Shown in pieces: positions 1 to 64,000 of a stretch of DNA of 64,000 nt. This stretch comes from Methanomassiliicoccales archaeon. Its GTDB lineage: Archaea; Thermoplasmatota; Thermoplasmata; Methanomassiliicoccales; UBA472. The position numbers and the translations under genes are program-made. Positions within the stretch are counted from its first letter, which is position 1. The number at the start of each line of letters is the position of its first letter. The notes under the pieces were generated by a model, which did not search any database, was not told the origin of the DNA, and saw nothing but the letters and a program-made list of their open reading frames with translations. The stretch lies in assembly GCA_013415865.1 (NCBI GenBank), contig CP058896.1:1283957-1347956 (forward strand). Direction: 5' to 3'.

Positions 1-537
1 GACATGTGGGTCGATGGTATGGGCAAGACGGTCAACAGGATGTACCTCGACATGCCCGAATATCTCAGGAACGATAAGGACCTCAGATATGCCAAGAAGG
101 TGTTCAAGGAGGTAAGGACGGCCTCCACAAGGGAGAGGTCCATGAAGGCAGATGTCATCGTGACCACGAGCGGTATGTTGGACGGTGGACCAGTGCTAAG
201 GTACCTCATGCAGGAGCGTGAGAACAGGAAGAGCGCCGTCCTGATCCCGGGCTATCAGGCCGAAGGGTCAAACGGGCGGATGCTCCTGGACAAAGGTCAG
301 GTCACGGTCGAGAGCGAGGTGATCGGCGAGAGGGACACGATCGACGTGAAATGCGAGGTCGAGCGCTTCGACCTCTCCGCGCACGCAGACCACAACGAGC
401 TCCTCCGGTTCATCAGGGCATGCGGTCCAGAAAAGGTGGTCTTCATGCATGGCGAGAATCGGGAGCTCCTTGCCAGCGAGCTGGAGGACGAGGTCGAGGT
501 ATACATGCCTATGAACGGTGAGGAGTTCGAGCTTTGA
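1..537 (+). CDS. beta-CASP metallo-beta-lactamase RNase, C-terminal part (5' truncated)
   Basis: Only the last ~179 residues lie in the window; the frame is open from base 1, so the true start is upstream. The sequence carries the closing motifs of archaeal beta-CASP RNases: TTSGMLDGGPVLRYL, the GYQAEGSNGRML segment, SAHAD (the motif B histidine region) and VFMHGE close to the C terminus. Such enzymes (aRNase J / aCPSF2 group) process and degrade RNA in the cytoplasm. The missing N terminus would hold the HxHxDH zinc site, so aRNase J cannot be separated from the aCPSF types, and KH domains cannot be judged. The nadC gene starts 9 nt after the stop, probably in the same transcript. Confidence 0.85.
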   Translation, partial: DMWVDGMGKTVNRMYLDMPEYLRNDKDLRYAKKVFKEVRTASTRERSMKADVIVTTSGMLDGGPVLRYLMQERENRKSAVLIPGYQAEGSNGRMLLDKGQVTVESEVIGERDTIDVKCEVERFDLSAHADHNELLRFIRACGPEKVVFMHGENRELLASELEDEVEVYMPMNGEEFEL

Positions 538-546
538 GGTGGTCGC

Positions 547-1365
547 GTGTGGGCCGACAAAATAGAGGAGTTCATCGCCGAGGATGTGGGTGAAGGCGAC
601 ATCACATCGGACATCCTCTTGGGCGATGAGCATGGAAAGGCCCACATCACTTCGAACGATGATTGTGTGCTGGCAGGCCTTGAAGAGGCCTCCCGGGTCT
701 TCATGAGTCTCGGTGCCAGGCCCGTCCTCATGGCCAGGGACGGGGATAAGGTCCAGAAGGGACAGGAGGTCCTGATCGTAGAAGGTCGATTGAAGGATAT
801 TTTGGCAGGTGAGAGGCTGGCCCTTAATTTCTTGATGAGGATGAGCGGCATAGCGACAGAGACAAGGAAAATCCTAGAGGACTGCAGGAACGTGAACCCA
901 AATGTGAAAATAGCCGCGACGAGGAAGACCACACCGGGGTTCAGGTTCTATGAGAAGAAGGCCGTCCGACTTGGCGGCGGTGACCCGCACAGATATGGAT
1001 TGTTTGATGGCATTCTGATAAAGGACAATCACCTGAAGGTCGTTGGTGACGTCAGAAGGGCCGTTGAAAGGGCGAGGTCATATTCTTTCTCAAAGAAGGT
1101 AGAGGTCGAGGTGGAGGACGTACAGGGAGCGGAGGATGCCGCAAGGGCGGGCGCGGACATAATCATGCTCGACAACATGACCCCAGAACTCGCTGAGAAA
1201 TGTCACGACATCGTAAAGAATATCGACAGCAGGATCATCATAGAGGTCTCGGGCGGGATCACGCCGGACAACGCCCGCCTCTTCGCTAGGCATGCGGACG
1301 TGATCTCTCTTGGTTGGATAACACATTCAGCAAGGTCCGCACAGTTCACCCTTCATGTCCTCTGA
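547..1365 (+). CDS. nadC: Quinolinate phosphoribosyltransferase (nicotinate-nucleotide pyrophosphorylase)
   Basis: NadC converts quinolinate and PRPP to nicotinate mononucleotide, CO2 and PPi in de novo NAD synthesis. The 272-residue length is normal for the family. Visible hallmarks are ATRKTTPGFR (phosphate-binding region), KKAVRLGGGDPHRYGLFDG, the KDNHL motif, and the C-terminal barrel motifs EVEVED, IMLDNM and EVSGGI. The start is GTG at 547, with an AGGTGG stretch just before it. An aspartate dehydrogenase (nadX) about 21 kb away would supply the first step of the same pathway; quinolinate synthase NadA is not in the window. Confidence 0.95.
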   Translation: MWADKIEEFIAEDVGEGDITSDILLGDEHGKAHITSNDDCVLAGLEEASRVFMSLGARPVLMARDGDKVQKGQEVLIVEGRLKDILAGERLALNFLMRMSGIATETRKILEDCRNVNPNVKIAATRKTTPGFRFYEKKAVRLGGGDPHRYGLFDGILIKDNHLKVVGDVRRAVERARSYSFSKKVEVEVEDVQGAEDAARAGADIIMLDNMTPELAEKCHDIVKNIDSRIIIEVSGGITPDNARLFARHADVISLGWITHSARSAQFTLHVL

Positions 1366-2211
1366 TCACTGCATGACCTTGACCCTGTGATATCTTAGCC
1401 CTAGCCTCTCGGCAGGCGCGGCCATGGCCATGGCGATAAGTTCGGTGATATAAAGAACGGGCAGGCCGCCCTTCTGACGTAGGTCGAACTGGCTGAAACA
1501 GAAGGGGCAGGGGGTCAATATGCAGTTCGCGCCCTTGGCCCGGTATATGCCCGCCACCCTTTCCAGCATCCTCGATGACAGCCCCTCGTCCACTGAGGAC
1601 ACACCGCCACCGCAGCATTCAGGCCAAAACTCCTTATTAACGACCTCTGCACCAGACCAGCTTGCTATATCAGCAAGCATCGCAGGGGCGATGGGGTCCT
1701 CGGGCAGTCCGATGCCGCTGGGCCGGAGGAAATGACACCCGGTATGAGGAGCGATCTTGAGGCCAGACTGCTCACATGACACCATGGACCTGAGCTTGTC
1801 CTCTCCTAAGGAATGGACCTTCTCGAGGATGTGGCGCACCCTGGCACCTGCTTTGTATTCCAATCCGATCTTAGAAAGTACCCCGTTCACCGCATCCCTT
1901 TTCTCAACAACCTTGAGCTCGTGGACCGCCTCCAAGAAAGAAAGGTAGCATCCATTGCACAATGTCAGCACGTCCCTGCCCTCCTTTTCTGCGACCGCAA
2001 GCATCCTCGCCACGGTCACCAGCCAGGTATCTGACGCTAGGGTCCTTAGACCGATCGGCTCGACGCAACAGGTCGCTCCCGGCAGGTCAAGGATATCAAC
2101 CCCTAACCTGTCCAGAACATACTTCGAGGAAGCTTCCAGGTAAGGAAGCCTGGTCGGGATAAGGCATCCTTTGAAAAGATAGTACTGCTCAGTCAAGCTT
2201 GACCCTCCCAA
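1366..2211 (-). CDS. hdrB: HdrB-like subunit (heterodisulfide reductase B family, two CCG domains)
   Basis: The 281-residue protein has two cysteine-rich CCG domains: ATCCVEPIG with an N-terminal KGC, and ECCGGG with HTGCHFLRP and CPFCFSQFD. In HdrB these bind the non-cubane 4Fe-4S clusters where CoM-S-S-CoB or a related disulfide is reduced. The start at 2211 lies inside the end of the HdrC-like gene (23-nt overlap), so the two are translationally coupled and probably form an HdrBC unit. No HdrA is next to them, so the flavin partner must be elsewhere. In a non-methanogen the same fold serves other thiol/disulfide or ferredoxin couples, so the substrate is not assigned. Confidence 0.85.
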   Translation of the reverse strand: MGGSSLTEQYYLFKGCLIPTRLPYLEASSKYVLDRLGVDILDLPGATCCVEPIGLRTLASDTWLVTVARMLAVAEKEGRDVLTLCNGCYLSFLEAVHELKVVEKRDAVNGVLSKIGLEYKAGARVRHILEKVHSLGEDKLRSMVSCEQSGLKIAPHTGCHFLRPSGIGLPEDPIAPAMLADIASWSGAEVVNKEFWPECCGGGVSSVDEGLSSRMLERVAGIYRAKGANCILTPCPFCFSQFDLRQKGGLPVLYITELIAMAMAAPAERLGLRYHRVKVMQ

Positions 2212-2704
2212 GCCTCGTGCTCGCTACTATGACGTTGATGTCTTTCATCGCCCGGGCATCCGGCAGGAGCTCATCAAGGCCCATCTCCCTGCGTATCTTT
2301 TTGGTCAGGCCAGTGCTAGGGAACGATAACCCAGTCCTCATGAAGAGCCTCGCCTCCTCCTGGAAAGACCTCGGGATGGAACCGATAATGGCCCCTTCCT
2401 CTCTGAGCCTCGTTATCAGCTCCGCGGGCCGGACATCTAATTGGCATCTCTCGACGCAAGAATGGCACATCGTACAGAGCCAGAGCACATTATCAGCAGG
2501 GTCGGCGAGCCCAGAGGTATATCTCATCATTATCTCGCGAGGATTGATACCTCCCTGCCTTTGACTGGGGCAGACCCCGGAGCATTGGCTGCATTGATGG
2601 CACAAAAGGAACCGCTCGTCCTCGAACTTAAGCGGCCATTCCGCCCCCAGGACCGTCCTGCGCACATGACGCGTAATGTCGTGCGGCGATATACTGTTTG
2701 CCAA
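2189..2704 (-). CDS. hdrC: HdrC-like 4Fe-4S protein (heterodisulfide reductase C family)
   Basis: HdrC carries electrons from HdrA to HdrB through two cubane clusters. Both ligand sets are present: CHQCSQCSGVCPS and CTMCHSCVERCQ. I place the start at TTG 2704, giving 172 residues: a GGTGA ribosome site lies 7 nt upstream and includes the TGA stop of the preceding gene. A longer reading frame runs to 2803, but it would overlap the zinc-ribbon gene by about 90 nt and adds no conserved sequence. The gene overlaps the following HdrB-like gene, as in many archaeal hdrCB operons. Confidence 0.85.
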   Translation of the reverse strand: MANSISPHDITRHVRRTVLGAEWPLKFEDERFLLCHQCSQCSGVCPSQRQGGINPREIMMRYTSGLADPADNVLWLCTMCHSCVERCQLDVRPAELITRLREEGAIIGSIPRSFQEEARLFMRTGLSFPSTGLTKKIRREMGLDELLPDARAMKDINVIVASTRLGRVKLD

Positions 2705-2711
2705 GAAGCGG

Positions 2712-3134
2712 TCACCAGGGCTTTGACCCTGTTCTCGAGACCTTCTCGTTCCATTCGTTCGCAAGACGATATGCATCAAGTATTTGCCATATCCAGAAGA
2801 CAAAGAAAACGATCCCGACGACGATCATCAATGTCATCCATCCACTGACATCATCAAACGTAGGGGCATCTCCCAAGCTCAAGAAAAGCATGGTGAAGAG
2901 GACGGTTGGGATCAAACTGATCACTAGGATGACAAGCCCCCTGGCTATCCTGCCACAATATATCTGCCCCAGTCCAGACAGGATGAACGAGAACAGTATT
3001 GCAAGGAAAGGCTCCTTCTCCTCGACCTTCTCGACGAACCACGGTCCGCCTGGACCATACAGCTGAGCCCCGCAAAACCCGCAGAATTTCGCGCTTTCAT
3101 TGAAGACGTTCCCGCAATTCCTACACTTGATCAT
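2712..3134 (-). CDS. Zinc-ribbon membrane protein
   Basis: This 140-residue protein starts with a zinc ribbon (C4-x2-C7 and C18-x2-C21), then a short GPGGPW linker, then about three hydrophobic segments: residues ~42-60 (ILFSFILSGLGQIYCGR), ~65-88 and ~98-120. The SGLGQIYCGR stretch resembles the TM2/DUF5683 group, where a G-x-G-x-x-Y turn joins two helices. It ends 8 nt before the HdrC-like start, so it may be co-transcribed with hdrCB, but nothing indicates a role in electron transfer. The exact function is unknown. Confidence 0.7.
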   Translation of the reverse strand: MIKCRNCGNVFNESAKFCGFCGAQLYGPGGPWFVEKVEEKEPFLAILFSFILSGLGQIYCGRIARGLVILVISLIPTVLFTMLFLSLGDAPTFDDVSGWMTLMIVVGIVFFVFWIWQILDAYRLANEWNEKVSRTGSKPW

Positions 3135-3236
3135 GAGCTGTCATGGGGCATCAGGCATATTCAGACTTTTATGTCTTCGCATCGGGGTCACATGATGACC
3201 TTATCAAAAGGCTCATAATCGATCGGTGACGTGACA

Positions 3237-3419
3237 GTGCTCATGAAGATCGAGGAACATGACTGTCAATTCTGCGGAAAGAAGGCCAAGCAGTTCTGTT
3301 TTGCGGCGTTCTGTTGCGAGAGCGAGGAATGCGTGGACAAAGCCAGACTAGAGAGGGGAGGACCAGGCGGCCATATGAAAAAGGAACATGGGCCGATCAG
3401 GATCGATGAGGAAAAGTGA
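3237..3419 (+). CDS. Small cysteine-rich protein, possible metal binder
   Basis: An ORF of about 60 residues lies between two minus-strand genes. It has seven cysteines in the first half (CQFC, a lone C, CC and C), which could form a zinc knuckle or small iron-sulfur site, followed by a charged Gly/Lys/Glu-rich tail. I place the start at GTG 3237 because GGTGA at 3225-3229 sits 7 nt upstream; GTG 3231 is too close to that site and ATG 3243 is also possible. I do not recognise the family. The stop lies 3 nt from the end of the convergent HdrD-like gene. Confidence 0.6.
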   Translation: MLMKIEEHDCQFCGKKAKQFCFAAFCCESEECVDKARLERGGPGGHMKKEHGPIRIDEEK

Positions 3420-3422
3420 AGG

Positions 3423-4544
3423 TCAATCGTCGTCCAACGCCTCAGAGAAAGCGACGGCGACATCTTTTATCGGTATCCTAGGTCTGTCCTTATAGGTCCC
3501 AAAGTCTTTCTGTGCACAGTTGAGGTGTATCATGCATTTTGGACAGCTGGTCAGGAGCATGTCTGCTCCGGTCCTCCTTGCCTCTCCCAGCCTTCCGAGC
3601 TGCCACTTTTTAACTATGTGATCGCACTGCACAAAGCATGTGCTCCCGCAGCAGGCGGACATCTCGCTGCTCCTTGGCATCTCGATCAGCTCACCTATGC
3701 TGGAGATGGCGGCCCTGGGGGGGTCATATATGCCCATAAATCTGCCAAGCCTACATGGGTCCTGATAAGTGAATTTCAGGCCAAGGCTATCTGGGGCCAG
3801 ATTGCCCTCATCGATCCCTTTCTTGATGACCTCTGTTATGTGCACTACCTTGTAACGGACATCACCAACGACCTCAGGATAGATACAGGCCAATGTATGT
3901 GAACACTCAGGGCAGACAGTGATGATGTTTCTCACATCAGACCTTGATATCGCATCAACATTGGCCTTGGCCAACCTCAGGAACTCGTCCATATCTCCGA
4001 GCCAATAGGCATCGTGTCCGCAACACCTTTCACCCTCGATCAATTTGGGCCTGATGCCGGTCTTATTGAGGATTCTCACTGCTGAGCGGAGAGATGCGGT
4101 AAGATCGACCTTTAGGTCTCTGAAAACGATATCAAGCAAGGGGATGCAACCTACGAACAGAGCAAATTCAGAACGATCATCGAGCTCTAGGCCTTCCTTG
4201 GTCCAATCGTTCCTTTTTCCGATCCCCTTCCCCGTTGCCTGGACCGACCTGATCGAATCGATGATGCTTGCATGCGTCCTCACTGGTATAGTGCTATTCA
4301 GGCGGTCCTTCCTGAGGGCTTGCATGAAACCTGGAAAGTCGACCCCCTCGGGACAGACGGTCCTGCATGTGCCGCAAGTCATGCATGACCAAAGGTCAAG
4401 CCCGTTGATCCCATGGACCATGAACCTCTCTGCAGTGTCTCTTGGTGAGAACTCCCTCTCGAAATGAGAGGCCGGGCAGGAGAAGGTGCAATGACCACAT
4501 CCGATACATGAAAAGATATCAGGCCGGTCTTCGCCTTGGCTCAG
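3423..4544 (-). CDS. HdrD-like iron-sulfur oxidoreductase (ferredoxin plus two CCG domains), probable CTG start
   Basis: The conventional ATG at 4421 would cut off half of a ferredoxin domain. Reading upstream in the same frame gives C-IGC-GHC-TFSC-P, a complete first 4Fe-4S motif, before CMTCGTCRTVCPE. The frame opens at about 4544, where the codon is CTG, overlapping the TGA stop of mvhD (CTGA), with GGAGG 7 nt before it. The CCG domains are FVGC...ERCCGH...CPECSHTL and DPCRLGR...SACCGSTCF...CPKCMIHL. This layout matches HdrD or fused HdrCB proteins that reduce disulfides or take electrons from a partner. A GTG, TTG or ATG is absent in the extension, so CTG initiation, or a -1 frameshift from mvhD, should be considered. 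Confidence 0.8.
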   Translation of the reverse strand: MSQGEDRPDIFSCIGCGHCTFSCPASHFEREFSPRDTAERFMVHGINGLDLWSCMTCGTCRTVCPEGVDFPGFMQALRKDRLNSTIPVRTHASIIDSIRSVQATGKGIGKRNDWTKEGLELDDRSEFALFVGCIPLLDIVFRDLKVDLTASLRSAVRILNKTGIRPKLIEGERCCGHDAYWLGDMDEFLRLAKANVDAISRSDVRNIITVCPECSHTLACIYPEVVGDVRYKVVHITEVIKKGIDEGNLAPDSLGLKFTYQDPCRLGRFMGIYDPPRAAISSIGELIEMPRSSEMSACCGSTCFVQCDHIVKKWQLGRLGEARRTGADMLLTSCPKCMIHLNCAQKDFGTYKDRPRIPIKDVAVAFSEALDDD

Positions 4545-4951
4545 GGCGACCCCTCCCTGAGCGGTCCGATCTCTTTGATCTTCTCGACGAAGTCCTTGCA
4601 GGTCTCAGCAAATAGCGTTCCCTCGGAGGCCGAGATCCATTTGAGCAACAGCCTCTCTTCCGATATCCCCAAGGCCTTTAAAAGGTCCCTTGTCTGTTCC
4701 ATCCTGGTCTTTGCGTTTTTATTGCCTATCTTGTAATGGCAATCGCCGATATGGCAGCCGAGGACCAGGACACCATCGGCCCCTCCTTCTAAGCATCTAA
4801 GGACCATGCTAGGTTCTACCCTTCCTGAGCACATCACCCTTAAAATCTTTATGTTCGATGGATACTGGAGGCGCGTCACCCCTGCAAGGTCAGCACCGGC
4901 ATAGGCGCACCAGTTGCAGCAGAATGCAATGATCTTCGGCTCCCAGGTCAA
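4541..4951 (-). CDS. mvhD: MvhD-type electron-transfer subunit (2Fe-2S)
   Basis: The 136 residues match the delta subunit of F420-non-reducing hydrogenase. Cysteine motifs are FCCNWCAYAGAD, RVMCSGRVEP and LGCHIGDCHYKIGN. MvhD transfers electrons between a hydrogenase or dehydrogenase and Hdr proteins. Here it is directly upstream of, and overlaps by four bases, an HdrD-like protein rather than HdrA or MvhAG. The pair therefore looks like a stand-alone electron-transfer module whose donor is not encoded here. The start ATG is 4951; the region upstream is shared with the divergent radical-SAM gene. Confidence 0.92.
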   Translation of the reverse strand: MTWEPKIIAFCCNWCAYAGADLAGVTRLQYPSNIKILRVMCSGRVEPSMVLRCLEGGADGVLVLGCHIGDCHYKIGNKNAKTRMEQTRDLLKALGISEERLLLKWISASEGTLFAETCKDFVEKIKEIGPLREGSP

Positions 4952-5101
4952 TCCATCTCACGCTCTCGGCCCTAACATTGAGATCAGGGCCTTAACCCCC
5001 CTCACGCCTCGACATGTGATAGTTTTTTCCATTGGGGAGACCAGGTACTTCCGGTCGATCAATGGAAAGGATTATGATTGGGCCATCGCTCTCTCATCCC
5101 G

Positions 5102-5806
5102 ATGCCCAAGATAGTAGGTTTTGCAAGGACCTCCCTCCTTGACTGGGATGGAAAGGTCGCAGCAACGGTCTATCTGCAAGGATGCAACCTGAGATGCGGC
5201 TTTTGCCACAATCCAGACCTTGTCCCGATGGTCTCAGGGCTCACGGAGGTCCCTTTCGAGGAGATCAGTGGGTATATTGCGTCGAACAATGACTTCCTTG
5301 AGGGCGTTGTCATCACAGGAGGGGAGGCCACGATACATAAGGACCTGCCCGAGCTGATATCCAGATTCAAGGATATGGGCATGAAGGTCAAGTTGGATAC
5401 CAACGGGACCAATCCCTTGGTGTTGAAGGATCTGATCAGGTCAGGGATGTTGGACTTCATAGCCATGGACATCAAGGCCCCCCTGAACCATAAATACTCA
5501 GAGATAACATCTTCCAAGATCGACCTCGACGCGATTAAGGGGTCGATATCATTGATCATGGACGAGATGACCGACTATGAGTTCAGGACAACGGTCGTGC
5601 CCTTTTACCTCGACACGCCTGACATCGAGGCCATAGCCTCTTTCATCGGTGGCGCGAAGAAATATGCCCTCCATCAGTTCAACAACAAGAATACGCTCGA
5701 CCCGAGGCTGGCGCTCATGTCACCGTATCCTGACAGCAAGCTCAGGGAAATGGCCGAGGTCGCGAAACAGTACGTCAGGAAGGTGGTTCTCAGAGGTACG
5801 ACCTGA
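5102..5806 (+). CDS. Radical SAM protein, anaerobic ribonucleotide reductase activase-like
   Basis: The radical SAM motif CNLRCGFC (C-x3-C-x2-C) follows the typical N-terminal SLLDWDGKVAATVYLQG of NrdG-like activases; GGEAT (SAM-binding) and DTNGTNP follow. The protein is about 234 residues. I use ATG 5102, since conserved sequence begins at PKIVGFARTS; an upstream TTG at 5078 is possible. The usual role is generating the glycyl radical on a class III ribonucleotide reductase or other glycyl-radical enzyme, but no such partner is in the window, so the substrate is uncertain. A T-rich hairpin follows the stop. Confidence 0.8.
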   Translation: MPKIVGFARTSLLDWDGKVAATVYLQGCNLRCGFCHNPDLVPMVSGLTEVPFEEISGYIASNNDFLEGVVITGGEATIHKDLPELISRFKDMGMKVKLDTNGTNPLVLKDLIRSGMLDFIAMDIKAPLNHKYSEITSSKIDLDAIKGSISLIMDEMTDYEFRTTVVPFYLDTPDIEAIASFIGGAKKYALHQFNNKNTLDPRLALMSPYPDSKLREMAEVAKQYVRKVVLRGTT

Positions 5807-5826
5807 GGGTTTTTTTTATAAAACCA
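5807..5826 (+). terminator. Probable T-run terminator after the radical-SAM gene
   Basis: Just after the TGA stop comes a run of eight T flanked by short complementary arms (GGTTTT and AAAACC). Oligo-T tracts are the main intrinsic termination signal in archaea. It separates the radical-SAM gene from the KaiC-like array. Confidence 0.5.
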
Positions 5827-5905
5827 TCGTCAATATTTAATATTTCAATCCCCCATTTTACTCCAGCCATAATAGGAAATGCATGATCTGACTGGGTGGT
5901 TCAAG

Positions 5906-6619
5906 ATGACCGAAGGGGGAAGGTTGAAAACATACATCGAAGGATTTGACAGGATAATGGAAGGCGGGATCCCTGAGGGTCACCTGGTTTTGATCTCGGG
6001 CACCCCTGGCACCATGAAATCCTCGCTCTCTTATTATTTGCTATATCATCATGCGATAGAGAACGGGACGACGTCCGTCTATGTCACTTTGGAACAGTCC
6101 CGGGACAGCCTGCTCAAACAGATGGAAAAGATGGGGATGAGGACCGAGCTGGTCAAGGACAAGCTCCATGTGCTTGACCTTGGCCTCATCAGGAAGAAAT
6201 TGAAAGAGGTCCAGGGGGGCAGCTCTTGGCTCCACGTGTTCAAATCCTATATGACGAACCTCAAGGAGAACCTCGACTACAAGATACTGGTAATAGATTC
6301 TCTAGACGTCCTTGAGACAATGGCAGAGGTCTCCAACAGGAGGACCGAGCTTTTCTACCTATTCGAGTGGATGAGGGACCTTGGGGCGACCGTCCTTCTG
6401 ATCTCTGAGTCCTCGACGGAAAAGATCCTTGATGGTAAGTACGATGAGGGATACCTGTCTGATGGGATCATAACATTGAAGATGCAGGTCATTAGGGATG
6501 TCGAATCACAAAGACGGATCAGGTGCGTCAAGATGAGGGAGACGAACCACGACCCCTCATATTATTCGTTGTTGTATAACAACGGGAGGTTCCAGGTCAC
6601 CAGGGTCATAAGTGAATGA
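5906..6619 (+). CDS. KaiC/RAD55-like RecA-fold ATPase (array member 1)
   Basis: A single RecA-type domain of the archaeal KaiC-like family. The ATP site reads GTPGTMKSS at residues 32-40, where the usual Gly before the Lys is Met. The acidic residue region is VTLEQS and Walker B is ILVIDSLDVLE. I start at ATG 5906 because GGGTGGT lies 6 nt upstream; ATG 5879 is an alternative. Such proteins act as ATP-dependent switches in signalling, motility or unknown assemblies; none of these is shown here. It is the first of three tandem paralogues and is 14 nt from the second. Similarity with the third copy is high (EGGIPEGH / QGGIPKGQ, shared DSLDVLE). Confidence 0.85.
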   Translation: MTEGGRLKTYIEGFDRIMEGGIPEGHLVLISGTPGTMKSSLSYYLLYHHAIENGTTSVYVTLEQSRDSLLKQMEKMGMRTELVKDKLHVLDLGLIRKKLKEVQGGSSWLHVFKSYMTNLKENLDYKILVIDSLDVLETMAEVSNRRTELFYLFEWMRDLGATVLLISESSTEKILDGKYDEGYLSDGIITLKMQVIRDVESQRRIRCVKMRETNHDPSYYSLLYNNGRFQVTRVISE

Positions 6620-6633
6620 GCGCGGTGTCATAA

Positions 6634-8115
6634 ATGGCCAGCAAATTTGAGTGCCCCCGATGTGGCAGCGGGATAAAGCCTGGAGACTATCAGTGCGACC
6701 GTTGTGGGGAGATCCTTCGAAAAATCGAAAAGAAGGCCCCGCCCCGGCAAGCTGCCCAGGTCGACGAGCCCTCAAGTACCAGGCCACATGCTGACATCAA
6801 TGTTGACGAACAGAGAAGGCTCGATCTCCTTCAAAAAGAGAGGGACCTGCAGATAAAGGAGAGACAGCTGGCCGAAAAGGAATCCCGGCTGAAGGATATG
6901 ATGGAATCTCTGGAGAAGGATGCCCAACATCTGGACGATTCGATCGCCCTCGTTGAAAACCAGAAGGCCGTGCTCCAAGAGAAACAGGAATCGATCCTCG
7001 AAAGGGAAGAGCTTTTACTGGACCTTATGCAAAGAGTGGAGGCGGGACTTGCTGAGATAGCTGGTTACATCGAGGCATCAAAAAAAGGCGCGATGAACGA
7101 GGACGACCTAGGGGCGGTCCTCGAGCTCAAGCGCAGGTTCACCTCCACATATGAGCCTGAAAGAAGGAGGGTGAAGAAAGGAATAATCGACTTCGACGTT
7201 CAGGACCTCAGCAGAGTGATCGAGCTGGAGGCGATGCTCCGTGCCGCGGAGGAAAAGGCCAATAAATACCGCTTGCAGCTTGAGGAAAAAACAGAGCTCA
7301 CTTCCGAGGAGTCAGTCAGCGTAATTCCCGATGAAAAACTGATGGAGGAGATCAGCTCGCAGCTCGATGAACAGATAGGTAAGGGATGCGCTGATACACA
7401 GATAGGATTACCGATACAGACAAGGATGGACAAGATGGACAGCATTCTTGGAGGGGGCATCCCCACAGGGCATGTCATACTTGTCACGGGTCCGCCAGGC
7501 AGCATGAAGTCGACGTTGGCTTACAGCCTTGTATATAATGCATCGATCGCCCAATCGACGAACTCCTTATACATATCGCTGGAACAGAGCAGCGGCTCGC
7601 TTTTAAGGCAGATGGAAAGGCTCAACATGCCGGCCCATAGGATCGGCGACAAGATGATGGTCGTCGACATGGTCGGCCTTCGAAAGACGATGGCAGATGA
7701 ACAGGGTGATTGGAGGAGCATCCTGCTGAGATACGTCAAGAACATTTATTCTGAATGGAGGTTCAAGTTCTTCGTCCTGGATTCCTTGGGGGCTTTTAAG
7801 TCGATAACCTCTCACGAGTACTCGAGGGAAGACCTTCATGAACTTTTTGAATGGTTCAAGGAATTGGGCATTACGGTGTTCCTGATAGCTGAGGCGGGCG
7901 CGGGGGACGCGGCCGAGATCATGCAAGAAGCATACCTATCAGATGGCGTCATCGAGATGAGGATGAAAGAGTTCGGTGATTCAAGGGTACAGAGATGGAT
8001 GAGGGTCGTGAAGATGCGCGGCATGAACATCGATACCAGATTCTATGCCATGCTCCACAACGGTGACCATTTCATATTCACTCTCCCGATGGTCGAAACT
8101 AACAGGGGCCCCTGA
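6634..8115 (+). CDS. Zinc ribbon - coiled coil - KaiC-like ATPase (array member 2)
   Basis: This 493-residue paralogue has an N-terminal zinc ribbon (C7, C10, C21, C24), then a long heptad-like charged region (about residues 50-130 and 185-215, rich in Glu, Lys, Leu and Gln) that should form a coiled coil, then a KaiC-like ATPase domain from about residue 260. The ATP site is GPPGSMKST at 286-294, again with Met before Lys; Walker B is FFVLDSLG. The long coiled coil could hold partners or form fibres, while the single-domain copies on each side may be its partners. Function unknown. Confidence 0.85.
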   Translation: MASKFECPRCGSGIKPGDYQCDRCGEILRKIEKKAPPRQAAQVDEPSSTRPHADINVDEQRRLDLLQKERDLQIKERQLAEKESRLKDMMESLEKDAQHLDDSIALVENQKAVLQEKQESILEREELLLDLMQRVEAGLAEIAGYIEASKKGAMNEDDLGAVLELKRRFTSTYEPERRRVKKGIIDFDVQDLSRVIELEAMLRAAEEKANKYRLQLEEKTELTSEESVSVIPDEKLMEEISSQLDEQIGKGCADTQIGLPIQTRMDKMDSILGGGIPTGHVILVTGPPGSMKSTLAYSLVYNASIAQSTNSLYISLEQSSGSLLRQMERLNMPAHRIGDKMMVVDMVGLRKTMADEQGDWRSILLRYVKNIYSEWRFKFFVLDSLGAFKSITSHEYSREDLHELFEWFKELGITVFLIAEAGAGDAAEIMQEAYLSDGVIEMRMKEFGDSRVQRWMRVVKMRGMNIDTRFYAMLHNGDHFIFTLPMVETNRGP

Positions 8116-8132
8116 CGCTCACGGCACGAAAT

Positions 8133-8900
8133 ATGTTGACAAGCTTTTATAACATCATAAATGATGTAAGCACGGGAAGGATGCCACCGCAGATAGAGCG
8201 CATAAAGACATATGTCCAGAATTTCGATGATTACATACAGGGCGGTATACCGAAGGGCCAGGTCGTCCTGATCACAGGAACGCCAGGAACAATGAAGTCA
8301 TCGCTCTGCTACAGCATCCTATACAATAATGCGCTCTACGAGAAGACAAAGAGCGTCTACATGACCTTGGAGCAATCAAGGAATAATCTGCTCGAACAGA
8401 TGCAGCTGATGGGAATGGAGAATCCGGCCGTACAAGAGTACGTTCAGGTGGTGGACCTGGGCCTGATCCGCCGGAGCCTGACCGAGCTGAGCTCAAGAGG
8501 CTCTTGGCTGCAGGTCTTCAAGATGTATGCTGAGAATCTGAAGAAGACAATAGGTTTCGACATCCTCGTCCTGGACTCCCTGGATGTATTGGAGATGGCA
8601 GCCCAGATACGTGATGACAGAAGGACAGAGCTGTTCTATCTCTTCGAGTGGCTGAGGGGCATGGGCATTACATCTTTCCTCATATCGGAGAGGGCGCCTG
8701 AGGAGATCTTCTCGCGAAGCTACGACGAAGGATATCTTGCGGATGGGATATTGAGCCTGAAGCTGCAGGAGATCGGCGAGTCCGATGTTCAAAGGCGGAT
8801 CAGGGCCGTGAAGCTGAGGAGCACGAATCACAAGGCGGGATACTTCTCCTTGCTGTTCAGTGATGGCATGTTCAGGGCCACCCAGGTCATCAGCGAATGA
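8133..8900 (+). CDS. KaiC/RAD55-like RecA-fold ATPase (array member 3)
   Basis: The third paralogue is a single ATPase domain very similar to member 1. The ATP site is GTPGTMKSS at residues 49-57, with TLEQS, and Walker B ILVLDSLDVLE. The start is unsettled: ATG 8133 gives 255 residues, while ATG 8181 would align better with member 1 but its purine-rich upstream stretch touches the start. It lies 17 nt after member 2, and the stop is 60 nt before tRNA-Val, so the three genes probably form one operon. The C-terminal tail (FRATQVISE) matches member 1 (FQVTRVISE), pointing to duplication. Confidence 0.85.
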   Translation: MLTSFYNIINDVSTGRMPPQIERIKTYVQNFDDYIQGGIPKGQVVLITGTPGTMKSSLCYSILYNNALYEKTKSVYMTLEQSRNNLLEQMQLMGMENPAVQEYVQVVDLGLIRRSLTELSSRGSWLQVFKMYAENLKKTIGFDILVLDSLDVLEMAAQIRDDRRTELFYLFEWLRGMGITSFLISERAPEEIFSRSYDEGYLADGILSLKLQEIGESDVQRRIRAVKLRSTNHKAGYFSLLFSDGMFRATQVISE

Positions 8901-8960
8901 AAATGGCCAGATGGAATACCGTCAAGGTTTAATACGAACAATTGATTTGGTGGTCCCACA

Positions 8961-9036
8961 GGGCTCATGGTCTAGCGGTCATGACGTTTGCCTCACACGC
9001 AGAAGGTCGCCGGTTCGAATCCGGCTGAGCCCACCA
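8961..9036 (+). tRNA. tRNA-Val (anticodon CAC), CCA encoded
   Basis: A full cloverleaf can be drawn: acceptor GGGCTCA/TGAGCCC, D-stem GTC/GAC, anticodon stem TTTGC/GCAGA with loop CTCACAC (anticodon CAC, reading GUG), T-arm GCCGG-TTCGAAT-CCGGC. The discriminator A is at 9033 and CCA is encoded at 9034-9036. There is no intron. The upstream sequence has a weak AT box (TTTAATACGAACAATTGATTTGG). The following 650 bases hold no gene, so this tRNA should be checked as an integration site. Confidence 0.95.
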
Positions 9037-9685
9037 TTTCATCACCGGTCGCACGGCTTATAATTATTGAAATTTATCAATAGATATTATGGACTAAGAA
9101 TGTTGTGACATTTGATAGTGGCAATGGTATCGAGCAATAGTCTGGCCGATCGGGAATAACATACACCATTAATTTTTGATCCCACATTATCGTTCGTTTA
9201 AAAATTGTTATACATCCTTATCTTTTAAGTTGAGGCCATGTCCACACATCCCGTTTGTAATAGATGGGGTCTAAAGGTCGAGAAGATCATGGCCAGCTAA
9301 TTAGAAGGTGTTATAACGATCTTATCAGAACAGCAGTTATTGCACAGAATTGACCTCCACGAGCCAGGTCTGTGATAATATCGGGGCCCCATATGACCGA
9401 CCAAAATTTGACCAGGGCCCTTTTTATGAAACCCCCTCTTTTCATTTCGGTATACCTATAGGTATTATGTCATTGCATACAAACGGTCTTGAGACCGGTC
9501 AGAAAATATTCAATGTAGAATCGATGGATGGACCCCATCCCAACGTAGGTCTATCAGATCTGATTAACATTATTTTATTACAACAACTAAATTTAAAAAA
9601 AATCGACGATGGCCTTGGGAAATAAACTGTCATCAGCTTGTGCTCGGCAAGCAGATGAAAAGCCCTATGTTGCACAACGAGATGA
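9037..9685 (+). other. AT-rich region with no gene supported
   Basis: About 650 bases between tRNA-Val and the flavocytochrome gene. Base composition shifts strongly to A+T. The only ORF of note (9350-9625) has no recognisable motif and no ribosome site, so I do not call it. A perfect 14-base palindrome sits at 9452-9465. The stretch may be regulatory, a decayed gene, or the scar of an integrated element; no direct repeat of the tRNA 3' end was found. Confidence 0.5.
9452..9465. repeat. Perfect 14-bp palindrome ATACCTATAGGTAT
   Basis: This exact inverted repeat with no spacer is seen in the gene-free stretch, about 220-340 bases before the possible starts of the flavocytochrome gene. Such a site suits a dimeric regulator, but its function is not shown. 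Confidence 0.6.
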
Positions 9686-11185
9686 TTGAATAAAAAGTCG
9701 ACCACTATGTACATGGATGGATTGTCGGTCGGTCTGGTCGAAAATTTTGTCAATTTATTATCGGTAGAAAGTATTTTGCAGATTTCAACCCCATCCACTG
9801 CCGACATGCCAGAAGAAAAGAGGAAAGGGAGTCTGATCGGAAAGGTCTTAAGATTAGTACCTACTGAGATCGGAGATGCCCTGTCAAGGACCAGCCTTCG
9901 TTCCAAGGGTACGGTTATGGTCATTCTGTTCTGTTCTATCTCTCTTATTGTATGGCTTGCTCAAGGGCCTAGCTCCATTAGCAATATTTTCAGTATCATT
10001 GCAAAGACCTCTGCGTTCATTTCCATCACGTTGCTGTCTTTGAACTTCATTCTTGCTACGAGGCTTTCGGTCTTCGAGGCTCTTTTTAATGGCATCGACA
10101 GGGTCTACAAGGTGCATAAGGTCGTTGGGAAGTTCTCATTGTTATTCATCTTGGTCCACGTGATGGCCCTCATAGCAAAGGCCCTACCATCGACCGATAA
10201 GGTCCTTGACCTTGTTGTTCCAGGGCTTAAGATGCCCATAACCTACGGTATGATCTCCCTACTCCTCTTGTTCACGTTGCTGGTCCTGACCCTGCTGATA
10301 GACCTACCTTATGAACGGTGGCATATGACGCACAGGCTTATGATCTTCCCGTTGTTGCTGGCCTCCTGGCATGCCCTTCAGGCAGGCTCGGACATAAGGG
10401 ATCATCCGGTCCTAGAAGCATGGGTGATCATCATTTCCTTGGCCGGGGTCGTGTCATATCTGTACACCATCGGGCTTTATCGATACCTTGGACCGAGGCA
10501 TACGATGAGGATAATGGCTGTGAAAGAGATGGGTAACATGACCGAATTGGCCATGGAGGATCTGACCAAAAGATTCAGTTACCGCCCAGGGCAGTTCGTC
10601 TTCATTCGGTTCCCTGAGCTTCAGGAGGATTTTGAGATGCACCCTTTCTCGATCTCCAGTTCTCCAGGCGATATGTACATCAGATTGTCCATCAAGAGGA
10701 CGGGCGACTTCACATCGGACATTGTTCCTAAGGTCAGCGAAGGAGACCTAGCAAAGGTGATGGGGCCATATGGACGCTTTGGCGAGAGGTATCTCTCTCA
10801 AAGTAAAGACATGGTCTGGATCGCAGGCGGTGTGGGAATAACACCATTCTTGAGCATGGCAAGGTGGGAATCGAAGAATCCCTCAGGAAGAAGGATCTTC
10901 CTAATATGGACCTACAGGAGCGATGATGATGCGGCATATCTTCCTGAGCTGATGGACACGGCATTGTTGAACCCAGACATGACTATCGTGCCTTGGAAGA
11001 CTGGAGACAAGGGAAGGTTGGACTCGGCCATTATCAGTGAGCTGGTGGGCGGGGTGGAGAGGGTGAGAGAGATGGCGATCTTCATGTGCGGCCCGGTCAA
11101 AATGATGGATTCGCTGTCCAGGCAGTTCTTGTCAATGGGAGTAAGTTCACGCAACCTCATCTTCGAGGATTTTGACCTGATGTAA
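9686..11185 (+). CDS. Ferric reductase/NADPH-oxidase-type flavocytochrome
   Basis: The N-terminal half has six or more membrane segments with the histidine pairs expected for two b hemes: H in RVYKVHKVVG and ILVHVM, and H in RWHMTHRL and LASWHAL. The C-terminal half is a ferredoxin-reductase domain: FRYRPGQF-like RFSYRPGQFVF, HPFSISSSP (flavin site), VMGPYGRFG, GGVGITPFLS and MCGPVKMM (NAD(P) site). It moves electrons across the membrane, usually to ferric iron or oxygen. The exact start is uncertain: TTG 9686 gives 499 residues, but ATG 9707, 9713 or 9806 are as likely. It has no visible ribosome site. Confidence 0.85.
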   Translation: MNKKSTTMYMDGLSVGLVENFVNLLSVESILQISTPSTADMPEEKRKGSLIGKVLRLVPTEIGDALSRTSLRSKGTVMVILFCSISLIVWLAQGPSSISNIFSIIAKTSAFISITLLSLNFILATRLSVFEALFNGIDRVYKVHKVVGKFSLLFILVHVMALIAKALPSTDKVLDLVVPGLKMPITYGMISLLLLFTLLVLTLLIDLPYERWHMTHRLMIFPLLLASWHALQAGSDIRDHPVLEAWVIIISLAGVVSYLYTIGLYRYLGPRHTMRIMAVKEMGNMTELAMEDLTKRFSYRPGQFVFIRFPELQEDFEMHPFSISSSPGDMYIRLSIKRTGDFTSDIVPKVSEGDLAKVMGPYGRFGERYLSQSKDMVWIAGGVGITPFLSMARWESKNPSGRRIFLIWTYRSDDDAAYLPELMDTALLNPDMTIVPWKTGDKGRLDSAIISELVGGVERVREMAIFMCGPVKMMDSLSRQFLSMGVSSRNLIFEDFDLM

Positions 11186-11287
11186 AAGAAATCTGATCTG
11201 GTCGATGACGCTTTACCGACTAACATCTGAGAAACAACAATATGCTAAACCCACCATCCATGGTCCGTTCATTCAGGAAGGAGCTCA

Positions 11288-12529
11288 ATGTTTAAGGGGG
11301 AAAAATTGGAAGGAGCGGCCCTTAAGGCCCATATCATCAGCGCGTTCCCCATAGTCCTCATGCTATTTCTTGTGGTCTCGGCCATCTACGCCCTGTCCTC
11401 GGCAAATGTTTATTGGCTGATGGTAGCGCTCCTTGCATTGACGATCTCGCTCCTTCCTCTTCAAAGGGGGGAGGGCGTGTTTGGAGCATGGAACCTTTGG
11501 GTACCGGCATTGGTGTCAGGCCCATATCTCCTCGGGATCGCAGCTGAGATGTTCGGTTTCGAACCATTTGACCTCAAATCACCGATCTTTTGGGTGATCG
11601 GAAGCATATCTTTGTTCTCCCTGAGCTTGATGACGATCGACGCCCTGAGATATACAAAGGTGCGGCTCAACACCTCTTTCACCGTGATCTTCACGTTCGT
11701 GTTTTATGTCGCCTTATTGGCACTCCAAGGGCCAATGGACTATTACCTTAATGGACGGATAGGACGTTCCTATTTTGAGGACAATATCGTGATGATGTCC
11801 TATCTGATAGTCTGCACGACCATTGGGATAGCTCTCATCATCGTGATAAGATCGAGGCTGGGCCTCACCATGCTGCTCAGGATGCCAGAAAAGGGAAGGT
11901 GGGAGCTCGTCGATGGTCGGAACCTGAGGGTCACGTTGTTCTTCACGGTATTATTGACATCCCTGATGTTCTTCAGCTATTCCAATGGAAACAGGTATTC
12001 GCTGGGCACGGGGGTGGTATCGGTTTTGCTGCTGTGGGTACCCCAAGGTCTGGACATGCGAGGCCTGATAAGGCTCCCAAATGTGGTGATAATCATCATA
12101 GGGGTCTCTCTGATCCTGAACTCCTTCGGCGTTGCATCCGGTCTATATGACAACAGCTATTGGTGGGACAAGATAACGCACATTATCTCCGGTTTTGCGG
12201 TGGGGATGATAGCTGCGATAGCATTGCTGCTTCTGCAGGGCATGGGCAAGATCTATTTCCCACATTACTGGTTTATCTTCTTCCTTTTCATCATAGTGCT
12301 CTTCTTCGAAGGGATCTGGGAGATCATCGAGTTCACTTTGGACCACACCATCGGAACATCGATGCAATATGGCCGGTTGGACACTGTGAACGATCTGATG
12401 TCGGATTCCATAGCAGGACTTATAGTGGGGGCGGCGGTCGCCTATTATACAAAAGAATCTCAGAATGATGACTTCATCAGGAAAATGAAGGCCGAGAGGA
12501 TAACGCAGATATTTGACGATTCGATGTGA
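11288..12529 (+). CDS. Polytopic membrane protein with C-terminal YjdF/DUF2238-like domain
   Basis: A 413-residue protein with roughly ten or more hydrophobic segments. The C-terminal third (WWDKITHIISGFAVG, then FFEGIWEIIEF and YGRLDTVNDLMSDSIAG) resembles the YjdF/DUF2238 family, which has conserved His, Asp and Glu inside the membrane and no known function. The N-terminal two-thirds is an extra membrane region that I do not recognise. The start ATG 11288 follows AAGGAGCTCA, a good ribosome site. It lies about 100 bases after the flavocytochrome and on the same strand, so a shared role in membrane redox is possible but unproven. Confidence 0.65.
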   Translation: MFKGEKLEGAALKAHIISAFPIVLMLFLVVSAIYALSSANVYWLMVALLALTISLLPLQRGEGVFGAWNLWVPALVSGPYLLGIAAEMFGFEPFDLKSPIFWVIGSISLFSLSLMTIDALRYTKVRLNTSFTVIFTFVFYVALLALQGPMDYYLNGRIGRSYFEDNIVMMSYLIVCTTIGIALIIVIRSRLGLTMLLRMPEKGRWELVDGRNLRVTLFFTVLLTSLMFFSYSNGNRYSLGTGVVSVLLLWVPQGLDMRGLIRLPNVVIIIIGVSLILNSFGVASGLYDNSYWWDKITHIISGFAVGMIAAIALLLLQGMGKIYFPHYWFIFFLFIIVLFFEGIWEIIEFTLDHTIGTSMQYGRLDTVNDLMSDSIAGLIVGAAVAYYTKESQNDDFIRKMKAERITQIFDDSM

Positions 12530-12575
12530 CCGTTTCACAGAAGGTTGATCCCATAAGAGCGATATGGATGTTCAA

Positions 12576-12607
12576 GACCTGAGAGCACTAAGATATTGCT
12601 CAGGGTC
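12576..12607 (+). repeat. Stem-loop between two genes
   Basis: The arms GACCTGAG and CTCAGGGTC (one bulged base) with an inner CA/TG form a stable hairpin 27 bases before the histidine phosphatase start. It may be a processing or regulatory structure in the leader, or the 3' end of the preceding transcript. Confidence 0.4.
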
Positions 12608-12633
12608 TCACTGGTCATGGTCGAGGAGATAGG

Positions 12634-13338
12634 ATGTCCGTGATTTGTCTTAAGGAGGTCTCGAGGGCGGTCGCCAGGACGAGACGGGCAGCAATCCTCA
12701 TCCGTCATGCGGAAAGGTACCATATCCACAGCATCAAAGGGAGCATGGGCATCGGTCTGACCGAGAAAGGGCTCAAGGACGCATATGCAATGGGGACCGA
12801 ACTACCATCAGGTCTTCCCGTGAACTTCTTCCATAGTCCGGCCCTCAGATGTCGACAGACGGTGGAGGAGATGGCAAGGGCGTTTGTTGAGAATAATGGG
12901 CGTGTAGGGGCCTTAAAGATGGAGGCCACACTCTGTGGTCCCTATATCAGAGATGAAAGATGTCTTCAAGAGGCAGAAAGGACGAGGGACAAGTTCTTAA
13001 GAAGATGGTTCGACGGCGACCTAGACCCCTCTTGGATATATGACAAGGTCGCATCTTCGCTCTTTGTCCTCGGCCCGATAATATCAAGGATGGTCTCGGG
13101 CCCCCCTCATCTTGACATCCACGTCTCTCATGATTGGGAGATCGTTCTTCTGAGGGAGACATTGATCGGGCTCAAACATGAGGACCATGGGTGGGTGGAT
13201 TACCTTGATGGTCTGATCTTTGAACCAAATGGGAATGGGTATAAAGTGACCTTCGGAAAAAGATCCGCGCGTTTCCTGGTCAAGGATGGGAATATGATCA
13301 TTGGACGAGGCTTTTGCTCTGACGCAGGCATTATGTAA
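12634..13338 (+). CDS. Histidine phosphatase superfamily protein
   Basis: The RHAER motif (ILIRHAERYH) carries the phosphohistidine, with a later SPALRCRQTVEEM arginine region and a HVSHDWEI motif with the second catalytic His. Together these mark the phosphoglycerate-mutase-like histidine phosphatase fold. The 234-residue length is typical. Substrate is not evident. The start ATG 12634 follows GAGGAGATAGG. The opposite strand carries only shadow frames. It is monocistronic: an AT-rich stretch and a new promoter follow. Confidence 0.8.
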   Translation: MSVICLKEVSRAVARTRRAAILIRHAERYHIHSIKGSMGIGLTEKGLKDAYAMGTELPSGLPVNFFHSPALRCRQTVEEMARAFVENNGRVGALKMEATLCGPYIRDERCLQEAERTRDKFLRRWFDGDLDPSWIYDKVASSLFVLGPIISRMVSGPPHLDIHVSHDWEIVLLRETLIGLKHEDHGWVDYLDGLIFEPNGNGYKVTFGKRSARFLVKDGNMIIGRGFCSDAGIM

Positions 13339-13445
13339 CTTATGAACATGGTTGGATGGATAAAATTAATTAATATATTCTACATATATATTTAAAATAT
13401 AATATTGTCTGGCACCAGGACTTTTCTATCTTAACAGGTAGATAT

Positions 13446-13462
13446 GGATGGATACTCCATCC
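13446..13462. promoter_or_regulatory. Inverted repeat GGATGG-N5-CCATCC upstream of the corrinoid gene
   Basis: Six-base arms with five-base spacer lie just upstream of the probable TATA box at 13471-13480. Placement suggests an operator for an activator or for a repressor of the methyltransferase operon. No regulator is encoded directly beside it. Confidence 0.45.
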
Positions 13463-13470
13463 GTAACAAT

Positions 13471-13480
13471 CTTTAATATT
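13471..13480 (+). promoter_or_regulatory. Probable TATA box of the corrinoid/methyltransferase operon
   Basis: CTTTAATATT sits about 60 bases before ATG 13539. With the usual archaeal spacing, transcription would begin around 13500, leaving a leader of about 40 bases that includes the GAGGTGG ribosome site. Confidence 0.45.
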
Positions 13481-13538
13481 CACATAGACCCCTTCAAATC
13501 TACTCGCCATCCTTTTCAGGGCGATGAGGTGGAACAGA

Positions 13539-14180
13539 ATGAGTAAAGAGGAGATTTTAGCTGGATTGGAAAAAGCCGTCGTGGCAGGAAAGAAGGATGA
13601 CGCCAAGAGATATGCCAGCGAAGGATTGGCCCATGGTGTCAAAGCTCTTGAGGCCATCGACCAGGGATTGATCAAGGGGATGAACATCGTCGGTGACAAG
13701 TATGCAGCCCACGAGTATTTCCTTCCGCAGGTGCTCTTGGCCGCGGATGCGATGTACGGTGCGCTCGACATCCTGCTCCCCCACATACCGAAGGACCAGC
13801 TTTCAAAGCAGATCAAAGCGGTCATCGGCGTCGTCGAAGGCGATGTCCATGACATAGGCAAGAACATCGTGAAGACGATGATGACAGCAGGCGGGTTCGC
13901 CGTTCAGGACCTAGGCCGAGACGTGCCACCAGAGAAGTTCGTCGAGGGTGCGAAGGCGAATGATGGTGGTATCGTGGCGATGAGCACCCTGATGACGCCC
14001 ACCATGGACGGAATGAAGATGGTCATGGACGGTCTGATCGAGTCCGGGGTCAGGATGAAGGTCAAGGCCATCATAGGTGGTGCGCCGACCTCTCAGGAAT
14101 TTGCGGACGATATAGGGGCGGATTTCCATGCTGTCAATGCCCAGGAAGGAGTCTCAAAGCTCAAGGCAGCGTTGCTCTGA
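13539..14180 (+). CDS. Corrinoid (B12-binding) methyl carrier protein
   Basis: A 213-residue protein with an N-terminal helical cap (residues ~1-85) and a Rossmann-like B12 domain. The axial-ligand motif is EGDVHDIGKNIV with H104 (D-x-H-x-x-G), then MSTLMTPTMDGMK and the GGAPTSQEFA loop, as in MtaC, MtbC and MtmC. Such proteins carry a methyl group between a substrate-specific methyltransferase and a second acceptor enzyme. The start ATG 13539 is chosen because GAGGTGG lies 6 nt upstream; the frame extends upstream to 13524. The partner methyltransferase is 24 nt downstream. No MtaB, MttB, MtbB or MtmB gene is nearby, so the methyl donor is unknown. Confidence 0.93.
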   Translation: MSKEEILAGLEKAVVAGKKDDAKRYASEGLAHGVKALEAIDQGLIKGMNIVGDKYAAHEYFLPQVLLAADAMYGALDILLPHIPKDQLSKQIKAVIGVVEGDVHDIGKNIVKTMMTAGGFAVQDLGRDVPPEKFVEGAKANDGGIVAMSTLMTPTMDGMKMVMDGLIESGVRMKVKAIIGGAPTSQEFADDIGADFHAVNAQEGVSKLKAALL

Positions 14181-14204
14181 GCACAGATCAGGGGGAATGA
14201 AGAT

Positions 14205-15305
14205 ATGGCAGACACAATGAACCACATTGAGAGAGTATTGGCGGCGCTGGGTGACAAGCCGGTCGACCGCCTGACAACCTATCCGATCGCCTGCGGGGTC
14301 TGTCGCAGGACCGTCGGCGATGGTAAGATGACCTATAGGGAATGGGCAACCGACCCGAAGAAATATGCACAAGGGTTCATCAGCGGGCAGAAATATTTCG
14401 ACTTTGACTTCGCGATCGGTCTCATGGACCTATCGGTCATGGCAGGCGACCTTGGTTGCCACGTCCGCATGGACGAGCAGAACACTCCGTTCGTGGACAA
14501 GACGATCATCAACAGCCCAGAGGACTATGAGAAGCTGCAGGTCCCTGACATCAGGAAGGGCCGCACTGGCGTCATACTTGAGGGGACAAAGATGTTCGTG
14601 GACGCCATCGGAAAGGAGGTCATCACCGCGGGCTTCATCGAGGGGCCGTTGCTCGCTCTGACACAGTCCGCAGGTGCCGAGCGCGTCTTCATGGACATGG
14701 TCAACCACAGGTCGGCCGTCCACAAGGCGCTCGAGACCCTCACGGCGTATGATGCCGAGTTCGTCAAAGGGTTCGCCCAGGCAAAACCAGCGGGATTGGT
14801 CTGGGACTACCTATGGGGCAACTATTCATGCCTTGGGGACGCTCAGTATGAGGAGTTCGAAGGGCAGCACAAGTATGCGGGATATCTCAACGAGCTGACA
14901 GCCAAGGAGGGAATGGCATTCTGCATACACAACTGCGCAGACCTGCCGCACCTTGACACACAGATCAAGAAATTCAAACCGGCGATATACTCCATGGCAT
15001 ACTACCCATTGATCCCTGGAAGCCCCTCTGCAAAGGAGACGATAGCGAAGGGATATGCCGACAACTGCCTGATCGCAGGCCAGATCGACCCGCAGCTCTT
15101 TGTCCGTGGGACCGTCGAAAAGATGGAGGCCACGACGATGAAGCTTATCCAAGAGGTCAAGACGGCATTGTGCCAGAAGGGGCTCCACTCCAGATACTGC
15201 ATAGCATCTGGATGTGAGGTGCCGCCGTCCGTCACGACCAAATTGGAGAACATCAAGGCCTGTGTAGACACCGTCAAGAAGTATGGCCAGGTCCAATGCA
15301 ACTGA
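14205..15305 (+). CDS. UroD-family cobamide methyltransferase (MtaA/MtbA/MtvB-like)
   Basis: The 366-residue protein has the uroporphyrinogen-decarboxylase fold. The zinc site used by methylcobamide methyltransferases is visible: H242-x-C244 (CIHNCADLP) and C337 (SGCEVPP). True UroD lacks this Cys in the GHG region. Homologues transfer methyl from the corrinoid to coenzyme M (MtaA, MtbA), or demethylate an O-methyl or halide substrate (MtvB/OdmB, CmuA). The sequence alone does not tell which of these it does. H-N-C-A replaces the H-I-C-G seen in MtaA, so the second acceptor may differ. It shares the operon with the corrinoid protein and is followed by a T-rich terminator. Confidence 0.88.
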   Translation: MADTMNHIERVLAALGDKPVDRLTTYPIACGVCRRTVGDGKMTYREWATDPKKYAQGFISGQKYFDFDFAIGLMDLSVMAGDLGCHVRMDEQNTPFVDKTIINSPEDYEKLQVPDIRKGRTGVILEGTKMFVDAIGKEVITAGFIEGPLLALTQSAGAERVFMDMVNHRSAVHKALETLTAYDAEFVKGFAQAKPAGLVWDYLWGNYSCLGDAQYEEFEGQHKYAGYLNELTAKEGMAFCIHNCADLPHLDTQIKKFKPAIYSMAYYPLIPGSPSAKETIAKGYADNCLIAGQIDPQLFVRGTVEKMEATTMKLIQEVKTALCQKGLHSRYCIASGCEVPPSVTTKLENIKACVDTVKKYGQVQCN

Positions 15306-15327
15306 GCATTGCAGACCAAACCCCTTC

Positions 15328-15340
15328 TTTTTTTAATTTT
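15328..15340 (+). terminator. T-run terminator after the UroD-type gene
   Basis: CTTTTTTTAATTTT lies about 25 bases after the stop. It ends the corrinoid-methyltransferase transcript; an AT box (TATTTAATAA, about 15371-15380) starts the CobW operon soon after. Confidence 0.5.
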
Positions 15341-15413
15341 ATAAGATTTAAAGCCCTTGACCTCAAAACCTATTTAATAATGTCATTGCGTTCGAGATGA
15401 ATTGAGTGAGAAC

Positions 15414-16091
15414 ATGAAGATCGCGCAGATAGCTGGCTTCCTGGGGAGCGGAAAAACGACCTTCCTTATCGAGGTTGCGAAGGAACTGGTCAACAGGGGG
15501 CACCGCATCGCGATCGTCGTCAATGACGTGGGCGACATCAACGTTGATGCGAAGTTCATCGAGATGTATGGATTGAAGGCGAAGGAGATCTCTGGAGGTT
15601 GCATATGCTGTCAGATAGCTGGAAGCTTTGCGACCACGGTCGCAACTTTGTACAATACCTTCAAACCAGACATTATAATCGTAGAACCTTCAGGCGTCGC
15701 GATACCATGGGGGTTGAAAAGGGCAGCAGAATACTCGGAGGAGGAGATGGAGGCAAAGATCGAGCACTCTCCCGTTGTGACCCTCGTCGATTCGGTCCGT
15801 ATAGACGAGCTATTGGAGTCAGTAAGGAGATTGGTAGAGACCCAGATACGCGAGGCAGATGTGGTCTTCATCAACAAGATAGACGCTTCAACTTCCGAAA
15901 AGATAAGGCGTTCAGAGGATTTCGTCAGATCCATCAACCCAAGGGCAAAGATCATGCATGGCTCAGGGAAGCAAAATCAGGGGGTCAAGGAGATCGCGAA
16001 CCTCATCGAGACCGAGCTCTCCCCAAGGTATGATGAGGCGATGGAAAAGGAACTTCTCAGGAAACAGTACGTCGAGGGGCAGCAACAATGA
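15414..16091 (+). CDS. CobW/HypB-family metal or cofactor GTPase
   Basis: A P-loop GTPase of the CobW family: GFLGSGKTT (Walker A) near the N terminus, VVNDVGDIN (switch), the metal-binding GGCICC motif with three cysteines, EPSGV, and FINKID (guanine specificity). About 225 residues; the C-terminal CobW domain is short. CobW GTPases deliver metals or help corrinoid metabolism. The position beside corrinoid proteins suggests cobalt or corrinoid handling, but zinc transfer to the methyltransferase is also possible. ATG 15414 is used; TTG 15402 is an alternative start. The stop overlaps the next gene (ATGA). Confidence 0.88.
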   Translation: MKIAQIAGFLGSGKTTFLIEVAKELVNRGHRIAIVVNDVGDINVDAKFIEMYGLKAKEISGGCICCQIAGSFATTVATLYNTFKPDIIIVEPSGVAIPWGLKRAAEYSEEEMEAKIEHSPVVTLVDSVRIDELLESVRRLVETQIREADVVFINKIDASTSEKIRRSEDFVRSINPRAKIMHGSGKQNQGVKEIANLIETELSPRYDEAMEKELLRKQYVEGQQQ

Positions 16092-16552
16092 AAGAAATGG
16101 ACGAGGAACTGCACATCGAGATGCACAGGTTGGTCGACGAGCTTGGGAAGTTCAGCATCCACATGACCATTCGACCGAACAAGGTCATGTCAAAGGAGGC
16201 ATGTGAGGAGTTCGTCAGGACCCTCTTGGAGCAGATAACCAAAGAATGCTTTAATGACGGAGCGGACCTCGTGGGTCATATAAAGGCGTTCCTCTCGTCG
16301 GAACATGGCACGACGCTCGCCGCCTCGTTGATACATCACCAGATGCCGGTCAACATCACCAATGCCCTCGATGCCAGAGGGCTCAGTGTCGGCGACATGA
16401 CCGTCCACGTTATTGTGCACGGGATCTGGGACGACACAGTGAAACATGCTTCCATGGAGAGCATCGAGAAAGTCCTGCCGACCTATGGGATCCAATATGA
16501 GGTCCTGAAGGATTATTATGAGACCGAAAAAGGCATAGCCCATCACAAGTGA
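16088..16552 (+). CDS. Conserved-looking protein of unknown function in the corrinoid locus
   Basis: A 154-residue soluble protein, start ATG overlapping the CobW stop (ATGA) and end overlapping the next gene (GTGA), so all three are translationally linked. The sequence is rich in His (HIKAFLSSEHG, HHQMP, HVIVHGIWDD and C-terminal GIAHHK) and may bind metal. I do not recognise the family. Its tight coupling to the GTPase and zinc ribbon suggests a small complex. Confidence 0.75.
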   Translation: MKEMDEELHIEMHRLVDELGKFSIHMTIRPNKVMSKEACEEFVRTLLEQITKECFNDGADLVGHIKAFLSSEHGTTLAASLIHHQMPVNITNALDARGLSVGDMTVHVIVHGIWDDTVKHASMESIEKVLPTYGIQYEVLKDYYETEKGIAHHK

Positions 16553-16905
16553 GGATGAAGAATATGGTAGAACCTGTAACGGATCCACACGCGCTCGATG
16601 GTTATTATATGGCGATGAGGGCAAAGGGGTTCTCATCAAATACTGTCGATTCGGTGAGGAGGCATAAATGCCCCAATTGTAATTTTGAGTTCGCCTTGGT
16701 CTATGGCAGGACCACCGCGTGCCGTGGATGCGCAGAGGCGGTCAAGAACTGTCCAAAAGTAAGATGCCCCAAGTGTGATTTTGAATGGTTCATCAGGGAC
16801 GTCCCTCATATCAACAACAAATATCGCGCAAGGTCGGTGGAGACGCACATCTCTGAGGTCGTCGAAAAATATTACGAGGACAATGGTTGGAAGAAAAATA
16901 GATGA
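16549..16905 (+). CDS. Small zinc-ribbon-like protein of the corrinoid locus
   Basis: A 118-residue protein with two or three cysteine pairs: CPNC, CRGC, C and CPKC, with the shape of tandem zinc fingers or rubredoxin-like knuckles, followed by a charged helix. The start GTG at 16549 overlaps the preceding TGA (GTGA); ATG 16555 or 16564 are options. It does not look like a known subunit. It could be a metal carrier for the CobW system or a regulator. It converges with the minus-strand operon; the stops are 28 bases apart. Confidence 0.7.
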   Translation: MRMKNMVEPVTDPHALDGYYMAMRAKGFSSNTVDSVRRHKCPNCNFEFALVYGRTTACRGCAEAVKNCPKVRCPKCDFEWFIRDVPHINNKYRARSVETHISEVVEKYYEDNGWKKNR

Positions 16906-16932
16906 ACGATTCGCTCCTTCATGATGCCATTT

Positions 16933-17310
16933 CTATTTAAGAGCGTCCTCCATCAATTTCAAGAATGCCAAGATCTCGTCCTCCTTGATGTCAGGGAAAT
17001 CCCAATCGCTTGTGAACTGACATGGCCCGATCTTCCTATCTGTCGCATCGTCCAGGACAACGGACCTGGCGACCTTCATTCCAGCCTTCTCAAGGATCCG
17101 GTCGCAGCATCTGTTCCTGCATCCGTTGATGGCGATGAGGTCGTTCATGTCGACCCCGCTCATAGATATCATGATAGGGCTGGTCGCGACCGTACAGATG
17201 CTGAACTGCAGCATCTTGCCTGTATTCCTTGGGCCGAACTTCTCGATCGCCCGCTCGAGCATGACGCCGCGCTCGCCATTGGCACCGCAGACTATCACGC
17301 CTTTCCGCAT
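16933..17310 (-). CDS. DGC-domain-like putative metal-binding protein (copy 2)
   Basis: A 125-residue protein that starts VIVCGANGERGVM and has the INGCRNRCCDRILEKAGM motif typical of DGC-type 'putative zinc-binding' proteins, where the cysteines are expected to bind metal. The start ATG 17310 has AAGGAG 3 nt upstream and overlaps the preceding gene by 16 nt. It is the last gene of the minus-strand operon with the hydantoinase-type ATPase and a second, related DGC-type protein. The function is unknown. Confidence 0.7.
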   Translation of the reverse strand: MRKGVIVCGANGERGVMLERAIEKFGPRNTGKMLQFSICTVATSPIMISMSGVDMNDLIAINGCRNRCCDRILEKAGMKVARSVVLDDATDRKIGPCQFTSDWDFPDIKEDEILAFLKLMEDALK

Positions 17311-17657
17311 TTGCTCCTTGCCTCCTGAACTAGTTTAACGATTTTTTCTGACTCCAACTGGACTGCCTTATCAGAGACCATCGCATATTGGTTCAACATC
17401 AATTTCCCGACGGGATTTACGCCATACCTCATCAAGGTCTGAAGACCGCAAAAACCTTCACAACCGTCCACCACGACGACGCATCGGCCCGCGAGCGCCC
17501 TCATCTCCTCCACGGCCTTAGGGATCTCCGCCAAGGCAGGGGCGACGGTGACCATCCTGATCCTTTCTTTTTTTGAGGCCTCTCTGACAGCTGCTCTCAG
17601 CACTCGGGCCCCAGGACTATACCCAGAGCATATTACCACGTCCACCTCTTCGCTCAT
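17295..17657 (-). CDS. DGC-domain-like putative metal-binding protein (copy 1)
   Basis: A 120-residue protein that begins VDVVICSGYSPGARVLRAAVREA and has VVVDGCEGFCGLQTLMRYG, the D-G-C motif of the family. It overlaps the hydantoinase-type gene by four bases (ATGA) and the second DGC gene by 16 bases. Two unequal copies in one operon suggest a heterodimer. Homologues often accompany methyltransferase or corrinoid genes in anaerobes, which is only a contextual hint here. Confidence 0.7.
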   Translation of the reverse strand: MSEEVDVVICSGYSPGARVLRAAVREASKKERIRMVTVAPALAEIPKAVEEMRALAGRCVVVVDGCEGFCGLQTLMRYGVNPVGKLMLNQYAMVSDKAVQLESEKIVKLVQEARSKCGKA

Positions 17658-19663
17658 ACCCTTGCCTCGAAGAACAATCTCGGTTTTCCTATCGCCGTCG
17701 CTGTCACCTTGGTCTCAAGTCTAATGCCAGTTCCCCAGCTCTTTCCCAGGTGGCCGATCTTGTCGTCCTTCTCGACGATAACCTCTACCTCGTCGGCACC
17801 CGCCTGGACCGCCATTTCCTTAGCGGCACCCCTTACCCAGTTCTCTGCATAGGCCACCGCTTCATCCAATGTATCAAAGTCCTTCCTCTCGAGCGGAGAG
17901 TGAAGTATGCAGGGAGGATTATCCATTGCCGACACTCCAGGTTTCGGCCTGATCAGAACCTCTACGGTCTCCATGATGCTCCCAGTGATGGCACCTACTG
18001 CGTTACCGACCTCTGAGTGCTCAGGGAGCAACAGATGTGTCCCAAACTTCTCGGCGACAGCCGGAAGGTAAGCACCGACAGGTGCGCCGATACCTATTAT
18101 CTTTTTATGCAGTTTCAGGTTGATGGAGTAGTCCAGACCTGGTTTATGGGTGATCGTCTTATCGAACGTGTCCATACAGACATCACAGGTGGGCATCGAG
18201 CCGGTCTCCTCATAGACGAGCTTTTTGATAAGTTCCATCGAGATCTTGTAGATGACCGCCTGGCGGACCTGCCTACAGAACTCTGAAGGTTCGATCTCAA
18301 GAATGTTCGATTGTATCTCGACCGCCAGCCTTGACGCCTCCTCGTCATATTCGATGTAGGACCTGTCAGCATGCAGGACGTCGGTCGGGGTAAGGCCGAT
18401 CCGAAGTATGTAGCCAACCTCCTCCAACCTCCTTATGTTGAAACTGAACGGATGAATACCTGTTTTCTCCGACACCTCGTAGACGGTCATCGGCTCCTGC
18501 TTGACAAGGTCCACAAAGGTCTGTTCCTCTTTTGAGAGCTCCATACCGACGACAGCCTTGTTGAAGATGAAGAATTCCGTATTCTGGATAACATTTTCGA
18601 TGGCCACGTGTCCTGCCTGTGGCCTCGGCTTTTCTTGGCTCGCCTTCACGAGCTTTGGTTTTATGCAATCGAACCTGCATGACGCGATGCAAAGCGGCAT
18701 GACCCGCAGAGGGTTAAGATAGATCTTCCCATTGGTGACGACTATCCTGCTGTCCCCCCCGCATCCAGAGGTGGAGATGTCCGCTGCCTTTACCCTCGTG
18801 CGCCATCCACCTATCATCGCCCCCTCAGGGTCCAATCTGGGCATGCCTTTTCTTAGAACGCCGATATCGGTGGTCGTCCCTCCAACATCGATCATGATCC
18901 CGTTCTCTTCTCTCGTAAGATACTTTGCGCCGATCAAACTGGCCGCCGGTCCAGAAAGGACGGTCTCCACCGGTCTCTCGCTCGCGACCTGCTCTCCCAT
19001 CAACGACCCGTCCCCCTTCACTATCATCAAAGGTGCGACGATACCATAGCTCTTCAGCACCTTCTTCACTGAATCTAAGAGGTCGGCGATTATAGGGATG
19101 AGCTTGGCGTTGAGGATCGCAGTGACCGTTCTCTCATAGAACCCAAGCTTTGAAGAGAGCTCGTGACCACAGACCACGGGGTGGGAGCAGATGCCCTGCA
19201 CCATCCTCTTCAGGGCCATCTCGTGCTCCGGGTTCCTTACACTCAGGTAGCTTGAGATGGCATAGGCATCGACCTTGTCCTTCGTCCTTATAACGAATTC
19301 TCTGGCCTTGTCGATCTCCAGGTCAGCCAACTTCTCACCGACAAGATTGTGCCCGCCCTTGATCTCTATGAACTCATCGATCGGCACCATCTGCCGGTAC
19401 TCCCCACCAGCCAGGATGAGACCTACCCTGCACCCCTTCCCTTCAACAACGGAGTTGGTTGCCAAAGTGGACGAGACAGATACGAGCCTGATGTCAGAAT
19501 GTCTCACGTTCTCAAGCTTGCCGATAGAGTTCGATATCCCTTCTGAAAGGTCGTGCCTTGTCGTCAAGGCCTTGGCCTTGCTCAGGACCTTTCCCTTCTC
19601 AAGATCGATGATCACAGAGTCAGTATATGTTCCACCAGTGTCGATTCCAAGACCCAGATGCAT
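17654..19663 (-). CDS. Hydantoinase/oxoprolinase-family ASKHA ATPase
   Basis: The protein starts LGLGIDTGGTYTDSVIID (actin-like phosphate-1 motif) and has MIDVGGTTTDIGVLR (phosphate-2) and AVAEKFGTHLLLPEHSEVGNAVGAITG toward the C terminus, as in HyuA-type subunits. No HyuB is nearby. About residues 380-450 form an inserted winged-helix-like segment with SKEEQTFVDLVKQEPMTVYEVSEKTG-type sequence. I start at ATG 19663 (about 669 residues), where AAGGTGG lies 5 nt upstream; the adjacent ATG 19666 is possible. RACo-type corrinoid activators share the ASKHA fold, so an ATP-driven activator role in this corrinoid locus is plausible but untested. Confidence 0.85.
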   Translation of the reverse strand: MHLGLGIDTGGTYTDSVIIDLEKGKVLSKAKALTTRHDLSEGISNSIGKLENVRHSDIRLVSVSSTLATNSVVEGKGCRVGLILAGGEYRQMVPIDEFIEIKGGHNLVGEKLADLEIDKAREFVIRTKDKVDAYAISSYLSVRNPEHEMALKRMVQGICSHPVVCGHELSSKLGFYERTVTAILNAKLIPIIADLLDSVKKVLKSYGIVAPLMIVKGDGSLMGEQVASERPVETVLSGPAASLIGAKYLTREENGIMIDVGGTTTDIGVLRKGMPRLDPEGAMIGGWRTRVKAADISTSGCGGDSRIVVTNGKIYLNPLRVMPLCIASCRFDCIKPKLVKASQEKPRPQAGHVAIENVIQNTEFFIFNKAVVGMELSKEEQTFVDLVKQEPMTVYEVSEKTGIHPFSFNIRRLEEVGYILRIGLTPTDVLHADRSYIEYDEEASRLAVEIQSNILEIEPSEFCRQVRQAVIYKISMELIKKLVYEETGSMPTCDVCMDTFDKTITHKPGLDYSINLKLHKKIIGIGAPVGAYLPAVAEKFGTHLLLPEHSEVGNAVGAITGSIMETVEVLIRPKPGVSAMDNPPCILHSPLERKDFDTLDEAVAYAENWVRGAAKEMAVQAGADEVEVIVEKDDKIGHLGKSWGTGIRLETKVTATAIGKPRLFFEARV

Positions 19664-19714
19664 CATTTCCACCTTTAGGACCCAATAGGATAGTAAAGTA
19701 AGAACTCCAACCCT

Positions 19715-19724
19715 CTTTATAAAG
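19715..19724 (-). promoter_or_regulatory. Probable TATA box of the hydantoinase-type operon
   Basis: The palindromic CTTTATAAAG lies about 52 bases upstream of ATG 19663, allowing a leader of roughly 25 bases that holds the GGTGG site. Confidence 0.45.
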
Positions 19725-19801
19725 AATGACGATGGGCTGAACAACAGTTCTGTTCCATCTACTAATTGACACATTAACGCATGTAAATATTTCGCCACGG
19801 A

Positions 19802-19823
19802 GTAATTTATGAAAAAAAATTAC
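19802..19823 (-). terminator. Hairpin and T-run terminator after the HAD-family gene
   Basis: Seven-base arms GTAATTT and AAATTAC flank an A-run which reads as eight T on the minus strand. It lies between the HAD-family gene and the hydantoinase operon, both minus strand, so it probably separates their transcripts. Confidence 0.55.
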
Positions 19824-19863
19824 AATGCCAGAGCGATAGTTTTATCAATATCCTCTTTCACAT

Positions 19864-20973
19864 TCAGCTTATATCCGATGCGGCCTCGCACGAACGATAT
19901 TTTGACGACCTATGGGCGATCTCATTGACCTTATCATCTGTGACCCTCTGCACCACAGGGATATCCTCCCCGAATGCCCTTCTGAACTCTCTTAAAATGT
20001 ACTCGTGTACCAGCCCTGATCTTTTCATTGATTCATAGCTCCAATTGTCGGCAAGATCAAGGATGGCCTCTTTTCCATAGCGATAGAACGCATCAGCGAG
20101 CATGGAGTTGACGATCGTGTTGTCCGATATCACAGCGATGTCCGCCTCTCTCACCGCTTGGGCGCACCCGTTAAAGGATATGGCCAGTCCACCGCCCTTT
20201 CTCACGATCCCTAATGAACGGGGGTCGCTCACGGCCCCTCCGATGTATATGCAGTCCTCAAGAGAGACCCCCATCCGCTTGCATATCTCCACAACCGCGG
20301 ACGCCTTCTCTGAATCCCCTATGATGGGCGTCTCCATGATCAGGTGATAGCTCGATAGATCCGTCATATCATTCCAGAACATCTGATCCAGACGTTGGAT
20401 CGTCCTTCTGTCCTCCGGCCTCAGATCCTTAAGCCTGTTGCCGAAAGAACAATGGATAGGGGGCATCGAGGCGATCTCTTGCGCCATATCTCTCAAGGTC
20501 TGTGCTTCCCAGTCATCGATCTTGACGGAGTCAAGGCTGAACCTGATACAAAAGGTGTTCTCGAAGGGGAATCCGACGTTCTCGCAGACCGCCGTGACAT
20601 GATGTTCATATAATGATGTGACCAAGAAAGGGGACATTATCTCTTGAACAAACCTCATGGTCTTGCCAGAACCGGGCACTAACCGCAGGGCCCCCTTAAA
20701 ATGTTCCACCAGGGAATGGTCCGTCACCCCATATGCCTTGAGGAACGGGAGGACCATCTTTGCCCTATCCCCTTCCCTATGTCCGTCCTTCCTCACGACA
20801 TTGGCAAGGACCTCGTCGTAGCTCGATATGACCTTTAGGAACCGGTGCCCTTCCGGAATGAACTTGATGCAGGCCTCATGGACCGGATTGTTCCTCGACA
20901 CGGCGCCATCGCACTCGCTGATGAACACCTTTCCATCGTATGGCATCAGGTCGTCAAGGCCATCGAACTCCAT
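19864..20973 (-). CDS. HAD-superfamily archaeal hydrolase, EhaR/COG4030-like
   Basis: A 369-residue HAD-like protein that opens with GKVFISECDGAVSRNNPVHE. This resembles the archaeal EhaR-type proteins that sit in the Eha hydrogenase operon of Methanothermobacter (start FISDCEGPIS from memory). Later motifs SVKIDDWE, GDSEKA, IYIGGAVSDPRSLG and GLAISFNG fit a HAD core with its second Asp. The C-terminal region is helical. No Eha hydrogenase gene is in the window, so the 'hydrogenase subunit' label should not be used here. Function is unknown. Confidence 0.7.
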   Translation of the reverse strand: MEFDGLDDLMPYDGKVFISECDGAVSRNNPVHEACIKFIPEGHRFLKVISSYDEVLANVVRKDGHREGDRAKMVLPFLKAYGVTDHSLVEHFKGALRLVPGSGKTMRFVQEIMSPFLVTSLYEHHVTAVCENVGFPFENTFCIRFSLDSVKIDDWEAQTLRDMAQEIASMPPIHCSFGNRLKDLRPEDRRTIQRLDQMFWNDMTDLSSYHLIMETPIIGDSEKASAVVEICKRMGVSLEDCIYIGGAVSDPRSLGIVRKGGGLAISFNGCAQAVREADIAVISDNTIVNSMLADAFYRYGKEAILDLADNWSYESMKRSGLVHEYILREFRRAFGEDIPVVQRVTDDKVNEIAHRSSKYRSCEAASDIS

Positions 20974-21149
20974 CTTATTCCCTTCTCCTTACATCGTCGA
21001 GCTATCGTCTCTAAGCATATGCTCCTATGGTCAGTGGACGAATGTCTTCATAAATATTCCCATCTGAAGGAGTTGGGCAGCTAGGTCGAGGGCCTCCTTC
21101 TTCGATGGTCTGACCGATTTAAAAAAATAAATGTAAGTTGCTGGCATTG

Positions 21150-21650
21150 ATGATGTCTATCACAATAACCATCAGGGATGCAAAGGATGAGGACCTGGAG
21201 GCCATCAACGATATCTATAACTTCTACGTCCCTAGGTCCGATTGCACGATGGATATCGGACCGATCCCGATGGAAGAACGCAGGCTTTGGTTCAATGAAC
21301 ATGGTCCTGAGCATCCCATCATAGTCGCCGAGCACGAAGGGGATTTGCTCGGGTGGGCGTCCCTTTCAAAATATCGCGTGAGAGCCGCATATAGACCAAC
21401 CGTTGAGGATGCGATATACGTCAGGGACGACATGAAGAGGATGGGGATCGGCGGAGCGCTCCTCGATGAGCTCATCGCCCGGGCCAGGTGGAATGGGTTC
21501 AGGAGCATAATCTCCGTCATCAACGCGGAACACACACCATCATTGGCCTTGCACAAGAAGAAGGGTTTTATTGAGGTAGGACATCTGCATCAGGTCGGTT
21601 ATAAGTTAGGGCACTGGGTCGACATTAAGATGCTCCAGCTCCTACTCTGA
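21150..21650 (+). CDS. GNAT N-acetyltransferase (phosphinothricin/Pat-like)
   Basis: A 166-residue GNAT enzyme: acceptor region NDIYNFYVPRSDCTMDIGPIPMEER, VAEHEGDLLGWASLSKYR, the acetyl-CoA loop VRDDMKRMGIGGALLDEL (R-x-x-G-x-G/A type), and the C-terminal VINAEHTPSLALHKKKGFIEVG. Several of these match the phosphinothricin acetyltransferase family, whose natural acceptor in most organisms is unknown. The start is ATG 21150 or 21153; the ribosome site is weak. The gene stands alone. Confidence 0.85.
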   Translation: MMSITITIRDAKDEDLEAINDIYNFYVPRSDCTMDIGPIPMEERRLWFNEHGPEHPIIVAEHEGDLLGWASLSKYRVRAAYRPTVEDAIYVRDDMKRMGIGGALLDELIARARWNGFRSIISVINAEHTPSLALHKKKGFIEVGHLHQVGYKLGHWVDIKMLQLLL

Positions 21651-21659
21651 CCAATAAAT

Positions 21660-22064
21660 TCAGATGTCAAACAATACCTGCACGGAGGGCTCTTTTTCAT
21701 CTATCTTCATCATATGGTAGGTGACCGCCTTGATCTCTCTTTTTGCCCTGTGTCGCTCGACATCGATCTCCTCCCCCCATGCCGTGCATGTCAGGGCAAC
21801 CCCTTCGATCCTGACATCGAACCTGCAGAAGACCAGTCTTGTGGTATCATGTATGTACAGGAACTCCGAGAGGAAGTTCATGAGAAGGGACTCCAGGTCA
21901 AAACCTTCAACGTTGAAGGAATATTCCCTGCGCTCTTCCACCTTTTCGACATCAACGATCTGGTCGAAAAGGGCATAAGCAGCGTTCGCGAAGCACTCCG
22001 CCAGTGACCTGCCCTTTGCTCTGATCATGACATCCGCGGTGTGCTCCAGCAGCTCGTATCTCAT
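21660..22064 (-). CDS. Archease (tRNA ligase RtcB cofactor)
   Basis: Family signatures are YELLEHTADV near the N terminus, AYALFDQI, LLMNFLSEFLYIHDTTRLVF and the C-terminal REIKAVTYHMM. Archease activates and multiplies turnover of the RNA ligase RtcB in tRNA splicing and RNA repair. The length of about 134 is typical. ATG 22064 is chosen over the upstream TTG because AGGAG lies 6 nt before it. RtcB itself is not in the window. Confidence 0.93.
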   Translation of the reverse strand: MRYELLEHTADVMIRAKGRSLAECFANAAYALFDQIVDVEKVEERREYSFNVEGFDLESLLMNFLSEFLYIHDTTRLVFCRFDVRIEGVALTCTAWGEEIDVERHRAKREIKAVTYHMMKIDEKEPSVQVLFDI

Positions 22065-22332
22065 CGCCAACTCCTAACACCCGACCTTGATTAATCCTTT
22101 TCTAGACCACATGCTGAACAAAGAAACACATGATGTAACGACCTATCGGTCGCAATAACCCACCCCCATGCTGTGTCCTTAAAAACAACCCCTTTCCTGA
22201 TCATAAAGCCAAATAGATCAGGCCAAGAACATCCTTATTTTTCCAGGGGGGTAAAGTGCCCCATGATGTTCCTCCAGGACCGCATCATCGATGTCGCTAT
22301 CGTTAAATCCAACCTCGTAGTTCCTAAAGGTC

Positions 22333-23151
22333 ATGAGGCTACTCATCATAGGGTGCGGGGCGATAGGGCAGACCTTGGCCAAGGTCATCGACACCATGGA
22401 GGAGGTCGACCTCTTCTATATGACGGACAAGAACGAGGACCGTGCCCAGCAGCTCGTTAGCGAATACAGAAAGGCGAAGTTCATCGCCAACACAGATGAG
22501 AGCATCAGAGCGCACCTGAAGCACCTCGACCTGGTGGTGGAGGCCGCAAGCCAGGACGCGGTCGCCCATTATGTGCCCTTCATTTTAGGTTTTGGCAAGG
22601 ATGTCCTGGTCATGAGCGTCGGTGCCTTTGCGGATGACGCCCTCAGACAGAAATGTTTCAATCTGGCGAAGAAGAAAGGTGGTCGGCTCTATGTCCCTTC
22701 TGGTGCTGTCTGCGGGACGGACGGCCTTCACTCAGCTTCGGTGGACAAGATAGACAGCGTGGAGCTCATAAGCATCAAGGGCCCGAAGAGCTTCAAGGAC
22801 AACCCCTATCTGAAGACCAAGGGCATCGATGTTGACAAGCTGAAGGAAAGGACGGTGATCTATGAAGGCCCTGCGAGAGAGGCGATCATCCATTTTCCAA
22901 AGAACGTCAACGTCTCGGCCACGATATCCTTGCTCGGCCTTGGCCTTGACAAGACCAAGGTCCAGCTAATATGCGACCCCTTCAGCGATTGCAACACGCA
23001 CAAATTGATCGTCAAAGGGGTCTTTGGCGAGATAACCGCCGAGACCGAGAACGTCCCCTTCCCTTCGAACCCCGCTACCAGCTATCTTGCCGCACTTTCT
23101 GCGATAGCTGCCATAAAACGCATAGCTGGTAATGTCTGGATAGGGATATGA
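22333..23151 (+). CDS. nadX: L-aspartate dehydrogenase
   Basis: A dinucleotide-binding Rossmann protein: RLLIIGCGAIGQTLAK at the N terminus, VVEAASQDAV, and the catalytic-side GAVCGTDGLHSA and NPATSYLAALSAIAAIK. These match archaeal aspartate dehydrogenase, which oxidises aspartate to iminoaspartate for quinolinate synthesis, replacing NadB. The 272-residue length is normal. Together with nadC at the left edge it supports de novo NAD synthesis. The start ATG has a short AAAGGT 1-2 nt upstream, and a TATA-like TTAAAT about 28 bases before, so the transcript may be leaderless. Confidence 0.9.
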   Translation: MRLLIIGCGAIGQTLAKVIDTMEEVDLFYMTDKNEDRAQQLVSEYRKAKFIANTDESIRAHLKHLDLVVEAASQDAVAHYVPFILGFGKDVLVMSVGAFADDALRQKCFNLAKKKGGRLYVPSGAVCGTDGLHSASVDKIDSVELISIKGPKSFKDNPYLKTKGIDVDKLKERTVIYEGPAREAIIHFPKNVNVSATISLLGLGLDKTKVQLICDPFSDCNTHKLIVKGVFGEITAETENVPFPSNPATSYLAALSAIAAIKRIAGNVWIGI

Positions 23152-23217
23152 GACCCTTCATAAAGGCCGCCGAGGGGCGGCGAACCTATTTTTACCATAT
23201 ACTTTGATTCTGGCCGA

Positions 23218-24315
23218 GTGGGTCGAATGGATGCAAGGGCCAAACGTATCTTTGAGCTTGTAAGAGATGAGGTCGATGTGGTCATTTTCACTAATGAGGA
23301 AGAACCCAATATCGACACCATGTTCACATATGTGAGCGGCACTACTTCCGGGCTCTTCGAGAACTGCCTAGCTGCTGCCTGGCCAGATGGAATGGTCGAT
23401 ATCATAACGAACCCGTTGGAAGAGACCAGTGCAAGAGGCAGCAGGGCCAGGGTCACCGTTTTCAGGGACAAGGATGAAAAGGCCCGGACGGTCAAGGAGA
23501 TGTTCGGGAAGGTAAAACGCATCGGGGTGAATGGGAAGGGCCTGTCCTACAACCATTTCATGGAGCTACGGACCTGGCTGCCACGCGCCAGGTTCATCGA
23601 CGTCGGACCCGCCCTCGTGAAGGCCAAGCTTGTGAAAGATAAGGAAGAGGTGGAAAGGCTCAGGGAGGCCTGCTCCATAGTGTCAAAGGTCGCAGAGGAG
23701 ATACCGGACCTCATCACCTCTGGTATGACAGAGTATGAGGCGGCGGCCGAGATAAATTACAGGATGATGAGATATGGCGCGACGGCCCCCTCGTTCACCA
23801 CCATAGCATCTTTTGGAGCGAACTCGGCCGAACCTCATCACGAGCCAGATAAGACAAGATTAAGAAAGAACGACACCGCTCTTTTTGACTATGGGGGCCT
23901 TGTCCGCAGGTACGGCTCGGACATCACAAGGACCTTCTTCGTCGGGAGGGCGACATCCGTGCAGAAGAGAATGTACGCAACGGTGCTGGAGGCCCAGATG
24001 GCCGCATTGGCCGAGATAAGGCCCGGTATGAACGGGAAGGACATCGATGCCGTTGCAAGAAGAATCATCGATTCCTCTGAGTTCAAAGGACTTTTCATCC
24101 ATTCGCTTGGCCACAGCATAGGCCTCAGCGTACATGATGGGGGCAGGTTAGGACCGAACATCGATCTCATCCTTGAAGAAGGGATGGTCCTGACGGTCGA
24201 GCCGGGGATCTACTTGCCGGGGAAGTTCGGTGTGAGGATCGAGGACGACATCGTCGTCACCAAGAAAGGATGCGAGATATTGACAAAGGCACCGAAGGAC
24301 ATGGTGGTGGTCTGA
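23218..24315 (+). CDS. pepQ: M24 metallopeptidase (Xaa-Pro dipeptidase/aminopeptidase)
   Basis: The C-terminal pita-bread domain holds the five metal ligands: two Asp in FDYGGLVRRYGSDITRTFF, His in HSLGHSIG, Glu in TVEPGIY and Glu in RIEDDI. The N-terminal ~130 residues are the creatinase-like domain. Enzymes of this kind release residues next to proline. The start is GTG 23218 or ATG 23227. The stop overlaps the next start (TGATG), so it is in one operon with the TldD/TldE genes. Confidence 0.9.
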   Translation: MGRMDARAKRIFELVRDEVDVVIFTNEEEPNIDTMFTYVSGTTSGLFENCLAAAWPDGMVDIITNPLEETSARGSRARVTVFRDKDEKARTVKEMFGKVKRIGVNGKGLSYNHFMELRTWLPRARFIDVGPALVKAKLVKDKEEVERLREACSIVSKVAEEIPDLITSGMTEYEAAAEINYRMMRYGATAPSFTTIASFGANSAEPHHEPDKTRLRKNDTALFDYGGLVRRYGSDITRTFFVGRATSVQKRMYATVLEAQMAALAEIRPGMNGKDIDAVARRIIDSSEFKGLFIHSLGHSIGLSVHDGGRLGPNIDLILEEGMVLTVEPGIYLPGKFGVRIEDDIVVTKKGCEILTKAPKDMVVV

Positions 24316-25691
24316 TGAGGGACGACCTCGTGAAGGCGGTAGAGGTCATGAGAGATGAGGGCGCCGATTTCTGCGATGCGAGGCACCAGACGATCGAGAG
24401 GGTCGGCATATTGGTGGTGGACGCTGGGGTCAGGACCATAACGGAGGACAAGGTATCCGGGGTCTGCCTTAGGGCCAGGGTCAAGGGGTCATGGGGCTCG
24501 ACCACGCTCATAGAGGTCAACCGAGAGGCCATGATAGAGGCCGCCTCCAAGGCGGTCAGATGTGCAAGGGTCGGCACCGCCGAGGGCGTCAAGATAGCGG
24601 ACAGGAGGTCGAGGAAGGGAACGTTCAAGGCAGATGTGAAGGTCCACCCCTCAACGGTCCCCATCGAGGAGAAATTGGCAGCGGCGATGGACCTGGACAG
24701 GGCCCAAAGGATAGGACCGAAGGTGGTCAACACGAACTCGATATACCGGGAGGAGGTCAGGAAGAACTCATTGGCCAACTCCTTCGGGGATGAGCTGGAA
24801 TGGGAGGAGGTAAGAACGAGGCTTTTCGTGCAGACCGTGGCCTCAGAAGGCGGGACCACCGAGATGTTCTATAGCAGCATGGGCAGGACCGAAGGGTTCG
24901 AGGCCGTCCGGGGCAGGGACATCGAGGCGATGGGCAGGGAGACAGCGGAGGAGGCGGTCAAGATGCTCAAGGCCAAGAAGGCACCCTCCGGTATGATGAC
25001 ATGCATAAGCGACCCCGTGATATCGGGCCTGCTGGCCCATGAGGTCATGGGGCATGCATCAGAGGCCGACGAGACAGTCAAAAGAAGATCGTTCCTGACA
25101 GATGCGGTGGGAAAGAAGGTCGCCTCCGAGAAGATAACGATGATCGATGACGGTTCCTGGAGAGGCCATCATGGCCATATCCCCTTTGATGATGAGGGAA
25201 CCCCGAGCTCGAGAACGGTCATAATCGAGAACGGCGTCTACAAAGGATATATGCAGAGCCTGGAAACTGCTTCGCAGATGGGGGCTGTGCCGACAGGAAA
25301 CGGAAGGGCCCAGGACTTTGGGAGAAAGGTCTTTGTGAGGATGACGAACACCTTCTTTGATAAGGGAGACATGGACCTTGAGGAGATGATCGAGGATGTC
25401 AAGTTCGGTGTTATGACCGACAAGATGATCAACGGAATGGAGGACCCAGTAGGAGGCGGGTTCGAGGCAAAGACTGCCAGGGGCTTCCTGATCGAGAACG
25501 GGGAGGTGACCGATATGCTGAGGTCCTTCACCCTCACCGGTAACGCGCTCGAGATACTCAAGACCGTCGACGCCGTAGGAAAGGAAGTGAGGCTTGGCCC
25601 TGGGACCTGTGGAAAGGGCATAGAGGACTGGGTCCCGGTATCTTCCGGAGGGCCTTATTGCAGGTCCAAGATAGTCCTCGGGGGTGGCTGA
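24315..25691 (+). CDS. tldD: TldD-family metalloprotease
   Basis: TldD has the zinc motif H-E-x3-H: AHEVMGHASEAD near residue 240. The N- and C-terminal domains (GVCLRARVKGSWGSTTL and the end DWVPVSSGGPYCRSKIVLGGG) fit the family. TldD works with TldE to degrade unfolded or modified peptides and, in bacteria, to process microcin B17 or CcdA. The ATG at 24315 sits in TGATG, overlapping the peptidase stop; a longer frame upstream runs into the M24 gene. TldE follows after 6 bases. Confidence 0.92.
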   Translation: MRDDLVKAVEVMRDEGADFCDARHQTIERVGILVVDAGVRTITEDKVSGVCLRARVKGSWGSTTLIEVNREAMIEAASKAVRCARVGTAEGVKIADRRSRKGTFKADVKVHPSTVPIEEKLAAAMDLDRAQRIGPKVVNTNSIYREEVRKNSLANSFGDELEWEEVRTRLFVQTVASEGGTTEMFYSSMGRTEGFEAVRGRDIEAMGRETAEEAVKMLKAKKAPSGMMTCISDPVISGLLAHEVMGHASEADETVKRRSFLTDAVGKKVASEKITMIDDGSWRGHHGHIPFDDEGTPSSRTVIIENGVYKGYMQSLETASQMGAVPTGNGRAQDFGRKVFVRMTNTFFDKGDMDLEEMIEDVKFGVMTDKMINGMEDPVGGGFEAKTARGFLIENGEVTDMLRSFTLTGNALEILKTVDAVGKEVRLGPGTCGKGIEDWVPVSSGGPYCRSKIVLGGG

Positions 25692-25697
25692 TTGAGC

Positions 25698-27050
25698 ATG
25701 GAACCATTCATGAGGAAGGCCATAAAAGTGGCCTTGGGGGAAGGTGCTTCGGAGGTGGAGGTATTCTCGATAAGGTCGAGGACGGCATCCGTATATATCG
25801 ACGACGGGAAGATCAAGAACGTCGAAGAGAAGCAGGACCAAGGGATGGCCATCAGGGTCATCAGGTCCAAAAAGGTCGGACAATCATGCGCCACGGTCAA
25901 CAGCATGCGGGACGCAGAGTGGTGCGCAAGGACGGCCGTGGGCCTCGCCAACGTCAGCGGCCCCGACCCGGTCTTCAAGAGCTTTCCGAAGGGGCACAAG
26001 GGGGCCGATGTACCGAACAGCTACGACAAGGGCCTGGCGGGGACGTCTGTCAACGACCTGGCCGACCTCGCGGGAGAGCTGGTCATCTCAGCAACGCGAA
26101 ATGGCGGGGTCAAGGTCCCCAATGGGGTGATCAGGGCATCCCTGATGCAGTTCATGGTGATGAACACCAACGGGGCGGAGACAGACCAAAGGAGCACCAT
26201 GCTGTACGCCCATGTCACGTCCATGACCGAAGGAAACGACCCTGGCGAGGGCGTGGTATCGATCTTCACACCGCACCTTTCCAGGTTCGATCCCATTGCG
26301 ACGGGCGAGATCTTGGCCAGAAGGGCGGTCAACGCTCATAGGGCCGTCCCCTATAAAGGAAAGGAGAGGCTCACGGTGATATTGCCGCCGGACGAGCTGA
26401 GCGGGATGTTGCTGTCGACGGCGGCGTTTGCGCTGTCCGCGGAGAACGTGCATAAGAAGAGGAGCCCCTGGGCGGGGAAGGTGGGGGAGGTCGTCGCATC
26501 CCCGAAGGTCACTATCACGGACGACCCTTTCGATGAGAGGGGGATGTGCTCCTGTGCCTATGACGATGAAGGCTCGAGGACGATGACCAGACAGCTCGTT
26601 GGAAGGGGCGTTCTCAAAGGGTACATGTATGACCATTACAACGCCCTCTTGGCCGGTGTCGAGAGCACGGGCAACGCCCTTAGAAGGGAGCCTAACGATG
26701 CCCAGGGCATCTACAGAATGGGGTTGGGGATATCTCCGATAAACATGGTGGTGGAGCCAGGACCGAAAAGCCTGGAGCAGGTCATCTCCGAGGTGGACAA
26801 AGGCATCATGGTAGAAAAGCTCGCATCCAGTGATGCCAATCCCATCACGGGGGCGTTCGCTTTTGAGGTCAGATGCGCGCACGTCATCGAAAAAGGCGAG
26901 GTCAAGGGGACCATCGACCATGCACTGCTCACAGGAAATATGTATGATGCTCTTAGGTCGGTAAGGGACGTCGCGAACGATGCCACGGTCTCAAGGTACT
27001 GCATCCTGCCATCTATTTCGTTCGACGGGTTCGAGCTGGTCGGGCAGTAA
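25698..27050 (+). CDS. tldE: TldE/PmbA-family protein (partner of TldD)
   Basis: A 450-residue homologue that lacks the TldD zinc motif, as TldE normally does. Recognisable parts are EVFSIRSRTASVYIDDGKI, GMAIRVIRSKKVGQ, the ENVHKKRSPWAGKVGE segment and the C-terminal DATVSRYCILPSISFDGFELVGQ. It is the non-catalytic side of the TldD/E heterodimer. The start ATG 25698 lies 6 bases after the TldD stop; TTG 25692 is possible. The closeness to an M24 peptidase suggests a shared peptide-degradation operon. Confidence 0.92.
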   Translation: MEPFMRKAIKVALGEGASEVEVFSIRSRTASVYIDDGKIKNVEEKQDQGMAIRVIRSKKVGQSCATVNSMRDAEWCARTAVGLANVSGPDPVFKSFPKGHKGADVPNSYDKGLAGTSVNDLADLAGELVISATRNGGVKVPNGVIRASLMQFMVMNTNGAETDQRSTMLYAHVTSMTEGNDPGEGVVSIFTPHLSRFDPIATGEILARRAVNAHRAVPYKGKERLTVILPPDELSGMLLSTAAFALSAENVHKKRSPWAGKVGEVVASPKVTITDDPFDERGMCSCAYDDEGSRTMTRQLVGRGVLKGYMYDHYNALLAGVESTGNALRREPNDAQGIYRMGLGISPINMVVEPGPKSLEQVISEVDKGIMVEKLASSDANPITGAFAFEVRCAHVIEKGEVKGTIDHALLTGNMYDALRSVRDVANDATVSRYCILPSISFDGFELVGQ

Positions 27051-27090
27051 GAGCGCGCAAGTGCGCCTTTATCTACGCTCTCGTCAATAG

Positions 27091-27828
27091 ATGAGCGGTG
27101 AAAGATTGAGGGCTGAGATGCTGCCGCTCGGCGAGGGGAAGGTGCTGCACCTGCTACCGAAAGGAACGACGACGAGGACGGCCCAGGCCTTGGCCTCTTC
27201 CATCAATATGGTCAGGGCGATAGGCGTCAAAGCTCCATTCGTTCATGCAGTGATGAACAGAGAGGACAGGACCGGGCTTGTGCTGGACATGCCGGAAGGG
27301 GTACTTTATTCCGAATGGCTCAGGTCCAGCCCGAGCCATTGGGACCGGATGGTCTCCCTGTTCGCGCACGAGGCCCACGAGATGCATCTTTACATGGCAC
27401 CTGAGCTGAGGAACGTCAAGGACCTTTTGAGGATGCCTTCGGCCCCCTCTGGTCTTACGGATGATGAGATCGAAAGATTGAAGGGACTGGTCCGGTCCCT
27501 ACCAGATGGAGAGAGCGTGTGCAATTGGAACTACATACCACAGAACGTTGTGGTCAGTTATGACGGGCCAATGACCATGGTCTGGGACAAGGTCAGGTGC
27601 GGGCCATATCTTGCTGATGTGGCGAGGACCATTGTCCTGCTAAAGATGGGCGGCGAGGATGTGCTCGCAGACTCCTTCAGGAAGGAGTACATGAAGATAT
27701 GCGGACGTCCCGATGAAGAGCTGGATTCTTGGGTGGCCATAGTGGCCGCGGACATGATGGCCGATGCCAATGGACCGGAAATGGTGCTTCTTGGCAGGAC
27801 GGTCCGAAGGTATCTTGACGGTCTTTAG
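27091..27828 (+). CDS. Protein-kinase-like phosphotransferase fold protein, degenerate active site
   Basis: The 245-residue protein has the layout of aminoglycoside-phosphotransferase-like kinases: DMPEGVLYSEWL as hinge, ESVCNWNYIPQNVVVSYDGPMTMVWDKVRCGPYLADVART as catalytic and metal loops. The usual H-x-D in the catalytic loop is replaced by C-N-W-N, while D in VWDKV remains at the metal site. It may be an inactive kinase-like protein. It follows the tldE gene by 40 bases with a TATA-like CTTTATCTA in the gap. The stop TAG overlaps the convergent cyclophilin-like gene by four bases. Confidence 0.55.
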   Translation: MSGERLRAEMLPLGEGKVLHLLPKGTTTRTAQALASSINMVRAIGVKAPFVHAVMNREDRTGLVLDMPEGVLYSEWLRSSPSHWDRMVSLFAHEAHEMHLYMAPELRNVKDLLRMPSAPSGLTDDEIERLKGLVRSLPDGESVCNWNYIPQNVVVSYDGPMTMVWDKVRCGPYLADVARTIVLLKMGGEDVLADSFRKEYMKICGRPDEELDSWVAIVAADMMADANGPEMVLLGRTVRRYLDGL

Positions 27829-28244
27829 GACCTGTCCAGTGTGATCTCGGTCTTATCTGCGATCCCCTCAAGCCTCTCAATGTTCGAAATGACCTTCCCT
27901 ATCGGGGTGACCGGGCCATACGCCTCTGGGGCCTCTCCCCTGCTGAAAGGCGTCCTACCGAAGAAGATACAGAAAGCGTTCCCCTCAGGCCAGAACGCCA
28001 CCTCTCCTACGTCCATGACCTTCTTTCCATTCTCCAGGGGGTGGTCGACCGGGACCGGGAAATAGATCTCACCTCCCCAGACATTGACCTCCCTTGTCAA
28101 TGGCAATGACAGGTAGACAGCATTGGCGGTGTCGGTCTCATTGAGCTCGATATCAAATCTTTCGTACCTCGTCCGCATCACGATCCTCGTCAAGGCATCA
28201 TCTCCAGGGTTAAATGTATCAAGGGATTGATAACCATGCTTCAT
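27825..28244 (-). CDS. Cyclophilin-like protein (TM1367/DUF369 type)
   Basis: Residues about 20-130 match the cyclophilin-like fold of TM1367: NVWGGEIYFPVPV, KVMDVGEVAFWPEGNAFCIFFGRTP and PVTPIGKVISNIERLE. The activity is unknown; isomerase activity was not claimed for the TM1367 type. ATG 28244 overlaps the stop of the upstream gene (TGATG), which argues for this start; ATG 28178, with GAGG 6 nt upstream, would give the exact family length. Confidence 0.8.
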   Translation of the reverse strand: MKHGYQSLDTFNPGDDALTRIVMRTRYERFDIELNETDTANAVYLSLPLTREVNVWGGEIYFPVPVDHPLENGKKVMDVGEVAFWPEGNAFCIFFGRTPFSRGEAPEAYGPVTPIGKVISNIERLEGIADKTEITLDRS

Positions 28245-28804
28245 CAATAATGGTCGGTCTCCCTGTCGAACCTGCGGCCTATCGACCTGACGAAAGCGTC
28301 GTTGTCAGAGGTGTCGAATAATATCCTGGTCATCCTCCTTTTCTTGCCAGTGGTCGAAGAGGTTCCCTTGAGCTCCAGCAATATAAGGTCCTTGGTCCTG
28401 CCATTGACATATATGGTGTTGTTGCCTATGAAGTGCAGGCCGTAGCTCCAGGGACCGTTCTTTACCCTCGTCATTGAAATTATATCGCTCAGGTCTATCC
28501 TGTTCCTGTAATACCATCCCTGTCTCAGCACGATGTAGGTCTCATGGACCTCATGTGATGTCAGCAAGGGAGAGAGGCCGAAAACCACAGTGATCGGCAC
28601 AAGTATCGAGAATATTATTAAAAAAGCCTCCAACAGCTCCTCCTGCGGCACGAGAAGGAACATGAGACACCCCACGAGGACATTCATAAGGATGAGGAAC
28701 AAAAATATCGATCTTATTGCCTTTTTTTCATAAGGGAACCTCTGCCTTATCATGTGGAGGACCTTCTCAGGAAAGGAAAACAAGATCATTGACCAGAAGG
28801 TCAC
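28244..28804 (-). CDS. Two-helix membrane protein with PH-like cytosolic domain
   Basis: A 186-residue protein with two membrane segments (about residues 30-50 and 60-80) and a C-terminal beta-rich region (VHETYIVLRQGWYYRNRIDLSDII, YGLHFIGNNTIYVNG, RILFDTSDNDAFVRSI) like bacterial PH or YcxB-like domains. The start GTG 28804 overlaps the ilvC stop (GTGA), and its end overlaps the cyclophilin-like gene (TGATG), so it is co-transcribed with ilvC. No link to isoleucine/valine synthesis is known. Confidence 0.65.
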   Translation of the reverse strand: MTFWSMILFSFPEKVLHMIRQRFPYEKKAIRSIFLFLILMNVLVGCLMFLLVPQEELLEAFLIIFSILVPITVVFGLSPLLTSHEVHETYIVLRQGWYYRNRIDLSDIISMTRVKNGPWSYGLHFIGNNTIYVNGRTKDLILLELKGTSSTTGKKRRMTRILFDTSDNDAFVRSIGRRFDRETDHY

Positions 28805-29898
28805 TTCTTCGCTGATGTCCTTTTTCTGGTCTTGGCGGCCGACCTCTTTGTCCCAGGCTTTTTCACCGGCTTTTTCTTAGGGGCGGCCTCGGCGGCCTTC
28901 TTTTCAGCGGGCGGCTGGAACTCGAACAGGGAGCGTATGTTCTTGCCAACGACCTCGATCTCGCTCTCGGCCTCCTCCTTCTCAAGCTTCTGGAGCTTCT
29001 TCATCCCGGACTTCGCGTCCTTCATCCACTCCTTGGCGAACTTACCTTCCTGTATCTCTTTGAGCATCAGGGCCATCTCCTTTCGGGTCTCATCTGTGAT
29101 CAGCCTTGACCTCCTGGAAAGCCCTCCGTACTCCGCTGTGTTGGACACATTGGTCCACATGTGCATCATACCGCCCCTCTGGAAGAGGTCAACGATGAGC
29201 TTCAGCTCGTGAAGGCACTCGAAATATGCGATCTCGGGCTGGTAGCCGTTCTTGACCAACGTCTCAAAGCCCGCCTCGACCAGCGCAGTGACCCCTCCGC
29301 AAAGCACTGCCTGTTCGCCGAAAAGGTCCGACGTCGCCTCTTCGGTAAAGGTCGTCTCGATCACTCCCGCCTTGGTCGCACCGATCCCCTTGGCGAGCGC
29401 CAACGCGATCTCCTTCGCCTTCCCAGTATGGTCATGCTCTACCGCTATCAGTGCTGGGACGCCGAACCCTTCGACAAATGTCTGCCTCACCATGGGGCCT
29501 GGCGATTTCGGTGCCATCATTATTACATCCACGTTCTTTGGGGGCTTGATCTCTTTAAAGACGATGCTGAAGCCGTGTGCGAAATCGAGCGCGGCGCCTG
29601 GCTTGAGGTTCGGGGCGATCTCGGTCTTATAGACCTCTCCCTGTACCTCATCTGGTAGAAGGATCATCACTACGTCCGCATCCTTCACGGCATCGGCCAC
29701 CGCAGCGACCTTCATGCCGTTCTTCTTAGCCTCATCCCATGACCTGCCGCCCTTGCGGAGACCGACGACAACATCCAGGCCAGAATCCTTAAGGCACATC
29801 GATTGCGCCTTTCCCTGGCTTCCGAAACCGATTACTGCGATCTTCTTGCCTTTCAGGACCTTAAGGTCAGCGTCAGAATCGTGGTATATCTTTGCCAT
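28801..29898 (-). CDS. ilvC: Ketol-acid reductoisomerase with basic C-terminal tail
   Basis: Class I enzyme of valine, leucine and isoleucine synthesis: NADPH site IAVIGFGSQGKAQ, HGFSIVF, the MMAPKSPGP region, E in TTFTEEATSDLFGEQAVLCGG and the C-terminal LFQRGGMMHMWTNVSNTAEYG. The core ends near residue 325 (LFEFQPP). A further ~37 residues are Lys/Pro/Ala-rich (KKKPVKK, TKRSAAKTRKRTSAKK), like histone H1 tails. Normal family members lack this. It follows two ilvB genes in one operon. Confidence 0.93.
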   Translation of the reverse strand: MAKIYHDSDADLKVLKGKKIAVIGFGSQGKAQSMCLKDSGLDVVVGLRKGGRSWDEAKKNGMKVAAVADAVKDADVVMILLPDEVQGEVYKTEIAPNLKPGAALDFAHGFSIVFKEIKPPKNVDVIMMAPKSPGPMVRQTFVEGFGVPALIAVEHDHTGKAKEIALALAKGIGATKAGVIETTFTEEATSDLFGEQAVLCGGVTALVEAGFETLVKNGYQPEIAYFECLHELKLIVDLFQRGGMMHMWTNVSNTAEYGGLSRRSRLITDETRKEMALMLKEIQEGKFAKEWMKDAKSGMKKLQKLEKEEAESEIEVVGKNIRSLFEFQPPAEKKAAEAAPKKKPVKKPGTKRSAAKTRKRTSAKK

Positions 29899-29980
29899 TT
29901 TTTCACCTATAGGAAGTATATGACATGGACCGACATGCTATCATGATCCCGATATTTACCGTTGTAGGTCTTGTACGCCC

Positions 29981-31708
29981 TCAAGCCCCGGCGATCTCCA
30001 TGGTGATGTCCTTGTCCAATAGTTTTTCATGAGGCCTGCCGAACCGGCATCTTTTTCCATGTATGACCTCTTTGGACGACCTTCCTCCAGGAAGCATCGG
30101 CAGGATGTCCTCCTCGACATCCACAACGATGTCCAGCAGGAATGGCACATCGGACCTTAACGCCTTCTCGAACGCCTCCGCCAGCTCCGATGGCCTCTCC
30201 ACCCTCAGGGCGTCTGCCCCATACGACCGGGCGAGCTTGACGAAGTCTGGGTTCCTTTCAAGATTGGTCCCAGAATATCGGCCGTCGTTCAACAGCTTCT
30301 GCCACTGTCTCACCATGCCGAGCCAGCTGTTATTGAGAAGACATATCACCACAGGAAGGTCCTCGGACATCGCCGTCGCGAACTCCTTTGAGACCATTTG
30401 GAGCGACCCGTCGCCGGCTATGTCGACCACCTGCTTATCACGGTGGGCGTACTTTACGCCCAGAGATGCTGGGAACCCGAAGCCCATGGTCCCCATCCCT
30501 CCAGATGAGATGAAATGCCCAGGCGTCCTCATCCTCAGGAAGTGAGCTGCCCACATCTGGTTCTGCCCCACCTCCGTGCAGACATATGCATCGTCCGAAA
30601 GCGCCTTCCTGAGCTCCAGCATCACCTTCTGTGGTTTGATGGGCATCTCGTCTATGTCCATCTCACAATCGCAGATCTGGCGAAGGTGGACCATCCTTTT
30701 GCACCACTCGCTGCCCGCCTTTGCCCTCGAGAGTCCTTTTATCAGGAGCTGGAGGGCCTTCCGCGCATCGCCCACGATCCGCACCTTCGTTCTCTTGTTC
30801 TTGCCCGCCTCCATAGGGTCGATGTCGATATGGATTATCTTGGTCGATTCGGGAAGGTCGGTCGGAAGTCCTGTGGACCTGTCGCTGAACCGCGACCCGA
30901 CCACGAGCATGACGTCGCAGCTCTCATATGCTCTCCTCGCCACCTCTCTGCCGTGCATGCCCAACATCCCCATGGCCAATGGGTGGTCCTCTGGGATGAT
31001 GCCCTTGCCCATCATCGTGGTCGCCACCGGGGCCATGAGCATCTCGGCCAGTTTGCGGACCTCTTCGCCGGCATGAGACCAGATGGCCCCCCCTCCGACG
31101 AGCATCATGGGCCGCTCCGCATCCCGTAGCAGTTTCACCGCTTCCAACACCCTCGACATATCCTCGACGGGACAAGGGGCGTGGAACTCCTCATAAAGGG
31201 CCTCATCGGCGATCTGTTTCCATAGCACGTCCACAGGCAGATCGATGTGCACTGGGCCCATGCGACCGGTCGTAGCGATACCCCATCCTTTCTTGATGGC
31301 CTCCGGTATCCTGTTGGGATCAAGCACCCTGAAACTGTGTTTTGTTATGGGCATCATCAGGGAGAAGATGTCCGCTTCTTGGAACGCGTTCTCGCCCAGC
31401 ATCTGTGTGGAGACCTGACCAGTGATGACCATCATCGGCGAGGAATCCGCATAGGCGGTGGCCACGCCTGTAACAAGGTTCGTCGCACCAGGTCCTGATG
31501 TTGACATGCATATCCCAGGCCTGCCAGTGGAACGAGCGTACCCATCGGCCATGTGGGCGGCCCCCTGCTCATGGCGGACAAGGACATGGTGGATCGAAGA
31601 GTCCAAAAGGTCATCATATATCGGTAGCGTGTTTGCGCCTGGGTAACCGAATATCACATCTGCTCCCTGACCTTCCAGCAATTTTAGGACTGCCTTCGAT
31701 CCTCTCAT
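29981..31708 (-). CDS. ilvB: Acetolactate synthase large subunit (second copy)
   Basis: Thiamine-diphosphate enzyme that joins pyruvates or pyruvate and 2-oxobutyrate. Visible: RHEQGAAHMADGYAR with catalytic Glu, SGPGATNLVTG, and the ThDP/metal motif GDGSLQMVSKEFATAMSEDLPVVICLLNN (GDGS to NN). The 575 residues match a large subunit. It is close to the copy directly upstream (60-base gap), so the two arose by tandem duplication. No small regulatory subunit (IlvN) is next to them. ilvC follows 82 bases downstream. Confidence 0.93.
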   Translation of the reverse strand: MRGSKAVLKLLEGQGADVIFGYPGANTLPIYDDLLDSSIHHVLVRHEQGAAHMADGYARSTGRPGICMSTSGPGATNLVTGVATAYADSSPMMVITGQVSTQMLGENAFQEADIFSLMMPITKHSFRVLDPNRIPEAIKKGWGIATTGRMGPVHIDLPVDVLWKQIADEALYEEFHAPCPVEDMSRVLEAVKLLRDAERPMMLVGGGAIWSHAGEEVRKLAEMLMAPVATTMMGKGIIPEDHPLAMGMLGMHGREVARRAYESCDVMLVVGSRFSDRSTGLPTDLPESTKIIHIDIDPMEAGKNKRTKVRIVGDARKALQLLIKGLSRAKAGSEWCKRMVHLRQICDCEMDIDEMPIKPQKVMLELRKALSDDAYVCTEVGQNQMWAAHFLRMRTPGHFISSGGMGTMGFGFPASLGVKYAHRDKQVVDIAGDGSLQMVSKEFATAMSEDLPVVICLLNNSWLGMVRQWQKLLNDGRYSGTNLERNPDFVKLARSYGADALRVERPSELAEAFEKALRSDVPFLLDIVVDVEEDILPMLPGGRSSKEVIHGKRCRFGRPHEKLLDKDITMEIAGA

Positions 31709-31768
31709 ATCATTACCATCCTGGTATCTCCTTCAGTACTCATTTCCATAGTAGTTGACAAGCTATGT

Positions 31769-33490
31769 TCACGCGCCTGATATGTTGGGGGTCCAATCGA
31801 ACTTATCGATATCGCCGTTCTGCGCCCATCTGCACCTTCCACGGATGACGGCCTTTGAGGACTGCCCTCCTGGCTGCATCGGAAGTATGTCCTCTTCCGG
31901 GTCTGTATGGATATCGATCAAGAACGGGACGTCCGACGAGAACGCCCTCTTGAATGCCTCAGCCAGCTCCGATGGCCTCTCGACCTTCACCGCCGCCGCG
32001 CCATAGGCCTCGGCCAGTTTGACGAAGTCCGGGTTCCTCTGGAGGTTCGTTCCAGAGTATCTCTTGTCGGCGAACAGTTTCTGCCATTGCTTCACCATGC
32101 CTAGCCAGTTATTGTTAAGGAGGCACACCACCACCGGGAGGTCTTCATTGACCGCGGTCGCGAACTCCTGCACGACCATCTGCAGAGAGCCATCCCCTGC
32201 TATATCGACCACCTGTTTGTCCCTGTGCGCGTACTTGACCCCTATCGATGCTGGGAACCCGAAGCCCATCGTCCCGAGCCCACCCGATGTTATGAAATGG
32301 CGGGGCGTCCTCATGCGGAGGAGATGTGCCGCCCACATCTGGTTCTGCCCCACCTCCGTGCAGACATACGCGTCGTCCGCAAGGGCCTTTCGCAGCTCGC
32401 ATATGACCTTCTGCGGTTTGATGGGAGGCTCGCTGATGTCCATGTCGCAGTCGCACATCTCCCGAAGGCGTTTCATGCGCATGGACCACTCGCTGTCACC
32501 CTTAGATTTTCCAAGACCTTTGATGATCTGCTGGAGCGCCCGCTTCGCATCGCCCACGATCCTGACCCTTGTCCTGCTGTTCTTGCCTGCCTCCATGGGG
32601 TCTATGTCTATGTGTATGATCTTGATTGATTCGGGAAGCTCGGACGGCAGCCCTGAAGACCTGTCGCTGAACCTGGCTCCCACCGCGACCATGACGTCGC
32701 ACTCGAGGAAGGCCTTTCTAGCGATCTCCCTTCCATGCATGCCGAGCATGCCCATGGCCAATGGGTGGTCCTCTGGAATGATGCCTTTTCCCATAAGGGT
32801 CGTAGACACTGGTGCCATGAGCATCTCCGCCAACTTGAGCACCTCAGGGGCTGCATTCGCCCACATGGCCCCCCCTCCGACCAGCATCATAGGCCTCTCG
32901 GCCTCCTTTAGTATCTTAACGGCCTCGAGCACACCTGAGAGGTCCTCATACGGTGCGGGCACAGGGAACTCCTCATCGAGAAGATCGTCGTCCAGGTCTG
33001 ATTTTAAAATATCAACAGGCAGGTCCACATGTACCGGCCCCATCCTGCCGTTCAGAGCGATGTTCCATCCTCGCTTTATGGCCTCTGGAAGGTGCTTGGG
33101 GTCCAGCACCCTGAAGTTATGTTTTGTGATGGGCATCATCAGGGAGAAGATGTCAGCCTCCTGGAAGGCGTTGTTGCCGATCATCGAGGATGATACCTGT
33201 CCTGTCAGCACCATCATCGGCGAGGAGTCGGCGTATGCGGTCGCCACACCTGTGACAAGATTCGTAGCCCCTGGCCCAGATGTCGCGATACAGACCCCAG
33301 GGCGACCTGTGGCCCGGGCATATCCATCTGCCATATGCGCTGCGCATTGCTCATGCCTTACCAGCACATGGTGGATATCAGAGCTGAGGAGGTCATCATA
33401 GATCGGAAGGGTGACCCCTCCTGGATAACCAAACATCACATCGACGCCTTGTCTTTCGAGCAGATCCAGAACAGCCTTGGAGCCTTTCAT
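31769..33490 (-). CDS. ilvB: Acetolactate synthase large subunit (first copy)
   Basis: The 573-residue paralogue is the first gene of the branched-chain operon. ThDP motifs are the same as in the second copy (RHEQCAAHMADGYAR, AGDGSLQMV). The residue after EQ is Cys in place of Gly. Conserved GMLGMHGRE, FSDRS and PGGQSS regions are shared. Substrate choice (pyruvate against 2-oxobutyrate) could differ between the two. The long plus-strand ORF opposite (32019-33401) is a codon-bias shadow. A hairpin lies 29-56 bases upstream of the start. Confidence 0.93.
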   Translation of the reverse strand: MKGSKAVLDLLERQGVDVMFGYPGGVTLPIYDDLLSSDIHHVLVRHEQCAAHMADGYARATGRPGVCIATSGPGATNLVTGVATAYADSSPMMVLTGQVSSSMIGNNAFQEADIFSLMMPITKHNFRVLDPKHLPEAIKRGWNIALNGRMGPVHVDLPVDILKSDLDDDLLDEEFPVPAPYEDLSGVLEAVKILKEAERPMMLVGGGAMWANAAPEVLKLAEMLMAPVSTTLMGKGIIPEDHPLAMGMLGMHGREIARKAFLECDVMVAVGARFSDRSSGLPSELPESIKIIHIDIDPMEAGKNSRTRVRIVGDAKRALQQIIKGLGKSKGDSEWSMRMKRLREMCDCDMDISEPPIKPQKVICELRKALADDAYVCTEVGQNQMWAAHLLRMRTPRHFITSGGLGTMGFGFPASIGVKYAHRDKQVVDIAGDGSLQMVVQEFATAVNEDLPVVVCLLNNNWLGMVKQWQKLFADKRYSGTNLQRNPDFVKLAEAYGAAAVKVERPSELAEAFKRAFSSDVPFLIDIHTDPEEDILPMQPGGQSSKAVIRGRCRWAQNGDIDKFDWTPNISGA

Positions 33491-34125
33491 CTCTAATTCC
33501 CCATTTTCAACGATGCTCGAGGCACCCCCACTCAGAAGAGTGCCTCATCTCAAATAACGACGACCACGCCCAAACGAAGAACCACGATAGCGTTCGTGCT
33601 GTTATTTGACACGGTTATGTGGGATGACCGGCATTATATAAATAAATTCCTTGATGTCAAACATGAGCGGGGCTATCGACAAAGGGACTTTTTATGCCGA
33701 TATGGAGCGATTAACGATCTTCTGGTATCGCCCTGTCATCAAGCCTCACGGTCAATAAATGAGCATATGATCCACTGGGCTTGCCATCTCATGCAATAGG
33801 ACAGATTTTGACCTGCGTTGTAATAGGTGTCCGGCCTGGGTGTGATTATGGAGGCATATTCATGTTTGGACCACCGAGAGGTCCACACAACCGGACCTTC
33901 TGAACAGGGACCTTCAACATCCATCTATTAAAACGATCTCGAGGTATGACCGATTTGAATCAGAGATTATAAAAACGGTGGATCGTCACGTGCCTTATTG
34001 GGCCGCCCGGGAGAAATGCGCAGTAGGCCATGGCATAGAGGACGGGACCCCAGTCTCAAAAAGCCGAACCCAAAATGATTTATCGCAAATACCCGCTTCT
34101 AATCAAAGACCCGTGAGGCTGGGAA
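33491..34125 (+). other. 635-base divergent intergenic region
   Basis: The region lies between ilvB (minus) and the luxE-like gene (plus). It holds the ilvB leader hairpin, a TATA-like TTATAAAAACGG at 33966-33977, TATATAAATAAATTCC near 33635-33650, and a ribosome-site stretch GAGGCTGGG just before ATG 34126. Small ORFs here have no motif and are not called. Confidence 0.5.
33519..33546 (-). promoter_or_regulatory. Nested hairpins in the ilvB leader
   Basis: The outer arms GAGGCAC and GTGCCTC and the inner arms CACTC and GAGTG (33529-33542) overlap in three bases, so only one can form at a time. This is the geometry of a switch or attenuator, but no leader peptide or ligand motif was identified. 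Confidence 0.4.
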
Positions 34126-35400
34126 ATGGACACCAAGACCATCTTGGAAATGGGAGCGAACAGTGCCCTGATGGACGACCCTCATGTCAAGAAGGTGTGG
34201 AGGCTCGTCAATGAGGGACCGAACCTCTTTAAGAAAGGACCGGATGAACTGGCTTCGATAAGATTGGATATCATCAGAAGCTCGTTGAGCTTTTTTTCTG
34301 AGAGGAGCAGGTTCTACTCCGAACTATATGAAAGATTGGAGATAGACCCGTCCAGAGCCAGGGTTGCCGACATCGCAAAACTTGCCATACCTTCCGACCT
34401 TCTTCGCGGTGAGGGACAGCGGCCGATGCTCATAGATGGTGTGGAACAAGGAGGCGAGACATTCCAGTCGTCCGGGACGACCGGTAAGGACCCCGTGAGG
34501 ATATACAGAAGCCCGCTGGACCTGGCCTTGATGTTAAAGGCGAACACCGACCTCTTCGAATATGTGTATGGCAGCACGCTAAAGGATGGTGAGGGGATCG
34601 CACTGTTCATGGCCGCACCTGAGCTGAGGTACAAATTGAGCTTCGTTGCCTTCGTCCATATGACATTAGAGAATAAGGGCATCGAGCTCCTCTATGGAAT
34701 GGACCTGGAGAACAAGGACCAGGCCGGAACCCCCTGGCAGAAGCTCACCCCTAACAAGGACAACCTGCTCAAGTTCTTGAAGAGCAAAAAAGAACCGAAG
34801 CTCTTCTTCACCGCCCCCGCGGGCGTACATCTGCTTGGCAACAGGTTCGATGAAATGGGAATATTGAAGAGGATGATGTTCAAAATGGTCTCTGGGGCCC
34901 CTCCCATAAGGCTTGGAAAAGGCGGTGTCATCGTCACGGGGGGAGGATCCAAGGGCTTCGTGGACCTGCCTCCGTATGAAAGGATAGTATCGAGATCGAG
35001 GGAACATTTCAAGGCCCGAGGCTTTGACGACATGGCGGTCGATGTGCCATTCATGGATGTGTTGGGCATGACAGAGACGTTGACGGCCCTCATCGATCGG
35101 TATGGCGTGATCGATAAGGTGCCCCACCCCCTGTCCGAGGCATTCTTGCTGGACCCGGTCACTTTCGACCCTATAAACGAGGAGGGAAAAGATGGGATAC
35201 TCGCGATCTTCAATCCGTTCGTCACCTCGTGGATGGAGTGCTTCTATCCTGGGGATCTGATGTCCTTCAAAAAGTCCGGCTGTTATTATGGTAAAGAGTT
35301 CGTCTACAAAAGACGGCTCACCGTTGAGGAGGGATGGGAGATGCAGAGGGCGTGCGGGGGGACACTCGAGGAGATGATGGCCAAGGGGGGAAAGGGCTGA
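34126..35400 (+). CDS. LuxE-like acyl-protein synthetase
   Basis: A 424-residue adenylate-forming enzyme of the LuxE family: TFQSSGTTGKDPVRIYRS is the AMP-binding P-loop-like motif, then IVTGGGSKG, and DVLGMTETLTALIDRYG. LuxE activates an acyl group and loads it on a Cys for LuxC in bacterial fatty-acid reductase. A C-terminal segment (KKSGCYYGKEFVYKRR) contains a Cys that could be the acyl acceptor. The next gene encodes LuxC, so the pair is convincing. No luciferase (LuxAB) is present. The start ATG 34126 follows GAGGCTGGG. Confidence 0.85.
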   Translation: MDTKTILEMGANSALMDDPHVKKVWRLVNEGPNLFKKGPDELASIRLDIIRSSLSFFSERSRFYSELYERLEIDPSRARVADIAKLAIPSDLLRGEGQRPMLIDGVEQGGETFQSSGTTGKDPVRIYRSPLDLALMLKANTDLFEYVYGSTLKDGEGIALFMAAPELRYKLSFVAFVHMTLENKGIELLYGMDLENKDQAGTPWQKLTPNKDNLLKFLKSKKEPKLFFTAPAGVHLLGNRFDEMGILKRMMFKMVSGAPPIRLGKGGVIVTGGGSKGFVDLPPYERIVSRSREHFKARGFDDMAVDVPFMDVLGMTETLTALIDRYGVIDKVPHPLSEAFLLDPVTFDPINEEGKDGILAIFNPFVTSWMECFYPGDLMSFKKSGCYYGKEFVYKRRLTVEEGWEMQRACGGTLEEMMAKGGKG

Positions 35401-35435
35401 TAAGGCCATATCATTCAGGACAAAGGTTGCCGACC

Positions 35436-36857
35436 GTGGTCAGAACGTCCGGGGAGACCGAGGTCGAGGAGCTCACTGCTGAGGCGATCGACCATCTGTG
35501 TGAGAATGCAGGGACCGTACAGAACCGTGTTTCCTCGATCCCTTTATCAAAACGGCTGGAGGTCATTGGGTCGATAGGCATGGTCTGGAAACGGAAGCTC
35601 GAGGAGGGAAAGGTCGTCAACATCCGCGACAAGATGGTGTCAAGGACAGGGTACTCAAAGGCCCTGGTCGACCTAGAGATGCAGTTCGTCCTGTCCGTTC
35701 TCGACCCCGAGAGCATAAGGAGGAACCTGGAAGCATCCCTCCCTGGGGGTTCCGCCTCCCTCGACGGTTTTAAATTGATGGCCGACGAGGAAGGATATAT
35801 GAGCGTGCCGGCGGGACCCGTGTTAATAATATCTTCTGGCAATTCTATCGTCCCTACCCTCATCCCGACTGTGCTATCCCTGGTCACAGGGAACCTGACC
35901 TTCCTAAAGCCGTCGATATCGAACTACGAGGGGGTGCTCGAGGTCCTAAGATGCATCGAGGAGGTCCCCCCCTCCGAGGCGAGGGACGCCATCAGGGACG
36001 CCCTTGTCATATCCTATTTTTCGCACGATAGCAGAGCGCTCGATCACGCTCTTTCAGAGGCCAAGATGGGCGTCATCAATTTTTGGGGAGGAGAGCCGGC
36101 AAGAACAACGGTCGCCTCAAAGGTCGTTCTGAACCCCAATCGTCCGAGGTTCTTTGCGAACGGACCGATGACCGGCGTGGCCATAATATCAGCGTCCATG
36201 GCCGGTCCAGATACGGCCGATGGTCTGGCAAAGAACATCGTCCTGTACGACCAGCAGCTCTGTTCCTCGCCTACCTCTGCGGTTTTCATAGGCGATCACG
36301 GTTCGGCAGTGGCGTTCTCGAAACTATTGAGCTCGAGACTGGACGAGATCGGCAGCAGGCATCCGATGACGCTCCGTGAAGGAAGCATGTTCGTCCTGCA
36401 GAACGCCAGGAGGATGCTCCAGCTAAAAGGGGCGATTGTGAGCGGAGGAAGGTCAGAACAGAACCAGTGGACCGTCGTCGTGTCAAAAGGCAGGAGCATG
36501 CTCGAGGATATGGTCTCTCAATTCCCGGGCATGAACATTTATGGCCGGAGAAGGTTCATCGAGATCGTGTCGATGCCATCCTATGACGAGGCCATCGAGT
36601 GGATCATAGGTTTGCCATCCACAAAGGCATACTCAGGCATAGACAAGGTACAAACAGTAGGACTGGCCGTCCCAAGGGAGGATGTGATAAAGGTGTCGAC
36701 GATGGCCGCGAGGGCGGGTGTCTACAGGATCATACCGATCTCGGACATGTTCATGAGATCGGCCCTGGAACCGTATGATGGGATATCCCTCGCATCTCTT
36801 TTCCTGCAGACCAGCTATCGTCGTGGTAAAGACCTATGGAAGGGGTCGATCGATTGA
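35436..36857 (+). CDS. LuxC-like acyl-CoA/acyl-protein reductase
   Basis: The LuxC family reduces an activated acyl group to an aldehyde with NADPH. This protein shows EEGYMSVPAGPVLIISSGNS-type NADP-binding entry, LTFLKPSISNYE, INFWGGEPARTTVAS and the catalytic-Cys stretch VLYDQQLCSSPTSAVF. I use GTG 35436 (about 473 residues), with AAAGG 9 nt upstream; the frame stays open from 35334 inside luxE. CTG overlapping the luxE stop is another possibility. The end overlaps the epimerase start. Confidence 0.85.
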   Translation: MVRTSGETEVEELTAEAIDHLCENAGTVQNRVSSIPLSKRLEVIGSIGMVWKRKLEEGKVVNIRDKMVSRTGYSKALVDLEMQFVLSVLDPESIRRNLEASLPGGSASLDGFKLMADEEGYMSVPAGPVLIISSGNSIVPTLIPTVLSLVTGNLTFLKPSISNYEGVLEVLRCIEEVPPSEARDAIRDALVISYFSHDSRALDHALSEAKMGVINFWGGEPARTTVASKVVLNPNRPRFFANGPMTGVAIISASMAGPDTADGLAKNIVLYDQQLCSSPTSAVFIGDHGSAVAFSKLLSSRLDEIGSRHPMTLREGSMFVLQNARRMLQLKGAIVSGGRSEQNQWTVVVSKGRSMLEDMVSQFPGMNIYGRRRFIEIVSMPSYDEAIEWIIGLPSTKAYSGIDKVQTVGLAVPREDVIKVSTMAARAGVYRIIPISDMFMRSALEPYDGISLASLFLQTSYRRGKDLWKGSID

Positions 36858-37843
36858 AGGTCTTGGTCACAGGAGCTTCCGGATTCCTTGGAAGGTATGT
36901 GGTGGACGAGCTATTGAGGGAAGGCCATGACGTATTTGGAGGGGTCAGGGCGACCAGCAATATATCGCACCTCAAGGAGAAAGGGGTAGGGCTGGTACCC
37001 TTCGACCTGGTGGACAAAGACATCATGTCCTCGGCGGTCAAAGGTATGGATGCCGTCATCCATCTGGCGGCATATTACACCTTCAGCGGGAAGAAGGAGC
37101 TTTACCAGCGGCTGAACGTCGACGCGACAAAAGAGCTCGCGCGACTATGCCTTGAGAACGGCATCTCGAGGCTCGTCTATTGCAGCTCGACCGAGGCCAT
37201 GGGACCTGTTGACGGGATCGCGGACGAGACCGCGCCTTTGAGGCCAGTATATGAATATGGAAGATCGAAGGCCATGGCGGAGGCAGCCCTGTCCGAGCTC
37301 GCATCCAAAGGTCTGGACCATGTGGTCCTCAGACCCTCTGGAATATATGGGCCTCACAATGTCGACGACGTCTCATATTGGTTCATAACCTCATACGGTC
37401 GAAGACTTGCGACCAAATTCATCATTGGGACAGGGAAGAACAGGATACAGTTCGTACATGTCGCTGACGTTGCCAGGGCCTTCTCCCAGGCGCTATCGAG
37501 CAAGGCCGCCAAAGGGAGAACTTACATAATCAGCGAGGGAAGGTCATATACATATGAGGAGGTCTATGCCATACTTGGAGAGATAACTGGCATTCCTCCC
37601 CCGAGGCTGCATCTGCCGCCGTTGTTGGCCAAGGTCATGATAGCTCCCATTCAATCTTTCAATTCAATTATCGGCAGGAAGGATTTTATGTACAGGATAT
37701 CCACGGTCGACTCCGTGACCTGTGACCGGGCCTATTCTATAGACAGGGCCAGAAAGGAGCTTGGATATGAGCCAAGGTATGATCTGAGAAAAGGGCTTCG
37801 GGAAACCTATGAATGGTATGTGGAGAACGGTCTTATCCAATGA
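36854..37843 (+). CDS. NAD(P)-dependent epimerase/dehydratase (extended SDR)
   Basis: The start region KVLVTGASGFLGRYVV holds the Rossmann GxxGxxG, with a later YEYGRSKAMAE (Y-x3-K catalytic pair) and SSTEAMGP for the serine. The 3-beta-hydroxysteroid-dehydrogenase/OleD-like shape (LRPSGIYGP, VHVADVARA) fits an NADP reductase acting on a keto or hydroxy lipid. TTG 36854 overlaps the luxC stop (TTGA) and has GGAAGGGG 7-8 nt upstream; ATG 36836 is the alternative. Being coupled to LuxC, it may act on the aldehyde or its product. Confidence 0.8.
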   Translation: MKVLVTGASGFLGRYVVDELLREGHDVFGGVRATSNISHLKEKGVGLVPFDLVDKDIMSSAVKGMDAVIHLAAYYTFSGKKELYQRLNVDATKELARLCLENGISRLVYCSSTEAMGPVDGIADETAPLRPVYEYGRSKAMAEAALSELASKGLDHVVLRPSGIYGPHNVDDVSYWFITSYGRRLATKFIIGTGKNRIQFVHVADVARAFSQALSSKAAKGRTYIISEGRSYTYEEVYAILGEITGIPPPRLHLPPLLAKVMIAPIQSFNSIIGRKDFMYRISTVDSVTCDRAYSIDRARKELGYEPRYDLRKGLRETYEWYVENGLIQ

Positions 37844-37896
37844 TCTGATAGGCCGCTCTAAAAAAAGTTAAATCGACCTCGGTGCTTGCGGGCTCC

Positions 37897-38889
37897 ATGG
37901 AGAACAGCTCACTTCAATACGGTCAGGCAAAGGGCGTATGGGAGAAGGCGAGGAACATCTTCCGCATCAGTTATACATTGGTGTTCGTCTTTGCGGCATT
38001 GGCCGGGGTGGCCTTTGCATGGACCGAGGTCCAAGAATGGACGATCGGCGTTCTGATAATCGTTGATGTATTCTTCCTAGCACTGTTCGTCAACATTTCC
38101 AATGATTATTTCGATCATAAGAGCGGGGCCGATAAGAACCGATGGACGAAATATGATGCAAAGCTCGAGAAAGAGCTCAAGGAGATGTTCAATGAGAAGT
38201 TCTACTGGTCTGGTAACGCCTTCGACAGAGGGATCGTCACGGACCGGACAGGGCAGATAATAATCGCCACATTGGGCGTCATAGCGGTACTTATTGCAAT
38301 ACCCATCGTCATATATGGTGGTTGGATAGTCGTCCTCATGGGCGGGATAGCGTTCTTCCTGAGCTACTACTACACCGCACCGCCTCTCAACCTGGGAGCC
38401 CGCGGCTTTGGTGAGCTGGATGTCTTCCTTTCGTTCACTTTCTTGGCCTTGTTCCCCTACATTGTATTGGTTGGGGATGTATCCCTAGAGGCCGTGGTCC
38501 TTGCTGTAACGGTCGGCATCGTCGTGATGCTCTTACGGGTCGTGGACCAGATGTTCGGGTATGAGGCACATAAGGAAGCAGGTGAAAAGGATTTCAGCGT
38601 CAGGTTCGGCCTGGAAGGGGCCTCAAAGGTCGTTCTATATTGCCTCACGGTCATGTATGCACTGGACCTTGCGCTGGTGCTCTTCTTCGGGGTCGGATAT
38701 GCGATATTGTTCTTGACGATACCATTGGCCATAGGGATGTCAAAGATCTTCGCTAACAGAGAGGACAGGTTCAGGTGGCTGAGGCCTATCCCCTTGATGT
38801 TGAAGACCGCGATGGGACAGATGCTGCTCCTGACATTCTCTCAGCTATTGATGTCGTGGATCAACGAACTGTCTTGGCACCCTCTATGA
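37897..38889 (+). CDS. UbiA-family prenyltransferase
   Basis: A membrane protein with eight or nine hydrophobic segments and the two Asp motifs of UbiA: NISNDYFDHKSGAD and VVDQMFGYEAHKEAGEKDFS. These bind a prenyl diphosphate through Mg2+. The acceptor might be a quinone precursor (MenA), glycerol lipid or the product of the Lux-type genes upstream. The start ATG 37897 has a TATA-like AAAAAAAGTTAAAT about 30 bases upstream, so it probably has its own promoter and a leaderless transcript. GTG 37882 is an alternative. Confidence 0.85.
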   Translation: MENSSLQYGQAKGVWEKARNIFRISYTLVFVFAALAGVAFAWTEVQEWTIGVLIIVDVFFLALFVNISNDYFDHKSGADKNRWTKYDAKLEKELKEMFNEKFYWSGNAFDRGIVTDRTGQIIIATLGVIAVLIAIPIVIYGGWIVVLMGGIAFFLSYYYTAPPLNLGARGFGELDVFLSFTFLALFPYIVLVGDVSLEAVVLAVTVGIVVMLLRVVDQMFGYEAHKEAGEKDFSVRFGLEGASKVVLYCLTVMYALDLALVLFFGVGYAILFLTIPLAIGMSKIFANREDRFRWLRPIPLMLKTAMGQMLLLTFSQLLMSWINELSWHPL

Positions 38890-38891
38890 GG

Positions 38892-39821
38892 TCACTCCTT
38901 TGAGAACGCGAAGCGCTTGGACATCTGCAATATCGCGCTCACGTTCCCTCTGGTGATGAGGGAATACTCCCTTACGGCGTTGAAACCGCATTCCTTGCAG
39001 GAAGCCGTACCTCTCATGGGGCAGCCGTAATGGTGCGAGCGGTCAGGAAGGACGAACATCGATACCCAGTCCCTGCATTTCCTCTCATAGTCCTCAATAA
39101 GCAGCTCCTTCAGGGCCCTGTCCGAGTTCAGGATAGGGAGACCTTCCCTCTTCAAAGCGATGGCCTCGGCCACCAATCGCCTCTTTTCTTCAAGGGTGAG
39201 CTTTTGTCCATTGGGAGGAGGGGTGAGGAAGTTCAACATGATACCATTTATCTTCTTGCTCTTGGCCACGACCTCCACCGTCTCTCTGAGATGGTCCTTG
39301 TTCTCCCTCATCAAGACCATGTTGGCGAATATGTTTGGATGGTCGACCTTTTCCAAATTCGCCATCAGCTTGTCGAAGACACCTTCACATCTTATCCTGT
39401 CATGGACCTCTTTCGGCCCGTCCAGGGAGACCGAGATCACATCGCTGTTGGTGTAGATCGCATTGGTGCCATTGGTCGTGTAGCCCGTCACGAAATATCC
39501 TATGGACCTCCCAGCCTCGATCAGGTCCTCCAGGGTCTTCCCACCGTCCTTCCACATGGTCGGCTCTCCGCCTTCGAAGAAAAGGATGCGGGCCCCTTTC
39601 TCGAATCCTGACCTCATCTCTTCGACCGCTTCTTCATAGTTGAGCCTCATACCCCCAGGAAGGGCATCCTGGTTCCCTCGAATGCTGCAATGTTTGCATC
39701 TGAGGTTGCACTCGAAATTGATGATCATGGTATTTACCAGAGGTCTTTTCCTCCCAAAAAGGCTTGAGACGAACCATCTGGCATAATACATGTACTGGCT
39801 GAGCGAGATCAGGTTGGCCAT
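38892..39821 (-). CDS. Radical SAM protein with SPASM-like C-terminal cysteines
   Basis: The CNLRCKHC motif (C-x3-C-x2-C), FFEGGEPTMW (GGEP) and TTNGTN, VSLDGPKE are typical of the radical-SAM barrel. Near the end, KCRDW and GCPMRGTASCKECG suggest a further iron-sulfur site as in SPASM or twitch domains. About 309 residues. Substrate is unknown. It converges on the UbiA gene (2 bases between stops), so it shares no promoter but may belong to the same pathway. A TATA-like ATTAATATG lies about 28 bases before the start. Confidence 0.85.
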   Translation of the reverse strand: MANLISLSQYMYYARWFVSSLFGRKRPLVNTMIINFECNLRCKHCSIRGNQDALPGGMRLNYEEAVEEMRSGFEKGARILFFEGGEPTMWKDGGKTLEDLIEAGRSIGYFVTGYTTNGTNAIYTNSDVISVSLDGPKEVHDRIRCEGVFDKLMANLEKVDHPNIFANMVLMRENKDHLRETVEVVAKSKKINGIMLNFLTPPPNGQKLTLEEKRRLVAEAIALKREGLPILNSDRALKELLIEDYERKCRDWVSMFVLPDRSHHYGCPMRGTASCKECGFNAVREYSLITRGNVSAILQMSKRFAFSKE

Positions 39822-40014
39822 CGGAAAAGAGGATGGAGATCGTCATATTAATAACTGAGATTGCACAATGTTGACAGATCGGCATCGGGTGAATCCACGG
39901 TCAATCATTCATACGCCCAATCTTCGCCCAGGAAAAGCCTCGAAATGCAAGGATTAAATATCTACCATCTCGTATTATTGACAAAGGGGGGATCATATAG
40001 CAAGTCTAAGGACA

Positions 40015-40248
40015 ATGATAATCGAACAGATAGCTACGTTGATGACCGCAGCATTCGCGTTCGTGGCAGCCCTGTCATGGAACACTGCTATAAAAGCGAT
40101 CATTGACGAGTACGTTCCATCAGGCGAAGGTTGGATATGGCTTGTCATCGTTGCGGTAATTGTGACGATAATTGCCGTATTGGCTACTTTGGCGATAGCA
40201 AAGGCTGCGGCCAAGGCCAAGGAAGCGGATGCAAAGCTCGGCAAGTGA
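40015..40248 (+). CDS. Small membrane protein, DUF5654-like
   Basis: The 77-residue protein has two membrane helices: TLMTAAFAFVAALSWNTAIKAI and WIWLVIVAVIVTIIAVLATLAIAK, then an Ala/Lys-rich tail. The FVAALSWNTAIKAI segment is the DUF5654 signature as I remember it. Function is unknown. The start ATG 40015 is preceded by AAGGACA and by an AT box GGATTAAATATC about 60 bases upstream. Confidence 0.75.
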   Translation: MIIEQIATLMTAAFAFVAALSWNTAIKAIIDEYVPSGEGWIWLVIVAVIVTIIAVLATLAIAKAAAKAKEADAKLGK

Positions 40249-40321
40249 TAGCTATCGGAGGGACCGGAATGAGCCGGCGCAAAACCCTTTTATCATCATT
40301 TATTTCAGGTGATGAGCGGGC

Positions 40322-40633
40322 ATGTTGATACTTTCCTACCTTTTGGTCCTGATCGCGGTGGCCCTGATGGGATATGGTCTATTCGTAAGGGGGGCGGGGA
40401 TCAAGGCAGTCCCTGGGTATAAGCCCGATCCAAATGTAGAGGTCAGGGAAGATGAGCTTGTGCGGTTCGCGAGCAAGAACCTCGTCCTCATCGGGTTCGT
40501 GGACCTCATCATCGCCATAGCCATGATAATGATAGGGGAGGACAACGTTCTGGTCTTCATCGCGACCATCCTGTTCACATTGTTCATCTTCTATGCGATA
40601 AGATACGCGCCAAAGGTCCTACGCGTTCAATAA
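40322..40633 (+). CDS. Small membrane protein of unknown function
   Basis: The 103-residue protein has an N-terminal helix (residues 1-25), a polar loop with PGYKPDPNVEVREDELVRFA and two more helices. It resembles DUF3784-like short membrane proteins in outline only. It begins 73 bases after the DUF5654-like gene, in a possible two-gene unit. Confidence 0.6.
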   Translation: MLILSYLLVLIAVALMGYGLFVRGAGIKAVPGYKPDPNVEVREDELVRFASKNLVLIGFVDLIIAIAMIMIGEDNVLVFIATILFTLFIFYAIRYAPKVLRVQ

Positions 40634-40715
40634 TGGGACCTATCCAACGGCACGACCAGTCGAACCGCAAGTCAAATATTGAAAGAGATTATAATGGTCA
40701 GATCGAGGAAGGGAA

Positions 40716-41729
40716 ATGAAGATCAAGGTAGGGATCAATGGTTTTGGCACCATTGGAAAGAGGGCAGCATGGGCCGTCACCAAGCAGGATGATATGGAGC
40801 TCATCGGGGTGACGAAGACCAAGCCAAGCTTCGAGGCCAGGATCGCCATTGAGAACGGTTATCCATTATACGCCGCCTGCGAGGAGGACCTCGCGGAGTT
40901 CGATAAGGCCGGGATCAGGACAGCTGGGACCTTGGATGAACTATTGAAGAAGGTGGATATCATCATCGATACCACGCCCGGTGGGGTCGGCGAGAGCTAC
41001 AAGCCGAAATATGAGGCGGCAGGGGTCAAGGCCATTTTTCAAGGGGGCGAGGACCACGGTGTCGCGGGTATATCCTTCAATGCGATGGCCAATTACCATG
41101 AGTCCTGGGGGGCTAGGTTCGTCAGGGTGGTCTCATGCAACACGACCGGCCTATGCAGGACGCTCTATCCGCTTGACAAGGAGATCGGCATTGAAAGGGT
41201 CATAGCCTCGTTGATAAGGAGGGGCGCTGACCCGGGGGACAGGAAAGGCTCGATGTTGAACGCCATTGAACCATCCTTGAAGCTTCCCACCCATCATGGC
41301 CCAGATGTGCAGACGATCATGCCATGGCTCAAGATCCAGACGATGGCCGTGGTGACCCCCACCACGCTTATGCATGTCCATTGCATCGCCGTCGACCTCA
41401 AGAGGAGGTCGAAGGAGGAAGAGATATTGGAGATTTGGAGGAAGACCCCACGTGTCCGTTTCGTAAGTGGGAAGGAGGGGATCAAGTCCACAGGTCAGGT
41501 CATGGAACTTGCAAGGGACATGGGGCGACCGAGGGGGGATATGATGGACATAGCGGTCTGGAAGGACGGCATCAAGGTCGTCGACGACCATCTGTATTAC
41601 TATCAGGCCATCCACCAGGAGAGCGATGTCGTGCCAGAGATAGTGGACTGCATCAGGTCTATGACCAAGCTCGAGAAGGACCCGATGGCCTCTATCGCTA
41701 AGACAGACAAGGCACTTGGATTGACATAA
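40716..41729 (+). CDS. gap: Type II glyceraldehyde-3-phosphate dehydrogenase (archaeal)
   Basis: Archaeal GAPDH, distinct from bacterial class I. Signatures: KVGINGFGTIGKRAAWAV, ARIAIENGYPLYA, IDTTPGGVGE and the catalytic VVSCNTTGLCR (Cys), then TLMHVHCIAVDL. The 337-residue length is normal. It makes 1,3-bisphosphoglycerate in central carbon metabolism; in many archaea it works mainly in gluconeogenesis. Start ATG 40716 follows GAGGAAGGGAA. The matching phosphoglycerate kinase is 1.2 kb downstream, on the far side of a sensor kinase. Confidence 0.95.
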   Translation: MKIKVGINGFGTIGKRAAWAVTKQDDMELIGVTKTKPSFEARIAIENGYPLYAACEEDLAEFDKAGIRTAGTLDELLKKVDIIIDTTPGGVGESYKPKYEAAGVKAIFQGGEDHGVAGISFNAMANYHESWGARFVRVVSCNTTGLCRTLYPLDKEIGIERVIASLIRRGADPGDRKGSMLNAIEPSLKLPTHHGPDVQTIMPWLKIQTMAVVTPTTLMHVHCIAVDLKRRSKEEEILEIWRKTPRVRFVSGKEGIKSTGQVMELARDMGRPRGDMMDIAVWKDGIKVVDDHLYYYQAIHQESDVVPEIVDCIRSMTKLEKDPMASIAKTDKALGLT

Positions 41730-41745
41730 TGAGGTGAAACCCCGG

Positions 41746-42780
41746 TCACTTTACCTCATATTTTCCCTTTGGAACGGTGATCACGAACCTGGCCCCTTTT
41801 CCAGGCTCACCATTTTCTTTTATTGAGATCCCCGTGATGTCGAGCACCTCTCGGACCAGATAAAGCCCAAGGCCGCTGTTCCTACCATAACCTCTTGTGA
41901 ATATCAGGTCCTTCTCTTCGGCGGGTATCCCTTTCCCATCGTCCTCAAAGAGCAGGACGCCTTCTTGTCCTTTGTCCTCGAACCTCACCTTGATGATATT
42001 GGCCCCAGAATGTCTATGTACGTTGTCGATGAGGTTGAAGAATACCTTTTCGATCATCGGGTCCGCGAAGACCCTAAGCCCAGAAACATCAGCGTCGATC
42101 TTGATCCTCGGCTCACTGATGGACGCATAGGCGGACCTTATGCTCTCGCCAACATCTATCCAAGATGGTCTTTTAGAACCAAGCTCCTGGTAATCCCTCG
42201 TGAACTCGAACTGTTTTTTTATGGTCTCTGCAGAAATTTTTGCCTTCTGGATATATTTCTTGATCTGGTCTTCCTTTGATTTGCATTCTGCCAGCTCAAG
42301 ATACCCGAAAAGGCCCGTCAAAGAGTTGAGCACATCATGCCTGGTCGCCGTGCCGAGGATCGACAGCTTCTTGTTCATCAGCTCTACGGACCGGTGCAGG
42401 TCCACGTAGCGGGTGATGTCCTGCCCCCTCAAGCCAAAATGCACCTCACCGCCAGGACCGAAAAGGGTGAACACCAACGTCTGGAAGATCTTTGTTTGTC
42501 CGTCCTTGATGATAATACCGAGGTCCATATAATGTGCAGACTTCAAGTCAGACTCGGCCTTATGTATTTTCTCAATGAGCTCCTCAAGGTTTTCACTGGC
42601 CACATATCGATCGAATATCTCCCCCTCTATCTCTTCAGCAGAATACCCCAAGGAGGCACTGGTACCTGGTCCGAACACCAGGACCTTTCTTTCCCGGTCG
42701 AGAATGACGAGTAAACCGGCTGCCCGGTTGCATAACTGGATCGCGTAATCGTCAATCTTTGGAGCGTCCGAGGTGCTCAT
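41746..42780 (-). CDS. PAS-domain sensor histidine kinase
   Basis: The N-terminal PAS domain (residues ~15-130) contains RAAGLLVILDRERKVLVFGPG and a second sensory stretch. The H box is GTATRHDVLNSLTGL, the N box FFNLIDNVHRHSG, and G boxes DDGKGIP and GRNSGLGLYLVREVL. No membrane segment, so it is soluble. No response regulator is next to it. The H-box His followed by Asp is typical of archaeal HATPase kinases. A TATA-like TTTTTTAATCTG lies upstream on the minus strand. Confidence 0.88.
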   Translation of the reverse strand: MSTSDAPKIDDYAIQLCNRAAGLLVILDRERKVLVFGPGTSASLGYSAEEIEGEIFDRYVASENLEELIEKIHKAESDLKSAHYMDLGIIIKDGQTKIFQTLVFTLFGPGGEVHFGLRGQDITRYVDLHRSVELMNKKLSILGTATRHDVLNSLTGLFGYLELAECKSKEDQIKKYIQKAKISAETIKKQFEFTRDYQELGSKRPSWIDVGESIRSAYASISEPRIKIDADVSGLRVFADPMIEKVFFNLIDNVHRHSGANIIKVRFEDKGQEGVLLFEDDGKGIPAEEKDLIFTRGYGRNSGLGLYLVREVLDITGISIKENGEPGKGARFVITVPKGKYEVK

Positions 42781-42926
42781 GAAAGAACAGATGGAAATCC
42801 CATCACAGATTAAAAAAGGATTGGCATGATTATCATTTGCATCATCGGGCCACCGAAACAGTAATTTAACCCAATGGCTTAGGGATTGCAGTCACCATCG
42901 ACCTTTCATGGGCCTAAGGTGGAACA

Positions 42927-44156
42927 ATGAAGGAGTTCAACACGCTGGATGATTTCGACCTGAACGGAAAGACCGTCATTCTAAGAGTGGACATCAATTG
43001 CCCTCTGAAGCAAGGTTCCCTCGAGATCGAGGACGATAACAGGATCAAACAGATCATGCCCACGCTCCGCGAGCTCGCGGAAAAAGGTTCAAAGGTCGTG
43101 ATCATCGCTCATCAAGGACGTCCAGGTGAATGGGACTTCTGTCCGCTGGACAGGCATGCGGAGCTGCTCGGCAAACACCTTGGCAGAAAGGTAGGCTATA
43201 TCGATGACCTTTATGGGGAGAGGGCCATCTCTGCCATAAGGTCTATGAGGCCTGGTGACGTGATCGTCCTGAAGAATGTCAGGGAGCTTTCTTGTGAGCA
43301 GGAAAAGCGCTCAATGGAAGAACACGCGAGAGAGGAGATGGTGCAGAAGCTCGCCGCAGAGGCAGACCTGTATGTTTCCGACGCGTTCGGTGCAGCCCAC
43401 CGCGCGCAGTGCTCCCTCATCGGTTTCCAGGCAGTGCTACCATCGGCCGCAGGGCGTCTGATGGAAAAAGAACTGACAGCCCTAGGCAATGTTTTCAATG
43501 ATCCGCGAAGGCCCTGCCTCTTCGTACTTGGGGGGTCGAAATTCTCAGACTCGATCAAGGTCATCGACCGCGTGCTGACCAAGCGCATCGCCGACCAGGT
43601 CATCCTTGTCGGCCTGAGCGCCAACGCGTTCCTGAAGGCCAGGGGGGTCGACCTGGGGAAGGTCAGCGAAGAGGTCCTGATGAGGGAGTTCACGGCCGAG
43701 AACCTTGAGGCGGCCAAAAGACTTCTAAGGGAGAAGGGGGAAAGAATCCTCTTACCATTGGACGTAGGCGTGGATGATGACGGAAAAAGGAGGGACCTGA
43801 TGGTGGGGGACCTTCCAAGTGACCGACAGATACTCGACATAGGGCCGCTTTCGGTGGAGAAGTTCAAAAAGGTGATATCCAACGCAGGAACAGTGTTCAT
43901 GTCAGGGCCTGCAGGGGTCTTCGAGAGGGAGGAATTCTCACTTGGAACAAGAGAGCTTATGATGGCGGCGGTCACCTCATCGGCGTTCACCGTCATAGGA
44001 GGAGGGCATACGGTCGCCGCCTCTGAGAAGTTCGGCCTTTATGACAGGTTCTCCTATGTGAGCACTGGCGGAGGGGCTTTGGAGACGTATCTTCTTGGTA
44101 AGGCCCTTCCTGTCGTCGAGGCCTTGAAGTACGCGTACAACAGGAATAAAAAATGA
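42927..44156 (+). CDS. pgk: Phosphoglycerate kinase
   Basis: The archaeal PGK: VILRVDINCPL, IIAHQGRPG, the VSDAFGAAHRAQCSL, LGGSKFSDSIKV and the C-terminal GGGHTVAASEKFGLYDRFSYVSTGGGALE nucleotide region. The 409-residue length is normal. It interconverts 1,3-bisphosphoglycerate and 3-phosphoglycerate. Start ATG 42927 has AAGGTGGAACA upstream. It converges with the dapL gene. Confidence 0.95.
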   Translation: MKEFNTLDDFDLNGKTVILRVDINCPLKQGSLEIEDDNRIKQIMPTLRELAEKGSKVVIIAHQGRPGEWDFCPLDRHAELLGKHLGRKVGYIDDLYGERAISAIRSMRPGDVIVLKNVRELSCEQEKRSMEEHAREEMVQKLAAEADLYVSDAFGAAHRAQCSLIGFQAVLPSAAGRLMEKELTALGNVFNDPRRPCLFVLGGSKFSDSIKVIDRVLTKRIADQVILVGLSANAFLKARGVDLGKVSEEVLMREFTAENLEAAKRLLREKGERILLPLDVGVDDDGKRRDLMVGDLPSDRQILDIGPLSVEKFKKVISNAGTVFMSGPAGVFEREEFSLGTRELMMAAVTSSAFTVIGGGHTVAASEKFGLYDRFSYVSTGGGALETYLLGKALPVVEALKYAYNRNKK

Positions 44157-44196
44157 TGGAGCGGCATGGAATGTCCTCTGCCATCGCATCTCGTCC

Positions 44197-45354
44197 TCAA
44201 AGGACTTTTCGCATCCTCTCTATGGCCTCGACGATCCTTTCGGTGGGCTGGGTGGTCGCGAACCTTACATAGCCCTCCCCGAATCCACCGAAACCTATCC
44301 CAGGAGTACAGACCACCCCTACATTCAGCAATTTATCTGCAAACTTCATCGACGGCCCATCGACCTTGAGCCACAGGTAAAAGGTCCCTTTCGGAGGGTC
44401 GACCTTGAACCCCAGGCTCCTCAGACCTTTGACCAGCACATTGCGCCGGTCCTCATATACCCTTATGTTCTCTTTGACGATATCCGGCTTCTCCGCACCC
44501 TTATACATCTCCAGTGCCCTGACCATTGCCTTCTGTATGAACATCGGCGCCCCGGAATCGATCTGGGATTTCACCTTTCGAAGTCCAGAGATGAGGTTGG
44601 CGTCGCCCACCGCATAACCTATGCGGAATCCCGTCATGTTGAAGGTCTTCGACAAAGAGCCAAACTCGATCGCTCCATTCCCCTGGCAGCACTCAAGGAT
44701 GCTAGGGGCAACATAATCATCGAAGGTCATCTCCGAATAGGCGTTGTCATATGCCAATATGGTATCGGTCTCGATACACCAGGTGGACGCCTTCCAAAGG
44801 AAGTCCTTGGGGGCGACCGCGCCGGTGGGGTTGTTAGGATAGTTGAGGTAGAGCATCCTCGCGTCCGAGGGAAGGGCATCCAGATCGGGAAGGAAACCCT
44901 TGTCCGGTATAAGGGGCACCTTGACCGGCACGGCGTCGCAGAGAAGAGTGCCTCCCTGGGAATAGACCGGATAGCCAGGGTCCGGGCACAGCACCTTCTC
45001 TCCTGGGTTCACGAAGGCCCTGCAGATGTTGGCAATGCCCTCCTTGCTGCCGATCAATATCGCCACCTCGCCGTCCGGGTCCACATCCACATTGAAGCGC
45101 CTTTTGTACCAGGCCGAGACAGCTCTCCGCACCTCAGGTTCGCCGCTGCTCGAGGGATATCTATGGTTCGTAGGGTCGTCGAGCTGTCTCTTGACCTCTT
45201 CGACTATAGGAGAAGGCGTCGGGATGTCCGGGTCCCCTATACCAAAATCGATGATGTCAAGCCCCTCCTGGCGCTTTCTCTTCACCTTCTCCTCGATCTC
45301 GACGAACAGGTATGGCGGTATCTTTTTCAGACGAGTCGCATAGTCGAACGGCAT
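44197..45354 (-). CDS. dapL: LL-diaminopimelate aminotransferase
   Basis: A class I/II PLP enzyme of 385 residues. Visible: DFGIGDPDIPTP at the N terminus, SKEGIANICRAFV, YPNNPTGAVA, the DNAYSEM loop and the PLP-lysine motif FGSLSKTFNMTGFRIGYAVG. It converts tetrahydrodipicolinate directly to LL-diaminopimelate, skipping the DapDCE acylation steps, which explains their absence. It is the last gene of the lysine operon. Confidence 0.92.
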   Translation of the reverse strand: MPFDYATRLKKIPPYLFVEIEEKVKRKRQEGLDIIDFGIGDPDIPTPSPIVEEVKRQLDDPTNHRYPSSSGEPEVRRAVSAWYKRRFNVDVDPDGEVAILIGSKEGIANICRAFVNPGEKVLCPDPGYPVYSQGGTLLCDAVPVKVPLIPDKGFLPDLDALPSDARMLYLNYPNNPTGAVAPKDFLWKASTWCIETDTILAYDNAYSEMTFDDYVAPSILECCQGNGAIEFGSLSKTFNMTGFRIGYAVGDANLISGLRKVKSQIDSGAPMFIQKAMVRALEMYKGAEKPDIVKENIRVYEDRRNVLVKGLRSLGFKVDPPKGTFYLWLKVDGPSMKFADKLLNVGVVCTPGIGFGGFGEGYVRFATTQPTERIVEAIERMRKVL

Positions 45355-45367
45355 TGATGTTCACCTC

Positions 45368-46195
45368 TCAGATGGTCTCACCATGATAGACGAGCGTGGC
45401 AGGCCCTCTCATCAGCACACCCCCGAGGTCCGACCTCACGGTTATCCATAGGCTGCCTCCAGGAAGTGCGACCTCCACCTCTTTGTCGAACGGCGCCTTC
45501 CCTAGGACCGCCGCGGCGGTCACGACCGCGCACGCCCCCGTGCCGCATGCCATGGTCCAAGCCGCCCCCCGCTCATAGACCTTGACCTTCAGTATCCCAT
45601 TCTCTGATTTAACGAATTCTACGTTCGTCCTTCGGGGGAACATCGGATGCTTTTCGATCTTGGGGCCCAAAGTAGCGACGACCTCATCGGACAGGTCTTG
45701 AAATATGACGAAGTGCGGGTTGCCCATCGATACCGCGGTCCCTCGGACGTTGAGACCTTCGACGTCGATCGCGCAATCGATATACCGGCCATCGCACGCC
45801 ATCGGGATGTCCTTGCATTCAAACCTCGGCGCCCCCATATCCACTTTGACGGTGCTGACCCTCCCGTCCTTCAGGTCGCATTCGACCTTTTTGAGGCCTG
45901 CCAGCGTTGCTATCACCATCTTTTTGCTCTTCACGGTCCCACTATCGTAAAGATGCTTGGCAACACATCTTATCCCATTGCCGCACATCTCCGCCTCGCT
46001 GCCATCCGAGTTCATCACCACCATGCGGGCGTCCGCCCTCGGGTCCTTCTCGATGTATAGAACGCCATCGGCCCCTATGCCGAATCTGCGGTCACAGGTG
46101 GCCCTGACGAAAGCAGGGTCCTTTGAGACCTTGCCGTCAAAGTTCTCCACCAGAACGAAGTCATTGCCCAGGCCATGGTACTTCCAGAACCTCAA
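45368..46195 (-). CDS. dapF: Diaminopimelate epimerase
   Basis: The two catalytic cysteines are in EMCGNGIRCVA and TMACGTGACAVV. KYHGLGNDFVLVEN and NPHFVIF are also typical. The 275 residues match the family. It converts LL- to meso-diaminopimelate. The start ATG overlaps the stop of lysA (ATGA), so the two are translationally coupled. A 13-base gap separates dapL. Confidence 0.95.
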   Translation of the reverse strand: MRFWKYHGLGNDFVLVENFDGKVSKDPAFVRATCDRRFGIGADGVLYIEKDPRADARMVVMNSDGSEAEMCGNGIRCVAKHLYDSGTVKSKKMVIATLAGLKKVECDLKDGRVSTVKVDMGAPRFECKDIPMACDGRYIDCAIDVEGLNVRGTAVSMGNPHFVIFQDLSDEVVATLGPKIEKHPMFPRRTNVEFVKSENGILKVKVYERGAAWTMACGTGACAVVTAAAVLGKAPFDKEVEVALPGGSLWITVRSDLGGVLMRGPATLVYHGETI

Positions 46196-47451
46196 ATCAT
46201 CAACCTCGACGGTATCCTCTGATGGGCGACAAGGTCATCGACGGTCTCAGCCTCTCGGATGAGATGCATCTGGCCATCATGGACCAGCACTTCAGCGGGC
46301 TTGCCCCTCGCATTATAGTTCGAGCACATCGAGAAGCCATATGCGCCGGTGTCGTAAACGACGATGATGTCTCCCTCGGAGACCTTGGGGAGCCGCCTGT
46401 CCTTTGCGATGAAATCCCCTGTCTCACAGATCGGCCCTACGACATCGTAGACCAGCTCTGCAGGGGAATCGAATTTGTTTGCGACGGCGACGTGATGATA
46501 GGAACCGTAGAACGCGGGCCTGATCAAAGTGTTGAAACCCGCATCTACGCTGGCGAACCTTTTCTCAGGGGTCTCTTTCACATCGTTGACGGTGGTGAGT
46601 AGCACGGTAGAATCGCACACGATGTATCTCCCAGGCTCTAGTGCCAGGGTCTTGATCTCTGTGGCATCCTTTACCCGCGATACGATGGCATCTGCAAGCG
46701 CCTCGACATCCATCTCATGTTCCTCGGGCCTATAAGGGATCCCGATCCCGCCACCGAGGTCGAGCATCTCGAGCTGTAGACCTAGCACGTCCTTTATCTC
46801 ATTGACGAGCTCGACCATGACCTCGGTGACCTGAACGAAAGGATCTACATCCATCACGCCTGCCCCTATATGACAATGGATCCCGAAAGGTCTCAGGCCC
46901 AGCGCAAGCGCCTCCGCATAGGCGTTCACGATAGCGCTCTTCGGCACACCGAACTTTGTTGTCTTGGCCCCGGTGACCACGTGGGCATGATGGCCGGCCC
47001 CTACCCCAGGGTTGACCCTGAAGGATACAGGGTAGTCAGGCGCTATCGCCGCCAGCCTTCTCATCTCTGAAAGGGAATCGATGTTTATGGGGACCTTCCT
47101 TTTGACCAGTCCCTTCAGCTCTGCTGTGCTGACCCCGGTACCGGTGTATAGTATCCTGTCAGGGGTGAAACCTGCCTTGATGCAAAGGTCCACCTCACCG
47201 ATGGAGACAGCATCTATGCAGCTCCCTTCTTGCTCCAATATCCTCAAGATCGTCAGATTATTGTTCGCCTTAAGGGCATAGTGGATCCTTGTAGGCATCC
47301 TGTCGTTGAACGCCTTGTCTATCTTCCTGAAGTTCTCTCTGAGGCGCTCTTCGTCCGTCACATAGACGGGCGTCCCGAACCGCTTGGCTATCTCCGATGC
47401 CCTGACACCTCCGATGATCATTGTTCCATCAATGCTCTGGAAATCTCTCAT
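46192..47451 (-). CDS. lysA: Diaminopimelate decarboxylase
   Basis: The PLP Lys is in HYALKANNN; FGTPVYVTDEERL, HCHIGAG, EMLDLGGGIGIPY and the active-site ETGDFIAKDRRLP are family motifs. It makes lysine from meso-diaminopimelate. ATG 47451 lies 2 bases after the lysC stop, with GGTGG 5 nt upstream; a longer frame would begin inside lysC. About 419 residues, normal for the family. Confidence 0.95.
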   Translation of the reverse strand: MRDFQSIDGTMIIGGVRASEIAKRFGTPVYVTDEERLRENFRKIDKAFNDRMPTRIHYALKANNNLTILRILEQEGSCIDAVSIGEVDLCIKAGFTPDRILYTGTGVSTAELKGLVKRKVPINIDSLSEMRRLAAIAPDYPVSFRVNPGVGAGHHAHVVTGAKTTKFGVPKSAIVNAYAEALALGLRPFGIHCHIGAGVMDVDPFVQVTEVMVELVNEIKDVLGLQLEMLDLGGGIGIPYRPEEHEMDVEALADAIVSRVKDATEIKTLALEPGRYIVCDSTVLLTTVNDVKETPEKRFASVDAGFNTLIRPAFYGSYHHVAVANKFDSPAELVYDVVGPICETGDFIAKDRRLPKVSEGDIIVVYDTGAYGFSMCSNYNARGKPAEVLVHDGQMHLIREAETVDDLVAHQRIPSRLMI

Positions 47452-47452
47452 G

Positions 47453-48808
47453 TCAACCACCGATGTATTTATCATGCAACGTTCTGACGACCTTCACCGC
47501 CAGGTCATTGCTGACGACGAAGTTCAAGGCCACGTCCGAGGCCCCTTCGGATATCATCTCGACGTTCGCCCCGGCCTCTGTGACCGCTGCGAACACTTTG
47601 GCCGATACCCCGCAAGTCTCTAGCATGCCATCCCCTACCGCACATATCAACGATACGCCATCCTTTACATGGACCTTTTCTATGTCGTCCTTGAGGGCCT
47701 TCACCCTTTCACAGATCTCAGGCACCTGTTCTGAAGGGACCAGGACCGCCAATGTGGACAAGGATGTTGATATCGCATATGAGGTGACACCGTGGTCGCA
47801 GACCGCCTCCAGTATCTTGTTCACGAGACCGGGCTGGTACACTATCTCTCCTGAGTAGATCTTGACGATCGAGAGGTCCTTCTTCATCGCGACGCTCCTC
47901 AGCATCGTGTTCCCTGGCTGCCTCATCTTGAATATCCTTGTTCCCTTCCCGTCAGGATTGAAAGAGTTCTTGACCCATACCTCCAGGTCCTTTTTCCTTG
48001 CCGGTTCTATTGTCCTTGGGTGGAGGACCTTTGCCCCGAAGTATGCGAGCTCGGCCGCCTCGTTATAGTCCATCATCTCGAGGGTCTTCGCGCCCGGGAC
48101 TATCCTTGGGTCTGCGGTCATGAAACCGTCCACATCGGTCCAGATCTCCACCACATCAGCGTCCAGACCGTTCCCGACAACAGATCCAGAATAATCGGAC
48201 CCACCTCTCCCGAACGTAAGAGGACGACCTTCCGGGTCTATACCATAATACCCCGTGATGACCGGCGTCCTGCCCTTCTCGATGAGAGGGAGCACATTCT
48301 TTTTTAAATTGACGCTCGTGGTGAAGAGGTCCGCTGAGCCGTTCCCTGGTGAGCCCTCGGCCGCGATCCCGGCCTCTTCGCTCGTCATCGCCACCGCATC
48401 GTAGCCCTTCGACCTAAGGACATATGCTACAGTCAGAGAAGATAGGCGCTCTCCCCAGCTGGATATTGTATCATGTATGACAGACCTCTCGCGTCTGTTC
48501 TTCGATGAATGATATGCTCTGAGCGCCCTCCGCAGCCCGTCCAACCTTTCCTCTAATAAAGGGCGGTACTCCTCGAGAAGCTCGGGCCTGATATGGTCCA
48601 CCGCCACGGTGATATGCCTCTCCCTGATCTTCTCGATGGCCCTCGTCTCAGGCTCCTTCATCAATGAGATCAAAGCGTTGGTGACACCAGACATCGCCGA
48701 CACCACGACCGCCTTTGGGGCAGGGTCGCGGATGATGATCCCAGCAGTACGTCCGATGGCCTCGCTGGAGCCAACGCTCGTACCGCCGAACTTCATCACT
48801 TTGATCAA
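47453..48808 (-). CDS. lysC: Aspartate kinase
   Basis: The start MIKVMKFGGTSVGSSEA, then FGRGGSDYSGSVV and DVDGFMTADPR are catalytic-domain motifs. The C-terminal ACT domains (SIVKIYSG, VTSYAISTSLSTLAVLV, KVFAAVTEAGANVEMISEG) suggest feedback control by lysine or threonine. TTG 48808 overlaps the dapB stop (TTGA) and has GGAGGTG 8 nt before; ATG 48796 is an alternative. No aspartate-semialdehyde dehydrogenase gene lies in this operon. Confidence 0.93.
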   Translation of the reverse strand: MIKVMKFGGTSVGSSEAIGRTAGIIIRDPAPKAVVVSAMSGVTNALISLMKEPETRAIEKIRERHITVAVDHIRPELLEEYRPLLEERLDGLRRALRAYHSSKNRRERSVIHDTISSWGERLSSLTVAYVLRSKGYDAVAMTSEEAGIAAEGSPGNGSADLFTTSVNLKKNVLPLIEKGRTPVITGYYGIDPEGRPLTFGRGGSDYSGSVVGNGLDADVVEIWTDVDGFMTADPRIVPGAKTLEMMDYNEAAELAYFGAKVLHPRTIEPARKKDLEVWVKNSFNPDGKGTRIFKMRQPGNTMLRSVAMKKDLSIVKIYSGEIVYQPGLVNKILEAVCDHGVTSYAISTSLSTLAVLVPSEQVPEICERVKALKDDIEKVHVKDGVSLICAVGDGMLETCGVSAKVFAAVTEAGANVEMISEGASDVALNFVVSNDLAVKVVRTLHDKYIGG

Positions 48809-49584
48809 AGACCAAGCACCTCCGCCATGGTGTGGACCTTTCCGTCCTTCTTTCCATGGACCCATCGCACCGCAGTGATGCAGCCCTCGGCGAACGCCTC
48901 CCTTGAGTGAGCTTTATGGGTAAGTTCCAATCTCTCTTTGTTCCCACCGAATATCACAGTATGCTCCCCCACTACATCTCCGATCCTCACGGCATGTATG
49001 CCTATCTCTCTCCCCCGCGCTCCGACAACCCCTTCCCGTCCGCAGAGCAACTTCTCCACGCCCGTCGATTCTGAGATGATCCTCGCTGCCTTCAAGGCAG
49101 TGCCTGACGGCGCATCCTTCTTCTTGTCATGATGGACCTCGATGATCTCGACCTCATAGTCGGGCAACATCCTCGCCATCTGCTCGCACAATTTCCAGAA
49201 GACATTGACGCCTATGCTGAAGTTCGCCGTGAGAACGGCAGAGGAACCCTTTCCCGCTATCAGCCTCTCGACCTCCTTTATGGCCCCCTCATTGATGCCA
49301 GTGCTTCCTATGACACAATTTATCCCTGAAGGTAGGGCCCTCATCAGATTGACCTCGGCCGCCGATGCTGGAGTGACATCCACGAAGACATCCGCTTCCT
49401 TGACCAGGGCCCCGATATCATCCGGTCCAACGGCATGGACCCCCGGGGCTATCTCCTTGCCGACATGACCTCCGTTGGCAGATACCACCGCCCCTGCCAA
49501 GCACATGTCATCCTGAGCCTCGATGAGACGACATACCAGGGACCCTAGTTTGCCTGTGGCGCCTGCCACCACGACCCTTATCAT
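48805..49584 (-). CDS. dapB: 4-Hydroxy-tetrahydrodipicolinate reductase
   Basis: The Rossmann start IRVVVAGATGKLGSLVCRLI, DVTPASAAEVNL and the substrate site EVHHDKKKDAPSGTALK identify DapB. The 259 residues match. It reduces the DapA product with NAD(P)H to tetrahydrodipicolinate. Its end overlaps lysC by four bases, and dapA ends 11 bases before its start (reading on the minus strand). Confidence 0.95.
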   Translation of the reverse strand: MIRVVVAGATGKLGSLVCRLIEAQDDMCLAGAVVSANGGHVGKEIAPGVHAVGPDDIGALVKEADVFVDVTPASAAEVNLMRALPSGINCVIGSTGINEGAIKEVERLIAGKGSSAVLTANFSIGVNVFWKLCEQMARMLPDYEVEIIEVHHDKKKDAPSGTALKAARIISESTGVEKLLCGREGVVGARGREIGIHAVRIGDVVGEHTVIFGGNKERLELTHKAHSREAFAEGCITAVRWVHGKKDGKVHTMAEVLGL

Positions 49585-49595
49585 CGAAAATCACC

Positions 49596-50468
49596 TCAGA
49601 TCAATCTGAGCTCGGACAGCGCAGTTCGAACGATCTCCGCGTTGGAAGGCTCCATGTCGCACAGCGGCAGACGGAAGACACCGGATGGGCGTTTCATCAT
49701 CCTCATCGCCGTCTTTACCGGTATAGGGTTCGTCTCTACGAACAGGCTCTTGAACAACGGGAGCAGTCTGAAGTGCAGGTCCCTCGCCTTTTCGAGCTCT
49801 CCATTTTGCATGTAATGCACCATGTCCGATACCATTCTTGGGGCAACGTTCGATGCCACTGATATGACCCCCTTGGCCCCGGCCGCCATCAATGGGAAAG
49901 TAAGATTATCATCGCCAGAAAGGACATCGAAGCTCGGGGGAAGGTCCCTGAGTATCTGCATGATCTGGTCCAGGTTCCCTGAGGCTTCCTTGATGCCGAC
50001 GATGTTAGGTATCTCCGACATCTTCTTGATGGTGCCTGGAAGTATGTTGCTGCCCGTCCTTCCAGGAACATTGTATACGATTATCGGTATGTCAACGGCC
50101 TTGGCTATGGCCTCATAGTGCTTGAATATCCCCTTCTGCGTGGGTTTGTTATAATAAGGAGATATAGATAGAACGGCATCGACACCCAGGTCCTTCGCAC
50201 CCTTCGTCAGATGTATGGCCTCGTGCGTGGCGTTGCTTCCGGCCCCGGCTATCACCTTGACCTTTTTCTTTGTCTCCATGACGATCTGGATCACCCTAAG
50301 GTGTTCTTTGTGGGACAGCGTCGCCGACTCACCTGTCGTTCCACAGGGGACTACCGCATCGACCCCCTCCCTCTCTTGTATCCTCACTAGCTCGCGTATC
50401 CCCTCCTCATCGAGCTCTCCATTGTCCTTGAACGGTGTTATCAATGCCGTCGCGCATCCTGCGAACAT
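49596..50468 (-). CDS. dapA: 4-Hydroxy-tetrahydrodipicolinate synthase
   Basis: A TIM-barrel lyase: ATALITPFKDNGELDE at the N terminus, VVPCGTTGESATLS, the Schiff-base region GIKEASGNLDQ and YNVPGRTGSN (Tyr). The 290 residues are typical. It joins pyruvate with aspartate semialdehyde. It begins one base after the Lrp-family regulator ends, as second gene of the operon. Confidence 0.95.
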   Translation of the reverse strand: MFAGCATALITPFKDNGELDEEGIRELVRIQEREGVDAVVPCGTTGESATLSHKEHLRVIQIVMETKKKVKVIAGAGSNATHEAIHLTKGAKDLGVDAVLSISPYYNKPTQKGIFKHYEAIAKAVDIPIIVYNVPGRTGSNILPGTIKKMSEIPNIVGIKEASGNLDQIMQILRDLPPSFDVLSGDDNLTFPLMAAGAKGVISVASNVAPRMVSDMVHYMQNGELEKARDLHFRLLPLFKSLFVETNPIPVKTAMRMMKRPSGVFRLPLCDMEPSNAEIVRTALSELRLI

Positions 50469-50891
50469 TCATTTCCCTCCAAAGTGCTCTTTAAGAATCA
50501 ACCGGGTCCTGGTGGACTGTACATTATCGAATCTTCTGATCCTCTCGATGATCTCATTCAGCTGAGGCGATGAGGTGACATCGATGATAGCGACTATGTC
50601 CTCTTCACCGGTGACCTCATAGACCTCGGCGACCCCCTCGAACTTGGATATGTTGGCCGCGACCTCAGAGGTGTTGACGTTGACATCGATCTTGACCTCG
50701 ATTATCGCCTTGACGTTCTTGCTGCTGGTCTTGATGGTGAAGCTCTGGATCACCCCGTCCTCAAAGAGCTTCTTAACCCTGCTCCTTATTGTGCCTTCAG
50801 AAACGTTGAGCTCGTTCGCTATCTCCACAAAGGGCTTCCTTGAGTCCTTCTTAAGGATGTCGATGATCCTGTCATCAAGATGGTCTATCAT
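50469..50891 (-). CDS. Lrp/AsnC-family transcriptional regulator, likely lysine-operon regulator
   Basis: The N-terminal winged helix (LDDRIIDILKKDSRKPFVEIANELNVSEGTIRSRVKKL) and C-terminal RAM ligand domain (EVYEVTGEEDIVAIIDV) define the Lrp/AsnC family. It is the first gene in the lysine operon and touches dapA. By analogy with Sulfolobus LysM, an Lrp-type activator that senses lysine, this protein may regulate the same operon. A palindrome lies at the expected transcription start. Confidence 0.93.
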   Translation of the reverse strand: MIDHLDDRIIDILKKDSRKPFVEIANELNVSEGTIRSRVKKLFEDGVIQSFTIKTSSKNVKAIIEVKIDVNVNTSEVAANISKFEGVAEVYEVTGEEDIVAIIDVTSSPQLNEIIERIRRFDNVQSTRTRLILKEHFGGK

Positions 50892-50904
50892 CTTAGATCA
50901 CTCT

Positions 50905-50918
50905 CCGTTAAAAAACGG
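50905..50918. promoter_or_regulatory. Palindrome CCGTT-N4-AACGG, candidate operator of the lysine operon
   Basis: Five-base arms around four A/T bases lie 14-27 bases before the Lrp-type start and just downstream of the likely TATA element. A dimeric regulator bound there would block initiation. A role for the adjacent Lrp protein is inferred from position. Confidence 0.5.
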
Positions 50919-50933
50919 CAAGTTTTCATTTTT

Positions 50934-50946
50934 CGTATATTTTTTT
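50934..50946 (-). promoter_or_regulatory. Probable TATA element of the lysine operon
   Basis: The minus-strand sequence AAAAAAATATACG lies 43-55 bases before the regulator start, giving a likely start of transcription about 50910-50918, inside the palindrome. Confidence 0.5.
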
Positions 50947-51029
50947 ACTTAAATCGAATGATGTTATTTAATATTTCCGAAAAATCCGGTTAATACTGTT
51001 CAAACGCATAATTTTTCAACGAAAACCGC

Positions 51030-51506
51030 TCATCGGTTGAACTGTTGGACGAAGCGTAGCCAACGCTTCTCATCATCGACCTTCTCCATCAACGCCCTCT
51101 TTTTAAGGTCCCCTCTTTCCTTGTCCAGCCCCCTGAGCTCGTCCACTGCCCGCAACAGTCCCAGCACCTCGTCGAGGACCACATGAGCGTCCCTCCTCGA
51201 GAGCGAATCATCATTCTTGAGCTCCTTCTCGAGTCTCCTGGCCTCGCGTTCAAGCATCTCCGCCAGCTCTCGTGCATTCCTGACATCCTCCTCGCTCACA
51301 TCCTCATCGGAAATGAACCTGAATATCGTATCGCGGAGAGGAACATCCTTTCCATCGATGACATAGCGGTCGGGTATGAGCTCCCCCACCCAAAAGAGCG
51401 CGCTGTGTATCCTCGCCATTATTCTCTCTCTATCCTTTGAGGTCAGACAATGCCTCCCCTCCTCGATGGAGGAATCATCACATGGAATCCTCTTTTCGCC
51501 TTCCAT
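51030..51506 (-). CDS. DUF5788-like archaeal protein
   Basis: The 158-residue protein has RIMARIHSALFWVGELIPDRYVIDGKDVPLRDTIFRF, which resembles DUF5788, then a charged helical region likely to form a coiled coil. The function is unknown. It lies 4 bases after the ketopantoate reductase-like gene ends, reading on the minus strand, but the frames do not overlap. A hairpin (AACCG/CGGTT, 51024-51038) overlaps the stop codon. Confidence 0.6.
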   Translation of the reverse strand: MEGEKRIPCDDSSIEEGRHCLTSKDRERIMARIHSALFWVGELIPDRYVIDGKDVPLRDTIFRFISDEDVSEEDVRNARELAEMLEREARRLEKELKNDDSLSRRDAHVVLDEVLGLLRAVDELRGLDKERGDLKKRALMEKVDDEKRWLRFVQQFNR

Positions 51507-51510
51507 ATTT

Positions 51511-52407
51511 TTATTCCCAGGTCTCGAGCGCCTTCACTATCTTGACCATGCGAGAGTTGATCCTGACCATCTCTGGGCGAGGTGCAAGGTCGCAGATCGC
51601 CCCATTGATAGCATCTATCTCGGTCCTCCGCTTATTTTCAAGGTCCTGGAGCATGCTCGACCTGTTCCTTGCCGTCGATCTTATCACGTCGATAACATCC
51701 TCGAATGAAACCATTTTCTTTGTCAGCACATTCAAGCACACGGCGACGTCAAGCCCCTCATTGAACAACGCCTTTGAAAGTGCAAGATGGTCAGGGTTCT
51801 CGAGGATAGAGCCGTTGGGCTCCATCAATAGCGCGGTCACGGGGTTTATGGCCGCATTGATGAGGGCCTTTCGCCAGACCGAGGCCACAATATCATCGGT
51901 CACCTTCACCTCGAACCCCGCAGACCTGAGCAGCTGGGCGGCCAACGTCGCCCTCGATAGCCTTCCCTCTAACGACCCGACCTCGAACCATCCTTTTCCT
52001 GTCAGACGTACCCGTCCAGGGCCGAGCAGAGTGGCCCCCAGGGAGGCCACGGCGATGACCGGCCTGGCAAAGCTGGCCCTCAAAGGTCCTTTGAGGACCC
52101 ATAGACCGTTCTGTACGATCACAACGGTGGTGCTTGGGCCTATGAGCCTCAGCGAGTCCTTGACCGCCTGCTCCAGGTCATAGGCTTTCACGGTGATGAT
52201 GACGGCATCCTGAACAGGTAGCTTCTTGGTCGAAGTGGTGGCAACTGGCCAATAAGTACCAGCATTCTCCCCTTCGATGATCAGCCCGTTCTTCGTCACC
52301 TCATGGACATGCTCCTTTCTCCCGACCAAAGTGACCAGGTAGTCCCCTGAAAGGAGACCGCCGATGACGCTTCCGACCGCTCCCGCCCCGATTATCGCGA
52401 CCTTCAT
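51511..52407 (-). CDS. panE: Ketopantoate reductase (PanE/ApbA family)
   Basis: The N-terminal KVAIIGAGAVGSVIGGLLSG Rossmann motif, TVKAYDLEQAVKD, VVIVQNGL and the C-terminal WRKALINAAINPVTALL (catalytic Lys) match PanE. The 298-residue length is normal. It reduces 2-dehydropantoate for CoA synthesis. Some archaeal members of the family act on other 2-keto acids, so the symbol is a best guess. The start overlaps the end of the alkyltransferase-EndoV fusion gene (ATGA). Confidence 0.85.
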   Translation of the reverse strand: MKVAIIGAGAVGSVIGGLLSGDYLVTLVGRKEHVHEVTKNGLIIEGENAGTYWPVATTSTKKLPVQDAVIITVKAYDLEQAVKDSLRLIGPSTTVVIVQNGLWVLKGPLRASFARPVIAVASLGATLLGPGRVRLTGKGWFEVGSLEGRLSRATLAAQLLRSAGFEVKVTDDIVASVWRKALINAAINPVTALLMEPNGSILENPDHLALSKALFNEGLDVAVCLNVLTKKMVSFEDVIDVIRSTARNRSSMLQDLENKRRTEIDAINGAICDLAPRPEMVRINSRMVKIVKALETWE

Positions 52408-53354
52408 TCCCCTGATGCCCTCCTTGCCTGTGTCGCCGCCCTGTGCGCCATAGCCAGCACATCGGTCGACGGGTCGGACAGAAATCTTTGGACCTGTTCC
52501 GATGCGAAGCCAAGGGAGACATTGTTCCCGACCGAGACATAGTATCTTCTCCCCCTTGCCAGCACAACACGGCCCACGACCTCCCCCTCCAATGATATGT
52601 CGCCTTCATTCGAGACTTGTCCAGATAGAAGTGACTTCGCCACCCCCACCGTCCGAAGACCTGTCCTCACCCCCAGATGGGAAGCGATCCCGAACCTCCG
52701 AGGGTGAAGCCTTCCCTGTCCGTCCACAAGGACCAAGGCGCGCTCCACCCCATCCAAGAGCCTGAGATAGGCGGGCATCTCCCTGAAGCTGAGATATCCA
52801 GGGATGTAAGGGAACCGGACCTTCGTCTTGACGGTCCTTATCGTCGTCCTACCGCTTTCCACATCCAATATCACGCACGACGCATAGGCATCGTTGCCAT
52901 CATATGAGATGTCCAGCCCTACCAACTTATCTAACGTCTCGTCCGGACCATCTGTGACGACAAGAGAGGCGCATCTTGTCTGCATCTCCCTCAATCTTCT
53001 CAATATCGGGTCGATGTCAAAGTCCTTGAATCGCACTTTTTCAAGGTCTTTGACCATACCATCCGTCACATTCACGCCCTCGTCGGTTAGCAATCCTGCC
53101 TTAATATCCGTCCCCTTACCGTGGCCATTGTACCAACCGACCCTTCCATCGCCATATACGACCCTATGGCATGGCACGGTCATCGGCATCGGGTTATGTG
53201 ATAGAGTGGCCCCTACCGCCCTTGAGGCTGAGACATCGCCCAACGCCCTGGCGATGTCGCCATATGTGGTGACCATGCCTTTAGGGACCTGGGACGTCGC
53301 CTTGAATATCAGATGCTCAAGGTCGACCTCATCAAGGTCTTCACGATGGATCAT
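52404..53354 (-). CDS. Fused O6-alkylguanine-DNA alkyltransferase - endonuclease V
   Basis: Residues 8-95 form the alkyltransferase: VPKGMVTTYGDIARALG, RAVGATLSHNP and the alkyl acceptor MTVPCHRV at C62. From residue ~120 the endonuclease V domain follows: VGLDISYDG with D148, IPGYLSFREMPA, LVDGQGRLHPRRFGIASHLG and GVAKSLLSG. One protein thus repairs alkylated guanine and cuts at deaminated adenine. The same domain order was described in Ferroplasma acidarmanus, a thermoplasmatal archaeon. The AGT part lacks the usual N-terminal domain. It overlaps panE by 4 bases. Confidence 0.93.
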   Translation of the reverse strand: MIHREDLDEVDLEHLIFKATSQVPKGMVTTYGDIARALGDVSASRAVGATLSHNPMPMTVPCHRVVYGDGRVGWYNGHGKGTDIKAGLLTDEGVNVTDGMVKDLEKVRFKDFDIDPILRRLREMQTRCASLVVTDGPDETLDKLVGLDISYDGNDAYASCVILDVESGRTTIRTVKTKVRFPYIPGYLSFREMPAYLRLLDGVERALVLVDGQGRLHPRRFGIASHLGVRTGLRTVGVAKSLLSGQVSNEGDISLEGEVVGRVVLARGRRYYVSVGNNVSLGFASEQVQRFLSDPSTDVLAMAHRAATQARRASGE

Positions 53355-53391
53355 GTCCCTTGGATTGACCGATAGGGATAATTAATTGTTG

Positions 53392-54798
53392 TCATCTCGG
53401 TCCGCCCTCGTCCACAAGAAAGACGATCGCCGCGCTGACCACCAGCAATATTGATACGACGATCGTGGGTACGAACCAGCTCCCGGTCCAATCCCGCAAA
53501 GCTCCAGAGAGCACGGGGGATAACAGGGCCCCGAACTCGGCCACGAGGTTCCACATCCCAAAGGTCTGCGCCATCATGCCCTTCGGGGCAAGGTCAGAGG
53601 TCATGGTCATGTGCGCCGTCTGCAGGGCAGAGAAAAGCACTCCGATGATGAAAAGGAGGGATGCGATGCCCTTCAGGCCCACAGACCCTTCTGAGACCCC
53701 TATGGCCAATACAAACACCAGCGCCCCCACGGCCAGACATATGCTCACATACACCCGACCCCTCCCTTTACCACGTGCCATAGAAATGTCGCAGATCTTT
53801 CCACCCAGAGGATATCCTATAATGCTGGCGACCCCGAAGAGACCGGCGTACATCGCTGAACCCGCTATCCCTATGCTGGAGGACTCTGAGACGACAAGGA
53901 TGGACCAGAAGCCAAAGAACCATAACGTATAGAGTATCGGTATGGCCGAGATGTACATCATCAACAATCTCCTGTCCTTTAGCACTGGCGCACTGACCCT
54001 TCCTAACCTAAGATAGATCAGATAGACCAAAGTGGATGCAAGGAGGACGATAGCAATGGTCTGTTCGACGCCTCCCCATCCGAGCAACAATGTCGTCTGG
54101 AACACCACCATGATCGCACCAAGCAAGACCGAGGAGATCAATATCAGGGAGGCCAAAGGTCGCCATAACTTGGTACCCCTCTCCTTCTCTGGAGATAGGA
54201 CCTTCTTTAGCCCCAATGAGACAACCATGGTGATCGGGGCGAAGACAAGGAAAGGGGCGGTCCAGGCGACATCTTTGCCCCAGATCTCTGAAAAAATATC
54301 GATCATCCATGGCGTGAGCACGGTCGCCGCTGTCAGACCTAAGGCAAGGCCTACAAAGACCACTCCCATGGCAAGACCCTTTTTCTCCTTAGGCGTGACC
54401 TCATCGATGACCGCCCTATCGTTGGAGTAGTAAGCGCCCTCTCCCAGGCCTGTAAGCACCCTCATAGCGACAAAACCCGTCAAGGACCTTGTGAACGCAC
54501 TGGCCAAGGTCGTGACCCCTGCCCAAGCGGTGCTGATGACCAGCATCCATCTCCTTCCATACCGGTCGCCGAGAAAGCCGGCAGGGTATTGTGTGAGCAT
54601 GTAGCCGGCAAAGAACATGGAACCTATCATCCCGCCGATCGCATGTTCCATCGGTACCTCGGCCAAGAACCCCACATCGTTGATCATCATCCAGGAGACC
54701 ACTGGTCCTGTGATGCTCCTGTCGATATAGCAGACCATCCACGCCAGGAACAACCAGGCCCAGACACCATGATATGGTTCAAATTTGAACGGCCTCAT
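53392..54798 (-). CDS. MFS transporter
   Basis: Twelve predicted membrane segments and the major-facilitator motif after helix 2: GFLGDRYGRRWMLVIS (G-x3-D/R-x-G-R-R). It has SITGPVVSWMMI in the first segment and a cytosolic loop of ALGLKKVLSPEKERGTK type. The substrate is not deducible. ATG 54798 is used: GGAGG lies 7 nt upstream; the longer frame upstream to 54873 is out of context. Confidence 0.85.
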   Translation of the reverse strand: MRPFKFEPYHGVWAWLFLAWMVCYIDRSITGPVVSWMMINDVGFLAEVPMEHAIGGMIGSMFFAGYMLTQYPAGFLGDRYGRRWMLVISTAWAGVTTLASAFTRSLTGFVAMRVLTGLGEGAYYSNDRAVIDEVTPKEKKGLAMGVVFVGLALGLTAATVLTPWMIDIFSEIWGKDVAWTAPFLVFAPITMVVSLGLKKVLSPEKERGTKLWRPLASLILISSVLLGAIMVVFQTTLLLGWGGVEQTIAIVLLASTLVYLIYLRLGRVSAPVLKDRRLLMMYISAIPILYTLWFFGFWSILVVSESSSIGIAGSAMYAGLFGVASIIGYPLGGKICDISMARGKGRGRVYVSICLAVGALVFVLAIGVSEGSVGLKGIASLLFIIGVLFSALQTAHMTMTSDLAPKGMMAQTFGMWNLVAEFGALLSPVLSGALRDWTGSWFVPTIVVSILLVVSAAIVFLVDEGGPR

Positions 54799-54903
54799 GA
54801 GCCAACCTCCTCGGCCGTTTCCTGGTTGGCTGAGGCTGGAAACGGAAAAACAATGCCTAGGTCTCGCGAGCATCTAGGCAATACTTAAAAATTAAGGGTC
54901 AGC

Positions 54904-55401
54904 TCACGCTCCTCTATATTTCTGATAGAAGAACAGGTCATCATGTTCTTTCCTGCTCCTCGGCTCCGGGTTCTCGGCCGGGTATCCGATCGCCATACAT
55001 ACAGTGATGACCTTAGTCTTTGGGACATTGAGGAATTCTGCCAGCCTCTCCTGGTCGAAGGCACCTATCCAGCAGGTCCCTAGTCCCATGTCCGTGGCAG
55101 CAAGAGATACATGGTCCAGAGCTATGGTCACGTCCACCTTGGCCCACTTCTGTTGCGGGTCATCGATCCCCACAAGAAATGCGCTGCAGTCCTCGATGAA
55201 CTTCTGGTTCTTGCACAAGGGCACGAGCTCAGTTATCCTCTTCCTGTCGGTGACCACCACCATCTCCCAAGGCTGTCGATTCGCCCCAGAGGGGGCCAGG
55301 CGCGCCATCTCGAGCAGCTCCTCGAGATCGTCTGTAGGGATATCTTTCCTGATGAACTTCCTGATGCTCCTTCTCGCCCTGATGGCCTGCCTTACATCCA
55401 T
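54904..55401 (-). CDS. Nitroreductase-family FMN protein
   Basis: The start MDVRQAIRARRSIRKF and PSGANRQPWEMVVV are the FMN-binding motifs; DVTIALDHVSLAATDMGLGTCWIGAFD and MAIGYPAE follow. The 165-residue length matches the short nitroreductase type. Natural substrates range from quinones to flavins. The gene stands alone; the MFS transporter start is about 100 bases away and both are minus strand. Confidence 0.9.
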   Translation of the reverse strand: MDVRQAIRARRSIRKFIRKDIPTDDLEELLEMARLAPSGANRQPWEMVVVTDRKRITELVPLCKNQKFIEDCSAFLVGIDDPQQKWAKVDVTIALDHVSLAATDMGLGTCWIGAFDQERLAEFLNVPKTKVITVCMAIGYPAENPEPRSRKEHDDLFFYQKYRGA

Positions 55402-55485
55402 ATGATCTCACCTGTTAACATTATGTATTGTAGATGATATTTAAATTATGAAAAGGAAAAGGTTTAGGGCAACGATTGGGCCTCA

Positions 55486-57021
55486 TCACTTGCCTTCGGT
55501 CTTGAGATAGACAACGCGCTGTGGGAAGGGGATCTCGACCTTGTTCTCTTTGAACTTACGGTACAATATCTCCCTGAACTCAGATGCCGCCCTCCACTTG
55601 TTCGGGGCCGCGTCGATCGGTATGAAGATCTTCATGTTGATCGATGAGTCAGCGAAGTCGCTCAGCCTTATAGCTGGGACCTTCTCCTTGTTCGAGTTGG
55701 CCATCTCAGAGAACGCTTCCAGCATTAGCTTCTTAACAAGCTCGATGTCAGACCCATAGGCGACGCCGATCGAGACTGCTATGGTAAGCCCCCTGTCGGG
55801 CATGACCGCGTTGACGATCTTGTTGTTCGCCATCTGGTCGTTCGGAATGACGATGAGCTGGTTGTTCGTGGTGTCCAACAGTTCAGTTGCCCTGAGGCCG
55901 ATGTGCTTGACCTCTGCAAAATCACCGCTCTCCAGCATAAGGAGGTCTCCGATCTTGAAGGGGCGGTCGATCAAGAGCTGTATGCCAGCGAAGAAGTTGG
56001 CCAAGGTGGACTGTGCCGCCAGACCAACGACCAGACCTAGGAACCCCGCCCCGGCCAGGAGCACGGTCAGGTCATATCCAAGTATCTGGAATATCAGCAT
56101 TAGCGCCAAGAACGGGAATACGATCATCCCTATCTTCTCCAATACCGGTATCAGTACGTCATCAAGCTCCGTCTCCGTCTTCTTCGCGAATTTTTTTGCG
56201 TAGTACAGGACGATCTCATCGTAAATCTTATAGGCGAGCCAAGCGCCGATCAGGACAAGGGCTATCGCGTAGAGCATCTCGATGTCCGCCACCATTTTCT
56301 GCGATATGTCCAAGATCTCGATGGAGCTCACAGACCCGATAAGGACTATCAACAGGAACAAAGGCATCCTGAGGATGTGAAGGATGATGTCGTCCAGTTC
56401 AGTCTCGGTCTTTCTTGTTAGAAGATGCACGGTAGGATCTACGATGAAGTAGAAGGCGAACCCTATGCCCAACCATATCAATACACTGACCAGGAATGCC
56501 CCTGTGTTGGTGTTCAAAGGTTCTGGCAGGTTATTGTCCCAGATATGGAGGATCTTGTTCGCACCTGCATCGACGCCGAATATGGATACCACATCAAGTT
56601 CGACCTCGACCGTATTGACCGTGACATTCGAGGGCGAGCTCATGTCGGTCGCGGTGAAGTTCACGAGGAAGGTCTTTTTAAAATCTGAGACCTCCCTTCC
56701 CGCGGTGAACGTCACGACCATGGATGCTGATTCCATCGGGCCGAGCGTGATGAAATCGTCCTCGAACTCCGCCGTCACCCCGTTGTAAGAGACGGGATCG
56801 ACCGTGCCCTTGACAACGACGGGCTCGCTGCCATTATTATAAATGACCCATTCAAAGACCTGACTGGTATCTGCATCAAGCTCTCTATATGGACCGGACT
56901 GTGGAAGGATATTGATCTCTCCTGCAGATGACGCTGGGGAGATTACCATCAGCACCAGCAGCACCAGCATCAACGACGCTATCAACATGGGCGCCCTGCG
57001 TACCTTGAAATCGGAGTTCAT
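55486..57021 (-). CDS. MscS-family mechanosensitive channel with extracellular domain
   Basis: The protein has a signal-like hydrophobic segment (residues 10-32), a beta-rich outer domain (about 35-150, with NFTATD and NVTVNT repeats, CARDB/NEW3-like), then five or so membrane helices and the MscS core. The pore helix is TVLLAGAGFLGLVVGLAAQSTLANFFAGIQLL, and the cytosolic domain includes TNNQLIVIPNDQM. A short repeat K-TETELDD occurs at two loops about 70 residues apart, suggesting internal duplication. 511 residues. It releases osmolytes under hypo-osmotic shock. Confidence 0.9.
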   Translation of the reverse strand: MNSDFKVRRAPMLIASLMLVLLVLMVISPASSAGEINILPQSGPYRELDADTSQVFEWVIYNNGSEPVVVKGTVDPVSYNGVTAEFEDDFITLGPMESASMVVTFTAGREVSDFKKTFLVNFTATDMSSPSNVTVNTVEVELDVVSIFGVDAGANKILHIWDNNLPEPLNTNTGAFLVSVLIWLGIGFAFYFIVDPTVHLLTRKTETELDDIILHILRMPLFLLIVLIGSVSSIEILDISQKMVADIEMLYAIALVLIGAWLAYKIYDEIVLYYAKKFAKKTETELDDVLIPVLEKIGMIVFPFLALMLIFQILGYDLTVLLAGAGFLGLVVGLAAQSTLANFFAGIQLLIDRPFKIGDLLMLESGDFAEVKHIGLRATELLDTTNNQLIVIPNDQMANNKIVNAVMPDRGLTIAVSIGVAYGSDIELVKKLMLEAFSEMANSNKEKVPAIRLSDFADSSINMKIFIPIDAAPNKWRAASEFREILYRKFKENKVEIPFPQRVVYLKTEGK

Positions 57022-57119
57022 TTGCTCCTAACCTCCATTTTTCCGAGGGCGCATAACTTATCCCATATTTTAATAGAATTGCCGATGCAAAGTTACCTTT
57101 TTTGATATCCGCCGAGAAA

Positions 57120-57129
57120 TGTATATATC
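57120..57129 (+). promoter_or_regulatory. TATA box for the prepilin peptidase gene
   Basis: TGTATATATC lies 23-32 bases before ATG 57152, the standard distance for a leaderless archaeal transcript. The first ATG of the longer frame (57119) lies inside this box and is therefore unlikely. Confidence 0.65.
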
Positions 57130-57151
57130 GTGTCCATGGGTTATTGGCCGT

Positions 57152-58033
57152 ATGGACTGGATGCCCATTTTGCGCCTCGCTGTCGCGCTCTCCGCCCTGG
57201 CATATGGTTCTTACACGGATTGGAGGACCAGGACGGCACCGGACTCCTGTTGGCTTGCAATGGGCGCTGCAGGATTGATCATATTGGCCACAGAGATGGT
57301 CGAAGAGGATTGGGACCCCGCCCTTCTGCTCATGCTCATCCCGATCGGTTGGTTCTTTTTCGACCTATTGATCGAGAGAAGGGGGATCTTCGAGGGAGGT
57401 GTGAACGTACCCCCTCTTGCATTATATGTCGTCAGTATGGCGATCATCGCATGGTTTTTCCTCGACCATTACCATGAGGAGAGGTTCTGGGCGCTGCTGT
57501 CGGTCCCGCTCATGTTCCTGTTGTATTTTGTCCTCTACATAATCGATGTGATAAAGGGAGGCGCGGACGCAAAGGCGTTGATAGCCCTCTCCCTTTTGAT
57601 ACCGTGGTACCCTGTAATGGACGGACTTCCGTTGTTGCCGCTGCCAAGTGATGTTGCCCAATACATCATGCCTTTCTCTTTGCTCACGTTGTTCTATGGA
57701 GCGATATTGACGATGGTGGTCCCGGTCTATTATTTCATATTGAACATGGTCAGGGGGGACCGTCGATTCCCTTCCATGTTCTTCGGTGTTCGAATGGACA
57801 TATCTGAGGCAAAAAAGAGGTTCGTATGGCCGATGGATTATATCGACGGCGATGAGGTGAGGACATCATCTTTGCCGAAAGGGCCTGAATCATTGGAAGA
57901 GCATTTCGCATCCCTCGAGAGCAAGGGGCTCACAAGGATATGGGTCACACCAAAGATCCCCATGTTGATCCCCCTCACCCTTGGGCTGGTCATCGCCGCG
58001 GTCGTGGGCAACGTAATATTCTTCTTCATTTAG
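57152..58033 (+). CDS. Archaeal prepilin peptidase (A24 aspartic protease)
   Basis: The first catalytic Asp is in YGSYTDWRTRTAPD and the second in KGGADAKALIALSLLIPW (G-x-x-D). About seven membrane segments. Such peptidases (PibD/FlaK) cut class III signal peptides of archaellins and pilins at the inner face of the membrane. No archaellum or pilus genes are in the window. The C-terminal extension (residues ~220-293) has a polar domain and one final helix. The start is ATG 57152 from the TATA position. It overlaps the EndoIII-like gene end by 8 bases. Confidence 0.88.
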   Translation: MDWMPILRLAVALSALAYGSYTDWRTRTAPDSCWLAMGAAGLIILATEMVEEDWDPALLLMLIPIGWFFFDLLIERRGIFEGGVNVPPLALYVVSMAIIAWFFLDHYHEERFWALLSVPLMFLLYFVLYIIDVIKGGADAKALIALSLLIPWYPVMDGLPLLPLPSDVAQYIMPFSLLTLFYGAILTMVVPVYYFILNMVRGDRRFPSMFFGVRMDISEAKKRFVWPMDYIDGDEVRTSSLPKGPESLEEHFASLESKGLTRIWVTPKIPMLIPLTLGLVIAAVVGNVIFFFI

Positions 58034-58667
58034 AGCTGGAAGGACACCCTCCAGAAAGAGCACAGGCCTCGCATCTAGGCCTGGACAAGCACACCGTCTT
58101 GCAATGCTGTACGCAGAGCGCATAGAACTCCCGATAATCCTGTACGGTACATGGGAGCCTGCTCTCGACGAACCTTTTAACCTCTCCGTAGCTAGTCTGT
58201 TCGAGCGCCCCTGTCCTGGTAAGAACCCTTGCCACGTAGGATGCGGCGACAAAGGAAGGCTTTCCCGCCGCGAACAGGATTATGGTGTCCGCCGTCTCCT
58301 CACCGATGCCCTTGATGGAGAGCAGGTCTTTTCGCAGTATGGCCAAATCCCGATCGAGGAAACTTCGCACATCCCCATCGTGGTTCTCTATCAAGTATCT
58401 CGCTATGGACCTGAGACGGTTCGCCTTCTGATTGTAAAAACCTGTTGGTCGCACCGTGCTCTCGAGCTCCCCATCTGAGGTCGCCAATGTCCTGAGGTCC
58501 AAAAGTCCCTTCCTCCTCATGCTGTCAAGGACCTTTGTCACCGTTTCCCACGTCGTCTGCTGGGTCAATATCGCCCCCACTATGACCTCGAACGGGGACT
58601 CAGAGGGCCACCAATCCTTCACATCGTATAATGCGGACATCTTTTTTCTCATCTCATCGATGTCCAT
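58026..58667 (-). CDS. Endonuclease III-like HhH-GPD protein, catalytic Asp replaced
   Basis: The helix-hairpin-helix is LLSIKGIGEETADTIILFA and the iron-sulfur loop is CKTVCLSRPRCEACALSGGC. The canonical P-x-F-V-V-D-A-Y motif reads PSFVAASYVARV, so the catalytic Asp is Ala. The Lys used in bifunctional enzymes is Glu, as also in related archaeal glycosylases. The protein may be inactive, bind lesions without cutting, or use another residue. ATG 58667 follows GAGGTG; GTG 58673 is an alternative. It lies downstream of the AmmeMemoRadiSam-type gene. Confidence 0.8.
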   Translation of the reverse strand: MDIDEMRKKMSALYDVKDWWPSESPFEVIVGAILTQQTTWETVTKVLDSMRRKGLLDLRTLATSDGELESTVRPTGFYNQKANRLRSIARYLIENHDGDVRSFLDRDLAILRKDLLSIKGIGEETADTIILFAAGKPSFVAASYVARVLTRTGALEQTSYGEVKRFVESRLPCTVQDYREFYALCVQHCKTVCLSRPRCEACALSGGCPSSSK

Positions 58668-58676
58668 ATGCACACC

Positions 58677-59672
58677 TCAAAGGACGAGGCCTAAAGAGGC
58701 CCCGCATTTGGAACATTTACCGTCTCTCACCCCTACCATGCGTATGGAAAATCCAGACCGCTTTATCGCCAAAGAACCACAGTCAGGGCAATAGGTGCTC
58801 TCGTGGTCCGAAGGCATGTTCCCCACGTAAACGAACTTGAGCCCCCTCCCTTTGGCGATATCATACGCCCTCTCCATGGTCGCCGATGGCGTCGGTGGTA
58901 CGTCCATCATCCTGTAATCGGGGTGGAACCTGGAGAAATGTATGGGCATGCCCGGGTCGATCGACATCGCCCATTCGCAGAACCGTCCAACCTCGTCCGC
59001 ACCGTCGTTCTTATTAGTAATGACCAGATAGGTCAGCTCCACATGCATTCCCAGCTCCTTTGCCGTTCTGACCGTGTCCAATACTGGCTGTAGCTTTGCC
59101 TTGCATATTTTCTTATAAAACTCCTCGTTGAAGCCCTTGACATCGATGTTGATGGCATCAACGATGCCTTTGAGCTCCCTGAGCGGGCCCTCATTGATGT
59201 ACCCGTTCGTCACGAAGCCCGTAAAGAACCCATGGTCTTTACAGAGCCTGCCCGAATCGATGACGAACTCTGTCCACATCGTCGGTTCATTATACGTCCA
59301 GGCAACTCCTTGGCCGTCATAGTTCCTCACAAGTTCTGGGACCTTCTCTGGTGGAACATCCCTTAGAAAAAATGATGAGGGGCCGGCCTGAGAGATGGCA
59401 TAGTTCTGGCAATGAAGACATCCAAGGTTGCATCCGACGCTCCCGAACGATAACATGGTCTTTCCTGGCTTGAAGTGGAAGAAAGGCTTCTTTTCGACCG
59501 GGTCCAGTCCTATGGAGGAAACTTTGCCGTATGTCAGGGCGATCAGCCTACCTCCGACATTCGTCCTGACCTTACAGGTCCCAGCCCTTCCTTCAGCGAT
59601 CAGGCAAAGGTGGGGACAGAGTCTACAACGGACCTTGTCCCCCTCTTTCTCCCAGAACAACGCCTCGTGCAT
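58677..59672 (-). CDS. amrS: AmmeMemoRadiSam system radical SAM enzyme (AmrS/PflA-like)
   Basis: An early zinc ribbon-like part (RCRLCPHLCLIAEGRAGTC) comes before the radical-SAM motif CNLGCLHC. Later motifs are FHFKPGKTMLSFGSVG, AWTYNEPT and GFVTNGY. The end has another Cys4 ribbon (CPDCG and CSKCG). Family members act with two partner proteins (AMMECR1 and Memo), neither seen here. The start ATG 59672 lies 4 bases after the thiL stop and has AAAGGA upstream; longer frames overlap thiL. Confidence 0.85.
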   Translation of the reverse strand: MHEALFWEKEGDKVRCRLCPHLCLIAEGRAGTCKVRTNVGGRLIALTYGKVSSIGLDPVEKKPFFHFKPGKTMLSFGSVGCNLGCLHCQNYAISQAGPSSFFLRDVPPEKVPELVRNYDGQGVAWTYNEPTMWTEFVIDSGRLCKDHGFFTGFVTNGYINEGPLRELKGIVDAINIDVKGFNEEFYKKICKAKLQPVLDTVRTAKELGMHVELTYLVITNKNDGADEVGRFCEWAMSIDPGMPIHFSRFHPDYRMMDVPPTPSATMERAYDIAKGRGLKFVYVGNMPSDHESTYCPDCGSLAIKRSGFSIRMVGVRDGKCSKCGASLGLVL

Positions 59673-59676
59673 ATGA

Positions 59677-60636
59677 TCATCCTTTGAAGTGCTCATACCC
59701 CTTCCTTGGTAAATGATCATAAGGGCCATCCACCAACACTATGGCCTCCGGTTCCACGGCCCTACCTATCACTTTGAACCCATCCCCAAGCATAGACCTC
59801 AACTTCCCCAGCTCCGACGGGTCAACCGTGAACAAAAGCTGATAATCCCCACCGCTGAACAAGGCCACCTCCTCTGTCGGTACGCCCATCCTCCTGCAGA
59901 CCCTCGCCGCCGAGGGGTCGATAGGAATATCTTTCATAAAGACCTCGAACCCGACACGGCTCGCCCCAGCAAGCTCGTGTACCGACATGGCCAGACCATC
60001 GGACGTGTCCATGCATGATGTGACAGCACCGGACGATGACATTATCGTCCCCTCCTTGATGCGGGGCCGAGGCTCTAGAGCAGCGGACCTGGCCTTTTCA
60101 TCGAACTCATCAAGGTCCATCTCTAGGAACCCAGCTCCCGCCAGCCCGACCGTCCCTGTGACAGCAAGGAGGTCCCCTGGTCTTGCGCCGGACCTTCTCA
60201 ACAGCCCATCGGACCTTACGATCCCAAATGAGGTGCCCGCGATCGTTATCTCTGGCGTCTCCTTCGTGTCCCCTCCAAGATAGCTGGCGCTCGCCCATCC
60301 GCAGCACTCCATGATGCCATCGACGATCTCCATCATCGACGTGTTGTCGAGCTCGCGGGGAAGGCCCATGGCCATGACGACCCCGATCGGAGTGGCCCCC
60401 ATGGCCGCAAGATCGCTCAGGTTCACCGCCGTCGCCATCCAACCGATCTGCCTGAAGGTCATGCGGTCAGGGATATGCGTCCTCTTTGAGATGAGGTCGG
60501 TGCTGACAACCAGGTATCTGGAGCCAAGCCTGATGCATGCCGCGTCGTCGCCCACCCCCATCACACCTTGTGATGCCAGCCTGGATATGACCTCCCCTAC
60601 CACCGCTTTTTCTCCCAGGTCGCTAAGCCTAGACAT
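59677..60636 (-). CDS. thiL: Thiamine-monophosphate kinase
   Basis: Signatures: VGVGDDAACIR, VSTDLISKRTH, NLSDLAAMGATPIGVVMAMGLP and CMDTSDGLAMSVHEL, SGGDYQLLFTV. About 319 residues. It makes thiamine diphosphate, the cofactor of the acetolactate synthases in this window. ATG 60636 is favoured because a TATA-like AGGTTTAATC lies about 27 bases upstream; the frame to 60684 extends past it. Confidence 0.92.
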   Translation of the reverse strand: MSRLSDLGEKAVVGEVISRLASQGVMGVGDDAACIRLGSRYLVVSTDLISKRTHIPDRMTFRQIGWMATAVNLSDLAAMGATPIGVVMAMGLPRELDNTSMMEIVDGIMECCGWASASYLGGDTKETPEITIAGTSFGIVRSDGLLRRSGARPGDLLAVTGTVGLAGAGFLEMDLDEFDEKARSAALEPRPRIKEGTIMSSSGAVTSCMDTSDGLAMSVHELAGASRVGFEVFMKDIPIDPSAARVCRRMGVPTEEVALFSGGDYQLLFTVDPSELGKLRSMLGDGFKVIGRAVEPEAIVLVDGPYDHLPRKGYEHFKG

Positions 60637-60660
60637 CGTTTTAACATATGTCCGCTCCCC

Positions 60661-60670
60661 GATTAAACCT
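60661..60670 (-). promoter_or_regulatory. TATA box for thiL
   Basis: On the minus strand AGGTTTAATC is 25-34 bases before ATG 60636. The same core GGTTTAAT occurs on the opposite strand for larA, making a compact back-to-back promoter. Confidence 0.55.
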
Positions 60671-60700
60671 TTATCTGGCACCATGCTCGTTGTTAAAAAC

Positions 60701-60710
60701 GGTTTAATAG
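60701..60710 (+). promoter_or_regulatory. TATA box for larA
   Basis: GGTTTAATAG lies 25-34 bases before ATG 60735, right for a leaderless transcript. Confidence 0.6.
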
Positions 60711-60734
60711 ACGGGCCTCGATTGTCTCGCTCAG

Positions 60735-61979
60735 ATGGAAGAGATAGTCGTCCCGTATGGAAAGGAAGGAAGGCTATTCGCCGACGTTCCAGAGAGGAAC
60801 TTCATTGGGACCCTTGCTCCGAAGGATGTCGTGACCGGTGATGTGAGAAGCACGATCGAACGGTCGCTGGCCGAACCCATAGGCTCATGCCATATCGATG
60901 AATTCCTTGCTGGCGGTGAGGACGTGGTCTTCATCGTCAATGATGGGACAAGGCCTACCCCCACGGCCGCTGTCCTTCAGGTCCTCTCTCATAGGACCGA
61001 CCTTTCAAAGTATAGGTATCTTATCGCCACGGGCGCGCACCGACCTCCAGATGAAGAGGAGCTCCGTCTCATATTCGGTGAAATGCTGGAGGTGGTCAGG
61101 GATAAGATCCATCCTCACGATGCCAGGAATGACCACTGCATCTATCTTGGCCGCTCGAAGAACGGCACCGAGATGGAGGTCAACGAGATCGCCGTCAACG
61201 CCGACCGTCTGGTCATAATAACGAGCGTCGAACCCCATTATTTCGCTGGCTATACAGGCGGAAGGAAGTCGTTCCTTCCTGGGGTCGCATCCTTCAAATG
61301 CATCGAGCAGAACCACCGTCTGGCGATGAGGAAGGAGGCCAGCGTCCTAAGGCTTGATGGGAACCCTGTCCATGAGGACATGATCGATGCGCTTTCCGTC
61401 GTGAAGGACAAAAAGATCTTCTCGGTGCAGGTCGTGATGGACCGGCATCAGGGCGTCTATAAGGTCGCCAGCGGGGACCTGTTCAGGGCGTTTGACAAGG
61501 CCGTTGCCTGGGCGAACGAGGTCTTTTCGGTCGAAGTAAAAGAGAAGGCGGACATGGTGATCACAGTGGCGCCATATCCGATGGATGTGGACCTGTATCA
61601 GTCCCAGAAGGCCATTGATAATGCCAAGCATGCGCTGAAGGAGGGAGGGGTGGTCCTGTTGGTGTCTAAGTGCAGGCAGGGGATGGGCGACGACACTTTC
61701 TGCAGACAGCTCTCCTCATCGAAGGACCCATCGGAGATACTGCGGAACCTTGAATGCGAGTACAGGCTCGGATTCCATAAGGCGGCAAAGCTTGCGGAGA
61801 TCATGCTGACCTCCAGGATATGGGCGGTGACCGACCTTGAGGATGAGAAACTGAGGTCTATCAACATCACCCCGTTCCATGACCTGCAGATGGCGGTCGA
61901 TTCGTTCCTTCATGAAAGGCCCGAAGGAAAGATATTAGTTCTCATGGACGGTAGCGTCACCGTCCCGAGGGTAGTTTAA
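60735..61979 (+). CDS. larA: LarA-type nickel-pincer racemase/epimerase
   Basis: The family reads GTRPTPTAAVL, TGAHRPPDEEE and the active-site stretch PHYFAGYTGGRKSFLPGV. These include the catalytic His residues and the Lys that holds the nickel pincer nucleotide. LarA interconverts lactate isomers or other 2-hydroxy acids. Biosynthetic genes larBCE are not in the window. The stop touches the start of the iron-sulfur gene (TAA-ATG), so both are one operon. Confidence 0.85.
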   Translation: MEEIVVPYGKEGRLFADVPERNFIGTLAPKDVVTGDVRSTIERSLAEPIGSCHIDEFLAGGEDVVFIVNDGTRPTPTAAVLQVLSHRTDLSKYRYLIATGAHRPPDEEELRLIFGEMLEVVRDKIHPHDARNDHCIYLGRSKNGTEMEVNEIAVNADRLVIITSVEPHYFAGYTGGRKSFLPGVASFKCIEQNHRLAMRKEASVLRLDGNPVHEDMIDALSVVKDKKIFSVQVVMDRHQGVYKVASGDLFRAFDKAVAWANEVFSVEVKEKADMVITVAPYPMDVDLYQSQKAIDNAKHALKEGGVVLLVSKCRQGMGDDTFCRQLSSSKDPSEILRNLECEYRLGFHKAAKLAEIMLTSRIWAVTDLEDEKLRSINITPFHDLQMAVDSFLHERPEGKILVLMDGSVTVPRVV

Positions 61980-63083
61980 ATGCCTGAATATATAGATGCC
62001 AAGAACCTCCGTGAGATGCGCAAGGAGCTCATGACCTGCACTTACTGCGGGTTCTGCAAGAGCGTCTGTCCGGCATTCGAAGGGATAGGTTGGGACCCGA
62101 GCGTGGCGAGGGGCAGGATGGTGCTCTCATACGGCCTGCTCCAAAAAGACATCCCAGCAGACCAGTCCGTCGTAGATGCCCTTTACCAGTGTACGACATG
62201 CAAGGATTGTGAAAGGCGCTGCCCATCAAAGGTAAAGGTGGTCGAGGTGGTCGAGAGGGCCAGGAAGGACCTTGTCACTTCGGGTCACATGCTCCCAAAG
62301 CACAGGGCGGTCGTAGAGAGCGTCCTCAGGTACGGCAATCCATATGGAGAGAGAAGGAGCGTTAGGGAGGCCCTGAGCAACGAGGCCAAGAAGGCCGAGG
62401 TCGGCTACTTCGCAGGTTGCACGGCCGCCTATCGTAACCCAGGGATCGGAAGGGCGACCACATCCATCCTTACAAAGCTCGGCATCGAACACTCAGTGGT
62501 GGACGAGGTCTGTTGCGGTTCGGTGCTGCAGCGCATCGGTTGGAACGAGGAGGACGTGACCTCGGTCATGAGAAGGAACATAGGCTCCATTAAAAAGCAT
62601 GGCGTGAAGGAGGTGCTTTTCTCCTGCGCAGGGTGCTACAGGATGTTCAAGGAGGAATACCCAAGGTATGTTGATGTCCCATTCGAAGTGAGGCACATAT
62701 CCGAGTTCTTGGCGGAGAAGGAACTTGACCTTAAGGGCCTGAGCAAGGTCATAACCTATCATGACCCCTGCCATCTTGGCAGGCATTCTCGGGTATATGA
62801 TGCGCCGAGGAAATTGATCTCAAGGATACCAGGTGCATCTTTTAAGGAGATGCCGAGGTCCAAGGAAACATCGAGATGCTGTGGTGGAGGGGGAGGGGTG
62901 AGGTCCGCCTATCCGGAGCTCTCCTCGAAGATAGCGGCCAAAAGGGTTGACGAGGCGGCCTTCGCGGACCTGCTCGTGACGACATGTCCTTTCTGCGTGA
63001 ACAACCTGAACGTTGGCAAGGAGACCTCCAACTCCAAGGCAAGGGTGGTCGACCTTGTCGAGCTGATCGACGAGCTTATGTGA
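61980..63083 (+). CDS. HdrD/GlpC-like iron-sulfur oxidoreductase
   Basis: A ferredoxin domain with CTYCGFCKSVCPA and CTTCKDCERRCPS, then two CCG domains (AGCTAAYR...EVCCGS...CAGCYRM and DPCHLGRHS...SRCCGGGGG...CPFCVNN). The layout is the partner subunit of glycolate or D-lactate dehydrogenases and of Hdr-like enzymes. Immediate coupling to larA suggests lactate or 2-hydroxy acid oxidation, but no flavin dehydrogenase is adjacent. 367 residues. The next gene, folP, starts 9 bases after the stop. Confidence 0.88.
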   Translation: MPEYIDAKNLREMRKELMTCTYCGFCKSVCPAFEGIGWDPSVARGRMVLSYGLLQKDIPADQSVVDALYQCTTCKDCERRCPSKVKVVEVVERARKDLVTSGHMLPKHRAVVESVLRYGNPYGERRSVREALSNEAKKAEVGYFAGCTAAYRNPGIGRATTSILTKLGIEHSVVDEVCCGSVLQRIGWNEEDVTSVMRRNIGSIKKHGVKEVLFSCAGCYRMFKEEYPRYVDVPFEVRHISEFLAEKELDLKGLSKVITYHDPCHLGRHSRVYDAPRKLISRIPGASFKEMPRSKETSRCCGGGGGVRSAYPELSSKIAAKRVDEAAFADLLVTTCPFCVNNLNVGKETSNSKARVVDLVELIDELM

Positions 63084-63092
63084 GGGGACCAT

Positions 63093-64000
63093 ATGGCCAG
63101 GATGAGGCGGTACTTCACATGGGACGAGGCCCTGGCGGAATGGCGCCGATTCGGTCTGCCTGAGACATTCATTGACAGGAAGAGGATGTCTGGAACGATC
63201 ACGGTCATTGAGGACGACATCAGCAAGGAGGAGGCGGAGTCGCTTGTCTCGTTGGTGAGATCGATGGGCGGCGAGGCGCACATATGCAGAAAGGCCCGCT
63301 CCCCCAAGGTGCTGATCAACGCACAACCATCGTTCTTCGAGAGGATGTCGCTGTCGGCGGAACAGTCCCGCCACGTCTCGGAGATCACCGATGCGATCAG
63401 GAATACCAACGCCGAGCACACTCCACCTGTCCCATATGGGAGAAGGGAGCTAAGGTTCGAGAGGCCCTTGGTGATGGGCATACTCAACGTCACCCCTGAC
63501 TCGTTCTCGGACGGCGGAGAATGCTTGACCAAGGAAGCCGCGGTGAGAAAATTCCAGGAGATGGTCTCGGAAGGGGCCGACATCATCGACATCGGTGCTG
63601 AATCGACAAGGCCCGGAGCGGTGCCGATATCGGAGGACGAAGAGCTCTCAAGGCTATTGCCAGTACTTAGAGAGGTGGTCAGTTCCAAGGTGCCGGTCTC
63701 AGTTGACACAAGGCACGCATCGGTGGCGGAGGAGGCGGTGCGGGCGGGGGCGAGCATCGTCAACGACATCTCCGGGCTGAGGGACCCTGAGATGACCGAG
63801 GTCGTGGCAAGGAGCGGCTGTCCGGTTGTGGCCATGCATATGAGAGGGGACCCCCAGAACATGCAGTCCCTGACCGTCTATGAGGACCTGTTGGGGGACA
63901 TCCATACTGAGCTCGCGAGGATCTTGCAGAGGGCAGAGGCCGGCGGCATCCAAAGAGAGAAGGTGATCCTGGACCCCGGTATCGGGTTTGCCAAGACCAC
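63093..64000 (+). CDS. folP: Dihydropteroate synthase, 3' truncated by window end
   Basis: The frame opens at ATG 63093, after TGAGGGGACC, and runs out of the window. After about 125 residues without known motif comes the DHPS core: VMGILNVTPDSFSDGG, DIGAESTRPGA, SVDT, VNDISG, MHMRGDPQNMQ and DPGIGFAKT. It joins p-aminobenzoate or a relative to a pterin. The N-terminal part (YFTWDEALAEWRRFG onwards) is unusual compared with bacterial enzymes of about 280 residues. In archaea the product would feed folate or methanopterin-like C1 carriers. Confidence 0.9.
   Translation, partial: MARMRRYFTWDEALAEWRRFGLPETFIDRKRMSGTITVIEDDISKEEAESLVSLVRSMGGEAHICRKARSPKVLINAQPSFFERMSLSAEQSRHVSEITDAIRNTNAEHTPPVPYGRRELRFERPLVMGILNVTPDSFSDGGECLTKEAAVRKFQEMVSEGADIIDIGAESTRPGAVPISEDEELSRLLPVLREVVSSKVPVSVDTRHASVAEEAVRAGASIVNDISGLRDPEMTEVVARSGCPVVAMHMRGDPQNMQSLTVYEDLLGDIHTELARILQRAEAGGIQREKVILDPGIGFAKT

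Follow-up and report, generated by a model that had tools for sequence, protein, structure and literature searches.

A conserved, probable corrinoid methyl-transfer module with a hydantoinase-family ATPase and a split CobW pair in Methanomassiliicoccales

Methanomassiliicoccales are methyl-reducing methanogens, widespread in guts and wetlands. Metatranscriptomes point to methyl-sulfide use by the order, a trait shown in no isolate (PMC10805028), and one of its members, ISO4-H5, has been published as having MtsA/MtsB (PMC5011839). MtsA performs both half-reactions with MtsB (Tallant 2001, cited in PMC4153887; described in PMC5011839). UroD S-methyltransferases hold their metal through a His-Cys-Cys (HCC) triad (PMC10418091), and HCC proteins are also found in the type 1 mlp clusters of anaerobes including Methanococcales (Kountz and Balskus, PMC10418091). 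Finally, in acetogen glycine betaine (Mtg) clusters a hydantoinase-annotated HydA and a RACE gene accompany a corrinoid methyltransferase (PMC9768040).

The locus described here lies in a 64-kb stretch of DNA (the window) from a closed Methanomassiliicoccales genome, in which detection of McrA marks the host as a methanogen. On the forward strand, genes for a corrinoid protein (CorP), a UroD-type protein, a short CobW-type GTPase and two small proteins (H154 and H118) face reverse-strand genes for two DGC-domain proteins and an ASKHA ATPase. The eight genes and fold calls of the initial annotation were confirmed in their coordinates, with the Pfam matches, including those of the two unequal DGC-type proteins, holding; so was the absence of MtaB, MtmB, MtbB and MttB from the region. 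Its description of two convergent operons fits this locus but not the general layout, since all the genes lie on a single strand in family f6 and some f5 genomes. Moreover, the forward strand may comprise two transcription units, since a 96-bp gap containing a T-run and TTTAATTTTATAAG separates the UroD and CobW genes. Likely starts are ATG codons at 13539 (CorP), 15414 (CobW) and 19666 (ATPase), each preceded, by eye, by a Shine-Dalgarno-like GGTGG/GAGTGAG. No cobalamin riboswitch was found in the 64-kb window, and a sigma-70 promoter and terminator scan gave no clear excess over shuffled sequence.

Conservation was assessed around UroD orthologues whose contigs extend for 4 kb or more to either side. 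In all 28 such loci CorP, H118 and the ATPase lie within 3, 6 and 9 kb, respectively, of the orthologue. The UroD protein and strong H118 matches have an identical distribution, in the same 27 of 390 genomes of the phylum, so that H118 is a strict partner of the UroD orthologue. The linkage of CorP, UroD, H118 and the ATPase is order-wide and far beyond chance, bearing out the expectation that these neighbours would stay together beyond close relatives. The module is present in around half of the order's genomes (about 76/147), is absent from some closed ones and occurs as two copies in others; a second UroD is seen in a few f6 loci only. CobW and H154 are not near UroD in 13 of the 28 loci, and the DGC proteins, present in families f1 and f5, are missing from f6. 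A contig scan with the ATPase as query returned one near relative. In a plasmid search outside the phylum, UroD matches reached only 24-25%, and ATPase matches were 33-36% hydantoinases; two of their regions were read, and neither had a corrinoid gene nearby. In several relatives cbiM/O cobalt uptake genes with a Fur-like gene, and DUF1638, adjoin the module.

The UroD-type protein, a predicted zinc methyltransferase of 366 residues (14205..15305, forward strand; Pfam URO-D, 148 bits), carries H242-x-C244 and C337 exactly where the zinc site had been placed, and all three residues are invariant across 36 orthologues. In a phylogenetic tree these form their own clade (support 96/93), with the HCC site in every member; distant rows are long-branched and it is therefore the separateness of the clade alone that we claim. 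The best NCBIfam match is PRK06252, methylcobalamin:CoM methyltransferase, at 73.8 bits against a cut-off of 244, while MtaA (42.8 against 400) and MtbA (53.6 against 600) are failed by a wide margin. In the tree the clade stands apart from the true MtaA of the same genome; grouping with MtaA or MtbA would have counted against the initial annotation. Its neighbour CorP, a corrinoid (B12-binding) methyl carrier of 213 residues (13539..14180, forward strand, in an ORF open from 13524), matches Pfam B12-binding_2 and B12-binding and scores 201 bits with TIGR02370, methyltransferase cognate corrinoid protein, slightly below the cut-off of 215; its EGDxHDIGKN motif is kept in 44 relatives. The host genome encodes a single MtaB, paired with its own corrinoid protein MtaC, and a search of it for the methylamine methyltransferases MtmB, MtbB and MttB found none, so that CorP has no recognised donor enzyme left over to methylate it. 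The HCC site and the lack of a spare MT1 of known family in the genome together make the UroD-type protein itself a putative demethylase, as had been suggested.

Alternatively, the UroD-type protein might provide the second half-reaction only, as an MtaA-like methylase of coenzyme M (CoM) acting on methyl-CorP, with CorP receiving its methyl group from a donor enzyme that lies elsewhere in the genome and has escaped recognition. The nearest solved structure is indeed MtaA (4ay7), PRK06252 is the best family match and the HCC site would fit the CoM thiol. We nevertheless think this unlikely, since the host has separate MtaA-like proteins, L102b and L103, scoring 357 and 309 bits with PRK06252 against 74 for the module protein, which falls in its own clade, and since no known donor methyltransferase was recognised near the UroD loci read, MttB, MtmB and MtbB being absent from the genome as a whole.

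The ATPase (17654..19666, reverse strand) belongs by domains and fold to the hydantoinase A/acetone carboxylase family. It matches Pfam Hydant_A_N (105 bits) and Hydantoinase_A (109 bits), and its AF2 model (pLDDT 86) yields Foldseek matches to N-methylhydantoinase, acetone carboxylase and caprolactamase at TM 0.56-0.62, the hydantoinase-family match having an E of 7e-29 and a TM of 0.59. The earlier suggestion of a RACo-like activator is not supported by family or fold: RACo itself matches with a TM of only 0.12, neither RACo_C_ter (PF14574) nor an Fe-S/ferredoxin domain was found by Pfam search (the true RACo of locus L089, as control, gave 299 bits), and the genome already contains two ordinary RamA activases. 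Four cysteines, C80, C167, C327 and C587 (numbered on the reverse-strand frame 17654-19669 of the window), are nearly confined to its clade; they were counted within that clade, a set mixed with paralogues showing none. Clade members adjoin the tri- and dimethylamine methyltransferases MttB and MtbB in two relatives. The link to corrinoids is nonetheless partial: where clade members occur apart from the module UroD, a corrinoid or methyltransferase gene adjoins them in only about five of some 15 loci.

The family assignment raises the possibility, otherwise compatible with a corrinoid methyl-transfer module, that the ATPase acts on the substrate rather than on CorP and, like hydantoinases and acetone carboxylase, phosphorylates a carbonyl or amide group. 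Its closest folds and sequences, those of N-methylhydantoinase, caprolactamase and acetone carboxylase, favour such a role, which we still regard as doubtful: no HyuB partner is present in the cluster or was recognised in the loci read, none of the bacterial hydantoinases compared has the four cysteines of the clade, and the clade adjoins trimethylamine and dimethylamine systems, as well as a true RACo (L089), where no such substrate is expected.

The short CobW-type GTPase (225 residues; 15414..16091, forward strand; Pfam cobW, 136 bits) consists of the GTPase domain alone. The Pfam match spans residues 9-185 only, its GGCICC motif includes an invariant C63-I-C65-C66, and when full-length CobW proteins of the order are compared with the short forms only their residues 4-213 align. 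H154 (154 residues; 16088..16552, forward strand), whose gene overlaps that of CobW by 4 bp, is accompanied by CobW in 15 of 15 cases and is rich in invariant His, Asp and Cys. Profile comparison identifies it as the separated C-terminal domain of a CobW GTPase: aligned by hhalign with that domain from 30 full-length CobW proteins it gives an E of 4.5e-6 over 118 columns, against a best E of 0.017 among 30 column shuffles. With one full-length CobW alone the match is not significant (E 0.41), and Foldseek with the AF2 model (pLDDT 87.7) returned weak matches only, to an M20 peptidase lid and YjiA. Thus, of the two proteins listed as unknowns, both of which are indeed without Pfam matches, the 154-residue one can now be assigned, and the proposed metal-handling CobW becomes a two-gene split CobW whose metal role remains putative. 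MtaA and MtaB are zinc-dependent enzymes. The short CobW and H154 pair also adjoins RamA with MtaA in two relatives and RamA with MtaB in the host genome, and therefore sits beside zinc-dependent methyltransferases.

H118 (118 residues; 16549..16905, forward strand) is a small zinc-ribbon-like protein with seven invariant cysteines and one invariant histidine; comparison with solved structures gave no relative (best E 0.05). The DGC-domain proteins are optional: protein b (125 residues; 16933..17310, reverse strand; Pfam DGC, 33.6 bits against a cut-off of 27) has invariant Cys 8, 39, 64, 68 and 97, and protein a (120 residues; 17295..17657, reverse strand; 51.4 bits, same cut-off) invariant Cys 10, 66 and 70, each among 14 sequences.

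The initial view, that the genes form a conserved module for corrinoid C1 transfer which differs from MtaA/MtbA and has no known donor methyltransferase attached, is thus upheld. The module very probably removes methyl groups from some compound by means of its corrinoid carrier. That it is a substrate-specific methyl-transfer module of a methylotrophic, presumably H2-dependent, methanogen we consider about evenly balanced. Its most likely form is a two-protein system of the MtsA/MtsB kind that takes methyl groups from a sulfur (or selenium) compound, assisted by a chaperone for zinc and by an ATPase that services the corrinoid; we infer every catalytic step, as well as the donor class, CoM as the acceptor, which metal is bound and what the ATPase does. 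Zinc held by H242, C244 and C337 would bind the soft S (or Se) atom of the methylated donor, allowing methyl transfer to Co(I) of CorP, and methyl-CorP would then methylate CoM either through this UroD protein again, in the manner of MtsA, or through the host's ordinary MtaA. The ATPase may maintain CorP by reduction to Co(I) or by replacement of damaged corrinoid, the CobW and H154 pair would supply zinc to the UroD enzyme, and H118, its obligate small partner, may be a scaffold, metal relay or electron relay. Against this reading, the HCC site would also suit a pure CoM or homocysteine methylase, the two RamA activases make a second activator unnecessary, CorP falls slightly short of its NCBIfam cut-off and CobW and H154 are missing near almost half of the UroD loci.

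It is quite unlikely that the module instead salvages Se or S from methylated compounds, outside methanogenesis, in the manner of type 1 mlp clusters. In those clusters, too, UroD proteins with an HCC site occur together with a corrinoid protein and an activase that is an ATPase, and selenide is methylated in vitro by ClMlp2 (PMC10418091); furthermore, the model nearest to CobW is 'CobW-related selenoprotein' (122 bits, below the cut-off of 180). However, mlp-defining features are absent, the cluster having one UroD and no Ram/RACE, and no selenium genes were seen near the module. Corrinoid-dependent methionine synthesis exists and HCC zinc sites are general thiol activators, but transfer of the CorP methyl to homocysteine is very improbable for a module confined to half of the genomes, missing from closed ones and sometimes present twice, unlike an essential step.

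A bolder but rather unlikely proposal is that this is an undescribed methanogenic substrate route of the order, that its hydantoinase-derived ATPase, whose four dispersed cysteines are possibly an Fe-S site, is a third kind of corrinoid-protein activator next to RamA and RACo, and that the split CobW is a dedicated zinc-loader of UroD methyltransferases. Even short of this, the module offers, in about half of the order's genomes, a candidate route for a substrate not yet assigned that can be put to the test, the split pair a testable lead on the metal supply of several zinc-dependent methyltransferases, and the ATPase a candidate corrinoid-servicing enzyme outside known families.

Among known systems, MtsA/MtsB of Methanosarcina barkeri resembles the module in pairing one UroD-type protein, of the HCC zinc class, with one corrinoid protein, a pair that can suffice for the full path from donor to CoM; the module is set apart, by description rather than by MtsA sequence, in that no hydantoinase ATPase, H118 or split CobW is described there. 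It is probably distinct also from the mtsAB annotated in the order, because genome G037, matched to ISO4-H5 by its length, has no orthologue of the module UroD, the protein with which this comparison was made. MtaA and MtbA share the UroD superfamily and the HxC...C zinc site, but the module protein scores 43-74 bits against cut-offs of 244-600, forms a separate clade and coexists with distinct MtaA-like proteins. Type 1 mlp clusters share the ASKHA superfamily of their ATPase in addition to the HCC and corrinoid proteins, but require Mlp2 and Mlp3 with Ram/RACE; the module has a single UroD and an ATPase of the hydantoinase type, together with H118 and CobW. RACo and RamA are likewise ASKHA-superfamily ATPases adjoining a corrinoid protein, whereas the module ATPase has neither a RACo nor a ferredoxin domain and a fold nearest to hydantoinase and acetone carboxylase. 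HydA of the Mtg clusters, likened here by annotation and not by sequence, accompanies an MttB-family methyltransferase, in bacteria. Lastly, the CobW pair shares with COG0523/CobW metallochaperone GTPases the GTPase domain with its CxCC motif and, in H154, a homologue of their C-terminal domain; unlike in the full-length members, the two domains here occupy separate genes that travel together.

The source genome is closed (1.82 Mb; the window is its bases 1,283,957-1,347,956) and its gene content is of the methyl-reducing methanogen type, with McrA present as it is in 115 of the 147 genomes sampled from Methanomassiliicoccales. All eight genes claimed at the locus in the initial annotation are there, with folds matching its calls: the corrinoid protein CorP, UroD, CobW, H154 and H118 on the forward strand, and two DGC proteins and an ASKHA ATPase on the reverse. 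No description of this gene set emerged from a literature search that mostly left out subscription journals.

Forty neighbourhoods of relatives were read; as these had been picked for holding UroD or ASKHA, linkage counts are valid for UroD orthologues only, and were restricted to those whose contig extends 4 kb or more to either side (n=28). Every one has a corrinoid protein within 3 kb, H118 (window 16549..16905) within 6 kb and an ASKHA ATPase within 9 kb. CobW and H154 lie close to UroD in 15 of the 28 loci, invariably as a pair, and the DGC proteins are confined to families f1 and f5. Across 390 genomes of the phylum, the UroD orthologue and a strong H118 were found in an identical set of 27, all within the order, where the UroD orthologue occurs in about 76 of 147 genomes and about 24 of 30 genera (a hand count). 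On these linkage and co-occurrence counts the module core is CorP-UroD-H118-ASKHA, with CobW/H154 and DGC as accessories, and conservation of the neighbours beyond close relatives, on which the idea of a module depended, is borne out for the core. The convergent layout is a local variant, the entire set lying on a single strand in other genomes.

Three further neighbours were observed. A 369-residue protein (window 19864-20973, reverse strand), with no Pfam match and only weak HAD-phosphatase-like ones, comes after the ATPase gene in the window's family and f5 (10 of 40 loci). In family f6 a receiver-GAF sensor-like protein of 620-680 residues, which may be a regulator, recurs near the module (at L099:3862-5769 and ten further loci). 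Five relatives (L064:10930-14228, L061, L062, L074 and L101) have genes for cobalt uptake next to the module: CbiM and an ABC ATPase, accompanied by a probable CbiQ and a Fur-like regulator.

H118 has seven invariant Cys and one invariant His, a set that would suit two four-ligand metal sites. Almost every genome of the order holds a paralogue elsewhere; in the source genome (C1:602990-603277, within L106 about 4134-8765, C1:602.1-606.8 kb) it lies near DUF169, a TrsS-type radical SAM protein (532 bits, cut-off 490), another UroD protein and an ABC transporter set resembling, by eye, ZnuABC zinc uptake.

The module UroD (window 14205..15305) scores far under the curated MtaA and MtbA limits, and two separate MtaA-like proteins of the source genome exceed the PRK06252 limit. 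In a tree of 29 UroD proteins all 20 module members lie to the same side of a branch with support 96/93; several rows outside the module have long branches, which limits the claim to separateness. The possibility that this protein groups with true MtaA/MtbA is thereby set aside. All module members keep His-x-Cys...Cys, a ligand set that marks UroD S/Se-methyltransferases, the Cys being swapped for carboxylates or lost in UroD O-demethylases (PMC10418091). The source genome has four corrinoid-protein genes in total; its one MtaB has its own, and no MttB, MtmB or MtbB was found in it. No known donor enzyme is thus free to charge CorP, which favours UroD itself as a putative, MtsA-like demethylase. 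MtsA is termed bifunctional (PMC5011839) and, in a passage of PMC4153887 citing Tallant 2001, carries out both half-reactions. The source-genome mtaC (L184:7379-8158, reverse strand; C1 about 591.4-592.2 kb) contains one in-frame TAG, lying between the helical and the B12-binding domain, despite there being no MtmB, MtbB or MttB in the genome; the ISO4-H5 mtaC has likewise been published with an amber codon.

H154 (window 16088..16552) matched no Pfam family. When its profile (21 sequences) was aligned with one built from 30 full-length CobW-type GTPases from the order, it matched their C-terminal domain over 118 columns with E 4.5e-6, against 0.017 for the best of 30 column-shuffled profiles and 0.058 for the best other module protein. 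Since the short CobW adjoining it (15414..16091) stops after the GTPase domain, the two overlapping genes are a CobW split in two. Conserved ligands of H154 include H9, H13, D17, C54, D60, H64, H107, H111, D115 and H152-H153; in some relatives the protein also has a tail rich in His and Asp. Two relatives have such a pair next to RamA and MtaA, with mcrA on the same contigs, and the source genome has one next to RamA, MtaB and MtaC. This second split CobW (L184:2917-5573, forward strand; C1:586.9-589.6 kb) comprises a 203-residue GTPase and a 135-residue H154-like part (hhalign E 2.6e-6), directly upstream of the second RamA and next to mtaB. MtaA and MtaB are zinc enzymes. As UroD, MtaA and MtaB neighbours are of this kind, the split pair may serve as a chaperone for these methyltransferases; that its metal is zinc, we infer.

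The ATPase is hydantoinase-type by sequence and predicted fold. C80, C167, C327 and C587 (numbered on window 17654-19669, reverse strand) occur together in 22 of 23 clade members of the alignment, C587 being absent from two further members (L175 and L088:5083); paralogues and two bacterial hydantoinases lack some or all of the four. The greatest clade specificity is that of C80 and C327. In two relatives, members of the clade adjoin genes for trimethylamine and dimethylamine methyltransferases, some of which contain in-frame TAG, and in another (L089) the neighbours are true RACo, a corrinoid protein and DUF1638; other members have no corrinoid neighbour. In L088:8977-17534 a four-Cys ATPase adjoins mttB-mttC and mtbC-mtbB, both methyltransferases having in-frame TAG, and a second hydantoinase-type ATPase (5083-7083) has three of the four Cys. 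In acetogens, PMC9768040 shows hydantoinase and RACE genes within the glycine betaine methyltransferase cluster. The probable role of the ATPase is to service corrinoid proteins. For the reduction, however, the two RamA proteins of the source genome could suffice, and the ATPase might equally well exchange damaged corrinoid. The RACo-like activator of the initial annotation is not upheld, RACo matching the fold at TM 0.12 only.

Among known systems MtsA/MtsB is the nearest working model. According to earlier genome papers (e.g. PMC5011839), some members of the order have mtsAB, ISO4-H5 included, and 'Ca. M. intestinalis' lacks it. Because the genome that we take as ISO4-H5, a naming by inference, is without the module UroD orthologue, the module is probably a system other than the mtsAB annotated in the order. 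In a mire study methyl sulfide genes were prominent in the order's expression, no isolate being known to grow on methyl sulfides (PMC10805028). Type 1 mlp clusters are akin in logic but, unlike the module, need two UroD proteins and RACE (PMC10418091).

Follow-up and report, generated by a model that had tools for sequence, protein, structure and literature searches.

Three adjacent genes within the window, a 64,000-nucleotide stretch of a Methanomassiliicoccales genome, encode a distant LuxE-like acyl-protein synthetase, a LuxC acyl reductase and an extended SDR, and their conserved order across archaea indicates a functional unit consisting of these three genes only. We propose that the trio uses ATP to reduce a free carboxylic acid, whichever acid that may be, to the aldehyde and then to the alcohol, and we assign this reading a probability of roughly 60%. 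A complete, predicted LuxE/LuxC acyl relay together with a dehydrogenase would then be kept as a unit across several phyla of archaea. To our knowledge, the archaeal phyla that carry the trio do not build their membranes from fatty acids, and the acid on which it acts is therefore a genuine question.

A literature search, which had most subscription papers outside its scope, found no description of an archaeal LuxE-LuxC-SDR cassette. One study mentions LuxE-family domains in ammonia-oxidising archaea (PMC11442133).

Organization of the locus

The genome that contains the window is a single contig of 1,818,080 bases with one copy of LuxC and one of MCR alpha. All five reading frames described in the original prediction are present at the positions it gave them. 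On the plus strand, the LuxE-like gene (34126..35400) is followed by the LuxC gene (35334..36857, with start candidates at 35334, 35352 or 35427), the SDR gene (36854..37843, in an open reading frame of 36836-37843) and a gene encoding a UbiA-family prenyltransferase (MenA-like, 37882..38889). A gene encoding a radical-SAM protein (38892..39821) is opposed to these on the minus strand and convergent with UbiA. The likely start of the SDR gene is the TTG at 36854, which makes it overlap the LuxC stop by 4 bases, and a gap of 38 bases separates the SDR gene from the GTG start of UbiA. Pfam detected LuxC, the SDR, UbiA (PF01040, E 1.1e-17) and the radical-SAM protein (PF04055, E 4.6e-16) of the window directly. 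The cluster had been described as lacking a luciferase, and this was borne out, as a search of the window genome with PF00296, the family of bacterial luciferases, gave no match at E<=0.001.

Identification of the three proteins

We regard the identity of the second protein as LuxC as secure. It matched PF05893 with an E-value of 1.3e-31 (110.4 bits against a curated cut-off of 21), and its sole match among solved sequences at E<=0.001 was the LuxC chain 7xc6_A (E 3.4e-18). The same chain was the top fold match of its structure model (mean pLDDT 89.3; 18% in the structural alignment). The predicted nucleophile, C310 in YDQQLCSSPT, was present in 28/28 LuxC proteins and aligns directly to the YDQQAC of 7xc6_A. 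In the accessible part of a paper on luminous Vibrio, the acyl site of LuxC is Cys286, in YDQQACFSTQ, and that of LuxE is Cys364 (PMC8301110). A general aldehyde-dehydrogenase model scored the archaeal protein just below its cut-off (21.4 of 23 bits), as is expected for that superfamily, and the cut-off of the luminescence long-chain fatty-acyl-CoA reductase model NF052251 was missed (48 bits vs 750). With LuxC as both its sole solved match and its top fold match, the protein does not fall among aldehyde dehydrogenases with other functions, a placement that had been named as counting against the original prediction.

The first gene is predicted to encode a genuine but distant LuxE. Pfam gives no family for the window protein, and PF04443 (LuxE) matched neither it nor any other protein of the window genome at E<=0.001, whereas a profile built from 29 family members did point to LuxE. 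PF04443 matched two of these 29 members at E<=1 (best 9.9e-6; the relatives were judged by E-value, the curated cut-off being 24.9 bits). Among solved sequences, the 29-member profile placed Photobacterium LuxE (7xc6_E) first with an E-value of 0.0015, followed by a phenylacetate-CoA ligase at 0.013. These scores are weak, and we counted them against the LuxE reading. The closest named relative retrieved by the pattern scan described below was from a Methanomassiliicoccaceae MAG (73%).

The structure model of the LuxE-like protein (mean pLDDT 84.4, with low confidence in the last 15 residues, C410 included) has an adenylating-enzyme fold without the C-terminal domain. Among the fold matches listed, the best were enzymes such as PaaK (Z 25.2), 2-hydroxyisobutyryl-CoA ligase (Z 24.9) and the phenazine protein EhpF (Z 20.4); 7xc6_E was not in this list, a point noted against the LuxE reading although a match to it may lie beyond the listing. 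PaaK residues 7-330 of 425 align to residues 31-401 of the 424 in the model, and because the match is confined to that part of PaaK, the second domain is missing from the LuxE-like protein, which agrees with LuxE by length (373 residues). The SSGTT loop and C410, the predicted acyl-transfer cysteine, were invariant in 29/29 family members. We equated C410 with Cys364 of P. phosphoreum by its position after an RRL motif, the profile alignment ending just before this residue.

The third gene is predicted to encode an extended SDR and putative aldehyde reductase. The protein matched PF01370 (E 7.9e-43), and its best match among solved sequences was 3wj7 over the full length (7.9e-47, the next being 2.3e-33), which we take to be Gox2253 of Gluconobacter oxydans, an aliphatic aldehyde reductase. 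The glycine-rich loop (G13, G16, G19) and the YxxxK motif (Y141, K145) were conserved in 26/26 SDRs, as were S117 and R38, the latter presumably suggesting a preference for NADPH. Scores fell below the cut-offs of the HpnA hopanoid epimerase (159.9 vs 367.65) and OleD (128.8 vs 580) models.

Distribution of the trio

A genome scan with two short peptide patterns of LuxE, which reaches close relatives only, retrieved 38 loci, all of them archaeal or titled 'archaeon'. LuxE was followed by LuxC in 35 of the 38; the remaining loci were two at contig ends (L024 and L048) and one in which LuxE is split into two overlapping pieces and LuxC gave no match (L045). The SDR came next in 33/38 loci, a count that takes in a 32-residue piece at a contig end (L020) and a gene in two pieces (L034). 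It was missing from the same three loci, from L032 (a contig end) and from L027. The flanking genes of the trio differ between lineages, which belong to several phyla, and we saw no fourth constant neighbour across lineages among the neighbours listed. The original prediction had linked LuxE and LuxC with a coupled SDR, and this linkage recurs among neighbours that are otherwise unrelated. Pairwise identities of the three proteins co-varied (r 0.82-0.88 over 325 pairs, with shared ancestry uncorrected).

At E<=0.001, 28/398 Thermoproteota genomes also had a LuxE match, and in 25 of these the match reached E<=1e-170. We read 14 of these 25 loci, and 12 contained the full trio (with LuxC in two pieces in L101); the other two (L088 and L097, from genomes G504 and G406) had LuxE alone, and no LuxC was found elsewhere in those genomes, which we count against the proposed reading. 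In the class of G162, 6/115 genomes matched, 5 of them clearly. In Methanomethylicia, glutaredoxin-like and ferredoxin:thioredoxin-reductase-like genes lie downstream of the trio, and the same genes follow LuxE in L088 and L097, where LuxC and the SDR are gone.

LuxE-LuxC occurred without the SDR at two loci, L027 and L075. Neither genome had a close SDR elsewhere, the best scores being 143 and 88 bits vs 448-572 in trio members, which suggests that the last step, from aldehyde to alcohol, is not obligatory.

Loss and origin of the trio

The trio is patchy in the Methanomassiliicoccales (27/147 genomes): a LuxE match was obtained in 36 of the 147, at E<=4e-155 in 27 and weakly in the other nine. 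In the family of the window genome, LuxE was present in 15/22 genomes, and the seven genomes that lacked it had no LuxC either (0/7). We read five of these seven sites and found decayed remains in three, between acetolactate synthase and UbiA. One retains an SDR tail with stops (G306), one a LuxE start with a stop, fused to an SDR tail (G301), and one the second half of the SDR, with stops (G070); nothing recognisable of the trio was seen at the sites in G305 and G310. The remains fall in three genus groups; provided that the ancestor of the family had the trio, it was therefore lost at least three times. Another genome, G296, has LuxE and LuxC at the site with no SDR, UbiA or radical-SAM gene there and no UbiA match genome-wide.

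A tree of 28 joined archaeal rows broadly tracked taxonomy: Thermoplasmatota all lie to the same side of one branch (support 99), and the named Brockarchaeota group with each other. When groups are assigned per submitters' titles, two changes are required for Thermoproteota and two for Nitrososphaerota. No bacterial relative of the LuxE-like protein was found in genome contigs (by the pattern scan, which covers close relatives), plasmids or viral contigs, a search of narrow reach. Tree and losses fit a long presence in archaea marked by frequent loss, possibly accompanied by transfers.

Proposed reaction and alternative substrates

In the proposed reaction, the LuxE-like protein would spend ATP to adenylate a free carboxylic acid, and its C-terminal cysteine, C410, would accept the acyl group. 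From there the group would be handed to C310 of LuxC and reduced to the aldehyde with a nicotinamide cofactor, and the SDR, probably with NADPH, would convert this aldehyde to the alcohol. The protein families and conserved residues are the grounds for proposing the activation step, the transfer between the two cysteines and the formation of the aldehyde; the alcohol step is proposed because of the position of the SDR and its nearest solved relative. We infer the acyl relay, the reductive direction, the cofactors and the last step; beneath them lie the assigned family and fold of each protein, the strict conservation of the two predicted acyl cysteines and the SDR motif, the gene order and the joint loss. 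The original prediction is supported insofar as it proposed an acyl reductase of the LuxE/LuxC type coupled to an SDR, which we read as a path from acid to aldehyde and probably to alcohol.

Alternatively, the substrate of the same three enzymes might be a small or aromatic acid rather than a lipid acid, with the trio serving as an ATP-spending reductase in biosynthesis or detoxification, which we consider possible though rather unlikely. Enzymes of such acids are the best fold matches of the LuxE model (PaaK, 2-hydroxyisobutyryl-CoA ligase and EhpF), and patchy presence with repeated loss would suit an accessory trait. However, a shared fold does not reveal the substrate, and the nearest relative by sequence is a fatty-acid enzyme.

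More speculatively, the acid-to-alcohol reductase proposed above may be an old archaeal enzyme whose substrate is an isoprenoid or some other hydrophobic carboxylic acid, and which would make or recycle a membrane alcohol as yet unlinked to genes by any lipid survey. On that view, LuxE-LuxC would serve anaerobes as a general acid reductase, with bacterial luminescence as one of its uses. We think this doubtful. The butanetriol and pentanetriol lipids of Methanomassiliicoccales were considered and dropped, there being no evidence of a link to the trio.

UbiA and radical-SAM neighbours

The original prediction had also placed UbiA and the convergent radical-SAM protein in the same pathway, so that the aldehyde or alcohol made by the trio would be prenylated by UbiA, with help from the radical-SAM protein, to give a prenylated or ether-type lipid. 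The five genes do lie together in the family of the window genome. UbiA follows the trio in 10/38 loci and the radical-SAM gene in 8/38, all in Methanomassiliicoccales-type records (the contigs of L034 and L037 stop inside UbiA). An analogy is offered by myxobacterial ether-lipid operons, in which, in the accessible part of the source, a fatty-acyl-reductase domain and an acyl-CoA synthetase domain occur with NAD-dependent epimerase-family proteins; however, the reductase domains are annotated there as FAR1-like, not LuxC (PMC9131029). Against this reading, most trio loci lack UbiA next door (23 of the 33 that are complete for the trio, one of them, L020, a contig end), and UbiA and the radical-SAM gene persist in all seven family genomes without LuxE and LuxC.

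UbiA also has a promoter-like site. A TATA-like TTAAAT (37868..37873, plus strand; found by eye and unscored) lies ahead of it, and this box, with a run of A, is 24-29 bases upstream of an ATG at 37897. Similar AT-rich boxes were seen by eye before UbiA in seven relatives, two of which lack the trio. We take the box to suggest a promoter of UbiA's own, and this too counts against a shared pathway. UbiA and the radical-SAM gene were also adjacent and convergent at 9/9 additional loci, which come from several Methanomassiliicoccales families and include one truncated by the end of its contig.

We therefore judge UbiA and the radical-SAM gene to be paired with each other and to lie outside the LuxE-LuxC-SDR unit, and the lipid pathway, unsupported with these two genes separable from the trio, is very unlikely. 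The conserved gene set is corrected accordingly: among relatives, LuxE, LuxC and the SDR keep their order while UbiA and the radical-SAM gene vary. We regard the pair as a separate, older trait of Methanomassiliicoccales, possibly a step towards a membrane electron carrier. The accessible part of a 2014 study lists ubiA and ubiE of Methanomassiliicoccales under the synthesis of a liposoluble electron transporter (PMC4153887), and this ubiA is a candidate counterpart of the UbiA gene in the window.

A role for the trio in methyl-reducing methanogenesis or coenzyme M/B synthesis is extremely improbable, since MCR alpha was found in 25/39 carrier genomes but was absent from four Brockarchaeota, Odinarchaeia and three Nitrososphaeria-type carriers, 120/147 genomes of the methanogenic order lack a strong LuxE match, and the single-contig Thermoproteota carriers of the trio are presumably non-methanogens. 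The link to methyl-reducing methanogenesis was first suggested by the list of LuxE matches and was dropped on the MCR counts and the Thermoproteota matches. In Brockarchaeota, a gene for 2-phosphosulpholactate phosphatase (PF04029) comes after the SDR in L025, with the same cluster in L038, L040 and L046, and through this ComB-like gene a link to coenzyme M is a weak lead. Several other MCR-negative carriers are incomplete methanogen bins.

Comparison with known systems

The myxobacterial elb ether-lipid operon likewise brings together proteins for acyl activation and acyl reduction and of the NAD-dependent epimerase family, a likeness drawn by annotation only; in the accessible part of its description, it differs in its FAR1-like reductase domain, as annotated, and in having ACP and acyltransferase domains (PMC9131029).

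Adenylating enzymes without a C-terminal domain, such as EhpF (3hgu, 3l2k), resemble the LuxE-like protein in showing the adenylating fold over nearly the whole protein, and differ in identity (13-14% in structural alignment) and pathway. EhpF has a partner reductase. For the SDR, 3wj7 is the best solved relative over the full length, aldehyde use by the archaeal SDR being putative.

The LuxC-LuxE fatty acid reductase of luminous bacteria (7xc6, Photobacterium phosphoreum) is also among the systems closest to the trio. Both proteins are related to their archaeal counterparts, LuxC as the top fold match, the genes are adjacent and both predicted acyl-transfer cysteines are kept. The archaeal version is distant (18% for LuxC), is without a luciferase, is followed by an SDR and resides in a host in which a fatty-acid substrate is not expected. 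We regard the trio as a new form of the LuxE/LuxC reductase, found in archaea.

Gene neighbourhoods of the trio and the UbiA/radical-SAM pair

Methanomassiliicoccales carry a convergent pair of UbiA prenyltransferase and radical-SAM genes (37882-39821 in the window; loci L070-L074 and L102-L110 from other genomes) that is independent of the LuxE-LuxC-SDR trio. The pair was kept at all five sites read in relatives that lack LuxE and LuxC, and was present in 9/9 further Methanomassiliicoccales loci. It is a candidate for a step towards a membrane electron carrier.

Upstream of the trio, the window holds a tandem of acetolactate-synthase-like large subunits (29981-31708 and 31769-33490, both on the minus strand), which a ketol-acid reductoisomerase-like gene (28801-29898) adjoins.

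Other genomes of the class have a second arrangement (L006, 3-3636; L007, 82-3776, minus strand), where a LuxE-like gene adjoins a gene for a long protein of 818 and 868 aa. LuxC matches its first half and an SGGTTG motif, resembling that of adenylating enzymes, lies in the second, marking it by sequence as a putative LuxC-ligase fusion.

In Brockarchaeota, a 2-phosphosulpholactate phosphatase (ComB) gene lies immediately 3' of SDR on the same strand (L025, 13788-14480), a cluster also found in L038, L040 and L046; a search for MCR alpha in the Brockarchaeota carriers of this cluster found none. Two Thermoproteota genomes are missing LuxC and SDR and retain LuxE (L088, 6416-7678; L097, 7366-8637), adjoined in both by glutaredoxin-like and ferredoxin:thioredoxin-reductase-like genes.
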